Below are positions 1-64,000 of a stretch of DNA of 64,000 bases, in pieces (within the stretch, counting starts at the first letter, position 1; the number at the start of each line of letters is the position of its first letter). Source of the DNA: Candidatus Helarchaeota archaeon (GTDB lineage: Archaea; Asgardarchaeota; Lokiarchaeia; Helarchaeales; RDOG01); the NCBI GenBank assembly GCA_029838215.1, contig JALGVI010000001.1, positions 1 through 64,000 of the forward strand, read 5' to 3'. Made by a program: the position numbers and the translations under genes. The notes under the pieces are model-generated. The model did no database searches and was not told where the DNA came from. It worked only from the letters and a program-made list of their open reading frames with translations.

Positions 1-143
1 AGACCAATAATTAGATAAGCGAGTGAACCCAAAACACCTTCTAAACTCCCGTAAGTTATCCACGCAAGTATTGAAACGCCAGTAATAAGAATTAAAATAA
101 GAAATCCTAAAGAAAACATTCGATTTGGCGATTTATCACTCAA
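1..143 (-). CDS. N-terminus of a hydrophobic (membrane) protein, truncated by the window edge
   Basis: Reverse strand reads TTG-AGT-GAT-AAA... = MSDKSPNRMFSLGFLILILITGVSILAWITYGSLEGVLGSLAYLIIG, open to the window edge; one or two TM-like stretches. Confidence 0.4.
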   Translation of the reverse strand, partial: MSDKSPNRMFSLGFLILILITGVSILAWITYGSLEGVLGSLAYLIIG

Positions 144-363
144 TTTTTTTCACCAGATTTTAGATTTAAGTTATTTATTAATTCGACATCGTGATTAAAA
201 AATGATAATCTCTTCTAAAGATTAAGCCATTGAAGTGATGAAATCGTGCGAAGTCCTGCAGGAATTTGTTAAAATCCGTGAAAGTAACCAAAATAACAAA
301 TTTTTTAAATAAAATTATCATTCTAAATGAAAAGAAATCTTACGGTAAGGAGCATAAAGAATA

Positions 364-672
364 ATGGTACAAAAAGCCCGTATTCGTCTTTCAAGCACGG
401 ATCCGACACATTTATTGAAGATTTGTAGTGAAGTAAAAAGGATTGTTAATCGAACAGGAGTAAAAATGGCAGGACCGATACCCTTGCCGACAAAAAGACT
501 GGTCGTGCCTGTTAGGAAGACTCCTTGTGGTGAAGGCACACCAACTTGGGAAAAATGGTCCATGCGGATACATAAACGGCTAATTGACATTGATGCCGAC
601 GAGAGGACCATGAGACAAATAATGCGGATCCGGATTCCTGAAGAGGTATTTATCGAGATAGAATTGAAATAA
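364..672 (+). CDS. rps10: 30S ribosomal protein S10 (archaeal/eukaryal S20e type)
   Basis: 102 aa; [13 protein letters not shown]...[57 protein letters not shown] is a typical archaeal S10. Confidence 0.97.
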
Positions 673-686
673 TCGTTTTTTTTTGT

Positions 687-2033
687 TCATCTATTGAATT
701 TTTCTTCAATTTGTTTTGCGATCAGGACTAGTTCATCGAATTGTTTTAGTGGGAGTTCTTTTGTTTCGAAGACGACATGTTCGGTATCATAAAGCTCCCA
801 ATTCTCGTGCAAGAGCGAGATTCCATGATGTTCCGGGCGAGAATACAGGTCCGAACCAGGATATGGCGTTGCAATGAAGAAGTTGATACGGTCCATGCCG
901 GGTTGAAGATCAAGATTGTATAGGAATTCGAGTGTTTGGTGGAAGGTTTTGGTGGTTTCTCCCGGCAGTCCGATGACAAAATAAGCCTGAACTACAATTC
1001 CTGCATTTATTGCTTTTTGCACGCCTTTTCTTACGAGTTTTAAATCCTGAACTTTTCCATTTCGCTGCAACACTTCTTTGCTTCCTGATTCGATCCCAAC
1101 AGCAACGCCCTGACAATTTGCTTCCTTAAGAAGTGCAGCCTGCTTCGATGAAAGTTTATCAATTCGAATTTCTGCACCCCAGGGGAGTTCTAATTGCTTT
1201 TTTTTGTATTCGCGGCAGAATTTTTCCATGTATCCATCTTTCAGGTTCACGTTATCGTAGAGGTTGACATACTCGTAGCCGACTTCATTAATGGAATGAA
1301 ATTCTCGCACGACGCTTTCAATTGATCTAATTCGGACATTTGGGAATAATCGTTGCCGCACGCAAAAAGAGCATTTATAAGGACAGCCACGATTAATCAC
1401 GATGGAAGCGACTAAATATTTTGGATTCTTGATGAGTTGTCGCTCGATCATGGGTATTTCTTCCAGATTCACAGGGGGTGGCATTGCATTCTGAATGATT
1501 TCATCCCTTTTTCTCCACGTAATTCCTGGAGTCCTGATTTCCTGCGGAGTGGTTTGAAGTTCATGAAGTAGTGAAGGGAGTGAGTTTTCAGCTTCCCCCA
1601 CGGCGATGAGATCGATCCACGAGTTCTCTAGAAGCGTTTTTTCAGGCAAGAAGGAAACGTGCGGCCCCCCAAAAATGATTTTTGAATCAGGGGATGAATC
1701 ACGGGCAATTCTTGCAATTTTTAATGCAAGAGGGTAGGTATTCGTTAGACAGGTGAGTCCGATAACCTTTGGCTTCTGTTCAAGAGCTTTTTGAAGTTTT
1801 CCATGCGAGTGAATGGATAGGTCAATGAATTCTACGGAAAAACCTTGTTTCCTACAGGTCGTAAATAGCTGTAGAATGCCGTTTGGTGGTTCCCTATAGA
1901 ATTGCTTGGAGCTGGCTTCGAGTTCAGTTCGTGGATTAATGAGGAGGAGATCTAAAATTATAAGCACCTGACTTGAATTCATTTCTGCAAGAAAAGTAGT
2001 AAAGAAAATTTTAATGGAATTTCTTTTATCCAA
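687..2033 (-). CDS. B12-binding-domain radical SAM protein
   Basis: 448 aa; N-terminal cobalamin-binding-like domain (VIGLTCLTNTYPLALKIARIAR...FGGPHVSFLPE) followed by radical SAM CxxxCxxC motif (RGCPYKCSFC). Confidence 0.9.
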   Translation of the reverse strand: MDKRNSIKIFFTTFLAEMNSSQVLIILDLLLINPRTELEASSKQFYREPPNGILQLFTTCRKQGFSVEFIDLSIHSHGKLQKALEQKPKVIGLTCLTNTYPLALKIARIARDSSPDSKIIFGGPHVSFLPEKTLLENSWIDLIAVGEAENSLPSLLHELQTTPQEIRTPGITWRKRDEIIQNAMPPPVNLEEIPMIERQLIKNPKYLVASIVINRGCPYKCSFCVRQRLFPNVRIRSIESVVREFHSINEVGYEYVNLYDNVNLKDGYMEKFCREYKKKQLELPWGAEIRIDKLSSKQAALLKEANCQGVAVGIESGSKEVLQRNGKVQDLKLVRKGVQKAINAGIVVQAYFVIGLPGETTKTFHQTLEFLYNLDLQPGMDRINFFIATPYPGSDLYSRPEHHGISLLHENWELYDTEHVVFETKELPLKQFDELVLIAKQIEEKFNR

Positions 2034-2093
2034 GAAAAGTGGATCATTTGAGTTTATTAAGAAGAAAAGAAGAATTAGAGAAATTAGAAAAAA

Positions 2094-2387
2094 TTAACCG
2101 AAAAGAGCACCTAGTCCAACGGTTGATTCTTCTTCTTTCTTTTCTTCCTTCTTTTCTTCTTTTTTCTCTTCCTTGACTTCTGCGGCGGGAGCAGCAGCAG
2201 CAGCGACAGGGACTGCAGCGGTTTGAATGGCTTCCTTGATATCAACACCTTCAAGCGCGGCGACTACAGCTTTGACGCGCCCTGTATCGGGGCTTGCACC
2301 TGCAGCTTTCAAGATGGATGAGATACTGTCTTCATCAATTTTTTTGCCGACTTCGTTAAGGATGAGAGCCGAATACACGTATTCCAT
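2094..2387 (-). CDS. rpl12: 50S ribosomal protein L12 (P1-type stalk protein)
   Basis: 97 aa; [30 protein letters not shown]..., Ala-rich hinge, K/E-rich stretch, terminal GLGALFG. Confidence 0.97.
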
Positions 2388-3372
2388 GTTTCAACCTCCA
2401 TTTTTCTTTTTCTTCTTTCTTTTCTTTTTTCTCGTCAGTCTTAGTCTCTTCCGACGGAGTAGCAGAAGCTACAGAAACAATTCCTTCGGGTAGGGCATTC
2501 GGATCTTTTTCGAGTATCTTTGTAGCAAGAGCTTGTGCCTTGTAGCTTGCCATTCCCATTACATCCGAGATGAAATCATTCAAGATGATGGGAGCATTTA
2601 CCACGAGGTTTCGAGCTCTACCATGAGCTTTGATTAGAATCGGGATGATTGTATCAGGAGTTATCCACGAGATCTCAACAGCAAGCACGTGTGCATTACT
2701 GCCCGCAAGTTTCAATTGTTCAATTATTTCATCAAGGTCAATTTCAAAAGATTCTCGTGAAAGTAAGTCTTCGCCTTCAAGACCCGTGTAGATTTTTAAT
2801 CCAACCGTAATGGGCTGTATGCTTAAGCGTGAAAGAACGAGCGCAATGCTTCGGTCTACGGTTTCTCCTTTTTTCAATACCGTTTTATCTTCTTTTATCC
2901 AAATCATTCCGCTTTGAACACGAGTTTTTAGGCCCAATGTGGCTAATTCACTAATAATGGCGCCAGGCGGAAATCCCGTATTTCCAGCAGGTACAACTAT
3001 ATCTACGGGCGTGATATCTCCAGGTTTGGCGGCGATTTGCGCTTTGTTTTCGTCTAGGAATTTCTTAATCCTGAATACATTTTCTTTCGTAAAGATTATG
3101 GCTGAAGATCCTTCAAGATTATCAAGAAACTCCGCAATATTTTTCCTGTTCAATTCTTTTAATGCCAATTTAATCAGATTATTTTTCGCCATTTTGATGA
3201 CTGTGTTTATGGATCTTAGCTCTTTCCTGATTTTTTGGAGCTGCGGAGAAGGCATTTTTTCCATGCGGCATAATAACATCGTGGGATATTCATTAGCCAA
3301 CAGTCTTATTTCTTCGACAGCTCTTTTTTTCAAGGGTGAGATTTTCTTTTCATTTTTTGAGGTTACAGCCAT
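2356..3372 (-). CDS. rpl10: 50S ribosomal protein L10 (P0)
   Basis: 338 aa; typical P0 N-terminus and domains ([59 protein letters not shown]). The 3' end overlaps the L12 start in another frame. Confidence 0.95.
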
Positions 3373-3389
3373 GGCGCTTCAACACACAA

Positions 3390-4076
3390 TTATATAGCGA
3401 TTTTTACAGCAGGGCTCATGGTGGCCTTTACATATACAGATTTGAGATAATGTGAGCTTTTTTCAATATTTTGTATGAGAACATTATCAACAGCTTGAAT
3501 GTTCTCGCATATTTCTTCATCGGACATATCTTCAGTACCCACGACACATTGGACGACAGGATTTTTCTTGACTCTTAGGCGTACTGTTCGATTATAACGC
3601 TCAAGGATGCCCGCAATGTCTGCTTTGATTTCTATAATGCCTTCACCTTTCGGGGGTGCAAGGGGCATTTTCCCAGCAGGTCCGAGTGCGGGTCCCAGAT
3701 TCTTAGCCACCAGCCCCATTAATTCGCGGGCTACGATGAAGAAATCATATTCTTTGGCAAGTTTTTTCGCCATTTTTTTATCGGTCCCGAATTTTGCCAA
3801 TTCGTCCTTCTCTATTACTCGCGTGGCACCGGCATTTTTCGCTCGCAATGCTAAATCACCTTGGGCGATCACGCAAATCTTTCGTGGACGGTTCAATGGA
3901 TGTGGCAGTTTCAATTCCAGATTAATGCGATTCTTTGGTTGTTTTAAATCAATATCCTTTAAATTGAAGGTCACGTCGATAGACTGGCGAAAGTTACGTT
4001 TTTTTTCTTGGATTTTTTTCCGAATTTCACCAAGAGCTGCTAATATATTCTCTTTCTTAAGAGGCATCTGCCACAC
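3390..4076 (-). CDS. rpl1: 50S ribosomal protein L1 (true start probably the internal MPLKKENIL)
   Basis: 228 aa; GPALGPAGKMPLAPPKGEG and C-terminal SHYLKSVYVKATMSPAVKI. Confidence 0.95.
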   Translation of the reverse strand: MWQMPLKKENILAALGEIRKKIQEKKRNFRQSIDVTFNLKDIDLKQPKNRINLELKLPHPLNRPRKICVIAQGDLALRAKNAGATRVIEKDELAKFGTDKKMAKKLAKEYDFFIVARELMGLVAKNLGPALGPAGKMPLAPPKGEGIIEIKADIAGILERYNRTVRLRVKKNPVVQCVVGTEDMSDEEICENIQAVDNVLIQNIEKSSHYLKSVYVKATMSPAVKIAI

Positions 4077-4190
4077 CGGTATTGGATTTATTCTTTCTTT
4101 CGATCATCAATTAATATTAATAGGTACTTAAAAAAGTTCCGAGATCCTTTCAAACGGATTTCTACTAAATGAAGAATTTCGTCCAAGTTC

Positions 4191-4673
4191 TCAGTCCACT
4201 AATTCATCATCATGAAGTCCATCATCAATTTCTTTTTGTACATCTTTAGGACTCTTTCCATCGACCGTAATTCCCATGGAGTAACAAGTTCCCAGTACAG
4301 TTTTTGTGGCGGCTTTTAAGGATTTGTCTAAAAATTGGTCCCTTTTCATTTTTGCTATTGAGATCAGTTGTTCAAATTCGATATCTCCAACAGATTCTTT
4401 TTGATTCTGCGCTCCTTTTGGAACTCCTGCTTCCTTTAGAATAAGAGCAGACACGGGAGGGCTCCCAACTATGATTTCAAAGCTTTTATCCTCACGATTT
4501 GCTATGATTGTTACGGGAATCTTTAGCCCTTCAAAGTCTTTCGTCATTTCATTAACCTTGTTCACTACTTGTAATACGTTGACACCAGTGGGACCCAGTG
4601 CAGGACCAATTGGAGGTCCTCCGCTTGCTTTTCCACCTTCAACCAGTGCTTCAATTGTTACTTTTTCAGACAT
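4191..4673 (-). CDS. rpl11: 50S ribosomal protein L11
   Basis: 160 aa; GGKASGGPPIGPALGPTGVNVLQVVNKVNE. Confidence 0.97.
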   Translation of the reverse strand: MSEKVTIEALVEGGKASGGPPIGPALGPTGVNVLQVVNKVNEMTKDFEGLKIPVTIIANREDKSFEIIVGSPPVSALILKEAGVPKGAQNQKESVGDIEFEQLISIAKMKRDQFLDKSLKAATKTVLGTCYSMGITVDGKSPKDVQKEIDDGLHDDELVD

Positions 4674-4836
4674 TTTCGATCATCCATGGAATTTTCTATT
4701 CACGGCATTCATTAGTAGGAAATTAAATTTATTTGTTACAAAAAAGATTTAGTAAAAAAATATAAGAATTATGTACTTTGCAATTATTTACGTTTTAAAC
4801 TTGAAATGAACATCTTCTTTTCACTTCAAAGGAGGA

Positions 4837-5340
4837 ATGAAATACGTGGTGAAAATAGGTATCATGTCGGATTCACACGATAATATACAAGCAATAAAAA
4901 AAGCGGTAAAAATTTTTAATGATGAAAATGTCGCTCAAGTATTCCATGCAGGTGACGTGATTTCCCCTTTCATTGCATTCTTAGCCTTGAAAGATTTAAA
5001 ATGTGAATTCCATTGCGTTTTTGGAAATAACGATGGAGAAAAATTAGGGCTGATCAAGCAATTTGAAAACATTGGACAACATGTAGAAGGGGATTTTTAT
5101 AAGGCCACGCTTGCAAACAAGAAAATCATCATGTTTCATACACTAGATGATGAAATGATCGAAGCACTAGCGACCAAATTTAATGTTATCATTCGCGGGC
5201 ACGATCATCAAGCACGGGTGAAAAAAATGGGCGATTGTATCTTGGTCAATCCTGGAGAAACTTGTGGATATTTAACGGGGAAGGCTACCGTGGCAATCCT
5301 AGATTTAGAAAAGCTTGAAGCACGTATCGTGGAGTTATGA
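4837..5340 (+). CDS. YfcE/MJ0936-type metallophosphoesterase
   Basis: 167 aa; GIMSDSHDN...HAGDVISP...VFGNNDGE...IIRGHDHQ...LVNPGETCGYLTGKATVAILD. Confidence 0.93.
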   Translation: MKYVVKIGIMSDSHDNIQAIKKAVKIFNDENVAQVFHAGDVISPFIAFLALKDLKCEFHCVFGNNDGEKLGLIKQFENIGQHVEGDFYKATLANKKIIMFHTLDDEMIEALATKFNVIIRGHDHQARVKKMGDCILVNPGETCGYLTGKATVAILDLEKLEARIVEL

Positions 5341-6242
5341 ACATGAGTGTAAATCAACTAGATGAAAAAACGAAATCAATTATCTTGCAAGCACAACAAG
5401 CAGAAATCACGGAACACCACATATATAAAAAATTAGCCAAATCAATGAAGGATCCTCACAACAAGCAAATTCTTCAACAAATTTCAAATGATGAAATGAA
5501 ACATCATGAATTTTACAAGAATATAACTGGAGTAGAACTTAAACCAAACAAGCGCATTCTTTGGAAATATGTCATCATTTCAAAAATCTTTGGAATGACA
5601 TTCGCCTTTAAATTAATGGAAGCAGGAGAAAAGGATGCTCAGAAACTTTACCAAAGTCTTTCTGATGCCATACCTGAAATCAAGAATATCATTCAAGATG
5701 AAATCAAGCACGAAAATGAATTGATCAATCTAATAAATGAAGAACGGCTAAAATATGTTGGTTCCATTGTCCTTGGTTTGAATGATGGATTAGTAGAGCT
5801 CACGGGAGCATTAGCGGGATTTACTCTTGCATTACAGTGGAATCCACTCATTGCAATGCTGGGTCTAATTACAGGAATTGCAGGATCGCTTTCAATGGGT
5901 GCATCTGAATATCTTTCTACGAAGTCGGAGAATTCTGGTGATAAAAGTCCATTTAAAGCCGCCATTTATACGGGTGGTGCATACATTCTTGCAGTCATAT
6001 TGTTAGTATTCCCTTTTCTGCTAATTTCACCTTTTGTTCCATTTAGTCTTTATATCAGCTTAGGAATGACCTTGATTTTCGGAATAATCGTCATTGCAGG
6101 ATTCACGTTTTATATTTCAGTAGTCCAAGAGCAATCGTTTAAAAAAAGGTTCTTGGAGATGGCAGCGATAAGTCTGGGAATTGCAACTGCATCGTTCTTC
6201 ATTGGTCTGCTCCTAAGAATCTTCTTTGGTGTCGACGTGTGA
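5337..6242 (+). CDS. Ferritin-like/rubrerythrin domain fused to a VIT1/CCC1 family transporter
   Basis: 301 aa; N-terminal helical Glu/His carboxylate motifs (EITEHHIYKKLAK, ISNDEMKHHEF, IQDEIKHENE) followed by VGSIVLGLNDGLVELTGALAGFTLAL...SMGASEYLSTKSE. ATG overlaps the end of the upstream CDS. Confidence 0.93.
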   Translation: MNMSVNQLDEKTKSIILQAQQAEITEHHIYKKLAKSMKDPHNKQILQQISNDEMKHHEFYKNITGVELKPNKRILWKYVIISKIFGMTFAFKLMEAGEKDAQKLYQSLSDAIPEIKNIIQDEIKHENELINLINEERLKYVGSIVLGLNDGLVELTGALAGFTLALQWNPLIAMLGLITGIAGSLSMGASEYLSTKSENSGDKSPFKAAIYTGGAYILAVILLVFPFLLISPFVPFSLYISLGMTLIFGIIVIAGFTFYISVVQEQSFKKRFLEMAAISLGIATASFFIGLLLRIFFGVDV

Positions 6243-6343
6243 GATTACCTTTCCCACTTCTTTTTCATAAATAAATGCTGCTTGATAATATTCCCTGTTA
6301 TTGATTTGTAAAAAAAGAAGATTTTATTTTAAGAATTTTTTTT

Positions 6344-8152
6344 TCAGGAAATATTCTGTATTTTATATTCTGGCTTGATTTCAATGCCCAGTTCCTCGAG
6401 TTGGGAATCATCGACAATGCTTGGTGCTCCTCCAAGAGGTAAAATTGCCGATTTCGTTTTTGGAAATGCAATCACTTCCCTAATGTTATCTTCGCCGACC
6501 ATTAGCATTACGAGTCGATCGAAACCTATTGCAAGTCCTCCGTGTGGTGGTGCACCGTATTTTAATGCCTCGACGAGGAACGAAAAATTACGCTGAACCG
6601 TCTTTTCATCAATTCCCAATGCTTTAAACATTCTTTCTTGGATCTCAGGTTTATTTATACGAATGCTTCCGCCACCAAGCTCGAACCCATTTAGAACAAT
6701 GTCATAAGCATTTGCGATGGCTTCGGCTTGATTAGTATCAAAATTATTAATGAATTCTTTCTTGCAGGACGTAAAAGGATGATGCATTGCTACCCATCTT
6801 TCTTCATCTTCATCCCATTCAAATAGAGGAAAATCGATGACCCAGAGGAAATTAAACTTGTCCTGTGGTATGAGATCATGTTCTCTTGCTAATTTCGTGC
6901 GAACCTCACCTAAAGTTCGAAGGACGATTTTTTCTTCAGCTCCAACGAAAAGAATCAAGTCTCCTTCTCTTGCATCCATCCGCTTGATTATTTTTTGTAT
7001 TTGTTTTTCGTCAAGGAAGCGGGTTAATGGTGATTTTATTTTATCGCTTTTTATCGTGATATGTCCAATATCCTTGGCTTTATAATTCCTGACAAATCTT
7101 CGGAGCTGGCTGATGAGTTTCTCAAGTTTCTTTTTTGATAAATTTGCGAGTCCATCTGCCTTTATTGCCTTGATGCATCCTTTTGATTCGAAAATATCCT
7201 TGAAAATGGGAATGTCTTTTGGAATGAGATCCATTATGTCTTCGATTTCGAGTCCATATCGCGTGTCTGGTTTGTCCGTTCCATATCGTGACATTGCTTC
7301 CTTGTAACTCATGCGCGGAAACGGAGCTTGTAGTTTTACATTCAGGATCTTGTCAAATATTCTGACCATTATTCCTTCAACAACGCTAATGATATCATCT
7401 TGATCTATGAACGCCATCTCAAGATCAATTTGCGTGAATTCTGGCTGCCTATCAATTCTTAGATCTTCATCCCGCAAGCAACGTGCAAATTGATAATATT
7501 TATCAAAACCAGATATCATTAGCATTTGCTTGTACAATTGGGGCGATTGGGGAAGCGCATAGAATTTTCCTTTATGTATTCGACTGGGAACGAGATAATC
7601 CCTGGCACCCTCAGGCGTACTTTTCGTAAGCATTGGTGTTTCTATTTCCAAAAATCCTAACTCTTCCAGATACTTGCGGATCTCCGAAGCAATTCTTGAT
7701 CTTGTTTCAATATTTTTCTGAAATCGTGGATTTCGAAGGTCGATGTATCTGTATCGTAATCGGGAAAATATTTCCGAAGTCTGATAATCTTGCCAATTAT
7801 ATGGAAGAGTTTCACAAGCATTTAAGATTCGAATTGTTTTTACTTCGACTTCTATTTCTCCAGTGGCAAGGTTTTCATTTGTCGTTCCCTCGGGACGTTT
7901 TTTGACGATTCCTTTAATTTCAATGACGGATTCACGAGACAGAGACTTAATTTCTTTTTGTTCCTGCTCGTTGAATTTCGATAATTCCGCAACTAATTGA
8001 GTGATACCGTAATGGTCACGGATATCAATAAATATGGTACTGCCATGATCTCTAATTGAATGAGCCCAACCCTGCAAAATCACTTCTTTACTTACATCGG
8101 AAACGCGTAAACATCCGCAATCGGTTCTTTTTTTCATGAATTCAACACGCAT
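6344..8152 (-). CDS. aspS: Aspartyl-tRNA synthetase, bacterial type with GAD insertion domain (likely start at 8137, MKKRTDCG)
   Basis: 602 aa; RLRYRYIDLRNPRFQKNIETR, FLEIETPMLTKSTPEGARDYLVPSR, FYALPQSPQLYKQMLMISGFDKYYQFARCLRDEDLRIDRQPEFTQIDLEMAF, then a GAD-type insertion before LWVIDFPLFEWDE...HHPFTS, and GIGFDR-like AIGFDRLVMLM. Confidence 0.97.
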   Translation of the reverse strand: MRVEFMKKRTDCGCLRVSDVSKEVILQGWAHSIRDHGSTIFIDIRDHYGITQLVAELSKFNEQEQKEIKSLSRESVIEIKGIVKKRPEGTTNENLATGEIEVEVKTIRILNACETLPYNWQDYQTSEIFSRLRYRYIDLRNPRFQKNIETRSRIASEIRKYLEELGFLEIETPMLTKSTPEGARDYLVPSRIHKGKFYALPQSPQLYKQMLMISGFDKYYQFARCLRDEDLRIDRQPEFTQIDLEMAFIDQDDIISVVEGIMVRIFDKILNVKLQAPFPRMSYKEAMSRYGTDKPDTRYGLEIEDIMDLIPKDIPIFKDIFESKGCIKAIKADGLANLSKKKLEKLISQLRRFVRNYKAKDIGHITIKSDKIKSPLTRFLDEKQIQKIIKRMDAREGDLILFVGAEEKIVLRTLGEVRTKLAREHDLIPQDKFNFLWVIDFPLFEWDEDEERWVAMHHPFTSCKKEFINNFDTNQAEAIANAYDIVLNGFELGGGSIRINKPEIQERMFKALGIDEKTVQRNFSFLVEALKYGAPPHGGLAIGFDRLVMLMVGEDNIREVIAFPKTKSAILPLGGAPSIVDDSQLEELGIEIKPEYKIQNIS

Positions 8153-8450
8153 TAAGACTTGATTAGTAAGTTATTGGATTAGAGATTAAATTCTAAAAAT
8201 TTGATAAAAGTTTTATCACGAAGTTAATTAATCGTTCCTCTCTGATTAGATTTTCTTGCTTTGTAAAAAGAAGTTCGTTGCCCATGAAGCAAAATATTGA
8301 ACCAACTCCTCATTTAAGAAGAATAAATCGTTCTTTCAAAAATCCTTAATAAAAAATAAAAATGGTAAGATCGAAATGATCATGTAATTTCAGACTGAAG
8401 AATATTTTGTATTTTCCATGTACTAGGATAGAGAACGCGAGGTAAAAGAC

Positions 8451-9986
8451 ATGAGTAAATCGTTGGTAAAACCGTCAACAATATATATCACCGAAGTTGA
8501 TCGCCACGTCAACAATAAAATTCATGCTTGTTATAAAAAAAGTCTATTTGCTGGCACTTTTAATCCAAAATTTAAGAATACGAAAGCCGAAAAAATCATG
8601 GTTGAAGAATATAAGAAGGCACTTGGTAAGGTAATTGGAGACAAGAAATACAAGAAAGCGGTCATTAAATACAATGATTTAATGATAATGAAGAATTTTC
8701 ATCCCTCAATTTTAAGTTTAGATCTAAGAGCATTCCTGAAAGCAGTTGACACATTCGATATTGAAGAAAAATATCTCATTCCAAAACCTGGTGGCATTCT
8801 CCCGATTTTTCATAATTTAAAAATGCTGAACATGACCAAGCTCATGCAAGGATTGGATGAATATAAAATTATTAACGGAAATCGGCTAAAATTGCAACCA
8901 TATTTGACAAACAACCCCGACGTTCCAAAAGTATTCATTCCCAAAATTTTCGATAGAAACACGCTATTCATCATTTTTAACGACATTAAAACAAATAGTT
9001 TCAATGGTGCCACGATTGCAACAAAAGTAGCTGCTGTTGGCACTACAGGAAAGCGCTTGACATATCATCGCACGCTAGATCCTGATTCTGACTCAAAAAA
9101 GAATCTATTTGGCACGTGGTTAACCCTATATTGCCAAATTCTTGAGAAGATTTGCACGAAAGTCGCCACGGTAGCAAACCTCAAATACCACAAGGAAGGA
9201 AGTGACGTTTGCCAATCGACCTGCACATTCTTCGCTTCCTATCCAAATGAGAAGCCAATCATCCTTTCAGGTGATGGCATAGTACAGATCGATTATGCAG
9301 GTGAGCTCATTATATTTGGAAAACCCAGTTCCAACGTGATGAAGGCTTATCACGACATGTATGGTGGATATCCCGAGGTCCTAATGGATGGTAAAAAGGC
9401 CGATGAGCAACTACTTGCCATCCATAATGATGGGTCAAACATCGGCTATAATTTCCCCACGATAAATTTGAAAAAATATGAAAAGGTTTTTCCGGGACTT
9501 ACTGTTGAAGAGGACCAACAATGCATGGATGGCTGCTCAGGGATGCTGGATTATTCCTTGCAGATGAATATAGCACTCGGACTCTATGATTATCCGCGTC
9601 CCTGCAAGAATCGAATTAGGATCATAGCAGGTAAACCATTAAATCCAAAACCAAAGAAAAATGGAGAAATTTTAATTGCTCACGGCAATTGTGCAATAAA
9701 AGCGTGTAAAAAAGCTAAAATCAAACCCGATATAAAATTCGCAGGTTGTCCCGTGGGACCGATCCCATCGATTGTCATAAACTTCCTCATGCCCGGCTTT
9801 CCACATACTAATGACATTCGTTCGACTTACTTGCAATACGTTCCTACAATCTTCTTCGATGACATTACAAATACGTGGAAAACGTGGAAACAAGTCATGG
9901 GACTCATGATGAGTGGAAGGAACCTCGTGAGCATGCTTGACTTGATAAAGAATGTAGGCATGTTTAAGACGCGTTTTCTCCTTTAA
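8451..9986 (+). CDS. Conserved-looking archaeal protein of unknown function with clustered cysteines (possibly DUF2193-like, unverified)
   Basis: 511 aa intact ORF with good coding character; C-terminal cysteines NCAIKACKKAKIKPDIKFAGCPVGP plus CMDGCSG and DVCQSTC. No confident family assigned. Confidence 0.75.
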   Translation: MSKSLVKPSTIYITEVDRHVNNKIHACYKKSLFAGTFNPKFKNTKAEKIMVEEYKKALGKVIGDKKYKKAVIKYNDLMIMKNFHPSILSLDLRAFLKAVDTFDIEEKYLIPKPGGILPIFHNLKMLNMTKLMQGLDEYKIINGNRLKLQPYLTNNPDVPKVFIPKIFDRNTLFIIFNDIKTNSFNGATIATKVAAVGTTGKRLTYHRTLDPDSDSKKNLFGTWLTLYCQILEKICTKVATVANLKYHKEGSDVCQSTCTFFASYPNEKPIILSGDGIVQIDYAGELIIFGKPSSNVMKAYHDMYGGYPEVLMDGKKADEQLLAIHNDGSNIGYNFPTINLKKYEKVFPGLTVEEDQQCMDGCSGMLDYSLQMNIALGLYDYPRPCKNRIRIIAGKPLNPKPKKNGEILIAHGNCAIKACKKAKIKPDIKFAGCPVGPIPSIVINFLMPGFPHTNDIRSTYLQYVPTIFFDDITNTWKTWKQVMGLMMSGRNLVSMLDLIKNVGMFKTRFLL

Positions 9987-11194
9987 TGAGGAGACTTCAA
10001 GCGGGCGATAAAATATCCCGTTGTATCGTGAATATCGGGATAAAATCGCTGATATTTCTCTTTTTCTAAGCCCATTTCTCCTTCAGTCCCAATAAAGATC
10101 GGCTGTTCGTCTAATTTCCAACTAAATTTCTCCTTACAATATTTGATGTTAAGCTCATTTTCTTCGGGTTCCATTGTGCAAGTCGAATAGACGATTACTC
10201 CACTCGGTTTTACGAGCCTTGCTGCTAAATGAAGGAAGAATTTTTGATAATTTGAATGATCCACGATGTTTCTTGTGGTTGTTGTGTCAAAAAGCTTGGG
10301 TCGGATTCCCAATGCCGAGCATGGGGGGTCCACGATCAAGCGATCGACTTTTCGTTCCAAATTTAACTCTTCAAGTTTCTTTTTAATATTCTTGGTCTGG
10401 TATATTTCGACATTTGTAATCCCTAATCGTTCGATATTTTTCTGAAGTTTTCGTGTTCGGGACGGTGAGCGATCTAGCGCGATGATTCGACCTTCATTCT
10501 TCATTAATTGAGCGATATGAGTTGTTTTACCGCCGGGAGCCGCACAAAGATCAACCACAAGTTCTCCCGGCTTTGGTGCTAGGACATAAGAAGCAATCAT
10601 TGCAGGTAACGATTGATTAAACCAATATCCATCAATAAAAAGAGAATGTTCTTTTAAATTAGGAGTTCTATACGGAGATTCTAATACTTTTATTCCGATT
10701 CCCTTCTTTTGTTGAAGCAAGTCTTTTGAGTTCATCAGAGCTATTCCGTATCCGACCAACCTTCCATGAGGATCGACAATTGAAACGGGATCGCCTGCAC
10801 TGATCTTTTCCACGCCAATCACGCCCGGTCCAAAAAGGTCGGCTCCAGTAAACACGGATTCTGCGGCAAATTTGGCGATACGAACCGTTTTTCCCCGATT
10901 TTTGATTTCAAATGGTCCTTCAATTGGAAAATAGAGAGCCTCGGAAAGAGTGGAATGAGATTGAACGTGAATTCCCTCTTTTTTTAAAATGGATTTGACT
11001 TTTTGAGTACTTGTTTTCAAGGTATTTACTCGAATGAAAAAATATTTTGATGGTTTGCTTAAAGCCTGAAGAATCGGGATGACCCGTTTACCATATCGCT
11101 TGTTAAACCTCGTTATCACGTCGGGTGTAAACGAAAAACGTTCTACTAAAACATTTAGCTCTTGTTCTGAAAGCATTTCATTCAAATCGGGCAT
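9983..11194 (-). CDS. RsmB/NOP2/NSUN-family RNA m5C methyltransferase with PUA domain (NSUN6-like architecture)
   Basis: 403 aa; PUA-like segment (KFAAESVFTGADLFGPGVIGVEKISAGDPVSIVDPHGRLVGYG), SAM motif VVDLCAAPGGKTTHIAQLM, catalytic Cys motifs DPPCSALG and YSTCTMEPEENE. Confidence 0.93.
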   Translation of the reverse strand: MPDLNEMLSEQELNVLVERFSFTPDVITRFNKRYGKRVIPILQALSKPSKYFFIRVNTLKTSTQKVKSILKKEGIHVQSHSTLSEALYFPIEGPFEIKNRGKTVRIAKFAAESVFTGADLFGPGVIGVEKISAGDPVSIVDPHGRLVGYGIALMNSKDLLQQKKGIGIKVLESPYRTPNLKEHSLFIDGYWFNQSLPAMIASYVLAPKPGELVVDLCAAPGGKTTHIAQLMKNEGRIIALDRSPSRTRKLQKNIERLGITNVEIYQTKNIKKKLEELNLERKVDRLIVDPPCSALGIRPKLFDTTTTRNIVDHSNYQKFFLHLAARLVKPSGVIVYSTCTMEPEENELNIKYCKEKFSWKLDEQPIFIGTEGEMGLEKEKYQRFYPDIHDTTGYFIARLKSPH

Positions 11195-12317
11195 ATAATT
11201 GTTTGGCGATCTTGCCGACAGCTTCGTATGAATGTCGTTTTTGAATTAATTTTCTTGCTTGATTCCCAACCTTTTCCCCATATTTCTTATCTCTCAAGCA
11301 CGTTAATAGAAGATTCACGAGTTCTCTTTTTGAGTGAGCCGTAAATTCATATTCTGAATCAAAAACATTTGTAAGTCTGGGATCGTCAGAAATAACCGCC
11401 GGTTTTGCCATAGCCAGATATTCCAATAATTTGATTGAGATAAAGATTGGTCTTGAAAAAGATGCGTGGCTTTCACTTCGAAGTAGAATATTTACCAAGA
11501 TGTCGCAAATTGAATAGTATTTTGGAATCATTTCATGTGGTATTGCTCCCAGAAAGACAACATTTTCTTCTAATCCCATTTTCTTTACCTGTCTTTCGAG
11601 TTCAGGCTTGAAATATCCATGTCCTCCAATTAAGAATTTCGTGCTGGGGAATTCCTTCAATATCGTTGGTAGCACGTTAATTACTTGATGGATTCCTTGA
11701 TACCAATAGATTCTTCCGAAATATCCGATGATGTGCTCCGCATTAAAACGGTCTCGCAGTTTTTTATCAAAGATAGAAGGACTGAATTTATTCACGTCGA
11801 TACAAATGGGTAAGTGTACTACTTTTTTTTCTTCGACCTCGAAGGTTTCCAGTATGTATTGTCTCCAAGCCTCACTTAAAGTGACTATCGTATCCGTTTT
11901 ATTGATTGCACGTTGATCGTAAGCCTTACTCCTAAGACCGAAAAGACTCATTGGAATCAATGTGGCAATCAAAGGTTTTTTTACGAATCTTCGAAAAGCA
12001 AACACGGTATTTGATTGTCCTCTTAAATGATAAACATTCACATCCATTTTCTTATCTAATAATCCCAAGTACATGGATTGGAGGTGTTTTAAAATTTCAT
12101 ACTTGTAAAAAGGCGGTGGGATGTAAGGCATTTGTATCACGGGAATCTTTCCGATCTTGCGAACGCTGCCTCTTCGCGGCATGTAAAGTATGGTGCCAAT
12201 ATCAGCAGTTGATAGGGCTTCCATGTAGGACTTTAATTGAACTATATCTCCGGATGGAGTATCTAGCCTGCGATTCCATATGTAATACGCTACAAAGCAT
12301 ACGGTCATTACTGCCAC
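11178..12317 (-). CDS. GT4-family glycosyltransferase
   Basis: 379 aa; GYFGRIYWYQGIHQVINVLPTIL...FLIGGHGYFKPELERQVKKMGLEENVVFLGAIPHEMIPKYYSICDILV. Confidence 0.85.
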   Translation of the reverse strand: MAVMTVCFVAYYIWNRRLDTPSGDIVQLKSYMEALSTADIGTILYMPRRGSVRKIGKIPVIQMPYIPPPFYKYEILKHLQSMYLGLLDKKMDVNVYHLRGQSNTVFAFRRFVKKPLIATLIPMSLFGLRSKAYDQRAINKTDTIVTLSEAWRQYILETFEVEEKKVVHLPICIDVNKFSPSIFDKKLRDRFNAEHIIGYFGRIYWYQGIHQVINVLPTILKEFPSTKFLIGGHGYFKPELERQVKKMGLEENVVFLGAIPHEMIPKYYSICDILVNILLRSESHASFSRPIFISIKLLEYLAMAKPAVISDDPRLTNVFDSEYEFTAHSKRELVNLLLTCLRDKKYGEKVGNQARKLIQKRHSYEAVGKIAKQLYARFE

Positions 12318-12460
12318 GCATCATTTTTTGTTAATTCTTGTATCAAGGATCAAAATTGCCTTGTTTAGAAATTTACAATTGATAAAATATATCTTGTTAT
12401 TTAGGATTCCAGACCAAAATTTATGATTTTTTCATCAAGGACGAAATTAAGTGATGAAAA

Positions 12461-12473
12461 TATTTATATATAT
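12461..12473 (+). promoter_or_regulatory. Putative TATA box for the PadR-led operon
   Basis: tatttatatatat immediately upstream of the tandem TACGTA sites and 70-80 bp upstream of the PadR coding region. Confidence 0.5.
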
Positions 12474-12517
12474 TTGCTACGTATTCGCTACGTAGCCGTT
12501 ACGTAGTCACTACGTAG
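12474..12517 (+). promoter_or_regulatory. Four tandem 11-bp units with TACGTA palindromes (putative operator array)
   Basis: ttgCTACGTAt|tcgCTACGTAg|ccgTTACGTAg|tcaCTACGTAg; TACGTA at 12478, 12489, 12500 and 12511, spacing exactly 11 bp. Confidence 0.8.
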
Positions 12518-12589
12518 CGGCAGGTGGCAAAAAGGTGACTTGAAATCGCGAAAATTGATTATTTAGTCTTAGCAAGTTTAAAAAATGGA

Positions 12590-13036
12590 GTGAAAAACGG
12601 TAAGGAAATAATGTCAGAATTATACACGGAATTCGGATTCATTTGGCAACCAAAAACTTCAATGGTATATCCAGCATTGCGAAAATTGAAAAATCGTGGT
12701 CTAATAAGAGAAAATAAAGAAAAATCTGATGAAATTACAAATGTAGGGACATATTACGAGTTGACGGAAAAAGGTTTACAAGAATTAAAAAAATTTCAAA
12801 GACCCTTTCATCCTCCACTTCCCTTTTTTCAAGGTCGTAAGTTCAAACCTTTATCAACTCCATTTAAAAGATTTCATTTTTGGGAAAAGTTTGTTGATTT
12901 TGAAACGATGATAGAGCATTTAATGACATATAGAGAACATTTAATGAAAGAACTAGAACGTATCGATAAAAAAGTACGAGAATTAAAAGAAAAGAAAGAG
13001 TATCAAGAAGCCCTTCAAGATATTGATATTCAATAG
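12590..13036 (+). CDS. PadR-family winged-helix transcriptional regulator (N-terminus probably extends upstream to about 12540-12557)
   Basis: KNGKEIMSELYTEFGFIWQPKTSMVYPALRKLKNRGLIRENKE...YYELTEKGLQELK. Upstream in-frame codons encode KIDYLVLASLKNG, the conserved PadR N-terminus. Confidence 0.9.
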   Translation: MKNGKEIMSELYTEFGFIWQPKTSMVYPALRKLKNRGLIRENKEKSDEITNVGTYYELTEKGLQELKKFQRPFHPPLPFFQGRKFKPLSTPFKRFHFWEKFVDFETMIEHLMTYREHLMKELERIDKKVRELKEKKEYQEALQDIDIQ

Positions 13037-13047
13037 GTGATCCTTCA

Positions 13048-13572
13048 ATGGACTTGAATAAGGATAGATCAAAAACGCTGTTAAAAAGTGAAGTTTTGAT
13101 AAAAAAAAGTTTTTCATCCGGAATCATTACCGATTTTTATCTTCAATTGGTTCCAAAGCTAATGGAAAAGCATAAAGATGAGCAAAAAGTTGCTGAAATC
13201 TTGAAACTTTTTGGAAGACGACTAATAATAAGATTTCAGGATTATTGGACCCCGGAAAGCAGGGATGTTGAGAGAATATTAAGAGAAACGTACAGGATAA
13301 TCATGAGAAGAAGTATGGGAAGAGTTATTTCAGTGGAAAAAAATCGGAAATGGATATTGGTAGATCCTGGTTGTATCTTGTGTGGAGACGGGACAAAAAC
13401 ATCTAATGGCTTGCATTATTGTGTTCTCATGGCAGGGTTATTTGAAGGGGACATAAATCATTTGAGAGAAAAGGAGGGATTTGAACATCTTCCTAAAATA
13501 AGGGCTAATACTATCGCATCAAGGTCTAATGGAGATAAGGTTTGCAAGCACGAAATCATTATGGTGGAATAG
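13048..13572 (+). CDS. V4R-like / small-ligand-binding Cys protein (first of a paralogous pair)
   Basis: 174 aa; DPGCILCGDG...HYCVLMAGLFEGDINHL...PKIRANTIASRSNGDKVCKHEI fits the C-terminal V4R-type layout (CxxC, later Cys, GDxxCxxxI). Confidence 0.55.
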   Translation: MDLNKDRSKTLLKSEVLIKKSFSSGIITDFYLQLVPKLMEKHKDEQKVAEILKLFGRRLIIRFQDYWTPESRDVERILRETYRIIMRRSMGRVISVEKNRKWILVDPGCILCGDGTKTSNGLHYCVLMAGLFEGDINHLREKEGFEHLPKIRANTIASRSNGDKVCKHEIIMVE

Positions 13573-13574
13573 AA

Positions 13575-14198
13575 ATGTTTAGATTTCTGGAACGAGAATT
13601 TAAAGACTTTTTAGGAGACTTAGGAAAAAGATTTGTTAGACGAACCCAGAAAAAAATGAATACATTATTCCTGAGCATCATGATCTTGGAATATACTCGA
13701 TTATCAGTGGAATTTTTGCATGATGGAAATTTGGAAGCCGCTTTAGAAGATTTTCATAATACGGGTAAAAATACTGGGAAAGGGATTATGGACGAGCATT
13801 TGGATGCAGCAAGTTATGTTTTATCAAAATCATTAAGCGAAACTCCTCGAATGGCTAAAATTTTTTGGTATATTGCAATGGGTGAGGATATACCAAGAAA
13901 AAACATTCGTTTCATTCCAAAAGGGACTGAGGGCAATGAGTATGACATACTTACTTGGACGTTCGAGAATTCTTGCATCTTTTGTGCAGCCTCAACAGAA
14001 GAAAAGGACATCGATATCAATAAAGAAAGCATGGGAAATCAGACTTGGGGTGGACAATGTGCAGGGATCTTTGAATCCATAATGCAATCTGTCCAAGACT
14101 ATGTTAGAAATGATTATGAGGTAAAAGTAGAGGAAACAAAATGCATTATGAGAGGCGACTCAGAAAATGAATACAAGATGTATTTCATTCCAAGATAA
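13575..14198 (+). CDS. V4R-like / small-ligand-binding Cys protein (second of the pair)
   Basis: Start at ATG 13575 (MFRFLEREFKDFLGD). C-terminus NSCIFCAASTEEK...GGQCAGIFESIMQSVQDYVRNDYEVKVEETKCIMRGDSENEYKMYFI fits the V4R layout. Confidence 0.6.
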   Translation: MFRFLEREFKDFLGDLGKRFVRRTQKKMNTLFLSIMILEYTRLSVEFLHDGNLEAALEDFHNTGKNTGKGIMDEHLDAASYVLSKSLSETPRMAKIFWYIAMGEDIPRKNIRFIPKGTEGNEYDILTWTFENSCIFCAASTEEKDIDINKESMGNQTWGGQCAGIFESIMQSVQDYVRNDYEVKVEETKCIMRGDSENEYKMYFIPR

Positions 14199-14236
14199 AT
14201 GAAAAATAATGAATAAGAAGAAATAATCAAAATGAG

Positions 14237-15418
14237 GTGCATGTTATGATTAATACATGGGCTGAAATTCCAAAAGATCTTCCAGGAAGAAATTTTTTAC
14301 CACTAGGTGCTAACCACATCTGGAACATGTATCGAGAAATGGGATATGAAAGAGTAATGGAACTTACTTCCAATCTTTCAACGGATTTTTTGTATGATGC
14401 CTTTAAATTTAGGCTAGATGAATCAATTAAAACTTCAAAAGCATTAATGGAAGGAAGTCTTGAGACAGCACCGGAAAAAACGATGACATACATGTTCTTT
14501 CCTGCCATAACATCAATTTTAACTGATCTTCAGCAAGGATTGATGAAATTGGTATATGGAAATTCAGTTGATGCAGCATATGTCAATGTCAATGATTTCA
14601 CAGGGGAGCTTGCCTATATTTTGAACGTTCATTCAGAAGATGGAATACCAGTAGATTGGTGGATCATAGGACAAGATGATGAAATAATGAATAGACGTCA
14701 CAGAAAGCTTGGATATAAGATCAGAGAGTTGCCGAAAAAAAGTAAGGGCATCGTACAATGTGGCGAGAGGATTAAAGACATTTTAAGGGACATTCGAAAT
14801 GAGCGAGCCCCGCAATGGATAGGGTCTGAGTATTTGATAGCCATGGCATATGGATCTGCCACCATTGAACTTTATGCTGAACAAAGTAATTATGAAAGTT
14901 TCAAATCTATTTGGAGCGGATTAAATTCAAAGAGAATATACGGATTGCCAGATTATTGGTTTACCTATGTTCCGATGCCGTCAATATTGCAACTTTTTTC
15001 CTTATCTGAGCGAGCAGAGTTCATCCGCAAGATGGCGGGTTTAACCACAAAAGGTAAGTTTTACCTTCAACATGTTGAAGCTGAAGGGAAAAGGAACTTA
15101 AAAGAAAATTTTCCTGAACTATTTGAATTGGGAATTGAGAGAGTATTGGAGGAAATGGGAATTCCATTACCTGCAGCAACTTTAGGAGTAAAAGCCCCAA
15201 ATTTGAAAAAAAAGGAGACTTGGAATAAGGAAAAATTTGAGTGGATCTACCCAAGTAAAGCCAGATTTTTCAAAGCTGAGGATGTAGGCATGTCAATTGA
15301 TGAAGCTTGTAGCGGCATATTATTCGATGTTGATGAAAAAACACCAATAGATAAGAAATTATCAAGGTCGGATATAATTTCAACGGGAATTGGAAGAAAT
15401 ACAAAGCTTTGGAAATAA
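14237..15418 (+). CDS. Protein of unknown function (393 aa), operonic
   Basis: Long intact ORF between V4R-like and 3HCDH genes, same strand, short spacers; no family recognised. Confidence 0.75.
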   Translation: MHVMINTWAEIPKDLPGRNFLPLGANHIWNMYREMGYERVMELTSNLSTDFLYDAFKFRLDESIKTSKALMEGSLETAPEKTMTYMFFPAITSILTDLQQGLMKLVYGNSVDAAYVNVNDFTGELAYILNVHSEDGIPVDWWIIGQDDEIMNRRHRKLGYKIRELPKKSKGIVQCGERIKDILRDIRNERAPQWIGSEYLIAMAYGSATIELYAEQSNYESFKSIWSGLNSKRIYGLPDYWFTYVPMPSILQLFSLSERAEFIRKMAGLTTKGKFYLQHVEAEGKRNLKENFPELFELGIERVLEEMGIPLPAATLGVKAPNLKKKETWNKEKFEWIYPSKARFFKAEDVGMSIDEACSGILFDVDEKTPIDKKLSRSDIISTGIGRNTKLWK

Positions 15419-15441
15419 AAGATAATTCTATGGTGAGATAA

Positions 15442-16695
15442 ATGGTTGATATTAGCAATATTAAGAATTTTACGGTCATTGGAGCGGGGTTAATGGGGGG
15501 CTATATAGCCCAACTTGCTTTATTAGCAGGTTTTGAGAAAGTGACAATAAACGACATACAAATTGAATCGATTAAAAAATGCGTGAGCCGAATTGTAAAT
15601 GGAGCATATGATGAAAAGGAAGGTTTAAAAGCAATTGAGTCTGCTGGAAAATTAGAATCGGGATTAACAACAGATATTCTTTTAAAAAGATTGAAAATAG
15701 AAATGGATTTGGCGCAAGCTGTTAAAGATGCAGATTTTGTAATTGAGGCCGTTCCTGAAGATCTGAAACTTAAACAAGAAATTTTTAAAAAATTAGGAAA
15801 TCTTGCCCCCCCACATGCCATCCTTGCGTCAAATTCTTCAACAATAAGCATAACAAAAATAGGCAAGCACTCAGGAAGACCTGAAAAAGTAGTTGGCATG
15901 CATTTTTTTGTACCACTTTTAAGGAATAGATTAGTTGAAGTGATCCGAGGGAAGTATACCTCAGATGAAGTCATGGATACATGTGTCACAATTGCTGAAA
16001 AATTTCCATGTCCTTATTTTAAAGAAAAAATGTATGTTGCCCGAATTGAAAAAGAGAGTCCGGGATTCATCATGAATAGAATTCTTAGTGTTCTTAGTAT
16101 TTACTTAAGTTGGCTTATTGAGCAAGCTCTTGAAAAAGGCATTACATTTGAACAGCTCGATGCTTACGTGTCAATTATTGGAAATGAAATGGGTTGGATC
16201 GCCCTCCTTGATTACAGCGGATTAGATATCATCTATGATGGCTTAAATTACTTGCATGAAGCACTTACTCCTGATATTGAGGCAAGTAAATTTATAGTTG
16301 AGAGGGTTAAATCAGGAAATCTTGGAGCCAAAACTGGAAAAGGATTCTTAGAATGGACCAATGGCAAGATACCAAAAACAGACAAGATCAAAAAAACCGA
16401 TCTTATTTCAATAGAACAGACCGGTCTAATTTCAATAGAGCAGTTAATAGATGCTTTAATGGCAATCATGCTAAATGAGGGGTGCAGATTATTAGAAGAG
16501 AGAGTCATAAGCGGGTATCGCGTGTTTAATAAGGTAATGTCGGCCATGAAATTGCCAAGTGCTTTTAAAATGGCTAAAAGAAATTATGAAAAATGGATTG
16601 TTCTGCTGGAGGAGTTGGCAGAAAAAACGGGCAAGAATTATCTCAAACCTTGTAAGTTAATGAAATCTGGAGAGTTTTTTAACATGAAAAATTAA
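15442..16695 (+). CDS. 3-hydroxyacyl-CoA dehydrogenase family protein
   Basis: 417 aa; VIGAGLMGGYIAQLALLAGF, VIEAVPEDLKLKQEIFKKL, ASNSSTISITKI, GMHFFVPLLRNRLVEVI, ESPGFIMNRI, GNLGAKTGKGFLEW. Confidence 0.93.
   Translation: MVDISNIKNFTVIGAGLMGGYIAQLALLAGFEKVTINDIQIESIKKCVSRIVNGAYDEKEGLKAIESAGKLESGLTTDILLKRLKIEMDLAQAVKDADFVIEAVPEDLKLKQEIFKKLGNLAPPHAILASNSSTISITKIGKHSGRPEKVVGMHFFVPLLRNRLVEVIRGKYTSDEVMDTCVTIAEKFPCPYFKEKMYVARIEKESPGFIMNRILSVLSIYLSWLIEQALEKGITFEQLDAYVSIIGNEMGWIALLDYSGLDIIYDGLNYLHEALTPDIEASKFIVERVKSGNLGAKTGKGFLEWTNGKIPKTDKIKKTDLISIEQTGLISIEQLIDALMAIMLNEGCRLLEERVISGYRVFNKVMSAMKLPSAFKMAKRNYEKWIVLLEELAEKTGKNYLKPCKLMKSGEFFNMKN
16396..16443 (+). repeat. 24-bp tandem duplication inside the 3HCDH-like gene
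   Basis: accgatcttatttcaatagaacag / accggtctaatttcaatagagcag, encoding TDLISIEQ-TGLISIEQ. Confidence 0.85.
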
Positions 16696-16708
16696 ATGAG
16701 GTGTTTCT

Positions 16709-17383
16709 ATGGTTAATATTCGTTGGTGTGGACAAAGCTGTTTCGAAATAAAAGGAAATGACGTGACTATTGCTACAGATATCTTCCCTGGATCTATGAT
16801 AGGGATTGCTACGCCCAATATTAGTGCTGATATCATACTTAGCTCTCATGGTCATCCTGATCACTGGAATAAAAGATTAGCACAAAAAATTAGTAAGGAT
16901 GACACAACATCAATCCTAAAGTGGAAGAATGGTGATCATGGGACAATTAAAGGGGTAAAAATCAAAGGGGTAGCAACAAGCCACGATGATAAGGGTGGTT
17001 TGATAAGAGGGGCAAATACGGTTTACGTGTTTGTGGTTGATGGCATCACGATCTGTCATTGCGGAGATTTGGGACACGTTCTAAACGAGAAACAACTAGC
17101 TGAAATTGGCGAGATCGATATTTTACTTATTCCAACAGGAGGAGTGTTTACCCTTGGGCTTAAAGGAGTAGAGAAAGTAATAGAGCAACTTAATCCAAAA
17201 ATTGCTATTCCAATGCATTATTACTTCAAAGGTCTTAGTGTCATGTTTAGGGTATTACACCCCGTAAGTAGATTTCTAAAAAAGGTAAACCAAAAAATAA
17301 ACGAATTAGATTCTTCGGAGGTTGATGTGAGCAAAAATAGCTTACCAAGTTCTACGGAAGTGTTCGTTTTAAAGCCCCCTTAA
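16709..17383 (+). CDS. Metallo-beta-lactamase fold hydrolase (UlaG-like)
   Basis: 224 aa; NIRWCGQSCFEIKG, LSSHGHPDHWNK, GDLGHVL, IPMHYYFKG. Confidence 0.9.
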   Translation: MVNIRWCGQSCFEIKGNDVTIATDIFPGSMIGIATPNISADIILSSHGHPDHWNKRLAQKISKDDTTSILKWKNGDHGTIKGVKIKGVATSHDDKGGLIRGANTVYVFVVDGITICHCGDLGHVLNEKQLAEIGEIDILLIPTGGVFTLGLKGVEKVIEQLNPKIAIPMHYYFKGLSVMFRVLHPVSRFLKKVNQKINELDSSEVDVSKNSLPSSTEVFVLKPP

Positions 17384-17426
17384 CATTTTTTTATGAACTA
17401 AAATATTAAAAAAAAGGGATGATGAA

Positions 17427-18311
17427 ATGAAGGAATACAAAACTATATTTGATTTATTAGAACAGAAAGAATTGATCATGGTTCCTGGCGCATTTGATGC
17501 ACTTACGGCAAAGATAATAGAAGAGCAGGGTTTTCCAGCTGTTAGCATGTCAGGTTTTGGAACTTCTGTCTCCCAGTTAGGACTTCCAGACAGAGGATTT
17601 GTTACTCTGACAGAAATCGTGCAAACGGCATCTCGAATAGTTGATGCAATTAACATTCCCCTTATTGCAGATGCTGAAACGGGATTTGGCAATGCTCTTA
17701 ATGTCATTAGAACTGTTAAACAATTCGAAAAAGCGGGAGTTGCAGGGATTCACATTGAGGATCAAGTTTGGCCAAAAAGATGTGGACACATGGCGGGGAA
17801 AACCGTAATCGAGATCGATGAAATGGTTTCAAAGATAAAGGCAGCAATTGATGCTCGGAAAAGTCAAGATTTTGTAATTATAGCACGAACAGATGCCTTA
17901 GCTCCACTCGGATTTGACGTTGCAATAGAACGTTGTAAAATATATTTGGATGCTGGAGCAGACATGGTCTTTATTGATGGGCTGAGAAGAATGTCACATA
18001 TCAAGAAAATACCAAAACTCCTTAAAGATAAGCCCAACATCATCAACATGGGACCAAGAACTCCGAATTTATCAGCAGATGAAATAAAAAAGTTAGGCTA
18101 TTCCATAGCTGCTTATCCAGGAGCATGTCTTGTAGCCAAGATTTTATCCTGCAGGGAAGCCCTCAAAGAGCTCAAAGAAACAGGACGCCAAAGAAGTTTT
18201 ATAGACGTTGTTCAATCGTTTCCAAATTTTAACGTGTTTTTGGGAGATGCACTTTATAACGAATTAGAAAAGAAATATGCAGTAAAACAAAATAATTCTA
18301 CCGAGCTTTAG
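17427..18311 (+). CDS. Isocitrate lyase/PEP mutase superfamily carbon-carbon lyase (methylisocitrate / dimethylmalate lyase-like)
   Basis: 294 aa; MVPGAFDALTAKIIEEQGFPAVSMSGFGTS, DAETGFGNALNV, IHIEDQVWPKRCGHMAGK (KRCGH catalytic loop), ARTDALAPLGFDVAIERCKIYLDAGADMVFIDG. Confidence 0.93.
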   Translation: MKEYKTIFDLLEQKELIMVPGAFDALTAKIIEEQGFPAVSMSGFGTSVSQLGLPDRGFVTLTEIVQTASRIVDAINIPLIADAETGFGNALNVIRTVKQFEKAGVAGIHIEDQVWPKRCGHMAGKTVIEIDEMVSKIKAAIDARKSQDFVIIARTDALAPLGFDVAIERCKIYLDAGADMVFIDGLRRMSHIKKIPKLLKDKPNIINMGPRTPNLSADEIKKLGYSIAAYPGACLVAKILSCREALKELKETGRQRSFIDVVQSFPNFNVFLGDALYNELEKKYAVKQNNSTEL

Positions 18312-18348
18312 AACCTTTTAAAGAATAATTCCATGAGGGATTTATGAA

Positions 18349-19617
18349 ATGAGTGGTCAGACAATAGCAGAAAAAATATTAGGAACGCATTCTCCTTCTG
18401 AAAGTGATATTAAACCGGATGATATCATTATCGCTAAAATTGACTTGGTAATGAGCCATATAGGAACTGCAAAGGTTGTTTTTGATTTCAATAAAATAAA
18501 ACCCCCTAAAAAGCGCAAGGTCTTTGATCCAAATAAAATCGTTGTGATTTTTGATCACTTCAGTCCAGCACCAACTGAAAGGTGGGCCTTGGCACACGAT
18601 TTTATACGAAAATTCGTAATAAAGAGAAAAATCAAACATTTCTATGATATTAAGGAAGGAATTTGTCATCAAGTTTTACCAGAAAAGGGACATGTTAGAC
18701 CCGGAATGTTGATTGTCGGCGGTGATAGCCATACTACTACATATGGAGCTTTTAATGCAGCAAGTTGTGGTCTAGGCAATACTGATCTGTTTTACGCATA
18801 TGTAAAAGGAGAACTATGGTTTAGAGTGCCTCACTCGATTAAATTTAACATTTCAGGAAAATTGCAGCACAACGTGATGAGTAAAGATATTATAATCAAA
18901 ATAGCAGGAGATCATTCTGCTAGAGTGGGAATTTACAAATCAATAGAATTTGCAGGAGAAGCAGTGGAAAACTTGAGCATCGCATCAAGAATGACGATGT
19001 CTAATTTTGCTCTTGAATTAGGGGCAAAGTTCGCTTTCGGACCTCCCGATCAAAAAGTCGTGGAGTGGGTCAAGCAAAGAACGGATGCTCCATTTGAACT
19101 AGTCAAACCGGACGACGATGCAGTTTACGATAAAGTGCTCGACATGGATGTTTCCGATTTAGAACCTCAAATTTCTTGTCCGCATACTGTTGATAATGTA
19201 AAAACTGTTTCAGAGGTCGCAGGAATTAAAATCAATCAGGCATTTTTAGGGTCATGTACCAATGCAAGATTCGAGGATTTAGAAATAGCCGCCAGAATTT
19301 TAGATGGAAAACGAATCCACAAGGATGTTCGAATGATAGTTACTCCTGCTTCGCAAGAAGTTTGGCTTAAGGCAGCGAAATCAGGAGTTGCTGAAAAATT
19401 GATCAACGCTGGTGCTATCATTACTAATCCGAGCTGTGGTGCTTGTTTTGGAGGATTCGGAGGAATTCTTGCTCCAGGGGAAAGATGCATATCTAGTTCT
19501 AATAGAAATTTTCAAGGTCGCATGGGAAGTCCGTCATCAGAAGTCTATTTAGGGTCTCCTGCTACTGTCGCAGCTTCAGCTCTAAAAGGAGTAATAACCG
19601 ATCCAAGGGATTACTAA
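18349..19617 (+). CDS. Aconitase-superfamily hydro-lyase large subunit (LeuC/HacA/DmdA-like)
   Basis: 422 aa; GDSHTTTYGAFNAASCGLGNTDL, FLGSCTNARFEDLEIAARIL, NPSCGACFGGFGGILAPGERCISSSNRNFQGRMGSPSSEVYLGSPATVAASALKG ([4Fe-4S] cysteines). Confidence 0.94.
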   Translation: MSGQTIAEKILGTHSPSESDIKPDDIIIAKIDLVMSHIGTAKVVFDFNKIKPPKKRKVFDPNKIVVIFDHFSPAPTERWALAHDFIRKFVIKRKIKHFYDIKEGICHQVLPEKGHVRPGMLIVGGDSHTTTYGAFNAASCGLGNTDLFYAYVKGELWFRVPHSIKFNISGKLQHNVMSKDIIIKIAGDHSARVGIYKSIEFAGEAVENLSIASRMTMSNFALELGAKFAFGPPDQKVVEWVKQRTDAPFELVKPDDDAVYDKVLDMDVSDLEPQISCPHTVDNVKTVSEVAGIKINQAFLGSCTNARFEDLEIAARILDGKRIHKDVRMIVTPASQEVWLKAAKSGVAEKLINAGAIITNPSCGACFGGFGGILAPGERCISSSNRNFQGRMGSPSSEVYLGSPATVAASALKGVITDPRDY

Positions 19618-19630
19618 GAGGTGTTTAAAA

Positions 19631-20182
19631 ATGGCAGCATTATTGAGTGATAAATCAATTAAAAAATACAAGGAGAATATAAAGGGTAAAGTTTGGGTTT
19701 TTCCGGATAATGTCGACACAGATGTAATATCACCCAGCCAATATGCTGAAGATCTAAAAGGAATGCTGGACCATACTTGTGAAACTTTGATTCCAGATTT
19801 TCCCAGTAAAGTTAAAGACGGGGATGTTATTGTTGCAGGAACTAATTTTGGTTGTGGTTCGAGTAGAGAAACAGCCCCAATAATCTTTCAAGAGAAAGGT
19901 ATTGCTGCAATTATCGCAGAATCGTTTGCTAGAATCTTTTACAGAGCTTCTATAGCTCGAGCCCTTCCGATTTTAGAAGTAGAAGGAGTTTTAAAAGAAT
20001 TCCAGCAAGGAGATGAAATAAAAATTAACATTCCCAATGCAGAAATTACAAACTTAAGAACTGGGAAAACGTTAAAAGGAAAAAAAATCCATCCGATTTT
20101 ACTAAATATCCTTAAAAATGGAGGCTTGGAAAAGCAGCTTCTTGCAGAATTAAAGGAAAAACGACATCATGAAAAGGATTAA
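19631..20182 (+). CDS. Aconitase-superfamily hydro-lyase small subunit (LeuD/HacB/DmdB-like)
   Basis: 183 aa; GKVWVFPDNVDTDVISPSQY, VAGTNFGCGSSRETAPIIFQEKGIAAIIAESFARIFYRASI. Confidence 0.94.
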   Translation: MAALLSDKSIKKYKENIKGKVWVFPDNVDTDVISPSQYAEDLKGMLDHTCETLIPDFPSKVKDGDVIVAGTNFGCGSSRETAPIIFQEKGIAAIIAESFARIFYRASIARALPILEVEGVLKEFQQGDEIKINIPNAEITNLRTGKTLKGKKIHPILLNILKNGGLEKQLLAELKEKRHHEKD

Positions 20183-21314
20183 TTTTGCAGACACGCACGT
20201 TGAAGAAGAAGACGTGAAAGAAGTTGCGGACGTAATTCGATCGGGTTGGTTTACTCAAGGGGCAAGAGTTAAAGAATTCGAAAATGAATTTGCCCGATTC
20301 ATACATGCGAAACATGCAGTTGCTCTTTCGTCCTGTACCGCAGCTTTACATTTATCAATGCGTGCACTCGAAATCGGACCCGGTGATGAAGTTCTCGTGC
20401 CATCTCTGACGTTTGCGGCATCAGCAAATTGCGTGCTATATGTTAGAGCACGACCCATTTTTTGTGAAGTTGACCCAGAAACATATTGCATTGATCCAGA
20501 AGATGTGAAAAAACGGATTTCTACAAGAACTAAGGCAATCGTGATCGTACATTATGGAGGGCATTCTGTCAACATGGATCCCATCTTGGATATTGCAATG
20601 GAACACGATTTACGCATTGTTGAGGATGCAGCACATGCGCCAGGCACGCTTTATAAGGGAAGACCGGTTGGCACGTTAGGAGATATCGGTTGCTTTAGTT
20701 TCTTTTCGAACAAGAATTTAACAACAGGGGAAGGCGGTCTCATAGCGACGAATGAGAAGTCCTTGGCGGAAAAATGCGACCTTCTGCGATCCCATGGTAT
20801 CGATAAATCAACGTGGGAGCGATTTAAAAACTTGAGTTGGAAATATAACATCGTTGAACTGGGTTATAATTATAGAATGACAGAATTTGGAGCAGCATTG
20901 GGGCTCGTCCAGCTGAAACGTTTGCCCGAAATGAATGAAAAACGGAAAAAACTTGCATCTACATACTTCAAACAATTAGAACCATTACGTGAATACATTC
21001 AATTACCTTCCATCAGACCATATTCAAACCACATTTTTCACCTGTTTGTCATTCAAATCATTGAAAATTCTCCAGTTTCTAGGGGCACGCTTTCCGAGAT
21101 TTTAAAAAATGAACACGGGATTTCTACAAGCGTTCATTACATCCCCCTTCATCTACATCCGTTTTATCAAAAAACATTAAAGACAAGAAATGGCGATCTC
21201 CCTCAAACTGAAAAAATTAGTAAAAGTATTTTATCTCTTCCAATGCATCCAAATTTAAATGAAGATGACATAATATACGTCTGTGAAGCAATAAAATCCA
21301 TTTTTAAGCATTGA
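20169..21314 (+). CDS. DegT/DnrJ/EryC1 family PLP aminotransferase
   Basis: 381 aa; HAVALSSCTAALHLSMRALEIGPGDEVLVPSLTFAASANCVL, VEDAAHAPGTLYKGRPVGTLGDIGCFSFFSNKNLTTGEGG. Overlaps the LeuD-like gene by 14 bp. Confidence 0.93.
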   Translation: MKRINFADTHVEEEDVKEVADVIRSGWFTQGARVKEFENEFARFIHAKHAVALSSCTAALHLSMRALEIGPGDEVLVPSLTFAASANCVLYVRARPIFCEVDPETYCIDPEDVKKRISTRTKAIVIVHYGGHSVNMDPILDIAMEHDLRIVEDAAHAPGTLYKGRPVGTLGDIGCFSFFSNKNLTTGEGGLIATNEKSLAEKCDLLRSHGIDKSTWERFKNLSWKYNIVELGYNYRMTEFGAALGLVQLKRLPEMNEKRKKLASTYFKQLEPLREYIQLPSIRPYSNHIFHLFVIQIIENSPVSRGTLSEILKNEHGISTSVHYIPLHLHPFYQKTLKTRNGDLPQTEKISKSILSLPMHPNLNEDDIIYVCEAIKSIFKH

Positions 21315-21395
21315 TTTGACATAAAAACTCATTTTTTAAAAGAATTTTCATTTTTAATCAAATTTATATTCAATTGTAACCAATCAAAATTCATT

Positions 21396-22544
21396 ATGAC
21401 AGATAAAGATGAATTTGTATATCTTGATTTTGACACGATCTTTAATTTCATGAAAGATGTTTTCATTGGAATGGGAGTTCCTGAGGAAGATGCTGCCACT
21501 TGTGCAGATGTATTAATCGAATCAGATAAACGCGGGATAGATTCTCATGGTTGCAGCAGGCTGTTCATGTATTACGTGAGACTTCAAAGAAAACAACAAC
21601 TTCCTGTAACAAAACTTACAATTGTTAAAGAAACCCCTGGTACGGTTCGAATAAATGCAAATAATGGCATGGGACAAGTCGCTGCCAAGAAAGCAATGCA
21701 AATGGCTATCGATAAAGCAAAAAAAGTCGGAATTGGAATGGCGATCGTTGAAAACTCGAATCATTATGGCATTGCAGGTTATTATGCCTTGATGGCAACT
21801 AAACAAGATTGTATTGGAATGACTGGAACGAATGCACGTCCTTCTATTGCTCCTACTTGGAGCGTTGAACCCATGCTCGGCACGAATCCCTTTACGTTTG
21901 GCGTGCCCACCGATTGGGACTTTCCATGGATTGCTGATCACGCAACTTCAATCACGCAACGAGGCAAGATCGAGACTTATGCCCGGCTCAATAAAGATGC
22001 CGTGAAAGGTTGGGTAATTGATGAGAACGGAAATGCCGCTACAGATTCCAAGAAGATTTTATTAGACATGCTCGATTTCAAGGCTGCCTTAACTCCACTT
22101 GGAGGGATTGGCGAAGAATTAGGCGGACATAAAGGATATAACTATGCAACCTTTGTTGAAATAATGTCTTCATGTTTTACACAGGCAAACATGTTACAAG
22201 CATGCCTTGGAATCGGTAAAAACGGTGAATTCGTTCCATATAACTTAGGTCATTTCTTCATAGCCATGGATCCTTCGGCTTTCTGTGATATAAACGAATT
22301 CAAGAAGAAAACTGGGGACCTACTCCGTCAATTGGCAGCCGCAAAGAAACAACCAGGTGCAAACCACGTTTATGTCGCAGGTGAAAAGGAATTTCTTGCT
22401 TTTGAAGAACGCAAGAAAAGCGGAGTGCCAATTTCGAAAGTCACGCAAAAACAATTCCTCAAGATTCGGCATGAATTGAAATTAGAAAAATATGATTTTC
22501 CCTTCGATGTTGATTTTACAAAGGAAGATGCAACTGGTTGGTAA
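21396..22544 (+). CDS. Ldh_2 family malate/L-lactate/ureidoglycolate-type dehydrogenase
   Basis: 382 aa; DKRGIDSHGCSRLFMYYVR, NNGMGQVAAKKAMQMAIDKAKKVGIGMAIVENSNHYGIAGYYALMA, GTNARPSIAPTWSVEPMLGTNPFTFGVPT, GGHKGYN. Confidence 0.92.
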   Translation: MTDKDEFVYLDFDTIFNFMKDVFIGMGVPEEDAATCADVLIESDKRGIDSHGCSRLFMYYVRLQRKQQLPVTKLTIVKETPGTVRINANNGMGQVAAKKAMQMAIDKAKKVGIGMAIVENSNHYGIAGYYALMATKQDCIGMTGTNARPSIAPTWSVEPMLGTNPFTFGVPTDWDFPWIADHATSITQRGKIETYARLNKDAVKGWVIDENGNAATDSKKILLDMLDFKAALTPLGGIGEELGGHKGYNYATFVEIMSSCFTQANMLQACLGIGKNGEFVPYNLGHFFIAMDPSAFCDINEFKKKTGDLLRQLAAAKKQPGANHVYVAGEKEFLAFEERKKSGVPISKVTQKQFLKIRHELKLEKYDFPFDVDFTKEDATGW

Positions 22545-22556
22545 ACCAGTTCTAAA

Positions 22557-23264
22557 TCATTTTTTATTGAAAATCGTATCAAATTCCTCTTGGGCTCTTT
22601 CGTAATCATCAGGTCGTCCTATATCGAGCCAATATCCATCATATTTGTAACCCTTAACAATTTCACCAGAATTGATTAATTTTAAAATCAAATCGGGTAA
22701 ATCATAGTACTCGCCTTCAGGAATGTATTTTAATATTTTTGGCTCAAATACATAAATTCCCATGCTCACTCGATAATTAATGGACGGTTTTTCGGAATAA
22801 TTTATTAATTTTTGTGCATCATCGAGTTCAATGACACCATAATCAATCTTTACAGTTCGTTCGTGAAGGGCAATTGTTGCTATAGCTTTGCTTTTTTCAT
22901 GAAACTTGATTAATGCATTGAAGTCCAAGTCTGTCAAAACATCTCCATTCATTACGATAAATGTTTCGGTTAATTGATCACCAAGCTTTGATAATGGTCC
23001 CACAGTACCTAATGGCGTGTCTTCTTTTGAATATTTGATTTTAACGCCAAATTTGGAACCATCATTGAAGAATGCTTTAATGAGTTCTGCTAAATGACCT
23101 GTTGCAAAAATAAAGTCTTTAATTCCGAATTTTACAAGTTGCTTGATCAGGATTTCTAAGATGGGTTTATCACCGATAGGGACTAAGGGTTTTGGAAAAA
23201 CAACCGTATATGGTTTTAAACGCGTGCCTCTTCCCCCTGCAAGAATGACTGCCTTCAAATGCAT
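22557..23264 (-). CDS. Sugar-1-phosphate nucleotidylyltransferase
   Basis: 235 aa; MHLKAVILAGGRGTRLKPYTVVFPKPLVPIGDKPILE, MNGDVLTDLDF. Confidence 0.92.
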   Translation of the reverse strand: MHLKAVILAGGRGTRLKPYTVVFPKPLVPIGDKPILEILIKQLVKFGIKDFIFATGHLAELIKAFFNDGSKFGVKIKYSKEDTPLGTVGPLSKLGDQLTETFIVMNGDVLTDLDFNALIKFHEKSKAIATIALHERTVKIDYGVIELDDAQKLINYSEKPSINYRVSMGIYVFEPKILKYIPEGEYYDLPDLILKLINSGEIVKGYKYDGYWLDIGRPDDYERAQEEFDTIFNKK

Positions 23265-23273
23265 GAACCTCGC

Positions 23274-24275
23274 TTAAGTCACGTACATTTTCGTTTTATA
23301 TTGTTGTAGATTTGCTTTCAGCCAATTTATCGTTTTTCTTAACCCTTCATCAAGTGAAAAATTGGGCTTCCAATTAAGAATTTTCCTTGCTTTTGAATTA
23401 TCAACAAGCAATCGTTCAACTTCAGATTTAGGAGGTCGCTTGCGCTTGTCTTCGGTTATTATCTTTATTTTTTTATTCATTATTTCTGCGATCTTATTTG
23501 CCAAATCTCCTATCGAAATTTCAAAATTTGAACCGATGTTTATTTCTTGTCCAATAGCGTTGGACGTTTCGGCCATTTTCAAGAATCCATCAACAGTATC
23601 AAGCACGTAAGTAAAATCCCGCGTGGGATGTAATGAGCCCAAGTGGACTTCGTTCCCTTTAAATAATTGTGAAATGATCGTAGGTATAACAGCGCGTGCA
23701 GATTGACGAGGTCCATAAGTATTGAAGGGTCGTAGAATTCCTATCGGGAGGTCAAAAGACCTGTAAAAACTCTCAGCAATTTTATCAGCACCGATCTTAC
23801 TTGCGGAATATGGAGATTGACCCTGAAGAGGGTGTTTCTCATCAATTGGAACATATTGAGCCGTGCCAAATACCTCACTCGTTGAAGTATGAATTATCTT
23901 TTCAACAGGATATTCTCTTGCAGCCATCAAGATATTTAACGTTCCGAAAATGTTTGTTTCGATCGTTTCCCGTGGATGAATATAAGAATACGGGATTGCT
24001 ATCAAGGCACCCAGATGGAATATTAAATCCTGTTCTTTTACAAGTGCTCGGATGGCATCGGAATCGCGCATGTCCCCCAGAACGACATTTAATTGCTCTT
24101 GTTTTTCCTCCGGCAATAGTTCTAACAATCCCCAATCATTACGTGAATTGTACCGCACAAAAGCAGTGACATCAGCACCTAACTCGCATAGTCTTTCAGT
24201 TAAATGGCTTCCAATGAATCCGCCTGCTCCTGTCACCAATACTTTTTTCTTTTTCCAGTCCAGAACGATCACCAA
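23274..24275 (-). CDS. NAD-dependent nucleotide-sugar epimerase/4,6-dehydratase
   Basis: 333 aa; VLVTGAGGFIGSHLTERL, HTSTSEVFGTAQYVPIDE, PYSASKIGADKIAESFYRSFDLP, RPFNTYGPRQSARAVIPTI. Confidence 0.92.
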   Translation of the reverse strand: MVIVLDWKKKKVLVTGAGGFIGSHLTERLCELGADVTAFVRYNSRNDWGLLELLPEEKQEQLNVVLGDMRDSDAIRALVKEQDLIFHLGALIAIPYSYIHPRETIETNIFGTLNILMAAREYPVEKIIHTSTSEVFGTAQYVPIDEKHPLQGQSPYSASKIGADKIAESFYRSFDLPIGILRPFNTYGPRQSARAVIPTIISQLFKGNEVHLGSLHPTRDFTYVLDTVDGFLKMAETSNAIGQEINIGSNFEISIGDLANKIAEIMNKKIKIITEDKRKRPPKSEVERLLVDNSKARKILNWKPNFSLDEGLRKTINWLKANLQQYKTKMYVT

Positions 24276-24320
24276 ATTATTCTATCACGATCTCATAAAG
24301 AATTCACTTGCAAGTATTCT

Positions 24321-25580
24321 TCATGTTGTTTTGTTAAAAAAACATTCTATTGCATTCACGAATTTTCTTGCGATTCCCATGCGTTCATATTTCTTGATTT
24401 TTTCGGGAACTTTTCCCCGTTGTAACTCATTTTTCGAATATCTATCAAATAACTCGAGAATTGCTTTCTTCAATCCTTTCACATCTTTAGGGTCAACAAT
24501 TGTTACATTTTCAAACAATCGCAAGAGTTCTGCATTCTCTGAATTCAGTGGAACAACTGCTAAAACATGATTTCCAGTTCTTAGATATTCAAAGCATTTA
24601 ACAGAATATCCAACCTGTTTGGCATTATTCTTGGCATGATATTGGAAGAGCAGGTTTACATGGGCAGAACATATCAGGTCTATCGCCTCTTTTTGCGGTA
24701 GATTGCCCTTGAATTCTATTATTTCGTCTAATCCCGCTTTTTTCATGTAGTCTTGAAATGGTTTCACCATCGAGCCTGCAAAAATGACTTGCATCTTCAC
24801 TTTCATTTCAGGATTTTCGTTAATTATTTCTTGCAATGCCTTAAAAAAAGGAATCGGATTATTCAAGTGGAAGCCATATAAGTTTCCAGCGTGTACCATC
24901 GTGAATTTATCGAATTTCACGAGCCGTTGATTGAGAAACATCTTTTCTTCATAACCATTCGTGACTATGAGCATTTTATTCTTCGAAATTCTTGCAAATT
25001 TTTGCCTTACTAAATTAATGCAACCAGAAGTTACAAAACTCAACAGGTCTGAATATTTTAAAATTAGTCGATCAAACATCATAGCCAAACGTCGGTAAAG
25101 TCCATTTGAATACGTGAGGTATAGATTTTGACTCCATACATCTCTAAAATCGGCAATCAAAAATTTTTTCGTGAACATTTTCAAAAAAAATGCAGTAATG
25201 AGGCAGCTATATGAAGGAACTGATGTGAGAAACACATCAATGTTATATTTTTTAAAAATATATAATCCTTTTATTACAGAGAGGAGCCCCCATGTAATAT
25301 TTCGATCGGGAAAGAGAAATTTATGCGATAACATGTTCAAAATAGAATGTCTATTAAGTGGTAACTCGGGAACGGTGTGAACTCTCACTTCTTTAGGGAT
25401 GTCTTTCATTCGCTTATAATCGTGCGCAAAATAGGGATTATTTCGAATTGTCAAGACATGAACCTTCCAATTATTTTCTAAAAAAGCATTAATGAAGCTC
25501 AAAGCCCGAGGAATTAACACGGATGAAAAGGGAGGAAATCTGTTGACCAAAATAAGAACGGATTTTTCTTTCTTTTTCAT
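24321..25580 (-). CDS. GT4-like glycosyltransferase
   Basis: 419 aa; VLILVNRFPPFSSVLIPRALSFINAFLENNWKVHVLT, VHAGNLYGFHLNNPIPFFKALQEI, SVKCFEYLRTGNHVLAVVP. Confidence 0.8.
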   Translation of the reverse strand: MKKKEKSVLILVNRFPPFSSVLIPRALSFINAFLENNWKVHVLTIRNNPYFAHDYKRMKDIPKEVRVHTVPELPLNRHSILNMLSHKFLFPDRNITWGLLSVIKGLYIFKKYNIDVFLTSVPSYSCLITAFFLKMFTKKFLIADFRDVWSQNLYLTYSNGLYRRLAMMFDRLILKYSDLLSFVTSGCINLVRQKFARISKNKMLIVTNGYEEKMFLNQRLVKFDKFTMVHAGNLYGFHLNNPIPFFKALQEIINENPEMKVKMQVIFAGSMVKPFQDYMKKAGLDEIIEFKGNLPQKEAIDLICSAHVNLLFQYHAKNNAKQVGYSVKCFEYLRTGNHVLAVVPLNSENAELLRLFENVTIVDPKDVKGLKKAILELFDRYSKNELQRGKVPEKIKKYERMGIARKFVNAIECFFNKTT

Positions 25581-25701
25581 TAAAAATCAACCGCGCTTTT
25601 TTAATTCTAAGGATTCTTTGTATTCTGAACATGATTCAAATTATTGATATTTCAAATATTCCTTTGAATAATGATTTAAATTAATTCGGATTTCGATTTC
25701 G

Positions 25702-26586
25702 ATGAAAAGAATCTTGATAATTGGTGCAAATGGGCTACTTGGATATAATCTCTATCAAAAATTAAAAGATAAATTTGAGATTTATACATGTTCTCGCACG
25801 AAACGGGTTGAAATGGAAAACTTTTTCCTCCTTGATATAATAGATAGCGAAAATGTTCGGAAAAAAGTCATTGAAATCGATCCAGATGTCATAGTATTGA
25901 CCGCAGCAATGACACGGGTCGATTTGTGCGAGAAAGAAAAGAGTAAAGCATGGGATGTCAACGTGGTTGGCACGCAAAATGTAGCCGAAGCCTGTCGGAG
26001 CATTAATTCGAAATTGATTTACATTTCAACGGATTACGTGTTTGATGGAACCAAGGGTAAATACGTAGAGAATGATACAACTAATCCGATATCTCATTAC
26101 GGCTTGACGAAATTAGAAGGAGAAAAAAGAGTAGGGGACTTATCAATAAATTGCATCGTTCGGACGAGCGTGATTTATGGATGGAATGAAGTTTTTCAAA
26201 GGCAGAATTTCGTGACATGGATGCTGAACCAATTGAAATCGGGGAAGAAATCAACCATCATCACGAAGTGGTACAATACTCCAACGTTAGTCGACAATCT
26301 ATCAGAGGGGATAATTCGAATTATAACAAAAGAAAAGACGGGACTGTTTCATATTGCTGGTGCGAATTGTATCAATCGATATGAATTTGCACTTGAAATT
26401 GCCAGAACGTTTGAAGAGGATATTTCATTGATTACACCTGTAGATAAATTGACATTATTAGCAAGGAGACCCGAAAAGCCTTGTCTGGATGTTTCAAAAG
26501 CTTCAACAGAGCTTGGTCTAAAATTACTTACAACGCAAGAAGGTCTAGATTACATGAAAAAAAACATAAAAAAATGGAAGAACTAA
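25702..26586 (+). CDS. rmlD: dTDP-4-dehydrorhamnose reductase (RmlD)-like
   Basis: 294 aa; ILIIGANGLLGYNLYQKLK, TAAMTRVDLCEKEKSKAWDVNVVGTQNVAEAC, YISTDYVFDGTKG, YGLTKLEGEKRV. Confidence 0.88.
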   Translation: MKRILIIGANGLLGYNLYQKLKDKFEIYTCSRTKRVEMENFFLLDIIDSENVRKKVIEIDPDVIVLTAAMTRVDLCEKEKSKAWDVNVVGTQNVAEACRSINSKLIYISTDYVFDGTKGKYVENDTTNPISHYGLTKLEGEKRVGDLSINCIVRTSVIYGWNEVFQRQNFVTWMLNQLKSGKKSTIITKWYNTPTLVDNLSEGIIRIITKEKTGLFHIAGANCINRYEFALEIARTFEEDISLITPVDKLTLLARRPEKPCLDVSKASTELGLKLLTTQEGLDYMKKNIKKWKN

Positions 26587-26603
26587 TGTTTTTTTTACAA
26601 TAA

Positions 26604-27089
26604 ATGAATTTTCGAGGTAAATTCTACATGAAATTAATTGATGGTGTCAAGATTAAAAAGCTCAGGGTCATTCCTGATGAAAGAGGACATTTGTCCGAGA
26701 TATTGCGTTCTGATGACGAAATTTACGAGAAATTTGGTCAAGTTTATTATACAACGGCATACCCTGGAGTAATAAAAGCATGGCATTACCACAAATTACA
26801 ATCAGACAATTTCACGTGCATTTTTGGCATGGCAAAGATCGTTCTTTTTGACGATCGAGAAGGATCTCCAACTAAGGGAGAGGTTAATGAATTCTTTGTT
26901 GGCGTGCACAACCCACTTTTAATTCACATTCCACCGCTAATTTACCACGGCTTCAAGTGTATTTCTGAGACCGAAGCCCTTCTCATAAACGTCCCGACAA
27001 ACACGTATAATTATGATGACCCTGACGAATACAGGAAACCATTTGACGATCCATCCATTCCATATTCGTGGGAAAGGAGAAATTATTGA
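26604..27089 (+). CDS. rmlC: dTDP-4-dehydrorhamnose 3,5-epimerase (RmlC)-like
   Basis: DERGHLSEILRSDDEIYEKFGQVYYTTAYPGVIKAWHYHKLQSDNFTCIFGMAKIVLFDDRE, IPPLIYHGFKC. Confidence 0.9.
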   Translation: MNFRGKFYMKLIDGVKIKKLRVIPDERGHLSEILRSDDEIYEKFGQVYYTTAYPGVIKAWHYHKLQSDNFTCIFGMAKIVLFDDREGSPTKGEVNEFFVGVHNPLLIHIPPLIYHGFKCISETEALLINVPTNTYNYDDPDEYRKPFDDPSIPYSWERRNY

Positions 27090-27090
27090 A

Positions 27091-28095
27091 TTGGAAACGA
27101 TTTTAGTTACCGGTGGGGCAGGTTTCATCGGTTCGAATTTCATCAGATTCGTATTAAGTAATTTCAAAGAATATCAAGTAATAAATCTAGACTTTTTGAC
27201 GTATGCAGGTAATTTAAGTAATCTAAAAGACGTTGAAACTGATAAAAAATATAAATTTATTTTTGGGGATATTTCCGATAAAAAGATCTTCGAAAGATTG
27301 CCGAAAAACATTGATTATATAATTAATTTTGCTGCGGAATCGCACGTTGATAGGTCCATTCAGGAAGCAGGAATATTCTTGAAAACAAACGTCCTTGGAA
27401 CACTGAATTTACTCGAACATGCAAGGTCAATTTCAATTAAAAAATTCATCCAAGTTTCAACAGATGAGGTTTATGGAAGTCTAGATGAAACGGGTAAGTT
27501 TTCCGAAACCACAAATTTGAGTCCGAACAATCCCTATTCGGCTTCAAAGGCTTCCGCTGATCTCTTCGTGAATTCGTATCATAAGACCCACGAAGTACCC
27601 GCGAACATCACACGATGTTCAAATAATTATGGTCCATATCAATTTCCGGAAAAGCTCATCCCATTGACCATAATGAGGGCACTTAATGACCAAGAGATCC
27701 CCGTATATGGAGACGGAACCAACATTCGAGATTGGATACACGTTGAAGATCACGCTCGGGGCATCATGACCGTGTTACAAAAAGGAAAAATTGGAGAAAT
27801 CTATAACATCGGAGGAGGAAATGAGATTCAGAACATAAACTTGGTAAAAAGCATCCTCTCTCAACTGAACAAACCATTTGATCTAATTTCTTTCGTGGAA
27901 GACAGAAAGGGGCATGATAAGCGTTACGCCATTGATTTCAGGAAAATCCACGAAAAACTCAGCTGGTCTCCAAAGATAGATTTCAAGAAGGGTCTTGAAA
28001 ATACGGTACAATGGTATAAAAATAACATTGACTGGATAAGGAACATTCAAGACGGGTCATACTTAAAAATTCGTGAACAATTTTTTAAAGGATGA
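27091..28095 (+). CDS. rmlB: dTDP-glucose 4,6-dehydratase (RmlB); TTG start at 27091
   Basis: METILVTGGAGFIGSNFIRFVL, NFAAESHVDRSI, QVSTDEVYGSL, NPYSASKASADLFVNSYHKTHEVPANITRCSNNYGPYQFPEKLIPL; RBS ggaaaggag just upstream. Confidence 0.94.
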   Translation: METILVTGGAGFIGSNFIRFVLSNFKEYQVINLDFLTYAGNLSNLKDVETDKKYKFIFGDISDKKIFERLPKNIDYIINFAAESHVDRSIQEAGIFLKTNVLGTLNLLEHARSISIKKFIQVSTDEVYGSLDETGKFSETTNLSPNNPYSASKASADLFVNSYHKTHEVPANITRCSNNYGPYQFPEKLIPLTIMRALNDQEIPVYGDGTNIRDWIHVEDHARGIMTVLQKGKIGEIYNIGGGNEIQNINLVKSILSQLNKPFDLISFVEDRKGHDKRYAIDFRKIHEKLSWSPKIDFKKGLENTVQWYKNNIDWIRNIQDGSYLKIREQFFKG

Positions 28096-28109
28096 TCTAT
28101 TTCTCGGAT

Positions 28110-29177
28110 TCATTCCAAAAATAGCTTTGATTGTTTGCCGATGATTAATTTATTCCCTTTTGGATAATGATCAGAGTCCAAAATCTCGCAATCCGTTCCG
28201 ATCAAGCAGTTCGTGAGTTTTTTCCTACACTCGATTTTGGTCCCTTGCATTATGATTGAAGATTCCAGTTCACAGTTTTTTAGCGTGCAATTATCTCCGA
28301 TGGCACAATAACTACCAACGAAAGCATTTTCTATCGTGCAATTCTCGCCAATTATGAGGGGGCCAATTAAATAACTGTTTTTCGAAATTGTCGTGTTTTT
28401 ACCAATTCTGACTCGACCTTTTACAGTAGTATCTTTCGTGACAGTTCCCTGAATGTCCGTTTTTATCAGATCCAATACTAGATGATTAGCATCCAAGATA
28501 TCTTCAGGTTTTCCCGTGTCCTTCCACCAACCCGTTATTATGTCCGCCTTCACTTTATATTTGTTCTTTAACAGCATGTCAATTGCATCAGTGATTTCCA
28601 GCTCATTTCGCCACGAGTATTTCAACTGGTCGATCATCTCAAAAACCATCTTCCTAAAGAAGTAAATACCGACCAGAGCTAAATCAGACTTAGGCTTTTT
28701 TGGTTTTTCTACCAAATTCAAGACATTTCCATCGGTATCCAGTTCTGCCACACCAAATCGTTCGGGATTTTTGACACGTGTCAGTAGTATGTGTGCATCG
28801 TGATTTGATTCTTCGAATTCTCGAACCAGTTCCTTGATGCTATAATTTAAAAGGTTATCACCCAGGATAACAACAAAGGGTTCATCTTTAACAAAATCTC
28901 TTGTCAATTTCACGGCATGAGCTATGCCGCGAGGGGCATCCTGTTCGACATACGTGATGTTTAGACCAAATTTAGAGCCATCACCCACTTTTTCCTTGAC
29001 TTCTTCTCGAGTTTCTCCAACAATAATGGCAACGTCATCTATGCCGGAAATCTTGATATCTTCGAGCAAATAGAAGAGTATGGGCTTGTTCGCCACGGGA
29101 ATCAATTGTTTTGCTTGAGTAAAAGTAAATGGTCTTAATCTGGTACCTGATCCACCAGATAAAACTACAGCTTTCAT
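28110..29177 (-). CDS. rmlA: Glucose-1-phosphate thymidylyltransferase, long archaeal type with left-handed beta-helix C-terminus (RmlA)
   Basis: 355 aa; MKAVVLSGGSGTRLRPFTFTQAKQLIPVANKPILFYLLEDI, GDNLL, hexapeptide-repeat C-terminus. Confidence 0.92.
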   Translation of the reverse strand: MKAVVLSGGSGTRLRPFTFTQAKQLIPVANKPILFYLLEDIKISGIDDVAIIVGETREEVKEKVGDGSKFGLNITYVEQDAPRGIAHAVKLTRDFVKDEPFVVILGDNLLNYSIKELVREFEESNHDAHILLTRVKNPERFGVAELDTDGNVLNLVEKPKKPKSDLALVGIYFFRKMVFEMIDQLKYSWRNELEITDAIDMLLKNKYKVKADIITGWWKDTGKPEDILDANHLVLDLIKTDIQGTVTKDTTVKGRVRIGKNTTISKNSYLIGPLIIGENCTIENAFVGSYCAIGDNCTLKNCELESSIIMQGTKIECRKKLTNCLIGTDCEILDSDHYPKGNKLIIGKQSKLFLE

Positions 29178-29183
29178 TTTGCA

Positions 29184-30461
29184 TCACTTTTTTCGAGAGT
29201 TAGAATCACGATGATCAATTATTTCTTTAAAAAAATTCTCTAAACGATGGAAATTCTTTTCAAATGTAAGTTCCTTGTAATTTTTTAAGGCATCTCGTTC
29301 ATGTTTCTTCATGAATTCAGCATCAAGGAGCTTGTTTCTCAAGTCATTGATGTCATTATATGTGAATCCAAGTTTATATTTTCTTAACACGTGCTCGCAT
29401 GCACCGAAATAGCCCTTTGGTAAGACAATGGGAATCCCAGCAGGAATCGCAGACAAGAATCGTAGTGGGAGGCTGTTCCAGAATCGATCATATCTTCTAT
29501 TTATGTTATAAAGCACTATGCAAGCATCATATTTCGTCAAGTCATCTGCAAATGCTCCATTATATAGCATCTCCGTTGGATAACCCTTGAAGAAATGCAA
29601 GTAATCGTTTTTTGGAAACGTTCTGGTCGAATGAACGAGATGAAAGTGTATTTTTTGAGAAGTGATTTCTTGAACTTGTTGCCGGATGTCATCCCAATCT
29701 CTAAATTCAAAATCGGTGCGCCCAATAAACACTAAATGAGGTTCGTTATCGGTTTTGGATAACTTTTCAAGGCGTTTTTTGCAGAAATAACTTTCTTTAA
29801 AGTATTCCATTAAGACGATATCTTTTCCCTTTCCTTTTAAATTAAACTTGTCATTGAAATATTTCAACATGTAAGGTGATGAATGAATTCGACCATCTAA
29901 TTGCTTGAAAAAAGCTTCGTGGATCGGGTCTCCTCTCGTTCCATCTCCCACGATGCTCTGTCCGTAAGGATATGATTGTATGCTATGAACGATGGGAATG
30001 TCATATTTCCTCTTGATTATATTAATTTCAGCAATGATATTGGCTCCCCAGAAACTGAAAATGAGGTCAAACCGGTTTTTGTTTATTAACTTTTCAACTT
30101 GTCGCACGTTAAATCTTTTTAGGTTCCGATAATAAGAATATCGCTCATAGAATTTTCGTAAATGAATGCGAATCGACTCGAATTTGATTTTATTCCAAAA
30201 GAAAATTGTCAACCGTTTTTTATCAAGGACTTGAGGTGTTTGCTTTGTGGAATCAGCCGAAGAATTTGAGCCCTCGACAGATCTGTCAGGAGCGATGTAA
30301 AAATTCGTATATTTCAAATTCTTCATGAGTTCATCAGGGAGATTCACGCGGTTGGATTTATTAATGTTCAAGATCTCGATGTTGTATCCTTTCTCTCGAA
30401 GCATTGCAATATTGTTTGCCAGTAAATTAACTGAAAGAGGTCCCAGTATCAATATGTTCAT
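29184..30461 (-). CDS. Glycosyltransferase-like protein
   Basis: 425 aa; LVFIGRTDFEFRDWDD...YDACIVLYNINRRYDRFWNSLPLRFLSAIPAGIPIVLPKGYFGACEHVL. Confidence 0.65.
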   Translation of the reverse strand: MNILILGPLSVNLLANNIAMLREKGYNIEILNINKSNRVNLPDELMKNLKYTNFYIAPDRSVEGSNSSADSTKQTPQVLDKKRLTIFFWNKIKFESIRIHLRKFYERYSYYRNLKRFNVRQVEKLINKNRFDLIFSFWGANIIAEINIIKRKYDIPIVHSIQSYPYGQSIVGDGTRGDPIHEAFFKQLDGRIHSSPYMLKYFNDKFNLKGKGKDIVLMEYFKESYFCKKRLEKLSKTDNEPHLVFIGRTDFEFRDWDDIRQQVQEITSQKIHFHLVHSTRTFPKNDYLHFFKGYPTEMLYNGAFADDLTKYDACIVLYNINRRYDRFWNSLPLRFLSAIPAGIPIVLPKGYFGACEHVLRKYKLGFTYNDINDLRNKLLDAEFMKKHERDALKNYKELTFEKNFHRLENFFKEIIDHRDSNSRKK

Positions 30462-30482
30462 TTTATAGCCCTTGACATCATT

Positions 30483-31670
30483 TTACTTGGAAGAAAGCAA
30501 CTCGTATGCTTCTTTTAGAGAATGACACTCGGCTTGCCAATTATTCTGCCGGGCGTATTTTTTTACTTCTTTTGATATAGAAAGAAGTTTCTCCTTATTT
30601 TTAACACATTCGATTATTTTTTCGGCTAAACTTTTGGGAGAATTCCAATACGTGATGAAATCATCAACTTCTCTTAAATTATACATTGGTGTTGCAAGAA
30701 CTGGGAGTCCTAAAGCGAAGTATTCATATAATTTTACAAATGAGGTGACGTGACCGTCTAAATATTTCGGGTCCATACAAATAATTCCAGCATCACATTT
30801 TTCAAGGATGGTAAAGAGAATATCATGAGTTAAAAACCCCGTAAAATGAATAGAATCGGCAACACCCAATTCAATTGCCAATTCTTTTAAAGCATCATAT
30901 TCCGAACCTGCAATAACCAGTATAATTCTTTCATTTTTTAGGTATTGCATTGCTTTTATTAACAGTCTGATAGGTCTTTTCCTCCCTGCTAGCCCTCCAT
31001 GATAAATTACCTTGAAGATTTCTTTATTATTTAGGTCTTCCATGAGTTTTTTGTTTGCGAGATCAAGCGTCTCAAACCCATGACGGCCTTCCATCTCCGT
31101 GAAATCCACGACGTTGCGTAAGACTTTCACTTTATCGGGATTAATCCTCATTGCTTTCAGGTAAAATCTTGCCATCAAATCATGAGTAACGATGAAAAAA
31201 TTAGAAAATTTTGGAATAAATCGCTGGAATGGCAAGAATATGAAATATCGAAGCAAGTGATTGAGTTTTGATCTAAAAGAAGCCGTTTTAAAATTCGACA
31301 GGGCATATAGATCCCACGCTTCATGACTATCGTAGACCAGCGGAATTCCATGAACTTTTGAAATCAGAAGAGCCGGAATTGCCATTACAATATCATGGAC
31401 GTGTAACACTTGAGGACGAAATTTTTTAATTAAATCAAACAGTAAAAATTTATTTTGGAAAATATTTGGCAGTAATGTTCTGATTAGAAGATTTTTTATG
31501 CTCCCAAAAGATATTATTTCTATAAAACAGTCAAATACCTTTCTCTTTTTTATGTAAGGACAAATTATTCGAATCTCGTGTCCTTGAGTCTTCAAAAATC
31601 TTGCTTCCTTCTCGACTCTAGAATCGGGAAGTGGCGTGTGGGAAAGCATTAAAACTTTAATTTTTTGCAC
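30483..31670 (-). CDS. GT4-family glycosyltransferase
   Basis: 395 aa; VLMLSHTPLPDSRVEKEARFLKTQGHEIRIICP, HVHDIVMAIPALLISKVHGIPLVYDSHEAWDLYA, KLYEYFALGLPVLATPMYNLREVV-like. Confidence 0.88.
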   Translation of the reverse strand: MQKIKVLMLSHTPLPDSRVEKEARFLKTQGHEIRIICPYIKKRKVFDCFIEIISFGSIKNLLIRTLLPNIFQNKFLLFDLIKKFRPQVLHVHDIVMAIPALLISKVHGIPLVYDSHEAWDLYALSNFKTASFRSKLNHLLRYFIFLPFQRFIPKFSNFFIVTHDLMARFYLKAMRINPDKVKVLRNVVDFTEMEGRHGFETLDLANKKLMEDLNNKEIFKVIYHGGLAGRKRPIRLLIKAMQYLKNERIILVIAGSEYDALKELAIELGVADSIHFTGFLTHDILFTILEKCDAGIICMDPKYLDGHVTSFVKLYEYFALGLPVLATPMYNLREVDDFITYWNSPKSLAEKIIECVKNKEKLLSISKEVKKYARQNNWQAECHSLKEAYELLSSK

Positions 31671-31718
31671 CTTTCAAGTCATTTCAACGTAAAAAAATCG
31701 GTTATATATTTGTATTGT

Positions 31719-32819
31719 TTATTTTCCGAAGAACTCCTTGATTTTCAATATGACAAAATCCCTTTGTTCTGCAGATAATGATGGGAAGAGGGGAAGTGCT
31801 AAGATTTCATTGGCATATTTCTCGGTAATTGGTAATTCAACCTTGGAGAAAGGTTCTTGTTTGAAAATGGGTTGCTTATGAATTGGAACGGGATAATATA
31901 TTCCAGTTTCAATTCCATTTTGTTTTAAAAATTCACGTAATTCATCTCTTCTTTTTGATCGAATCACATATACATAATAAACCGAACGTGCCCATTCTTT
32001 TTCGATAGGAGTTGAGACAATTTCCTTTAATTCCTTGGTATAGACTCGAGCGTGTTCTCTTCTTTTATCGGTCCATTCATTTAGGTTTTTTAACTGTTCT
32101 TCTCCAATGGCACATTGAATCTCGCTCAAGCGATAATTTAATCCCAGATAATCGTGAAGGTATTTGGATTTACGTCCATGATTTCGAAGCACGTGAACTT
32201 TTTCATGAATTTCTTCATCATTGGTGACAATCATCCCTCCATCGCCGCCCGTGGTCATATTTTTCGAAGGAAAGAAGCTAAAACAACTAACATCCCCGAG
32301 TCCCCCGACTTTTTTTCCGTGATATAATGCGCCATGAGCTTGACAAGCATCCTCAATGACTTTTAAATCGTGCTTGCTTGCGATTTCCATTATCGGTTTC
32401 ATATCCGCAGGATGCCCGTATAAATGAACTGGAATGAGAACTTTAGTCCGTTCGGTGATTAAGTCTTCAATCTTGGTGGGATCCATGTTATAAATTTCCG
32501 GGTCGATTTCAGCAAATCTCACCTTTCCTTTTAAGAGCAATACGGGACTTGCAGTTGCAATGAAACTGTTAGATACCGTGATCACTTCATCGCCAGGATT
32601 TAAGCCTAATGCCATTAAACTGAGATGAATTGCCGCAGTCCCTGAACTGACTGCAGTGGCATGCTTTGCCTCGCAAAAACGTGCGAATTCAGTCTCGAAA
32701 TTTTTAGCATTCGGACCATTAATAAAACGAAGACTCTCTAAGGTCTTTATCACGGCTTGTTTCATTTGTTCCGTTATTGTAGGTCGACTAAGGGGAACTT
32801 TCATCTTTTCGTGCCTCAT
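31719..32819 (-). CDS. DegT/DnrJ/EryC1 family aminotransferase (WbpE/PglE-like)
   Basis: 366 aa; KVPLSRPTITEQMKQAVIKTLES, HATAVSSGTAAIHLSLMALGLNPGDEVITVSNSFIATASPVLL, EDACQAHGALYHGKKVGGLGDVSCFSFFPSKNMTTGGDGGMIVT. Confidence 0.93.
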   Translation of the reverse strand: MRHEKMKVPLSRPTITEQMKQAVIKTLESLRFINGPNAKNFETEFARFCEAKHATAVSSGTAAIHLSLMALGLNPGDEVITVSNSFIATASPVLLLKGKVRFAEIDPEIYNMDPTKIEDLITERTKVLIPVHLYGHPADMKPIMEIASKHDLKVIEDACQAHGALYHGKKVGGLGDVSCFSFFPSKNMTTGGDGGMIVTNDEEIHEKVHVLRNHGRKSKYLHDYLGLNYRLSEIQCAIGEEQLKNLNEWTDKRREHARVYTKELKEIVSTPIEKEWARSVYYVYVIRSKRRDELREFLKQNGIETGIYYPVPIHKQPIFKQEPFSKVELPITEKYANEILALPLFPSLSAEQRDFVILKIKEFFGK

Positions 32820-32852
32820 TATAGATAAGATTTTAAGATCAAATCTTTTTTT

Positions 32853-33866
32853 TTATTTTCTCTTCAGAAAATCATCAAAATTTATGACTTTTTTTTCTTT
32901 CATTGATTCTACTGCTGCTTCGACCATTTCAATCGCTCGCACGCCCACTTCAGCACTCGCTACTGGCTTTTTTTTCTTCTCGATAGCATCATGAAAATCG
33001 GCATATTCGAGTTTCATTGGCTCTTCTTTTTCAATTTTAGGAAGTAATATGTCGCCTTCTCGAGTGGCCCACGTAAAGGTCCCAAAATCCGAATATTTTG
33101 GAATGATGCCCTTGTCATAAATCATTAAATCCTGACTAAGGGAGTTTAAAGTAATGCTTTTTTTCTCCCCAACGACAACAATGTTTCTTGTTTTCATCGG
33201 AGTCAACCAACTCACAGAAATTTGCCCAATAGTGCCCGTATGGTACTTTGTTGAGATAAAAGCCACGTCTTCTAATTGATTGTTAAAAAAAGTGCCACCA
33301 AAAGTAGACAATTCCGTTGGATATGGAATATCTAACACATCACTGAGAATATCTAGGTCGTGTATCGCATAATTAAAGATGGCTCCGCTATCATTTCTCG
33401 GCACGCGTAAGCCGAATCGATTGGAAGTCATGAAAAAAATCTTACCCAAATCGCCGTGCTTGATTTTTTCTTTGATGAATTTTATGGCGTTATTGTAGCG
33501 GAAAATATGACCGACCATTAACGTCAGATCAAGTTCTTCCGCCAAGTCCTTTAGTTCCCGAGCTTCTTTAGAACATAAAGTAAGAGGTTTTTCAACCAGC
33601 ACGTGTTTTCCCGCTTCCAAACTTTCTTTTACGAATTTATAATGCGTGTCGCTCGGGGTGCAAATAGTAACTGCTTGGATGTCCGCATCTGATAAAACAG
33701 AGTGATAATCTTTCGAAGTATTTACTTGATAGATCTGCTGGTACTTCTCAACATTTACTTGCTTAACATCGACTATGACTTTCAAATTAAATTGCATGGA
33801 TTCTTTTAGAACCCGTACGTGGTTCTTCCCCCATTGACCAATTCCGATAACAGCAATATTTATCAT
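32853..33866 (-). CDS. Gfo/Idh/MocA family oxidoreductase (WbpB/WlbA-like); start taken at MINIAVIG
   Basis: MINIAVIGIGQWGKNHVRVLKE, TICTPSDTHYKFVKESLEAGKHVLVEKPLTL, VGHIFRYNNAIKFIKEKI, YAIHDLDIL. Confidence 0.9.
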   Translation of the reverse strand: MINIAVIGIGQWGKNHVRVLKESMQFNLKVIVDVKQVNVEKYQQIYQVNTSKDYHSVLSDADIQAVTICTPSDTHYKFVKESLEAGKHVLVEKPLTLCSKEARELKDLAEELDLTLMVGHIFRYNNAIKFIKEKIKHGDLGKIFFMTSNRFGLRVPRNDSGAIFNYAIHDLDILSDVLDIPYPTELSTFGGTFFNNQLEDVAFISTKYHTGTIGQISVSWLTPMKTRNIVVVGEKKSITLNSLSQDLMIYDKGIIPKYSDFGTFTWATREGDILLPKIEKEEPMKLEYADFHDAIEKKKKPVASAEVGVRAIEMVEAAVESMKEKKVINFDDFLKRK

Positions 33867-34032
33867 GTCTTTCTCTCTTTCATTTTTATTGGAGATTTTC
33901 AGTAGTTTCTCCAAGACTTGTTATTTAAAACTTCTTAATAATCATGTTAAAACTGCATTGAAAGGATTTTAGGTCCAAGATCATACAAACATGAAAACGC
34001 AATTCATCAGGAGGCATATAAAACAACACAAG

Positions 34033-35148
34033 TTAAAATTTAGTGGCATGTTTTTTTAGAATTCGATATACTCTTTCGATTTTTTCAAGATTCTTGTCAA
34101 AATTTCCTCCTTTTTCCACTAATTTTCGAGCATTGTTCCCTAATGCATGTCTCTTTTGAGCATTTTCGATGAGCTTCCGAATTTTTTCCGTGAGTTTCCC
34201 AACATCCTTGCTTGGTACCAAAAAGCCGCTTTTTTCGTCCTCGATCCATTCGGAAACTCCACCCACATCAAAGGCAATGACAGGAAGTTCATTATACATG
34301 GCTTCTAACGTGGAGGCGGGACATCCATCGGAGAGAGATGTTGAAATGTAAATGTCTGCGGCTTGAAGATATTTTACGAGCAGTTTTTCGGATATAAAAC
34401 CCAAGAATTTCACGTTTTTCTCCAAATTCATCTTCTTTAGATGTTCCTTGATCACTTTTTGGGTTGGTCCCACGCCCGTATATACGAATTGTAGATTTGG
34501 ATAGTCCTTTTTCAATCGTTGGAGTGCCAGAATCTGATACACGTGTCCATAAATGGGCTTGAAAGCACGCATAGAAAGAATTATCGGGGAGTTTGGATCC
34601 AACCCTAATTCTGTTTTTAGAGCAGTCTTGTCCTTAATGGGTTCTAAATATTTACTCAGCTTGATTCCAACATAATTTACCATTATTCTTTTGGGGTTTC
34701 CGTGCAGTTTGATGACGTGCTTCTTAATATCTTCAGAAAATGCGTGAATGAAATCAGCAAAACGGATGGCATGAATGCTAAAAAACTTGTTTAGTGTAAC
34801 TTGGGAATGTTTTAAAACATCGGACCCTAATAACGTGATTAAAAGTGGGCGATCTCTTGTAAGAGCCGCTGTATTTCCATATAGTTTCAAATCAATAGCA
34901 TGTATCACGTCAGGTTTAAACTTCCTTATATAATACTTTAATAGAATGGCAGTTATCCACTTCTTGACGAAGGGAAAACCTATGTTCAAGATGGGAATGC
35001 GCGGTTGTAACAATTTATAACCGTAATCATTACTATCAAAAGATCTCTCAAACGTGAAGAGGCAAACATCATGTCCTTTATCATAAAAATATTTTACAAT
35101 TCGTTGGACATGAAGCATCCGAGAATTGCCTACAAACAGTATTTTCAT
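34033..35148 (-). CDS. GT4-family glycosyltransferase
   Basis: 371 aa; ILSMRAFKPIYGHVYQILALQRLKKDYPNLQFVYTGVGPTQKVIKEHLKKMNLEKNVKFLGFISEKLLVKYLQAADIYISTSLSDGCPASTLEAMYNELPVIAFDVGGVSEWI. Confidence 0.93.
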   Translation of the reverse strand: MKILFVGNSRMLHVQRIVKYFYDKGHDVCLFTFERSFDSNDYGYKLLQPRIPILNIGFPFVKKWITAILLKYYIRKFKPDVIHAIDLKLYGNTAALTRDRPLLITLLGSDVLKHSQVTLNKFFSIHAIRFADFIHAFSEDIKKHVIKLHGNPKRIMVNYVGIKLSKYLEPIKDKTALKTELGLDPNSPIILSMRAFKPIYGHVYQILALQRLKKDYPNLQFVYTGVGPTQKVIKEHLKKMNLEKNVKFLGFISEKLLVKYLQAADIYISTSLSDGCPASTLEAMYNELPVIAFDVGGVSEWIEDEKSGFLVPSKDVGKLTEKIRKLIENAQKRHALGNNARKLVEKGGNFDKNLEKIERVYRILKKHATKF

Positions 35149-35187
35149 TGGACTTCACGGGTCGAAAAATTCATGATATTTTATTTT

Positions 35188-36294
35188 TTATCTTTGAGGT
35201 TTAATCGTTCGGTAAGGAAATACTCCACGTATGAATCCGAGCCCGAATCCTATATGAATTATTGGATACATGAGAATCAAGTAAATTGCGCCTTTTTTGT
35301 TTTCAAAGCGAGTGATAGATTTAACTGTAAAAAGCAAGGTTAACAAGAAGTATAATCCAAGAACTGCTACAAAAAACCATTGAAGAACCGTATCAAATGG
35401 AATATTTAAAAACGGAAAATTTCCAAGCAAATAATAACGAAAAAACACGTTCACAATGAGAGTTATTAGAGCAAGAATTCCAAATCCAAAAAGATAAATC
35501 ACGAATAATGTTGGAACCAAATAGTATATTCTAAAAGAATCGTGATGTTTTTTCGTTATGAGTGCTCTTGCTTGACCAAACTCGTACATTCGCTTGTAGA
35601 ATTTTTTTATTGTAGTTCTTCGATAGAACTTGACTTTTGCACGCGTGGTTGCCAGAATCTTATAGCCTTTCTTCCGTATGCGATAATTCATTTCAAAATC
35701 ATCGCCACTAAAAAGTTTTTCATCGTGCATTCCGACTTCCAGTAAAACCGACTTTCTATAAAAAGCAAAAGATACGGAATTCACTTCATATACATCGCTT
35801 TTTTTATCCGAAGTGATTTGTTTCGATTCTGCGGTTTGAAATCCTCCAAAAGCCGAGTTGAGAGCTATTTGTTGAGCTTCTGTAACAGGGTTGGCGTTAG
35901 CCGTTAGCGTCGTGCTTCCAACAGCTGCAACGTTCCTACCGCTCTCTATTAAAATGGTTGATAATGTCGATATCCAGTCATGAGGAGCAATTGTATGTCC
36001 TCCAATTAGTCCCAGAATTTCAGCCTTCGCTTCAAGTATTCCCATATCTAAGCCAGGAGATGCCAATTTTTTTTGATTATCTAGCATCTTGATGCGTCCA
36101 GGATGCATTTTCATGATATTCTCAATAATATTTCGCGTGTTGTCCTCCGACATTCCTTCCGCTATGATGATCTCATATCGATCCATGGGATAATCTTGAT
36201 TTAATAATGCCTCTAGACATTCTTGGATGTGCTTTTCTTCATTCCTTACAGGAATGATAATAGAAATAAAAGGAGTTTCTTCTTCGCTCATCAA
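35188..36294 (-). CDS. GT2-family glycosyltransferase with C-terminal TM segments (succinoglycan ExoA-like)
   Basis: 368 aa; ISIIIPVRNEEKHIQECLEALLNQDYPMDRYEIIIAEGMSEDNT, then several hydrophobic segments. Confidence 0.9.
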   Translation of the reverse strand: MMSEEETPFISIIIPVRNEEKHIQECLEALLNQDYPMDRYEIIIAEGMSEDNTRNIIENIMKMHPGRIKMLDNQKKLASPGLDMGILEAKAEILGLIGGHTIAPHDWISTLSTILIESGRNVAAVGSTTLTANANPVTEAQQIALNSAFGGFQTAESKQITSDKKSDVYEVNSVSFAFYRKSVLLEVGMHDEKLFSGDDFEMNYRIRKKGYKILATTRAKVKFYRRTTIKKFYKRMYEFGQARALITKKHHDSFRIYYLVPTLFVIYLFGFGILALITLIVNVFFRYYLLGNFPFLNIPFDTVLQWFFVAVLGLYFLLTLLFTVKSITRFENKKGAIYLILMYPIIHIGFGLGFIRGVFPYRTIKPQR

Positions 36295-36310
36295 TCTTCA
36301 CGAAAACTGT

Positions 36311-36898
36311 TCATTCTCTTTTTTTCATTACTTTACAGGGATTTCCGAACGCAATTACATTAGGGGGAATATTCTTCGTCACAACTGAACCTGCACCGAT
36401 TAAGCTATTTTCGCCGATTTCTATCCCGGGCAAGATAATGGCACCCGAACCAATGGAACATTTCTTCCGGAGAATTGGTCCAATCAAAACAGATTTATCC
36501 CGTGCGGGCGGAAATTTATCATTCGTGGTTTTTGCAAATGGTCCCATAAATACACCATCTTCAATCGTGACACCCCACGTGACATACACGCCGCTTTGGA
36601 TGCTGACGTTATTTCCTATATTGCAATTTCCATCGATTATGCTATTCGTGCCGATTATCACGTTATTTCCAATGGTTGTTTTTTCTCGAACCATTATATT
36701 ATGACCGGTGATAAATCCATTACCTATCACGACACCACCATATATGATAGAACCTGAACGAATCGTAGCGTTTTCACCAATTATTAAAAGTTCATCATTG
36801 ATACCCAGCTCAACATTATTTCCAATTTCAGTATCTTTACCAACCTTGACTTGTTCGTGGAAAATCACGTTTTTACCCAATTTTATAGATTCATCCAT
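36311..36898 (-). CDS. Left-handed beta-helix N-acyltransferase (WbpD-like)
   Basis: 195 aa; hexapeptide repeats, VYVTWGVTIEDGVFMGPFAKTTNDKFPPARDKSVLIGPILRKKCSIGSGAIILPGIEIGENSLIGAGSVVTKNIPPNVIAFGNPCKVM. Confidence 0.9.
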   Translation of the reverse strand: MDESIKLGKNVIFHEQVKVGKDTEIGNNVELGINDELLIIGENATIRSGSIIYGGVVIGNGFITGHNIMVREKTTIGNNVIIGTNSIIDGNCNIGNNVSIQSGVYVTWGVTIEDGVFMGPFAKTTNDKFPPARDKSVLIGPILRKKCSIGSGAIILPGIEIGENSLIGAGSVVTKNIPPNVIAFGNPCKVMKKRE

Positions 36899-37124
36899 TC
36901 ATTTCAACAACCGAATTCTTTTTGACTACGTGAAGATCGTAAGATGATTTCGTTAATCTAGTTTATCTTCTATAATACAAACCTTTTTATTTTTTTAAAC
37001 ATGGTTTGATTTAGTAATTTTTGCTGAGTCGAAATGACGAAACGAATCAGACAAAAAAATTATTAGAATGTTTATGGTAATTTCTTAACAAATTTGTTGA
37101 TTCTGATAGAAAAGGGGCTATTAA

Positions 37125-37820
37125 TTGAAGCCAGACGTCTCGATTGTAATTCCCGCCTATAATGAAGAAAAGACAATATACAATTTAATCAAAGGTATTC
37201 ATGAAACGTTTAACTCGGGTTATGCCGAAATTATTGTCGTAGATGATGGTTCAACGGATAACACTACCAAATTAGCTGCAAAAATTCCAGGTATCAAAGT
37301 GTTGAAAAATGACAGAAATCTTGGCTATGGTGGTGCGATTCTTACGGGTATATTTGAAGCCAAAGGAGATATAATAGTAACCATTGATGGAGACGCGCAA
37401 AACAAGCCCAAAGAAATAAATTTACTCATTCAACCCATTTTAAAAAATGATTATGATTTTGTCGTTGGGGCTCGTCATAAGGGCATGACATTTAGTCCCA
37501 TTCCAATTTTTAAGCGGGTCGCCGAAACCGTCGTTCGTTTTGTGTTGAAATTCATGTATGGAATTGATATTTCGTACTCGCAAAGCGGCTTTCGTGCGAT
37601 GAAACGAAAGGTCTTACGTCGTATAATGCCCCTGTATGAGTATAAATTCGCTTTTAGCATGGAACTCTTAATGAAAACGGTTAAAAACGGGTTTCGGATA
37701 AAAGAAGTTCCCATTACGTTTATGGCCAGACCACACGGTTGTAGCCGTGTTAATGTCTTTAGGGATGGCTTAAGAATCATCTACGTGATGATAAAACACA
37801 TTTTAATGAAGGAAAAATGA
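37125..37820 (+). CDS. GT2-family glycosyltransferase (DPM1/dolichyl-phosphate sugar synthase-like), TTG start
   Basis: 231 aa; VSIVIPAYNEEKTIYNLIKGIHETF, VVDDGSTDNTTKLA, NLGYGGAILTGIFEAKGDIIVTIDGDAQNKP. Confidence 0.92.
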   Translation: MKPDVSIVIPAYNEEKTIYNLIKGIHETFNSGYAEIIVVDDGSTDNTTKLAAKIPGIKVLKNDRNLGYGGAILTGIFEAKGDIIVTIDGDAQNKPKEINLLIQPILKNDYDFVVGARHKGMTFSPIPIFKRVAETVVRFVLKFMYGIDISYSQSGFRAMKRKVLRRIMPLYEYKFAFSMELLMKTVKNGFRIKEVPITFMARPHGCSRVNVFRDGLRIIYVMIKHILMKEK

Positions 37821-37822
37821 AA

Positions 37823-38488
37823 TTATTTTTCCGTGGACTCGTCTTTCTTTTCTTTCTTGTCAGGTTTATTATCGCTTATCGTGAAATAGATTAATAATAG
37901 GATGAGCAGACCGATGATAAAGATCACGACGTACTGTCCACCGAAAGAGGTTAACAATACTTGAGGCCACCCGATAAATGGAATGTTCAAGATCATTCGT
38001 CCGATCACTTGTCGCCTACCACTATAGAAATATGGAGTGGGATAAGTGTCTGCGGCATCATTATTGTCTCCTTTTGTCTTAAACCATTTGCCATTATAAT
38101 AGCTGTTATTATTTGCGGGTTGATTAATGATGGGCACGATGTCATTATCTTCATAAATTTCAATGACTCGATGGATGACAGGATATCCCGGTTTGGAACC
38201 ACCCCAAAAATCAGTATAAAAAATAATAATGTCACCGACTTGTACTTGATCTTCCGGAATGCCTTGAACAACTATGAAATCACCCACGTTGAGCGTTGGA
38301 ACCATGCTTGTAGAAATTACGACAGTATAAGGCATCTCGGTTTGAAGCGTGATCATTGAACCGAAAAAAAATCCTCCGACAGTTCCAAAGATAGTGCCGA
38401 TGATCAGGATTAGGACAAGGAACTTCTTCACGAGTGAGTTTTTAAAAAAATGTTTGAGTCGGTTTTTCGCCGTCATTTTTTCTGTCAT
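37823..38488 (-). CDS. Signal peptidase I, archaeal/ER (Sec11) type
   Basis: 221 aa; VVISTSMVPTLNVGDFIVVQG (catalytic Ser), PVIHRVIEI (His type), GDNNDAADTYPTPYF, N- and C-terminal TM segments. Confidence 0.93.
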   Translation of the reverse strand: MTEKMTAKNRLKHFFKNSLVKKFLVLILIIGTIFGTVGGFFFGSMITLQTEMPYTVVISTSMVPTLNVGDFIVVQGIPEDQVQVGDIIIFYTDFWGGSKPGYPVIHRVIEIYEDNDIVPIINQPANNNSYYNGKWFKTKGDNNDAADTYPTPYFYSGRRQVIGRMILNIPFIGWPQVLLTSFGGQYVVIFIIGLLILLLIYFTISDNKPDKKEKKDESTEK

Positions 38489-38509
38489 CTGACTTCAATC
38501 TGTCTTCCA

Positions 38510-39745
38510 TTAATCGCGTTCGGGTTTCACGCGACGAATATCTCTCGTAATGAACATGTCTGCAAGTAATGCAAATAGAAGAATTTGAATTCCCAAGATC
38601 AAGAGAATTGCACACAACATGACAAGTCCCACGTGGTATGCTCCAATGCCTGCCGCAGTGAGAAAGAGATAATATGCTCCGACCAAAATGCCCAATGCCA
38701 TAAAAACAACGCCAAATGAACCAAAAAGGGATAGCGGATGATAATCACGGTAAATTCGTAATCCTATTACGGAGACATTTAAGCCATAATCTGCAGGATC
38801 TGATATTAGACGGGATTTTCCAAAAGGTCTCTTGAGGAATTTCACGGGAACATCGATGAGTCGAAACCCTTCGTAAGCCGCTCTGATGATCATCTCCTGA
38901 GTATAGCTATAATTAGACGTGATGGGAATTTCTTCTAGGATTTCCTTACGGAAAGCACGAAAACCCGTTGCAGAATCAGTTAAATGAAGGTCGGTAAAGC
39001 GGTTAGTAGCCCATGTAAAGACTTTATTTCCGAGTTTTTTAACGAAACTCATTCTTTCAATAGACCCTTTTTCCATGAATCTAGAACCCAGTGCCAAATC
39101 TGCTTCATTTGACAAGATTGGTTGCAATAATTTTGGAATTTCATCAGGGTCATATTGTCCATCCGCATCAATCGTTATGACGATGCTTGCATCGAGGCGA
39201 AGTGCATTTTTAAACGCTTTTTTCATGGTCACTCCCAATCCCATTTGATAATCATTCGAAATCACCAAAGCTCCCGCATTTTTTGCAACTATAGCGGTCT
39301 TATCAGTAGAGCCATCATTTATTACAAGCACTTCTGTAACGTGTTTAAGCGTTCCTTTTATAACTGTACCAATAGAACCTTCTTCATTGTGTGCGGGGAT
39401 GATGGCAACGATTTTCGGCTTATCCATGAAATTTGGTAACTTCGTTGAAACCAAATAGGGCGCCTTCCTCTTGCGGTAAAAAAGCCTGCTAATGTAATGA
39501 AAAATTAAAGTTGCAAACCCACCTAAGAAACACCACCAAGAAAACATGATGAAGAGAGAAAGTACGTTAAATACAGGCCAAAATATGAGCGGCCAAGTAA
39601 ACGCCAAAATGATATAGTGCAATAAATTTGGATAAAAGATGAATATGTCGATGAAAAGAAATATGATCCCAATTAATAGAGACCCTACCAGCACTAGAAA
39701 TGCCAATGCTAACAGGGACCATGCAATGCTCCTGAGAATAGGCAT
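38510..39745 (-). CDS. GT2-family membrane glycosyltransferase
   Basis: 411 aa; KIVAIIPAHNEEGSIGTVIKGTLKHVTEVLVINDGSTDKTAIVAKNAGALVISNDYQMGLGVTMKKAFKNALRLDASIVITIDADGQYDPDEIPKLL, plus N- and C-terminal TM helices. Confidence 0.92.
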   Translation of the reverse strand: MPILRSIAWSLLALAFLVLVGSLLIGIIFLFIDIFIFYPNLLHYIILAFTWPLIFWPVFNVLSLFIMFSWWCFLGGFATLIFHYISRLFYRKRKAPYLVSTKLPNFMDKPKIVAIIPAHNEEGSIGTVIKGTLKHVTEVLVINDGSTDKTAIVAKNAGALVISNDYQMGLGVTMKKAFKNALRLDASIVITIDADGQYDPDEIPKLLQPILSNEADLALGSRFMEKGSIERMSFVKKLGNKVFTWATNRFTDLHLTDSATGFRAFRKEILEEIPITSNYSYTQEMIIRAAYEGFRLIDVPVKFLKRPFGKSRLISDPADYGLNVSVIGLRIYRDYHPLSLFGSFGVVFMALGILVGAYYLFLTAAGIGAYHVGLVMLCAILLILGIQILLFALLADMFITRDIRRVKPERD

Positions 39746-39815
39746 GTCATTTTCTCCAGTTTCTTTTTGAATTTCAAATAAGAATTTAAATTTTTACGAT
39801 AAAAGTATTTATGTA

Positions 39816-41015
39816 ATGAAAGAAAAAAACAATCTCTCAATATTGATGATTACGCACAAGACAGAATCTTTTGTAAGGGACATTGCACGGTTTGTGCAGA
39901 AAAATGGACACGATGTATATTTATATGGTCCAATGCCATCCAAGAAAGATCTAAAACCTTTGCTTTCTTCGGGTGTAAAGTTGTTTCCCATGAATATAAA
40001 AGGTATTCTAACATCTGGAGAAAAAATTGGTGACAATTTTTTGAGTTCTCCAAGAAAGGAAATGATTAGGTTCGTTTTTGCTTCATTGAAGACACTCAGT
40101 AGAATTTTATTGACATATCGAGTTGATGTAATTCATGCTCATTGGGTACTTCCATCAGGATTCATTGCAGGTATTCTTTCACGCATCTTCAGGATCCCTG
40201 CCATCGTAACAGCACATGGACGTTCAATTTATTTGAATCCTCAAGTTGGTTTTATCGTGCCGCAAAAGCGCTATGCGAGAATTTTACTTGAAATGTCATT
40301 TCTAAATTTAAAAAAAATAGTAGCTGTAAGCAGAGATGCCATTTTTCATGCTCTCCAGCGCGGTGCGAAACAGGATAGGTGCGTGGTAATTTATAACGGA
40401 ACTGATGAACAATTATTTAATCCCGATGTTTCAGGGATGAACGTGAAATCAAAATGGGGACTGAAAAAGGATTTCGCACTTGTTGCGGTGAGAAAATTCT
40501 ACAAGCGAAAAGGATTACAATATTTAATTCAGGCACTCCCAGGCGTCATTGATGAAATCCCAGACGTGAAGCTAATACTTCTCGGGGATGGTCCATTAAA
40601 AAAAACCTTAGAACGCCAAGTTAAAGAATTAAACATTTCTAATCACGTGATTTTTACGGGAATGGTTCCCAATAGAAAAGTTCCAGAGTATTTAGCTGCA
40701 GCTGACGCGTGCTTGGTTCCTTCTTTAGAAGAAGGTTTCGGTGTTGCAGCTGTCGAAGCGATGGCAATGAAAAAACCCTTGATTAGCACGCAAGCGGGAG
40801 GATTAAGAGAAGTCGTTGATGAAAAAACGACAATACTTGTTCCTCCCCGAGATTCCCAGGCCATTGCTCAAGCAATCATTCGCTTGTGGAAGAACCCAGA
40901 AATGAGAAAAAAACTCGGTGAAGCCGGACGTAAAAAAGTTCTCCAAAAATTCAACTGGAACCGAGCTGCAAGAGAATATATTAAACTCTATAATCAAATA
41001 CTCAAGCATTCATAA
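39816..41015 (+). CDS. GT4-family glycosyltransferase
   Basis: 399 aa; HAHWVLPSGFIAGILSRIFRIPAIVTAHGRSIYL, KFYKRKGLQYLIQALPGVIDEIPDVKLILLGDGPLKKTLERQVKELNISNHVIFTGMVPNRKVPEYLAAADACLVPSLEEGFGVAAVEAMAMKKPLIST. Confidence 0.95.
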   Translation: MKEKNNLSILMITHKTESFVRDIARFVQKNGHDVYLYGPMPSKKDLKPLLSSGVKLFPMNIKGILTSGEKIGDNFLSSPRKEMIRFVFASLKTLSRILLTYRVDVIHAHWVLPSGFIAGILSRIFRIPAIVTAHGRSIYLNPQVGFIVPQKRYARILLEMSFLNLKKIVAVSRDAIFHALQRGAKQDRCVVIYNGTDEQLFNPDVSGMNVKSKWGLKKDFALVAVRKFYKRKGLQYLIQALPGVIDEIPDVKLILLGDGPLKKTLERQVKELNISNHVIFTGMVPNRKVPEYLAAADACLVPSLEEGFGVAAVEAMAMKKPLISTQAGGLREVVDEKTTILVPPRDSQAIAQAIIRLWKNPEMRKKLGEAGRKKVLQKFNWNRAAREYIKLYNQILKHS

Positions 41016-42347
41016 CGTAGTCTTTTTTCTTTTAGCAAGTAGAAGATTTTTCTGAGCAGAGACTGTTGCTCTTGCAAGAAGTAGCCATCCTTCTAGATCA
41101 TTATTTAGAGCAAAGGAAGTCACGCAGACATGGTTTAAGAATTTTCGTGCCATCTTTAATTTTTCTTCTTCTAAAACTAATTCTTGTGCGTCATTCACGT
41201 TCATTAATGCAGAAAGTAGCAGACACGCAGTTACGTAAACATAAAACCTTGGGGAGGCATATCCCCGATTAAAGATTCCTGTAATAATTCTACGAAAACA
41301 TCCATTTTTAATTTGGAATTTTAGATATTCATGAGCCTGAATGAACCGCGACAGAAGAGGTCCAACTAAACGAACCACGGCACGTTTATCCTTCAAGTAG
41401 TAAGATATATATTCTGAATAGAAATTGATTTTGAGATAATTGAAGAGATCAAAATTTACCATCTTTCCAATTAATTCACCTTTTGTGGCATGAGTTTTGA
41501 TCATATAACCCAAAACCGTGAGGAGATCTTTTTTTGTTTCCATCCAAACGCTTGCTAAGCCATTTTCAAAAGGACTTGAGATTGGTTTCAGTTTATAAGA
41601 AGTACAGGTTTTTACTTTCATTGTAAGATCAGGTATTTTTTCTTGAAGATCTGGCATTTTTCGTGAAAGTACTTGATCAAATAGTGAAGCTCGTTCTTCA
41701 TAAGTAGGGGCATAGAAATTCCCTGCTAAGGAAAGAGCAGTACAGATTTCGACATACGTCTTTGCACATTCATAAATCAGAGACTGTCCTTTCTTCGAAT
41801 CTGGAGTGATTTCAGAATCCCAAGGATTATTTTCTAAAAGTCCAATTAATTTGTTACAAAGAATTCGAATTCCGCTTACCCTTGCAATTCTTGCGGATGT
41901 TAGAGGGATGAGATGAAGTAAATTCTCACCATGTAAAATTAATCCATTTTTCTTCAACTCATAATTGCTCAGGTCAGGAGGGAGCTTGCGTAACTTTCGG
42001 CATGAAATGAACTCGATATTTATGTGAAAATCACCAGGGGCATGACCTTCATACCATTGGCTTGATATTCCCAAGATTGAATTCAAAGAATCAATTAACT
42101 GCTTGTATTTCGTTGAACTGATCTGCTCATCCGTGATCACGACCAAATCATAATCCTTCAGGGGAATAACCTGATTTGGTTCCTTAAAATAGACAGACCC
42201 TTCCCCACGAGCAAAACCTCCAGTTAATATAATAGCATTAACATTCACGATTCGAGTCCTAATCTCACCCACGATTCTTTGTAGTTGATTTTCAATGTAT
42301 TGATCAACTACCGGATCATCAAATTTTGAATATTTTCCCATCAACAC
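41010..42347 (-). CDS. Nucleotidyltransferase-fold (pol-beta/MNT-like) protein
   Basis: 445 aa; IILTGGFARGEGSVYF (GG-F-A-RGEGS), LKDYDLVVI (DxD-like), DFHINIEFI (possible third carboxylate). Confidence 0.7.
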   Translation of the reverse strand: MLMGKYSKFDDPVVDQYIENQLQRIVGEIRTRIVNVNAIILTGGFARGEGSVYFKEPNQVIPLKDYDLVVITDEQISSTKYKQLIDSLNSILGISSQWYEGHAPGDFHINIEFISCRKLRKLPPDLSNYELKKNGLILHGENLLHLIPLTSARIARVSGIRILCNKLIGLLENNPWDSEITPDSKKGQSLIYECAKTYVEICTALSLAGNFYAPTYEERASLFDQVLSRKMPDLQEKIPDLTMKVKTCTSYKLKPISSPFENGLASVWMETKKDLLTVLGYMIKTHATKGELIGKMVNFDLFNYLKINFYSEYISYYLKDKRAVVRLVGPLLSRFIQAHEYLKFQIKNGCFRRIITGIFNRGYASPRFYVYVTACLLLSALMNVNDAQELVLEEEKLKMARKFLNHVCVTSFALNNDLEGWLLLARATVSAQKNLLLAKRKKTTL

Positions 42348-42363
42348 TCCTCTTTTTCGACAA

Positions 42364-43593
42364 TCAATTGAATGGTTTTCCTGGAAGTTTTAATTCATTT
42401 TGAAGGTTCATTAATTTCAAAATAGTTGGAACGAAGTCAATGAATTCTCGGTGTTCTTCATTTTTGGTAGAAGTGTTTTGCCCATCCTGACAAAGGAAGA
42501 ATGGATCTAATTCGGAATTCTTGACGGGATAACCGTGCATTCCCTTGATAAAATTTTTACCTTGATAATAATTAGGGGTTAGGAGCGTTCCCTTATCCGC
42601 TAAAAAGATTAAATTTCCATTTCGATCACGCATTTCTGGAGAAAAATTTAAGTGATACTCCTGCAATTCATCACCATTTAACACGTGTCCTCCTTTTAAA
42701 TTTGATAATTCTTCAGCAATTTCGCCAATCACCCTTGTATCTCGCACAAAAAATCGCCACAAAATAGAATCTAAGAAAGAATCAAATTTTGATCCGTGTT
42801 TTTTCCTAAGAGCTTTTAATATTGGTTGAACGGGAAGAGCTTGAGTTACATTCGTCATGCCGTGGTCCGAAAATACGATAAATGAAGGATTTTTAAGCAT
42901 TTTCTCAAAACCCTGCATAATATATTTGACTTGAGCATCAGTTTTCCTCAAGCATTCACGAGTTTGTCTTGAGCGTGTTCCCGTTCGATGTTGAACACCA
43001 TCTAAATTAAAAAACCTAATGAAATAAAAATCTCTTCTTGTATTGCTTCCCAAAATCTTCATGACTGCTTTCATCGTATCGGAGTCACCGTGAACGTTGG
43101 GGAAGTTTACAATTTCATATGAAATCTTATTTACGCGAAATACATCAAAGAGAGTCTTGACACGTCCCAAAGCACCCTCTTGATCAATCCGCTTTGGCAT
43201 GGCAAACGCAAATTTATGCAATTCATCCCATGGAATTAACGTGGTGCGAGGAAACTGTGAAAATCCATATATTTTCTTTGTAAGATGGCAGATAGGGGCG
43301 GTTAGGATTTTTCGGAGAGTCAAGTTTTTGATCTTGTCGAGAAAAATGTCCTGAATCCCGGTCATTAATGGATTTTTTGTCCATTGAAATTCTGAATGAG
43401 CAGGAGAATATTGAAAATCTGTCCAAATACCGTGAATCTCAGCATGTTGACCTGAAAATAATGTCGGTTCAATCCCTCGAAATGATAATAAGGGAGTTAT
43501 CCTTCCAAATATTGCTTTTTCAGAAAGATTGGAAAGGAAGGGAGTATTTTGATGCGTGATCTGCGAAAAACCCATTGCATCTACCATGATCAT
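42364..43593 (-). CDS. Alkaline phosphatase superfamily (type I phosphodiesterase/nucleotide pyrophosphatase-like) protein; start may be CTG at 43611
   Basis: 409 aa; MIMVDAMGFSQITHQNTPFLSNLSEKAIFGRITPLLSFRGIEPTLFSGQHAEIHGI, FIRFFNLDGVQHRTG, FIVFSDHGMTNV, KGMHGYPV. Confidence 0.88.
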   Translation of the reverse strand: MIMVDAMGFSQITHQNTPFLSNLSEKAIFGRITPLLSFRGIEPTLFSGQHAEIHGIWTDFQYSPAHSEFQWTKNPLMTGIQDIFLDKIKNLTLRKILTAPICHLTKKIYGFSQFPRTTLIPWDELHKFAFAMPKRIDQEGALGRVKTLFDVFRVNKISYEIVNFPNVHGDSDTMKAVMKILGSNTRRDFYFIRFFNLDGVQHRTGTRSRQTRECLRKTDAQVKYIMQGFEKMLKNPSFIVFSDHGMTNVTQALPVQPILKALRKKHGSKFDSFLDSILWRFFVRDTRVIGEIAEELSNLKGGHVLNGDELQEYHLNFSPEMRDRNGNLIFLADKGTLLTPNYYQGKNFIKGMHGYPVKNSELDPFFLCQDGQNTSTKNEEHREFIDFVPTILKLMNLQNELKLPGKPFN

Positions 43594-43607
43594 TACAAGA
43601 GCTTTCC

Positions 43608-44465
43608 TCAGTGCTTCACGCCTCCTAAAATGATCTTTCCGTGCATGTATCCGGCAAGATAAGAAAGTGAAAGAAAAGCATCCAAGATATTATAACGTCG
43701 TTCTTTAGTAATGAGTTTTGGTTTGGCAACTTGTCTTGATTTAGAAAGCCCGCCATCATATGCTCTTGTCATTAAATTCTTAAATTTGGTTCGTTCACGC
43801 GGAATAATGTGAGAAACAACTACTTTTGGATCGTATATCACTTTATAAAATCCTCTTAAGCGCAAGCAATAATCAGTTTCTTCTCCGCCGAGTAATGTTC
43901 CAGGAATTCGTCCCAAGTTCGTATCAAATTTTCCAATGTTATCATAAACTTCTTTCTTCAAGGAGAAATTACACCCAATGACTTTCTCCGTGACCATCAC
44001 GTGATCACCTAAATCCATGAGTGATAACCATTCTCGCGCTAACACGGATTTCTTCACGATACTTGAAACGCGTTCACTCCAAATGGGCTGAATTTTACCA
44101 CCGACTATTCCAATTTTTTCATCGTTAAGGAATCGTTCTCTGATCCTCCCAACCCAATCATTTCTAGCAATGGCATCATCATCAATAAATGACACGATCT
44201 CGCCTTCGGCACTTTCAACACCAGTATTTCTTGCATGACTCAATCCCAGACGATCTTCATAAACAATCTTGAATTGAAACTCATCTTGCAGTTTCAAAAT
44301 CGTTTCACGATTCCTCGAATTTGTGATCACGATAACCTCATCGGGAGAACAGGTTTGATCCTTCAGGGATTGCAAGCATTGCTTCAAGAGCGGACCGCAC
44401 GAGAGAGTTGGAACGCAAACAGAAATTGATGATTCAGTCATTGCCAAATTTAACCTCAAACACAT
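43608..44465 (-). CDS. GT2-family glycosyltransferase
   Basis: 285 aa; ISVCVPTLSCGPLLKQCLQSLKDQTCSPDEVIVITNSRN, GLSHARNTGVESAEGEIVSFIDDDAIARNDWV, LGGEETDYCLRLRG. Confidence 0.92.
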   Translation of the reverse strand: MCLRLNLAMTESSISVCVPTLSCGPLLKQCLQSLKDQTCSPDEVIVITNSRNRETILKLQDEFQFKIVYEDRLGLSHARNTGVESAEGEIVSFIDDDAIARNDWVGRIRERFLNDEKIGIVGGKIQPIWSERVSSIVKKSVLAREWLSLMDLGDHVMVTEKVIGCNFSLKKEVYDNIGKFDTNLGRIPGTLLGGEETDYCLRLRGFYKVIYDPKVVVSHIIPRERTKFKNLMTRAYDGGLSKSRQVAKPKLITKERRYNILDAFLSLSYLAGYMHGKIILGGVKH

Positions 44466-44538
44466 AAATAGCTTTAAACGATATTTAAAACTTGAAATTT
44501 CAACTAAGAAAATAGAGGGTCAAATCATTTCAGATGAC

Positions 44539-46038
44539 ATGATAATCACGCCAAAATTCACCAAAGATTCCATGTATTCATTAACTTGGTTGGTGATTTA
44601 CCGCCTTAGTGCATTAGTGGGGTCAATAATACTCGCAAATTTATTGTCTCCTGTCAAATATGGACTCTATGCAGATCTCATGGCTTGGGGTCTAATCTTG
44701 AGTTCATTTCTTACCTTGGGATTGCCTTCTGCACTGACCAAAATCATTTCAGAAAACAAAATAAAAGATCGAAAATTAAACGGCTCGATATTATTTATCA
44801 CTTTCATCATCATGGGCGTTCAATCCCTTGTCGTGTTCATATTTAACCTTATCATTTCCAATTTTTTTATTGCGATGTTTTACTTCCAGCCGTTTATCGA
44901 AATCCTTTTCATTTTAATTGGCGTGCGATTGCTCTTTTCTGGTCCTGTCACGATAAATCAAGGAATTTTCACGGGCTTTAAGGAATTAAAGAAGCTTGCC
45001 ATCATAATGTCAGTAGGGTATATCATTAGAATTCCCTTGATTCTTGGTTGTATATTAGTTTGGGATGTCCTTGGAGCATTTGTGGCTGAAATTCTCATAA
45101 ACGTGATTTTCTTTTGTTCGCTCATCTACTTTCTGAGGAAATTCTTGGTGAAAGAACACCTAGAATGGAACTGGAAAAAGGCTAAAGAGAGCATCCGCCC
45201 AATTTATTCCCTATCCTTGCCAATCTTCCTCACGGTTATTTTTCCGCTAATTGCAAATTGGGTTGGCTTTCGTTTTTTGGGCATGTTTCATGCAGAAACA
45301 TCTATCGGCATCTTCCAAATTGCATTCAACCTCGTCAGTTTATTACTCATAATTCCGACAGCCATCATTGCACCATTTTTACCACATATTACAGAACATT
45401 TTAATCAAGATAAAGAACGTTTTCGAATTTCCGTAAAAAAAATTTGTAAATTCTCCAGTTTACTCTTATTTCCAGCCATTATCACTATTGGTTTCTTAAG
45501 TCCTTTCATAATTTTAGTTTTTTATCCAAAATATTACTTGCTTGAAACCTTCACGACATTATTCATTCTTACATCGTATTCTTTTCTGGCTGCTTTAATC
45601 ACGATATATTTGCAGGTTCTAATAGCAACTACTTCAACCTCGAAGATTATCCTTTTTGAAATTATTAAGAGCGGCGTGCAATTGTTTGCCACGTTCGTGT
45701 TTGTTCCATTATATGGTCTTTACGGACTGAGCATCTCATTTCTCATGGGTGTTTTCTTTCAATATTCATGTTATATTGGGTTTTTTGGGTGGAAACTAAA
45801 GATTTACGAGCGGTTCTCATCAATCCTATTCGGTTTCTCGTTAGTCATGATTCTCGTCTTTATATTTCCCTACTTGACGCTCTTTTCAATTAGCTTGGTC
45901 GTGCCTCTCGTTATTGGAATTGTTACCATCGTCATCATCTCACTCTTCTCATTATTCCTGATATGGCGCGATGAAACCTGTCGGCAATACTTGGTTAACA
46001 TTTACAAGATGTTTTCGAGGGAGGGTAAAAAGGATTAA
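44539..46038 (+). CDS. Polysaccharide/oligosaccharide flippase (Wzx/PST, MOP superfamily)
   Basis: 499 aa; about 14 hydrophobic segments; SALVGSIILANLLSPVKYGLYADLMAWGLILSSFLTLGLPSALTKIISE. Confidence 0.92.
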   Translation: MIITPKFTKDSMYSLTWLVIYRLSALVGSIILANLLSPVKYGLYADLMAWGLILSSFLTLGLPSALTKIISENKIKDRKLNGSILFITFIIMGVQSLVVFIFNLIISNFFIAMFYFQPFIEILFILIGVRLLFSGPVTINQGIFTGFKELKKLAIIMSVGYIIRIPLILGCILVWDVLGAFVAEILINVIFFCSLIYFLRKFLVKEHLEWNWKKAKESIRPIYSLSLPIFLTVIFPLIANWVGFRFLGMFHAETSIGIFQIAFNLVSLLLIIPTAIIAPFLPHITEHFNQDKERFRISVKKICKFSSLLLFPAIITIGFLSPFIILVFYPKYYLLETFTTLFILTSYSFLAALITIYLQVLIATTSTSKIILFEIIKSGVQLFATFVFVPLYGLYGLSISFLMGVFFQYSCYIGFFGWKLKIYERFSSILFGFSLVMILVFIFPYLTLFSISLVVPLVIGIVTIVIISLFSLFLIWRDETCRQYLVNIYKMFSREGKKD

Positions 46039-47209
46039 CGTACTTCTTCTTACGGCTTATAACTATCCAAGCGCAGGGGGAATCTCTTCTTACATTGCAG
46101 TCCTGTCGAAAAGTCTGCAAAAAAGAGGCGTTAATACAGAAATTATTTCATTTAATTCAATGCATCTGTTCACTCAAATCTTTTTAAAAATTCTTTATAG
46201 CCTCCATCATGTTTCCCAACGTTTTTTTTATCCTTTATATCTGATTTGCTTGAAACGTGCCATTATCCTGCACCTGTTGATCCATCTCAAGTCTACAAGA
46301 CATGACATCATTCATGCTCAGGATCCACTGAGCCTTCAATGCGCGCGTGTTCTTAAATACCTGCAAGGGACGAAATTGGCTTTGACCGTGCACGGTTTCC
46401 TTGCTGCAGAGACGTTGATAAAATTTAAATCAAGTAGCCTCTTTCTAAAGAATTTTCTACTTGCTGAAGAGAAAAAAGCCTACTCCCTTGCCGATCAAAT
46501 AACGTGCGTGGAAGCAAGACGGAAAAAACACGTCTTAAAATTGATCAATAATTCACGAAAGGTAATTTCTCAAGCTAACTTCATTGATGGTTCAATGTTC
46601 AAGAAAAAACCCGCAAAATTTTTCGATGCCGCATTGCCGACCTTTCGATTCAAGATTCTCAATCCTAAACGACTGATTGAGTCTTCGGATCTTTCAACGT
46701 ATTTAGATGCTGCTAATCGCGTTCAACAGGTCCGCAACGACATTGCATTCATTTTAACGGGTTCTGGTCATTTAAAGAAGCAAATTCGAGAAGAAATTCG
46801 AAAGCGAAAATTAAAAAATGCATTTCTTTTCGATCCGATCCCCCATCATGTCATGCCCGTGGCATATAATTCCGTTGATTTAATAGTCATCACGTCTAGA
46901 CCAATAGGGGGGGTTACAGAAGGAATTAGCATTTCAATTCTTGAAGCAATGGCTTCTGAAAAACCAGTTATCGCTTCAGCCGTTGGAGGCTCACTTTCAA
47001 TAATTTCCGATGGCCAAGATGGTTACCTAATACCTCCAAGCGACCCCGTAACTCTTGCAGAAAAAATCCTTGAACTCATCGAAAACAAGACTCTCCGAAT
47101 CGAAATGGGGCGAAATGCTCGAAAGAAAATTCTTCTCAAATACGAACGAGATGAAGCAATAGAACGGATCTTGATGATATATCAGAAAACGTTGCAAAAT
47201 ACCTACTAG
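45971..47209 (+). CDS. GT4-family glycosyltransferase (true start probably near 46018-46025, overlapping the flippase stop)
   Basis: RINVLLLTAYNYPSAGGISSYIAVLSKSLQKRGVNTEIIS, HAQDPLSLQCARVLKYLQGTKLALTVHGFL, EGISISILEAMASEKPVIASAVGGSLSIISDGQDGYLIPPSDP. Confidence 0.92.
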   Translation: MKPVGNTWLTFTRCFRGRVKRINVLLLTAYNYPSAGGISSYIAVLSKSLQKRGVNTEIISFNSMHLFTQIFLKILYSLHHVSQRFFYPLYLICLKRAIILHLLIHLKSTRHDIIHAQDPLSLQCARVLKYLQGTKLALTVHGFLAAETLIKFKSSSLFLKNFLLAEEKKAYSLADQITCVEARRKKHVLKLINNSRKVISQANFIDGSMFKKKPAKFFDAALPTFRFKILNPKRLIESSDLSTYLDAANRVQQVRNDIAFILTGSGHLKKQIREEIRKRKLKNAFLFDPIPHHVMPVAYNSVDLIVITSRPIGGVTEGISISILEAMASEKPVIASAVGGSLSIISDGQDGYLIPPSDPVTLAEKILELIENKTLRIEMGRNARKKILLKYERDEAIERILMIYQKTLQNTY

Positions 47210-48354
47210 GAAAGGGACTTAAAAATTTCAAGATATCGAGAAAAATTTTTCCTCAAATCGTGATCGCGTCGAATTTTAGCATCATCAAACAATTTCACTT
47301 TTTCTCTAAATGATGGATCATTTACAATATCTTTTACATGTCGAGCAACCTGTTCATGATCACCAACATCAACGAGATACCCATTTCTCCCGGGAAATAT
47401 TAATTCGGGTATTCCTCCCACCCGAGTTGCAATGATGGGAATCCCTCTTGCCATTCCTTCTAACAAAACCAATCCCACGCCTTCATTCTTGCTGGTTAAC
47501 AGTAATACATCTGCCAAATCGTGATAATCCTTCAACATCCAAGGCGGAAGCGCCCCTAAAAAAAAGACACTATTGTCCAAACGCAATTTTTTCACCATTT
47601 TTTTTAATTTCTTCCTTTCAGGACCGTCCCCGATTATTAAAAGGCTAATGTCAATTCCATCTTTCACGATCAATTCCAGGGCTTTTATAACCACGTCGAC
47701 CGCTTTAATCGGCACTAACCTGGCGACGCACGACATCACGAATTCGGTCTTGACTCCCAATTTCTGTTTCAGGCGCCTTGAGTCTTTTTGAGAAATTGAT
47801 CTCGAACCGGCTCGAACGATACCGTGAGGGATGACGATGATTTTTTCAGGACGAGCGACGTGAACCAGTGCCAGATGTCTTAAGAACTGGTTGGGCGCGA
47901 TGACGCGATCCGCCTGAGAAAGAATCCATTTCGTGATAAAGCCGAACGTCTTTGAAAATCGGTACAATCCACCGCCGTGCGTGGTTATTATTAGTGGAAT
48001 CTTGAAAAACTTCTTGATCAATGCTGCCGAAAACCCTTCCGCAAGAACATCATTCGCCACCATCAATGACGGAAGCCCTCTCTTATTCACTTTTATAAAA
48101 TTCCAAAAATAACTCAAGACAAGTGAAATGAAACGAATTACCGGCAGATTAAGGAAAAATATTCCATTAGTGCCGGGCGACCGAGAAGAACGAAAACAAG
48201 ACTTGCGGACAAATACTTGAACACTTAACCCATTCCTCTCGAAGAAATCCCTTAATAACCCGGTATAGATCTCTTGACCACCAATATCAGGAGGATAAAT
48301 ACCTCTTGAGAACATGACAAGCTTCATTTCAACTAATAATCTAATGCTATCCAT
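47206..48354 (-). CDS. GT4-family glycosyltransferase
   Basis: 382 aa; GGQEIYTGLLRDFFERNGLSVQVFVRK, LLIIGDGPERKKLKKMVKKLRLDNSVFFLGALPPWMLKDYHDLADVLLLTSKNEGVGLVLLEGMARGIPIIATRVGGIPELI. Confidence 0.95.
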   Translation of the reverse strand: MDSIRLLVEMKLVMFSRGIYPPDIGGQEIYTGLLRDFFERNGLSVQVFVRKSCFRSSRSPGTNGIFFLNLPVIRFISLVLSYFWNFIKVNKRGLPSLMVANDVLAEGFSAALIKKFFKIPLIITTHGGGLYRFSKTFGFITKWILSQADRVIAPNQFLRHLALVHVARPEKIIVIPHGIVRAGSRSISQKDSRRLKQKLGVKTEFVMSCVARLVPIKAVDVVIKALELIVKDGIDISLLIIGDGPERKKLKKMVKKLRLDNSVFFLGALPPWMLKDYHDLADVLLLTSKNEGVGLVLLEGMARGIPIIATRVGGIPELIFPGRNGYLVDVGDHEQVARHVKDIVNDPSFREKVKLFDDAKIRRDHDLRKNFSRYLEIFKSLS

Positions 48355-48545
48355 AAAAAATCATTTCATGTTCCAAAGCAATTCTTGACGTGACTCAAAA
48401 TTAAAATATTCAGCTTTGAGAAGAATCCTCCGTGTAAACACGCGAACAATTAAATAGAACCCTTGAGCTCGATAATAAATCAGATGCTTTTTAAATCCCT
48501 TCGCACGATATCCGATTAGATACAAGCCCGAAACGAAAAGGCGAG

Positions 48546-49976
48546 ATGAAAAAGGGAATTAATGGTCGTGAGAGAAAAATGAGCGAATTCATTAAAATCG
48601 CAGAGAGAAGGTGGATCGACAAAGAACAACACCATTTTATTTATGAGAAAAGTTATACACCAGAACAGGATGAAGTACTTAAACGACAAGGTGTGGACGT
48701 TTGTGCCGTGACTGAAGTGCGCGGTAGAGAAATACATAACAGAATCGAGTTTAGAAAAGGATCAAGTGTCGCCGTCGTGCCTTGTCTCCACATTGCCGTC
48801 CTGCAGGTAATACATAACCCCGATTCGGAAAGTGGTTTTGAGGAAGTTTCGACCGAAGAACACCCCGACCTGCAGCAGTTGCTCTCGCCAGAGGATCACC
48901 ATTTTGCACTAAGATCAATGGTGCAGTGCCTGATAGAGAGGGGGATCCAAGACACGATGCTCGAATCCTTCAGGCGGGAACGCGAAACGGGCAAGGAACC
49001 GCTAGACTTCAACCACCTGATGCGCATGCAGATCGTAAAGGCACTCATGGAAATTGCCCCTGACGAAACGAAAGAGATGGCATTATTCCTGCTTGAATAC
49101 GTAACAAGTGGCAACCTCGAAAGAGTCAAAACATTTGATGAAGATTTTCATTATGTATTCTTGAGCCCGAAATTTGACTTTGCAGACTTGAAACGGTTGG
49201 ACAAAATCTGTGGGGGAATCCGAGAATTGAACGATGATCTCAAGCTAGATCTCCTTGGCAAAAGAAAACTCCCACTTTGGGCTTTAGAGAAACTGGCAGG
49301 AGATGAAGATCTCTGGATTCGCACCGAGATCGCAAGGAGAAAACACCTGCCAGAGTCGCTAGTTGTAGAATTGGCAGGAGACAAAGATCTCTGGATTCGC
49401 TGCGAGATCGCAAGGAGAGAAGACCTGCCAGAGTCGCTGGTTGTGAAATTGGCAGGAGACGAAGCTTGGGAGGTTCGTTGTGAGATCGCATGGAGAGATG
49501 ACCTGCCAAAGCCGCTGGTTGCAAAATTTGCAGGAGATGAAGATCAGATGGTTCGTCGTTGGATCGCAAGTAGAAGAGACCTGCCAGAACCGCTGGTTGT
49601 AAAATTGGCAGGAGACGAAAATCCCGAAGTTCGCAGTAAGATCGCAAGGAGAGAAGACCTGCCAGAGCCGCTGGTTGTGAAATTGGTAGGAGACGAAAAT
49701 CCCGAAGTTCGCAGTAAGATCGCAAGGAGAGAAGACCTGCCAGAGCCGCTGGTTGTGAAATTGGCAGGAGACGAAGATCCCGAAGTTCGCAGTAAAATCG
49801 CAAGGAGAAAACACCTGCCAGAGTCACTGGTTGTGAAATTGGCAGGAGACGAAGATCCCGAGGTTCGGCGAGCAATCGCAGGACGAAGAGACCTGCCAGA
49901 GGTATTGGTGAAAATGTTAGCAAATGACGAAGATGGAGATGTTCAGAGCGAGATCGAATTGAAACACGATCGCTGA
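48546..49976 (+). CDS. Leucine-rich-repeat-variant (LRV/HEAT-like) protein with nine 26-aa repeats and an unassigned N-terminal domain
   Basis: 476 aa; repeats of the form LPESLVVKLAGDEDPEVRxxIARRxD starting at 49269, 49347, 49425, 49503, 49581, 49659, 49737, 49815 and 49893. Confidence 0.9.
   Translation: MKKGINGRERKMSEFIKIAERRWIDKEQHHFIYEKSYTPEQDEVLKRQGVDVCAVTEVRGREIHNRIEFRKGSSVAVVPCLHIAVLQVIHNPDSESGFEEVSTEEHPDLQQLLSPEDHHFALRSMVQCLIERGIQDTMLESFRRERETGKEPLDFNHLMRMQIVKALMEIAPDETKEMALFLLEYVTSGNLERVKTFDEDFHYVFLSPKFDFADLKRLDKICGGIRELNDDLKLDLLGKRKLPLWALEKLAGDEDLWIRTEIARRKHLPESLVVELAGDKDLWIRCEIARREDLPESLVVKLAGDEAWEVRCEIAWRDDLPKPLVAKFAGDEDQMVRRWIASRRDLPEPLVVKLAGDENPEVRSKIARREDLPEPLVVKLVGDENPEVRSKIARREDLPEPLVVKLAGDEDPEVRSKIARRKHLPESLVVKLAGDEDPEVRRAIAGRRDLPEVLVKMLANDEDGDVQSEIELKHDR
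49269..49970 (+). repeat. Nine tandem 78-bp repeats encoding LRV-type units
   Basis: Constant 78-bp periodicity of (c)ctgccagag..gctggttgt.aaattggcaggagacgaa; units at 49581-49736 are nearly identical at DNA level. Confidence 0.95.
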
Positions 49977-50148
49977 TTTACGGATTTAAATCGTGAGGCA
50001 GTACTGACAATCCTTTTAATTGATAAATCAATTTAGGGAAAGAAAGGCATTCTCTTCCATCAATGAAACTTTTAAAACAAAATTCCTTGAATGCAAGGAG
50101 AATAGATAAATAAAAATAAAAATAGAAAAAAATAGGGATAGTATTTGT

Positions 50149-50469
50149 TTATTTCTCTTCTTCCTCATCCTCGAGCCCTAATTCTTCAAGCTCTTCTAAT
50201 GGTACGGGCGGTGGAGTCGTCAACATGGTCCATCCTATCCACATAGCTATGCCCAAGATTAATATCACGACGATCCACATTGGTAGAATGACGTAGAACA
50301 CCCAATGTGGTACCAGGAATGGTACGCTATATCGTAAATACGTGAACACTGGTACTATGACGGATCCCGCTTGTGTGACCAAGTGAGTAAGATATCCGAT
50401 TGAAAGGTAGATCAGCAAAACCAGTGCTACGATGAAGATCAGAGCTCCGTATATTTTGTCGCGTTGCAT
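50149..50469 (-). CDS. Small membrane protein with acidic C-terminus (paralogue A)
   Basis: 106 aa; MQRDKIYGALIFIVALVLLIYLSIGYLTHLVTQAG...HWVFYVILPMWIVVILILGIAMWIGW...LEELEELGLEDEEEEK; two TM segments. Confidence 0.85.
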   Translation of the reverse strand: MQRDKIYGALIFIVALVLLIYLSIGYLTHLVTQAGSVIVPVFTYLRYSVPFLVPHWVFYVILPMWIVVILILGIAMWIGWTMLTTPPPVPLEELEELGLEDEEEEK

Positions 50470-50787
50470 TTTTTACACGAATCCTCAGAGTATGTCGTGT
50501 CTAACCATCAAAAAAAGAGCGACGGTCGAGTTCCTTACATACCGACTTGGTTTTTGAATATTAATTATATCAAGATAACATGAGATATAGGTTCTCACGT
50601 TATTGAAGTTTGTATTATAAATTTCGTATTATAAGTTTTATTGTGTTTTTGCATGGAATGGCTGGTTGGGGATTTGGGATGTTATTGGTTGTGTTTTTGG
50701 ATTATTGGGGGGGTTTCATTGATATTATAAATGTTTTTGCATAGAAATAGGGTAATATTATTGGATGGGGATGCGTGAGTGTTTATA

Positions 50788-51144
50788 TTAGATTTTTGAT
50801 TTCTTTTTCTTTATTTTTACTTTGAAGTTTGTGTCTTCGATATCTTCCAGGGGGATTTCGGGTTTTGCAGTCATTTTTTGCCATCCGATTCGCATCATGA
50901 TTATAAGAATGATTGATACAGCGATCCACATTGGTAGTATTACAAAAAATGACCAGTGCGGGATGAATCCATATATTTTAGGGACCAGTCCAGGTACTAC
51001 ATGGAAGATGATTTGATCCCATGGAGGGAAAATGTTTTCTCCTGCGAGGGTTACCAGTTGGGTGATGTATCCCAATGAGAGATAGATTAAAGCGGTTATT
51101 ACGACTATGAATACAAGGAGACCGTATATTTTATCGCGTTGCAT
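50788..51144 (-). CDS. Small membrane protein with basic C-terminus (paralogue B)
   Basis: 118 aa; MQRDKIYGLLVFIVVITALIYLSLGYITQLVTLAG...HWSFFVILPMWIAVSIILIIMMRIGW...LEDIEDTNFKVKIKKKKSKI. Confidence 0.85.
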   Translation of the reverse strand: MQRDKIYGLLVFIVVITALIYLSLGYITQLVTLAGENIFPPWDQIIFHVVPGLVPKIYGFIPHWSFFVILPMWIAVSIILIIMMRIGWQKMTAKPEIPLEDIEDTNFKVKIKKKKSKI

Positions 51145-51292
51145 GTTTTTTCACGTGTCCACCAATTTTCATAGAACGGTGGGCATTTCATATTATAAGT
51201 TTAACTAGCATGTAAATGAAATGATTTGAAAAATAATACTTATTAGGAAAATAAGATGTATTTCAAGTGGACCAAGTTTAGAGGAGTGAACC

Positions 51293-52423
51293 ATGAAGTC
51301 AGGTTTGGATGATTTGGACAACATGTACAAGATTGATCCTGCAGGAATGACAGGTGTCATTGAGAGGTTTAGGGATAATCTTGAGCGTGCTAGAAAGATT
51401 GTAGATGAGTGGGAGCGTTCGAATGCAGATATATTGGCGAAGTGGAAGGAGTTCGTGTCGGATATTACTCATATTATTGTTGTTGGCATGGGGGGATCGG
51501 CGATCGGTGGAAATTTAATTATTGATTATTTGTACGACCGATTATCCATTCCTGTTTCAGTATTTCGAGAATATCGTCTCCCTAAATTTGTGAATAAGAA
51601 TCATTTAATCATTTTTGTTAGTTATTCGGGAAATACGGAGGAGACGCTTAGTAGTTTTGCGGATGCCATTTCTCGAGATTGTCATGTCTTGACGATTACT
51701 TCAGATGGGATGCTCGAGCGATATTCTCGGCGTTTCAACATTCCTTTTATAGATCTTCCGGAGGGTCTTCCTCCACGTGGTGCGGTGCCTTTTTTGTCCT
51801 TGCCTTTGTTTTTAGTCTTAGAGAAGTTGGGATTTGTTTCTGGCATTTCAAGTGAGTTGATGGAAGTTCTTGATGTCATAGACAAATTAATGGAGAAAAT
51901 CAATTCTAGGGTTCCAACTTCTCGGAATTTGGCGAAGCAGATCGCCCTTAAAATACATGAAACGATTCCGATAATTTATGCGCCTCCAGGTTATGCGAGC
52001 ATTGCGCGGCGTTATAAATGTCAGATTAATGAGAACTCCAAGAATCCGAGTTATTGGGATGTATTTTCAGAATTGAATCACAATGAAGTGGTTGGTTGGG
52101 AGCATCCTTCGGCTCTTACGAAGAATTTTAGCGTGATCTTGTTGCGTGCCAGCGACGAAACCGAATCGATTAAAGCAAGAATTGAATTGACAAGAAAGAT
52201 CATGCTTGAGCCAGCGGTCAAGGAGATCATTGAGATTAATGCGATGGGCAAGTCAAAGTTATCATCGCTCTATTCATTAATGGTAATCGGGGATTTCATT
52301 TCGTTGTATTTAGCGGTATTAAATGGTGTTGATCCCATGCCAGTGAATAGCATTAATCGGTTGAAGAAGGAATTGAAAGATCGAGTGAATCTAATCGAAA
52401 AAATTGAAAAAACCCTGCTTTAA
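51293..52423 (+). CDS. Bifunctional phosphoglucose/phosphomannose isomerase (SIS domain)
   Basis: 376 aa; HIIVVGMGGSAIGGNLIIDYL, FVSYSGNTEETLSSFADAI, SELNHNEVVGWEHP, GVDPMPVNSINRLKKEL. Confidence 0.93.
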   Translation: MKSGLDDLDNMYKIDPAGMTGVIERFRDNLERARKIVDEWERSNADILAKWKEFVSDITHIIVVGMGGSAIGGNLIIDYLYDRLSIPVSVFREYRLPKFVNKNHLIIFVSYSGNTEETLSSFADAISRDCHVLTITSDGMLERYSRRFNIPFIDLPEGLPPRGAVPFLSLPLFLVLEKLGFVSGISSELMEVLDVIDKLMEKINSRVPTSRNLAKQIALKIHETIPIIYAPPGYASIARRYKCQINENSKNPSYWDVFSELNHNEVVGWEHPSALTKNFSVILLRASDETESIKARIELTRKIMLEPAVKEIIEINAMGKSKLSSLYSLMVIGDFISLYLAVLNGVDPMPVNSINRLKKELKDRVNLIEKIEKTLL

Positions 52424-52697
52424 GTAGATTCATTCATCGGTACGTGAATGGACATACTTGATTGAGATGGGGAACGGAATTTCATCTTGATATATAAAGA
52501 AGGAGGAACAAAGCAAAAAATATAAATTCATTCTTTACTTTTGCACGTTATAAAATTTAATGTACCCTGAGGTAACAAAATCAGTTTGGAGCGAAAAAAA
52601 AGAACGATTTCACTTAAATGTCCCAAAAATGTGGAAGTTCGAGTCGCTTGATAAACGATGTAGAAATGAACGATGACGCAATGAGAATATTCGTGAG

Positions 52698-53114
52698 TTG
52701 GAAAGTTTGAGTAAGAGATTTAAGTATCGCGGTTATTCAATGGAAGAATTGGTAACTTTGCCCATGGATGAATTTGTCAAGTTAATCCCTTCAAGGCAGC
52801 GCCGTTCCTTGAAAAGAGGACTTCCCAAACGACAACAGAAGTTGCTTCAAAATCTACGACGTGCAAAGAAAGCCCTGAAAAAATCCCGGAAGGTCGTGGT
52901 AGTACGCACTCACGTGAGGGATATGATCATCACTCCTGAGATGGTCGGGCTTACCGTTGGCGTTCATAATGGAAAGGAGTTCATCAACGTCGCGATCACG
53001 CCAGAACACATTGGACACTACCTTGGTGAATATGCTCCGACGAACAAAAGAGTTTCTCACGGAAATCCAGGAATTGGTGCAAGTCGAGGATCGATGTATG
53101 TCCCCTTGAAGTGA
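52698..53114 (+). CDS. rps19: 30S ribosomal protein S19
   Basis: 138 aa; [80 protein letters not shown]. Confidence 0.97.
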
Positions 53115-53239
53115 GATACTCAGCATTGGTTAGGTTATTTTAAGTTCTTTAACTGATTTTGCACGGAATTGAAAAATATTCCACTAATGAAGAGCTTGAT
53201 AATCAACCGACACATAAGATAAATCACGATTATTGTTGA

Positions 53240-53710
53240 TTGAAGATGTCGCCTGAATACGGATATAGCATTAAGAATCTGGACCCAGAAAAAACTTCGA
53301 AAGCCAGTGGACGAGATGTTAGATGCTCGCCAAAAAAGGCCCGAGAGGTTTGTAATGCGATTAAAGGAATGAAATTAGAGGACGCAAAAGAATATCTCAC
53401 GCGTGTCATTAGCTTGCAAGAAGCGATTCCTTTCAAGCGGCATAAGAAGAAGCGTGGTCACAAAAAAGGCTTGAATAAATGGTCTGCAGGTGGATATCCG
53501 CAAAATGCGGCCTATTACGTGTTCACCGTATTGGAAAATGCGGAAGCGAATGCGGAATATAAGGGCATGGATATCGACAAGGTTAAGATAAAGCACGCCG
53601 CCATTTCGAGAGGACCGCTGATCAAGAAAAACATTCCCCGAGCCTTTGGGAGGTCCACTGCTTATTACAAGCACCTCTCTCATATAGAAATTGTTTTAGA
53701 AGAGGAATGA
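53240..53710 (+). CDS. rpl22: 50S ribosomal protein L22
   Basis: 156 aa; ASGRDVRCSPKKAREVCNAIKGMKLEDAKEYL, HAAISRGPLIKKNIPRAFGRSTAYYKHLSHIEIVLEE. Confidence 0.97.
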   Translation: MKMSPEYGYSIKNLDPEKTSKASGRDVRCSPKKAREVCNAIKGMKLEDAKEYLTRVISLQEAIPFKRHKKKRGHKKGLNKWSAGGYPQNAAYYVFTVLENAEANAEYKGMDIDKVKIKHAAISRGPLIKKNIPRAFGRSTAYYKHLSHIEIVLEEE

Positions 53711-53714
53711 AAAC

Positions 53715-54407
53715 ATGCCAGCAAAGGAACATTTTATTACTCGTAGGATTAAAAAAACTCAAGTTGATGAATATTTCGAGAAGGAATTAGAAAAAGCAGG
53801 ATATTCACATATTGACATTCAAAAAACACCGTTGGGTACGCGCGTGATCGTTTTTGCGGCTCGTCCGGGTATTGTTATTGGGAAAAGAGGTAAAAATGTC
53901 AGGCAAATGACGCAGACCCTTGAGGAAGTTTATAACATCGAGAATCCACAGATTGAAGTTGCTGAGATCGAGAACCCCGAGCTTGATGCTCGAGTCATGT
54001 CGAAGCGATTGGCAATGAAGCTCGAGAAGGGAATCCATTATCGCAGAGCAGCATATTCGGTTCTTCGGCGCGTGAAGAGTGCCGGAGCAAAGGGAATTGA
54101 GATCACGATAAGTGGAAAGATAACAAGCCATCGTGCTAGATATAAGAAGTTTCGCGAGGGTTTCGTTGCAAAATGCGGAGAACCCGCGTTGTTATACGTG
54201 AGCCAAGGGATCGCCTACGCGATCATGAAAAAAGGTGTTATTGGCGTCAAGGTTAAGATCATGCATGATGCAGAATTGCTTCCCAATCAAGTCAAGATTA
54301 AATTGGACTTGAAGGAAAATATTTGTCAGAATTGCGGAGCAGAAGTTGCACCAGGAACGGTGACTTGTAAAGAATGCGGTGCAACCTTAATCACGGAATT
54401 AAATTAA
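53715..54407 (+). CDS. rps3: 30S ribosomal protein S3 (with C-terminal zinc-ribbon-like CxxC..CxxC tail)
   Basis: 230 aa; VIVFAARPGIVIGKRGKNVRQMTQTL; C-terminus NICQNCGAEVAPGTVTCKECGATLITELN. Confidence 0.97.
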   Translation: MPAKEHFITRRIKKTQVDEYFEKELEKAGYSHIDIQKTPLGTRVIVFAARPGIVIGKRGKNVRQMTQTLEEVYNIENPQIEVAEIENPELDARVMSKRLAMKLEKGIHYRRAAYSVLRRVKSAGAKGIEITISGKITSHRARYKKFREGFVAKCGEPALLYVSQGIAYAIMKKGVIGVKVKIMHDAELLPNQVKIKLDLKENICQNCGAEVAPGTVTCKECGATLITELN

Positions 54408-54425
54408 CTCATGGAAGCGATATAA

Positions 54426-54635
54426 GTGGCAATCTTGCGAATTAAAGAAATCAGAAAAATGACTCCTGAAGAGAGAATGAAGAAATTAATGAATTTACAA
54501 AACGAATTAAGCAAGCAAATGGCATTAATCTCAAGCGGAGGAGCTTTAGAGAACCCTTCTAAAGCAAAAGTCTTGAGAAGAGCAATTGCTCGAATAAAAA
54601 CCGTCCAAAATGAAGAAAAGCTCGGCAAATCTTGA
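54426..54635 (+). CDS. rpl29: 50S ribosomal protein L29
   Basis: 69 aa; RIKEIRKMTPEERMKKLMNLQNELSKQMALISSGGALENPSKAKVLRRAIARIKTV. Confidence 0.95.
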   Translation: MAILRIKEIRKMTPEERMKKLMNLQNELSKQMALISSGGALENPSKAKVLRRAIARIKTVQNEEKLGKS

Positions 54636-54644
54636 TGATAATTA

Positions 54645-54938
54645 ATGAAAATGACTCAAAAGGAAAAAAAAATCCTGATGCAAGAGTTGATAGGTGCGGA
54701 AATTCGGATTGAGGACGCAACGGACCCTCATTTGAAAAATCTCGCAGGAATCATCATAAATGAAACAAAAAACATGCTCATCATTTCAGAAAAAGAAACT
54801 CGAAAAAACAAGAAAATTCCCAAACGAACGGGAATCTTTCAAATAAAATTAAAGAATGGAATGAAAATCCGCGTGAATGGAAAACGATTGATAAACCGCC
54901 CGGAAGATAGGTTAAAAAAAATGAAGAAATCCCGTTAA
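54645..54938 (+). CDS. rnp1: Ribonuclease P protein component 1 (Rpp29/Pop4)
   Basis: 97 aa; LIGAEIRIEDATDPHLKNLAGIIINETKNMLIISEK, RLINRPEDRLKK. Confidence 0.92.
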   Translation: MKMTQKEKKILMQELIGAEIRIEDATDPHLKNLAGIIINETKNMLIISEKETRKNKKIPKRTGIFQIKLKNGMKIRVNGKRLINRPEDRLKKMKKSR

Positions 54939-54952
54939 TAGGTGCATAAAAA

Positions 54953-55285
54953 ATGGTTCGTAACATAGGTGTGAGAGTAGAAACCCCAACAAAGACATGT
55001 AATGATGAAAAATGTCCTTTTCACGGTAAATTATCGGTTCGCGGAAGGATCTTTGAAGGAAAGGTCGTATCCATTAAATCCAAGCGAACAATTACCCTTA
55101 GACGTGAATTATTGACATTCATTCCAAAGTATGGACGCTATGAAAAACGCCATAGTAACATTCAAGCACATTGCCCTGATTGCCTGACTCCGATTGAAGG
55201 AAAAAAGGCAAAGATAATGGAATGCCGTCCCATCAGCAAGACCAAGAGGTTTGTTGTCATCGAATGTGAATCACCTGAAAAATGA
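54953..55285 (+). CDS. rps17: 30S ribosomal protein S17
   Basis: 110 aa; CPFHGKLSVRGRIFEGKVVSIKSKRTITLRRE, YEKRHSNIQAHCPDC. Confidence 0.96.
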   Translation: MVRNIGVRVETPTKTCNDEKCPFHGKLSVRGRIFEGKVVSIKSKRTITLRRELLTFIPKYGRYEKRHSNIQAHCPDCLTPIEGKKAKIMECRPISKTKRFVVIECESPEK

Positions 55286-55341
55286 TGATTAACAATAGAA
55301 ATTAGAATTTAAGGAGAAATGAACGGAAAAGAGGAATCAAA

Positions 55342-55767
55342 ATGGGTAAACGAAGAGTAAGAAAAGCAATGACATTGCTTCTGCCCAAGCTCTCAAGAGG
55401 AATTCCTACAAATGCAAAATTAAAGAGTTCTGATAATTCGGGTGCTCGAATCCTCAACGTGATAGCAGTAATTGGCATGAAGACGCGCCTGAACAGATAT
55501 CCAGCTGCTCACGTAGGAGATATGATAGTTGCTTCGGTGATAAAAGGTACTCCTGAAATGAGACGGCAAATAATTCGAGCCATCGTTATTAGGCAGCGAA
55601 AGCCCTTTCGAAGAACTGATGGAACGTGGATTCAATTCAGCGATAATGCAGCCGTGGTGACATCTCCTGCAGGAGATCCAAAAGGATCGGAAATTCGCGG
55701 TGTGATAGCAAAAGAGGCTGCAGAGCGTTGGCCACGATTAGCAAGCGTTGCAAGCAGCATAATTTAG
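55342..55767 (+). CDS. rpl14: 50S ribosomal protein L14
   Basis: 141 aa; AKLKSSDNSGARILNVIAVIGMKTRLNRYPAAHVGDMIVASVIKGTPEMRRQIIRAIVIRQRKPFRR. Confidence 0.97.
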   Translation: MGKRRVRKAMTLLLPKLSRGIPTNAKLKSSDNSGARILNVIAVIGMKTRLNRYPAAHVGDMIVASVIKGTPEMRRQIIRAIVIRQRKPFRRTDGTWIQFSDNAAVVTSPAGDPKGSEIRGVIAKEAAERWPRLASVASSII

Positions 55768-55782
55768 AGGAGAACTATAAAT

Positions 55783-56184
55783 ATGAAGAAAACAAAAAAT
55801 CCGGGAAAAAATCGAAAGCGTCAGTTAAATGCTCCTTATCATCGTCGGACTCGCATTTTGAACGTTCACTTGCATCCCGATCTCATAATCAAGCACGGTG
55901 TTAAGCGCCTCCCACTCCAAAAGGGCGATTTTGTAATCGTCACGAAAGGTGAATTCAAGGGAATAGAAGGAAAAGTTGAAAAGATCAATCGAGGAAAGAT
56001 GCAAGTTTTCATTGAAGGTGTAAAAATCGACAAGAAAAGTGGAGGCGAATTTGATTTACCGATTTATCCATCAAATTTAGTAATAAGTAAATTAAATCCA
56101 AATGCAAAAGGCAAGACTCGTAACGAAATCATCAAGCGCAGGAAAAGAGAAGTTAAAGAAGTTATAGAAGAAGAATTGAGTTGA
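55783..56184 (+). CDS. rpl24: 50S ribosomal protein L24
   Basis: 133 aa; RKRQLNAPYHRRTRILNVHLHPDL, LPLQKGDFVIVTKGEFKGIEGKVEKINRG. Confidence 0.96.
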   Translation: MKKTKNPGKNRKRQLNAPYHRRTRILNVHLHPDLIIKHGVKRLPLQKGDFVIVTKGEFKGIEGKVEKINRGKMQVFIEGVKIDKKSGGEFDLPIYPSNLVISKLNPNAKGKTRNEIIKRRKREVKEVIEEELS

Positions 56185-56936
56185 GAAATATGGGTAGTAA
56201 AGGCGGATCTAAGCATTTAAAGCGATATTCGGTTCCAAAGTTTTGGGGACTTCATACCAAAGAGAAGACATGGGCAGTAAAGCCAATGCCAGGACCACAC
56301 GGCATAAATGAATCCATTCCTCTCTTGAATTTAATTCGTGATGTCTTCAAGTTAGCTAATACGAACAAGGAAGCAAAAATTGTTCTTTCCAAAAGAGAAA
56401 TCATGATTGATAACGTGATTCGCACGGAAGCAAAATTTCCGGTTGGTTTCATGGACACGATTGAAATTCCCAAGATAAAGAAGACTTATCGCGTTTTATA
56501 CAAGTATAGACGCGGGTTGGTACCTTTTGAAATACCTGAAGAAGAAAAAAACACGAAATTGTGTCGTGTTATTGGTAAAACAGTCTTAAAGGGAAACAGA
56601 TTACAGTTGAATCTGCACGATGGTCGAAACATCATCATATCAGATGATATTGAAAGAAAAGACGAGTTAAAAAATGTAAAAATTCGAGATGTATTAAAAA
56701 TCACGGTTCCCGATCAAGAAGTCTTAGATATCATCAAATTCAAGGAAGGTAATTTAGTATTAGTAACAGCCGGAAAGCATTTAGGACAGTACGGCGTGAT
56801 AAAAAGCATTATCCAGCGTTTAGGAACTCAAGCAAATACCGTTGTTATTGAAAGCAAGGATGAAACATTTGAAACGAAGCTGGATTATGCATTTGTATTG
56901 GGCGAAACGGAGCCCCTTATATCAGTTGATAATTAA
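56181..56936 (+). CDS. rps4e: 30S ribosomal protein S4e
   Basis: 251 aa; GSKGGSKHLKRYSVPKFWGLHTKEKTWAVKPMPGPHGINESIPLLNLIRDVFKLA. Confidence 0.97.
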   Translation: MRNMGSKGGSKHLKRYSVPKFWGLHTKEKTWAVKPMPGPHGINESIPLLNLIRDVFKLANTNKEAKIVLSKREIMIDNVIRTEAKFPVGFMDTIEIPKIKKTYRVLYKYRRGLVPFEIPEEEKNTKLCRVIGKTVLKGNRLQLNLHDGRNIIISDDIERKDELKNVKIRDVLKITVPDQEVLDIIKFKEGNLVLVTAGKHLGQYGVIKSIIQRLGTQANTVVIESKDETFETKLDYAFVLGETEPLISVDN

Positions 56937-56950
56937 TAGAGGTTTATTTC

Positions 56951-57553
56951 ATGGACGAGGTTGATGACAACATAGTAATGGTGCCTCCCGAACGAGAAAA
57001 GGAAATCTTGGAAGACTGGGAAAAACATCCAAAAAGAATACCTAAAATAGCAAAGATAGCTGTTAATGTAGGTGTCGGTACAAGTGGTGTCAGGCTTGAA
57101 CGAGCAATGGCAATTTTAGAATCGCTTACAGGTCAAAAACCCGTTAAAAGAACCGCAAGACAAACAATTCGAGGTTTCGGTATAAGGCGGTATGAACCCA
57201 TTACTACAATGGTAACTCTTCGAGGCGAAAAGGCAGATGTCTTTTTGAGAAAAGTTTTGGAAATTGTAGATAACAGCATTCTCTACTCTTCCTTTGACCA
57301 ATTTGGTAACTTTTCTTTCGGAATCAAGGAACATATAGAAATTCCAGGAACGGTTTACGACCCAAACTTGGGAATTATAGGCATGGATGTTACCGTTGCC
57401 TTTGAAAGACAGGGTTATCGAATCAGACGTCGGGCATACAGAAGAAAGAAACTCCCTTCACGTCAGAAGTTGAATAAGGAAGAAACCATGTTATTCATGC
57501 AAAAAAATTATGGACTTTCATTCATAAAAGAACGCATTATCACTTACTATTAA
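56951..57553 (+). CDS. rpl5: 50S ribosomal protein L5
   Basis: 200 aa; IAKIAVNVGVGTSGVRLERAMAILESLTGQKPVKRTARQTIRGFGIRRYEPI. Confidence 0.97.
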   Translation: MDEVDDNIVMVPPEREKEILEDWEKHPKRIPKIAKIAVNVGVGTSGVRLERAMAILESLTGQKPVKRTARQTIRGFGIRRYEPITTMVTLRGEKADVFLRKVLEIVDNSILYSSFDQFGNFSFGIKEHIEIPGTVYDPNLGIIGMDVTVAFERQGYRIRRRAYRRKKLPSRQKLNKEETMLFMQKNYGLSFIKERIITYY

Positions 57554-57571
57554 TCAGGATGGACATGAAAA

Positions 57572-57718
57572 ATGGCAGGAAAGAAATATGGGAAAGGAAG
57601 CAGACAATGCACGATATGTGGGACTAGAAGAGCAATCATCCGCTCCTATGGTCTAATGATATGTCGGAGATGCTTTCGAGAACGAGCCTCAAAACTCGGC
57701 TTTAAAAAATATTCATGA
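57572..57718 (+). CDS. rps14: 30S ribosomal protein S14 (zinc type); absent from the supplied ORF track
   Basis: Read directly: [48 protein letters not shown], CxxC...CxxC. The stop overlaps the S8 ORF start. Confidence 0.97.
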
Positions 57719-58128
57719 ATATGGAGAAGAAGATCATGGTGTTATTAGATCCCCTCGCCAATGCATTATCAAACATTCAGAATAATGAAATTGTTGGAAA
57801 ACAAGATGTTATTATCTCTCCAGCTTCGAAAATCATTGCAGCTACATTGAAAATAATGCAGCGCTTTGGCTATATTGGAGAATTTGAATATATAGATGAT
57901 GGACGTGCCGGCAAGTTTCAAGTACAATTGCTGGGTCGCATCAACAAGGTAAATGTCATAAAGCCCCGGTATTCATTGAAAAAAGATGAATTTGAGAAAT
58001 GGGAAAGTCGTTTCTTACCAGCCAAGGATTTTGGTTTACTAATATTGACGACTTCAAAAGGCATTATTTCTCATACTGAAGCTAAAGAAATGGGTATCGG
58101 TGGACGATTACTGGCTTACGTGTATTAG
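57715..58128 (+). CDS. rps8: 30S ribosomal protein S8
   Basis: 137 aa; [69 protein letters not shown]. Confidence 0.97.
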
Positions 58129-58139
58129 AGGTTATAAAA

Positions 58140-58718
58140 ATGGGCAGACCCGAAATGATCCAAGAAGAAATTCCCATTCCAGAAAAGATCACGGTTGCAT
58201 TAGACGGCAAAATCATTTCCATAGAAGGTTCTAGCGGCAAAATCGTTAAAGATTTTTCTCATGCTAAGAATGTTGACATGGAAGTTAAGGATGATAAGAT
58301 AATTCTTATAACTTATTATCCAAAAAAGAAGGACGTTGCACTCATTGGAACCCTCAAATCCTTAATTAAGAACACGTTTTTAGGGCTGCTTGAAGGACCT
58401 TATATCGTTAAATTGAAGATTGTCTATTCTCATTTCCCGATCAACGTCTCCGTAAAGGGACCTGAAATCCTTATCGAGAATTTTTTGGGCGAGCGAGCTC
58501 CACGACGTGTTGTTAATAAATACAAGGATGTTGCAGTTCGGGTCGAAAAAGATGATGTTATTGTTAAAGGAGTAGATAAGGAGAGAGTAGGACAAGTGGC
58601 TGCAGATATCAGAAGAGCTACAAAAATCAAGAATAAAGATCCCCGAACATTTCAAGATGGAATTTATCCTTATCAAAAATTATTAGCAGAAAAAGAGATC
58701 TGGTCTCTCAAATTTTAA
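58140..58718 (+). CDS. rpl6: 50S ribosomal protein L6
   Basis: 192 aa; IPEKITVALDGKIISIEGSSGKIVKDFSHAKNV, GPYIVKLKIVYSHFPINVSVKGPEILIENFLGERAPR. Confidence 0.97.
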   Translation: MGRPEMIQEEIPIPEKITVALDGKIISIEGSSGKIVKDFSHAKNVDMEVKDDKIILITYYPKKKDVALIGTLKSLIKNTFLGLLEGPYIVKLKIVYSHFPINVSVKGPEILIENFLGERAPRRVVNKYKDVAVRVEKDDVIVKGVDKERVGQVAADIRRATKIKNKDPRTFQDGIYPYQKLLAEKEIWSLKF

Positions 58719-58731
58719 AGGGCTGTAAAAA

Positions 58732-59181
58732 ATGGCTGAAAAAGAAAGGCTTCTCAAGTTACGAAAAAAAATGACGGCAAAACGCCCAAAATTCGTTCGA
58801 TGTGAAAGTTGGCGATATACTAGAGTAAAGTCAACTTGGAAACGCCCTATCGGGATTGATAGTCGAATGAGGCGAAAAGAAAAAGGCGTGGCAAGAACAG
58901 TAAATGTAGGATATAGAGGTCCTAAGAAGGTCCGCGGGTTGCATCCTACTGGCTTGGAAGAAGTGCTAATTCATAATTTAAAAGAATTAGAGGGACTACA
59001 CCGCAAGAAGCACATCGTCAAGATTGCGAGAACCGTAGGTGGAGCAAAAGCTTCAAAAATCATTGAGAAAGCCGACCACATGGGAATTCTAATTGCAAAT
59101 CCAGGAAAATACAAAATGATAGAAGAAGAACTCTTGATTACCCCAGAGATGCGAGAACTAGAAGAACTCACGGAGGAATAA
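58732..59181 (+). CDS. rpl32e: 50S ribosomal protein L32e
   Basis: 149 aa; FVRCESWRYTRVKSTWKRPIGIDSRMRRKEKG, GYRGPKKVRGLHPTGLEEVLIHNLKELE. Confidence 0.97.
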   Translation: MAEKERLLKLRKKMTAKRPKFVRCESWRYTRVKSTWKRPIGIDSRMRRKEKGVARTVNVGYRGPKKVRGLHPTGLEEVLIHNLKELEGLHRKKHIVKIARTVGGAKASKIIEKADHMGILIANPGKYKMIEEELLITPEMRELEELTEE

Positions 59182-59183
59182 AA

Positions 59184-59636
59184 ATGAAAGTAAATGTCCA
59201 ACGTGCAATGGCTGCAAGAGTTTTGAAAGTAGGTGTCAATCGAGTATGGATTGACCCGGAACGGGACGAAGAGGTAGCTATGGCCATCACGCGAAACGAT
59301 ATTCGCGGTCTGATTAATGATGGAGCCATAAAAAAAAGATATAAACGTGGTGTAAGTCGAGCGAGAGCAAGAGCCGTTCATCAAAAAAAGAAGCAACAAA
59401 AAAGACGTGGTGAAGGTAGTCGTAAGGGTAAAAAAACCGCCAAGATCTCTCGAAAACAAGCTTGGATTTTAAGAATTCGTCCGATCCGAAAAGAACTCAA
59501 GCGTTTACGCGCTCGCAGATCGATCACTCCAACAGTTTATCGAAAATTATATTTATTAGCCAGCGGTGGCACATTTCGTAACGTTTCTCACCTAACAAGA
59601 TACATTACGGAAAAGAAACTCTTTAGGAGACGATAA
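59184..59636 (+). CDS. rpl19e: 50S ribosomal protein L19e
   Basis: 150 aa; QRAMAARVLKVGVNRVWIDPERDEEVAMAITRNDIRGLINDGAIKKRYKRGVSRARAR. Confidence 0.97.
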   Translation: MKVNVQRAMAARVLKVGVNRVWIDPERDEEVAMAITRNDIRGLINDGAIKKRYKRGVSRARARAVHQKKKQQKRRGEGSRKGKKTAKISRKQAWILRIRPIRKELKRLRARRSITPTVYRKLYLLASGGTFRNVSHLTRYITEKKLFRRR

Positions 59637-59638
59637 AA

Positions 59639-60232
59639 GTGGCAAAAGGACCGAGATATCGCGTTTATTTCCGCAGAAGAAGAGCTGGAAAAACGGACTT
59701 CTATTATCGAAGAAGGCTGCTTAGTTCAAGAATACCGCGTTTCATTGTCAGGAAATCATTGAAATATATTAGCATTCAAATTGCCGAAGCAGAATTAATC
59801 GGAGACAAAATTCTAATTTCAACGCACTCCAGCGAATTAAAAAAGAAATATAATTGGCCTTATGGTGGTAAAAACATCCCTGCGGCATATTTAACGGGAT
59901 TGCTTGCGGGATATAAAGCTCAAAAGGCAAAAATCGAAAAAGCCATCTTGGACATCGGTATTTATCGTCCAATCGTGAATTCCAAGTTATTTGCAGCCCT
60001 GAAGGGAGCAGTCGATTCTGGGTTTGACATTCCACACGGTGAAAATATCTTTCCTTCGGATGATCGCATCGCCGGAAAAGATATCGAGAATTATGCAAAA
60101 ATGTTATCTGAACAAGAATCAGAAGAGAAACCAAATCAATTTTCTCTTTACTACAAGAATAAAGCAGATCCAAGAAAAATATCTGCCACTTTTGAAAAAG
60201 TTAAACAACAAATCATTAAGGATTATTCATGA
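59639..60232 (+). CDS. rpl18: 50S ribosomal protein L18
   Basis: 197 aa; MAKGPRYRVYFRRRRAGKTDFYYRRRLLSSRIPRFIVRKSLKYISIQIAEAE. Confidence 0.97.
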   Translation: MAKGPRYRVYFRRRRAGKTDFYYRRRLLSSRIPRFIVRKSLKYISIQIAEAELIGDKILISTHSSELKKKYNWPYGGKNIPAAYLTGLLAGYKAQKAKIEKAILDIGIYRPIVNSKLFAALKGAVDSGFDIPHGENIFPSDDRIAGKDIENYAKMLSEQESEEKPNQFSLYYKNKADPRKISATFEKVKQQIIKDYS

Positions 60233-60243
60233 AGGTATAACTC

Positions 60244-60891
60244 ATGGCTCAGAGAAATAGGACTTTTGAAGTCGAAGAATGGAAACCAAAGACACGTTTA
60301 GGCAAGTTAGTTAAAGACGGGTACATAACTTCAATTGAAGAGATTTTCCAGAATTGCATGACTATAAAAGAGCCTGAAATCGTTGATATTTTGATTCCAG
60401 AAGGATTACAGGAAGAAGTTCTTGATATTAATTTAGTTCAAAAACAATCTGATGCAGGACAAAAATCACAATTTAAGACAACAGTCGTTATTGGAAACGA
60501 AAACGGCTATATTGGAATTGGAGAAGCAAAAAACATGGAAATTGGTCCTGCGATTAGAGCAGCAATATCAAATGCAAAATTAAATCTCATTCCCGTCCGC
60601 AGAGGTTGTGGAAGCTGGGAATGCACCTGCGGTGGTCCACATTCTCTTCCTTTCACGGTGGAAGGAAAATCAGGAAGCGTGAGATTAAAATTATTCCCCG
60701 CTCCGAGAGGATTAGGACTCGTAGTTGCAAAGATCCCGGCAATCGTGTTAAGACTAGCCGGCATTAAAGATGTATGGTCACATTCAAAAGGTCATACAAA
60801 AGCAACCATCAATTTTGCAAAAGCAACTTACAATGCTTTGAAAAACACGTATAAAATCATGTCCAAGGAATTGGACTGGGAAGTTTCTTGA
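60244..60891 (+). CDS. rps5: 30S ribosomal protein S5
   Basis: 215 aa; KTTVVIGNENGYIGIGEAKNMEIGPAIRAAISNAKLNLIPVRRGCGSWECTCGGPHSLPFTVEGKSGSVRLKLFPAPRGLGLV. Confidence 0.97.
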   Translation: MAQRNRTFEVEEWKPKTRLGKLVKDGYITSIEEIFQNCMTIKEPEIVDILIPEGLQEEVLDINLVQKQSDAGQKSQFKTTVVIGNENGYIGIGEAKNMEIGPAIRAAISNAKLNLIPVRRGCGSWECTCGGPHSLPFTVEGKSGSVRLKLFPAPRGLGLVVAKIPAIVLRLAGIKDVWSHSKGHTKATINFAKATYNALKNTYKIMSKELDWEVS

Positions 60892-60910
60892 AAAAAAGGT
60901 GATATAAGAA

Positions 60911-61408
60911 ATGGCAGCCCAAAAGGCGATGGATAGAACAGAAAGGTTAGCAATAATTCGAATCCGAGGTAACGTTGGTGTCCGAAGAAGCATTCGCGAT
61001 ACGTTACAAATGTTCCGCCTATTTCGAGTTAATCATGCCGTAATTATTGACAACCGCAAGAGTTACATGGGCATGCTTAAAAAAACAAAGGATTATATAA
61101 CGTGGGGCAAGATAAACCGTGAGAGTCTCATCGAATTATTGCGAAAACGAGGAAAGTTGATCGGAAACGTAGATCTTACGGATGAATACGTGCAAAAATT
61201 TACGAGGTTTAAAAGCATTGAGGAGTTTGCCGATGCTCTAATGAATTTTGAAGTTGAATTAAAAGACCTCCCCCATTTAAAACCCGTATTTCGATTACGA
61301 CCTCCAAAAAACGGATTTAAAAAGAAGAAGAAACGCCCTTACCACGATAAGGGTGAACTGGGTAATCGGGACGAAGAAATAAATGAATTATTGATGAGAA
61401 TGGTATAG
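60911..61408 (+). CDS. rpl30: 50S ribosomal protein L30
   Basis: 165 aa; LAIIRIRGNVGVRRSIRDTLQMFRLFRVNHAVII, YITWGKINRESLIELLRKRGKLIG. Confidence 0.97.
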   Translation: MAAQKAMDRTERLAIIRIRGNVGVRRSIRDTLQMFRLFRVNHAVIIDNRKSYMGMLKKTKDYITWGKINRESLIELLRKRGKLIGNVDLTDEYVQKFTRFKSIEEFADALMNFEVELKDLPHLKPVFRLRPPKNGFKKKKKRPYHDKGELGNRDEEINELLMRMV

Positions 61409-61422
61409 AGGAGATAGAAAAA

Positions 61423-61830
61423 GTGGTAGTTAGAAAGAAAAAACGTATTTCGAGGTTTCGCGGCTCCCGCACTCACGGTTATGGTCGTGTTGGACAGCAT
61501 CGTAAAAAAGGACAGCAAGGAGGGAGCGGCATGACTGGTTTAAAAAAGCATAAATGGATATGGACAGTCAAGTACGGAAAAGACTACTTCGGAAAACATG
61601 GATTCGTACCAAAAACCTCAACCATAAATAAAGTCATTAATTTAGGGGAGGTATCAGAATTGGCCGCTAAACACTCATTAACCGAAATCAACGTGAAAGA
61701 CTTTGGTTACGATAAAGTCTTGGGAAAAGGTAAATTGACCCAACCCTTAATCATCAAAGCAACGTTATTTTCAAAACAAGCTCTTGCAAAAATCGAAGAA
61801 GTGGGCGGAAAAGCCATCAGTCCTGAATGA
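61423..61830 (+). CDS. rpl15: 50S ribosomal protein L15
   Basis: 135 aa; RKKKRISRFRGSRTHGYGRVGQHRKKGQQGGSGMTGLKKHKW. Confidence 0.97.
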   Translation: MVVRKKKRISRFRGSRTHGYGRVGQHRKKGQQGGSGMTGLKKHKWIWTVKYGKDYFGKHGFVPKTSTINKVINLGEVSELAAKHSLTEINVKDFGYDKVLGKGKLTQPLIIKATLFSKQALAKIEEVGGKAISPE

Positions 61831-63515
61831 TTTCTTGGAGAACCAAAATGACAAGTTTATTTCTTAAAGCTTTATCTCCACTCATACGGATCACGCCCGA
61901 GGTTAAGCCTCCAGAGCGAGAGGTAAGTTTTAAGGAAAAAGTAGCATGGACTATCGTCGTTTTAGTATTATTCTTGATCATGTCAAACACGCCATTATTT
62001 GGCATTCCAAGAAATGCAGGAACGGATTATTTCTTCTGGTGGCGTGTATTGCTCGCATCTAGTAAGGGTACCTTGATGGAGTTAGGGATTAGTCCAATCG
62101 TTACAGCAGGACTCATAATGCAGATGCTCGCCGGATCGCAAATAATAGGTGTTGATTTCAACGATCCGGAAGATCGAGTTCTCTTTACAGGTGCCCAAAA
62201 AGTGATGGCCATCATTCTAACATTAGTCCAAATAGTTGCCTACTTGATGTTCGGAGCATTTGGAACATTACAACTCGATCAAATCGTTTTTGTCTTCATT
62301 CAATTATTTGCCGCAGGAATAGTTGTCATACTACTTGATGAGCTGTTACAGAAAGGTTGGGGGCTTGGAAGTGGAGTTAGTCTTTTTATTGCCGCGGGTG
62401 TTTGTCAAACAATCATATATGGAATGTTCTCCCCGATTCCAGCCTCTGGAGATGATAACTTACCCACGGGTATCTTCATTGCTTTAATCACCATGATATT
62501 TGCTAACTTATCGGGGCAAACCAGTCATTTCATATCGGGACCAGACCCCAGCACGCCAATCGCTGTTCCTAACACGTTCGATACAATTTGGTTACAGCGT
62601 CCTTGGAACCCTACTGCTTCTCTCAATCCCTTTGAGAATTTATATTTGAACATGCAATCCGTGAATCCCAATCTTCCCACGTTCATGGGATTTTTTGCGA
62701 CGATTGGTGTTTTTATTGTCGTGATATGGCTTGAAAGCGTGCGGATCGAGATACCGCTACAATATACCAGGTACCGTGGATTTAAAGGCAAGTATCCAAT
62801 CAAATTGCTGTACGTTTCAAACATACCTGTAATTTTAGTTCAAGCGTTATATGCTAATTTGTTATTCTTCTCTCAGATCATATGGGGGATTTTTGCATCT
62901 TCCAGTTCAATTTTTAGAAATACGCCCATTGGATATATCGTCATGCTTTTCGCTAATTTCGATAGTAACATACCTTCGGCACAAGGAGGTTTCTTTCTCA
63001 ATCCCATGCCAAGTTTCATATATTTTCTCACGCCGCCGCGCGGTCTGAATTATATATTTGGCGATGTATATGGATATCAATTAGGGATGGCGTTGTTCGG
63101 ACCTGCTGCGGCTCCAATCTTTGCGATGTTGGTGGGATTATTGCGAGCTTCTCTTTACACTCTAATCCTTGTTGTTCTTTGTGTATGGTTTGCAAAGGTA
63201 TGGATTGAGGTTTCAGGAATAGCGCCACGAGATGTTGCAGGACAGATTCTCAATGCTGGGTTGATGGTGCCCGGCTTCAGGCAGAATCCGCGAATTCTCG
63301 AAAAAATCTTGGAAAGGTACATTCCAACCGTCACGGTTATTGGGGGTATCATCGTTGGTGTTGTGGCGGCATTTGCCGATTTCTTCGGTGCCCTTGGAAC
63401 AGGCATGGGTGTTTTATTGACAGTAGGCATAATATATCAATATTATCAGATCATAGCTCAAGAGCAATTTGCAGTCGAATATCCCGGATTGCGAACACTT
63501 TTAGGCATGGAATAA
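61827..63515 (+). CDS. secY: Protein translocase subunit SecY (start possibly 61848)
   Basis: 562 aa; multi-TM; ISPIVTAGLIMQMLAGSQIIGVDFNDPEDRVLFTGAQKVMAIIL, DELLQKGWGLGSGVSLFIAAGVCQ. Confidence 0.97.
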   Translation: MISWRTKMTSLFLKALSPLIRITPEVKPPEREVSFKEKVAWTIVVLVLFLIMSNTPLFGIPRNAGTDYFFWWRVLLASSKGTLMELGISPIVTAGLIMQMLAGSQIIGVDFNDPEDRVLFTGAQKVMAIILTLVQIVAYLMFGAFGTLQLDQIVFVFIQLFAAGIVVILLDELLQKGWGLGSGVSLFIAAGVCQTIIYGMFSPIPASGDDNLPTGIFIALITMIFANLSGQTSHFISGPDPSTPIAVPNTFDTIWLQRPWNPTASLNPFENLYLNMQSVNPNLPTFMGFFATIGVFIVVIWLESVRIEIPLQYTRYRGFKGKYPIKLLYVSNIPVILVQALYANLLFFSQIIWGIFASSSSIFRNTPIGYIVMLFANFDSNIPSAQGGFFLNPMPSFIYFLTPPRGLNYIFGDVYGYQLGMALFGPAAAPIFAMLVGLLRASLYTLILVVLCVWFAKVWIEVSGIAPRDVAGQILNAGLMVPGFRQNPRILEKILERYIPTVTVIGGIIVGVVAAFADFFGALGTGMGVLLTVGIIYQYYQIIAQEQFAVEYPGLRTLLGME

Positions 63516-63540
63516 GATTAAATTTGAAATTAGGTGAGTA

Positions 63541-64000
63541 ATGAAAATGGAATCAAAATACAAATGGTTAATTGGTATTGCATGTGTGATTTTATTCACG
63601 ATCATTTTCTTCATTGCAGCGAATCCTTACATCAATCCCGTAATGATACCGTTTTGGTCAAGTATCCAGTCTTTTTTTCGCTCAAACTTTCTTGCTTCGT
63701 TCTTTTCGGTGATATTATATGCTTTTTTATTGGCTTTGATAACAAACCTACTCACTCGATCGATAGTCGACGTGAAACGAATGAAACGCTATACTACAGA
63801 AATCAACAAATGGAAAGAACAAGAGAAACGAGCAAAAGCCTTACGTGAAAAAGGACTTTTCGATAAAAAATTAGAAATAAAGGTAAAAAGAAAAAAGAAA
63901 TATATAGAGAAAATTCAGAGAAGTATGGCAACGGAACGCATGAAACCAACCGTCATCACTTTCGTGCCTTTTATTATTTTGTTCTTAATTTTAAATTACT
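63541..64000 (+). CDS. EMC3/TMCO1-like (DUF106, Oxa1 superfamily) membrane protein, truncated by the window end
   Basis: Read directly from ATG 63541: MKMESKYKWLIGIACVILFTIIFFIAANPYINPVMIPFWSSIQSFFRSNFLASFFSVILYAFLLALITNLLTRSIVDVKRMKRYTTEINKWKEQEKRAKALREKGLFDKKLEIKVKRKKKYIEKIQRSMATERMKPTVITFVPFIILFLILNY. The track ORF at 63534-63848 is the wrong frame. Confidence 0.92.
   Translation, partial: MKMESKYKWLIGIACVILFTIIFFIAANPYINPVMIPFWSSIQSFFRSNFLASFFSVILYAFLLALITNLLTRSIVDVKRMKRYTTEINKWKEQEKRAKALREKGLFDKKLEIKVKRKKKYIEKIQRSMATERMKPTVITFVPFIILFLILNY

Follow-up and report, generated by a model that had tools for sequence, protein, structure and literature searches.

Near-cognate start codons in a Helarchaeales genome: a PadR-family gene probably read from AUC, and the start of the aIF1 gene in Asgard archaea

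The gene for a PadR-family winged-helix regulator, located on the forward strand at 12545..13036 of the window (the whole 64,000-nucleotide stretch of DNA analysed here, part of a 3.6-Mb Helarchaeales (Asgard) MAG made up of 170 contigs), encodes a conserved first helix for which no usable ATG, GTG or TTG is available. The gene is probably intact and translated from a near-cognate AUC at 12545, giving a product of 163 codons that contains the PF03551 domain. Other genes of the same genome appear to begin in a similar way, among them the gene for the initiation factor aIF1, whose near-cognate start is conserved and is the aspect that most deserves to be followed further.

The start region of the PadR gene

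The in-frame codons that follow the TGA at 12536-12538 are CTT GAA ATC GCG AAA ATT GAT TAT TTA, continuing with GTC TTA GCA AGT TTA AAA AAT GGA up to the GTG at 12590..12592 (forward strand). As they include no ATG, GTG or TTG, there is no canonical start 5' of this GTG, and the codon reading of 12530-12592 agrees with the original prediction on this point. The GTG is the first canonical codon and the start that would be chosen mechanically, but is judged to be internal. When translated from the ATC, the protein matches PF03551 with 47.0 bits, above the curated cut-off of 27, with residues 8-83 aligned to profile positions 1-75, whereas the product of the GTG start matches only from position 11, with 42.3 bits, and loses profile positions 1-10. 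This bears out the earlier claim that the GTG costs the protein its conserved N-terminus. PadR chains in the PDB also align across the region upstream of the GTG, with only six residues preceding the aligned position in 6lg2, and on the evidence of these alignments the upstream codons are coding. No PadR orthologue above about 30% identity, close enough for its start codon to be compared, was found among 60 relatives and the genome contigs. The tail of the protein, where the dimerisation helix of a PadR regulator would be expected, is rich in K and E past residue ~110.

The upstream region contains a Shine-Dalgarno (SD) sequence, AAGGTGA, at 12532..12538 (forward strand), which had been noted as resembling a ribosome-binding site; the GGTGA within it (12534-12538) base-pairs with the 3' end of the 16S rRNA, GGATCACCTCCT, which was located in the genome and confirms the SD. 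The TGA of this GGTGA is also the in-frame upstream stop of the PadR open reading frame, so that just two codons lie 5' of the ATC. The proposed start codon, ATC at 12545..12547 (forward strand), follows GGTGA after a spacer of 6 nt. No other near-cognate codon lies at SD distance, the ATT at 12554 being 15 nt from GGTGA. In 1.12 Mb of the genome, SD-to-ATG spacings peak at 4–7 nt (37, 51, 31 and 21 cases at 4, 5, 6 and 7 nt respectively), a peak that is missing from internal ATGs used as a control, and the spacing of the PadR ATC falls within it. By eye, no SD 5-mer is present at the usual distance from the GTG at 12590.

In the proposed mechanism, GGTGA would position the 30S subunit with AUC 12545 6 nt downstream, and the AUC would pair imperfectly with the initiator Met-tRNA, presumably at lower efficiency than a canonical start. 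With methionine as the predicted first residue, the product would be (M)AKIDYLVLASLKNG..., in which the first helix is complete, and the N-terminal peptide expected from this reading is AKIDYLVLASLK. No initiator tRNA came up when the sampled contigs were scanned for tRNAs.

Near-cognate starts elsewhere in the genome

The wider use of such codons was surveyed in 1.68 Mb of the genome by counting codons at SD distance 5' of the first canonical start in open reading frames that lack an SD at their first canonical start. ATA, ATC, ATT and CTG were observed 24 times at a spacing of 3–8 nt against 11.3 expected, with a p value of 0.00028 that is approximate because neighbouring codons of one open reading frame were counted separately; in the coding-like subset the corresponding numbers were 13 and 5.1 (p=0.0012). 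ACG, AAG and AGG, which are also one error away from ATG, were found 6 times at the same spacing (5.4 expected), and there was no near-cognate excess in three other spacing windows within the 1.68 Mb. A smaller set of flanks from other Asgard genomes gave 3 against 2.3 expected, without a clear excess. The survey supports the near-cognate reading of the PadR start, and suggests that a small share of the genes in this Helarchaeales genome would begin at AUA, AUC, AUU or CUG, preceded by a good SD.

Individual genes point the same way. MoaA (L172:109-978) would start at ATA, from which its profile match begins at residue 2; a canonical codon is not reached until residue 45, past the cluster motif CNLNCSYC, and most MoaA orthologues have an ATG no more than two codons from the position of the ATA. 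AcnX (L103:11850-13028) has an ATT start with a PF04412 match from residue 2; no canonical codon occurs before residue 23, and the alignment with orthologues, at 65-68% identity, extends back to residue 1. MoaA, AcnX and aIF1 (with starts at ATA, ATT and ATA respectively) would all lose essential residues if translated from a canonical start. A KH protein (arCOG04150, L099) with a CTG start is conserved from residue 3 in Candidatus Helarchaeota LW55_61 (G001), a same-family MAG from a sister genus. Like MoaA, AcnX and aIF1, this KH protein and an archaetidylinositol-phosphate synthase (L170, ATA) have no canonical start available for an essential N-terminus. The support is weaker for the synthase, an AbrB/PhoU regulator (L058, ATA), a glycosyltransferase (L168, ATC, INILYIGKYPPIQGGVS) and a phosphoribosyltransferase (L093, ATT).

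The window itself contains a second candidate, a phosphodiesterase/nucleotide pyrophosphatase gene at 42364..43611 on the reverse strand, in which a CTG (43611-43609) lies 9 nt after AGGAGG and, as part of a CTGA, overlaps the stop codon of the gene before it. PF01663 matches from position 1 with 78.9 bits when translation begins at this CTG, compared to position 4 and 75.9 bits from the first ATG, and the gene probably starts at the CTG. Several further matches were set aside: for DNA polymerase B (L090, ATA) the G001 orthologue is consistent with a canonical start at residue 12, while an SPFH gene (L131, ATC) and the ATT/ATC matches at L084, L101, L111, L165 and L065 are unproven or rejected, with profile support absent or a poor coding score.

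Gene callers generally accept only ATG, GTG and TTG as starts, and the N-termini of near-cognate genes are therefore lost in Asgard annotation. The losses sometimes include essential residues, such as the cluster cysteines of MoaA and the N-terminal cysteines of aIF1.

The aIF1 start codon across Asgard archaea

The aIF1/SUI1 gene of this genome (L102:4706-5002, reverse strand) has an ATA start behind AAAGGAG, and the ATA is common to G001. Comparison of 56 Asgard loci from independent assemblies (L181-L210 and L241-L266) shows that 29 have no ATG, GTG or TTG in the interval from the upstream stop to the conserved Cys, including 23 of the 31 loci from the window's own class; the remaining loci have ATG, GTG or TTG. 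CTG is seen in some genomes other than the Helarchaeales and Lokiarchaeal ones. Such a pattern is poorly explained by assembly error. Among the 12 unique sequences of Lokiarchaeal aIF1 (from 19 loci), 11 have ATT and one has ATC as the putative start codon, with variable codons on its 5' side and conserved ones on its 3' side. The AUU is ~9 nt from a GTGA, a spacing that is not ideal. Lokiarchaeal leaders (for example L188, L200 and L204) have in common AAAGGTTGTGA, located ~9 nt 5' of the AUU, which contains a start-stop pair in the form of a TTG with a TGA immediately after it; this element could be an unusual SD or else a minimal upstream open reading frame.

A weak or rare start on the gene of a start-codon fidelity factor has parallels in other domains, and aIF1 resembles them in this respect. 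The bacterial infC gene, which encodes IF3, starts with AUU. What infC shares with the genes described here is a near-cognate AUN start behind an SD, and the aIF1 product, too, discriminates against such codons; unlike infC, PadR does not encode an initiation factor, and aIF1 is not homologous to IF3. Feedback in Asgard aIF1 is proposed by analogy. aIF1 is described as destabilising initiation complexes on non-AUG mRNA (PMC6237735). Its eukaryotic orthologue is eIF1, whose own gene has a weak start signal that self-limits eIF1 synthesis: a poor AUG context lets eIF1 limit its own production (Ivanov et al. 2010, as cited in PMC6237735). In the eukaryotic case as outlined there, the weakness lies in the context around an AUG reached by scanning, whereas in Asgard aIF1 the codon itself is near-cognate and is placed by an SD.

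By the same analogy, a near-cognate start would let aIF1 restrict its own synthesis and would couple other near-cognate genes to the aIF1 level. It is possible, and we put it forward tentatively, that near-cognate starts form a regulatory layer in Asgard archaea, in which the conserved AUU, AUC, AUA or CUG start of aIF1 would render its synthesis self-limiting and genes of the PadR type would follow the aIF1 level. Were the aIF1 start regulatory, weak starts would control a start-codon fidelity factor in all three domains, and the autoregulation of infC and eIF1 would have its archaeal counterpart in the Asgard archaea, the closest lineage to eukaryotes, where it is open to direct test. No paper describing an archaeal aIF1 with a near-cognate start was found in the open literature.

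Two further systems can be compared with the PadR gene. The AtubA tubulin of Kariarchaeaceae was given an ATT start in a 2026 paper on similar evidence, with a conserved first strand located 5' of the called start and, as in PadR, a near-cognate codon at a plausible distance from the ribosome-binding site; where this start is described, it concerns a single gene, was assigned for cloning and comes with no genome-wide or clade-wide claim (PMC13394414). Streptomyces sigR, which has a GTC start and is repressed by IF3, is likewise a regulatory gene that begins at a rare codon and has its translation under the control of a fidelity factor, but is bacterial, uses GTC and has been shown experimentally (PMC5472188).

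Alternative readings and the surroundings of the PadR gene

The original prediction had offered two explanations for the missing start, a homopolymer indel or a non-AUG start at a codon such as ATC or ATT. The second is the supported one, narrowed down to the ATC at 12545 on account of the distances from the SD, and is backed by the other genes of the genome and by aIF1 across many independent Asgard assemblies; the indel is disfavoured. Both sequence features on which the indel was based, a TTG at 12540..12542 (forward strand) in another frame and an AAAA run at 12551-12554, read as stated, and a single inserted A would join a recognised start codon to a plausible N-terminal sequence (MKSRKIDYLVLASLKNG), the missing base being either an assembly error or a real frameshift. 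The TTG is, however, only 1 nt past GGTGA, compared to the genome peak of 4–7 nt, and a run of four As is short for a homopolymer error. Since the near-cognate pattern recurs in other genes and aIF1 shows the same across many assemblies, the indel is quite improbable. It is also unlikely, if a little less so, that the true start is an ATG and that the ATC arose by a base error, by strain variation or through a recent mutation weakening the gene. With a 6-nt spacer and Ala as the second codon, an ATG in this position (12545) would make an ideal start, and the locus is known from one MAG; yet random errors should produce ACG, AAG and AGG equally, whereas the excess is confined to ATA, ATC, ATT and CTG, the other 162 PadR codons are open, and the near-cognate codon of aIF1 is kept across genera.

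That the GTG at 12590 is the real start of a PadR with a shortened N-terminus is very unlikely: it is the first codon acceptable to a gene caller and its product remains recognisable to PF03551, but the first helix would be gone along with the start of the profile, and initiation would take place without an SD at normal spacing while a well-placed SD ~50 nt upstream was left unused. Readthrough of the TGA at 12536 from a GTG at 12524 (MAKR*LEIAKID) was rejected, as the TGA is part of the SD and the other genes have no need of readthrough.

Upstream of the PadR gene, the sequence includes a TATA-like element, TTTATATATAT, at 12463..12473 (forward strand), which is a putative promoter, and four TACGTA palindromes with an exact spacing of 11 bp at 12478..12516 (forward strand), in the interval that separates the TATA-like element from the SD. 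Within the 3.6-Mb genome the arrangement TACGTAN5TACGTA is confined to this site, and the array is a plausible candidate for an operator to which PadR would bind to regulate its own gene. The array overlaps the expected transcription start. Adjoining PadR on its downstream side, at 13048-14198, are two conserved genes that belong to no Pfam family and contain the cysteine motifs CILCG and CIFC. They are 69% and 78% identical to their counterparts in Ca. Helarchaeota LW55_61, where a different gene lies upstream of the pair, in the place of PadR.
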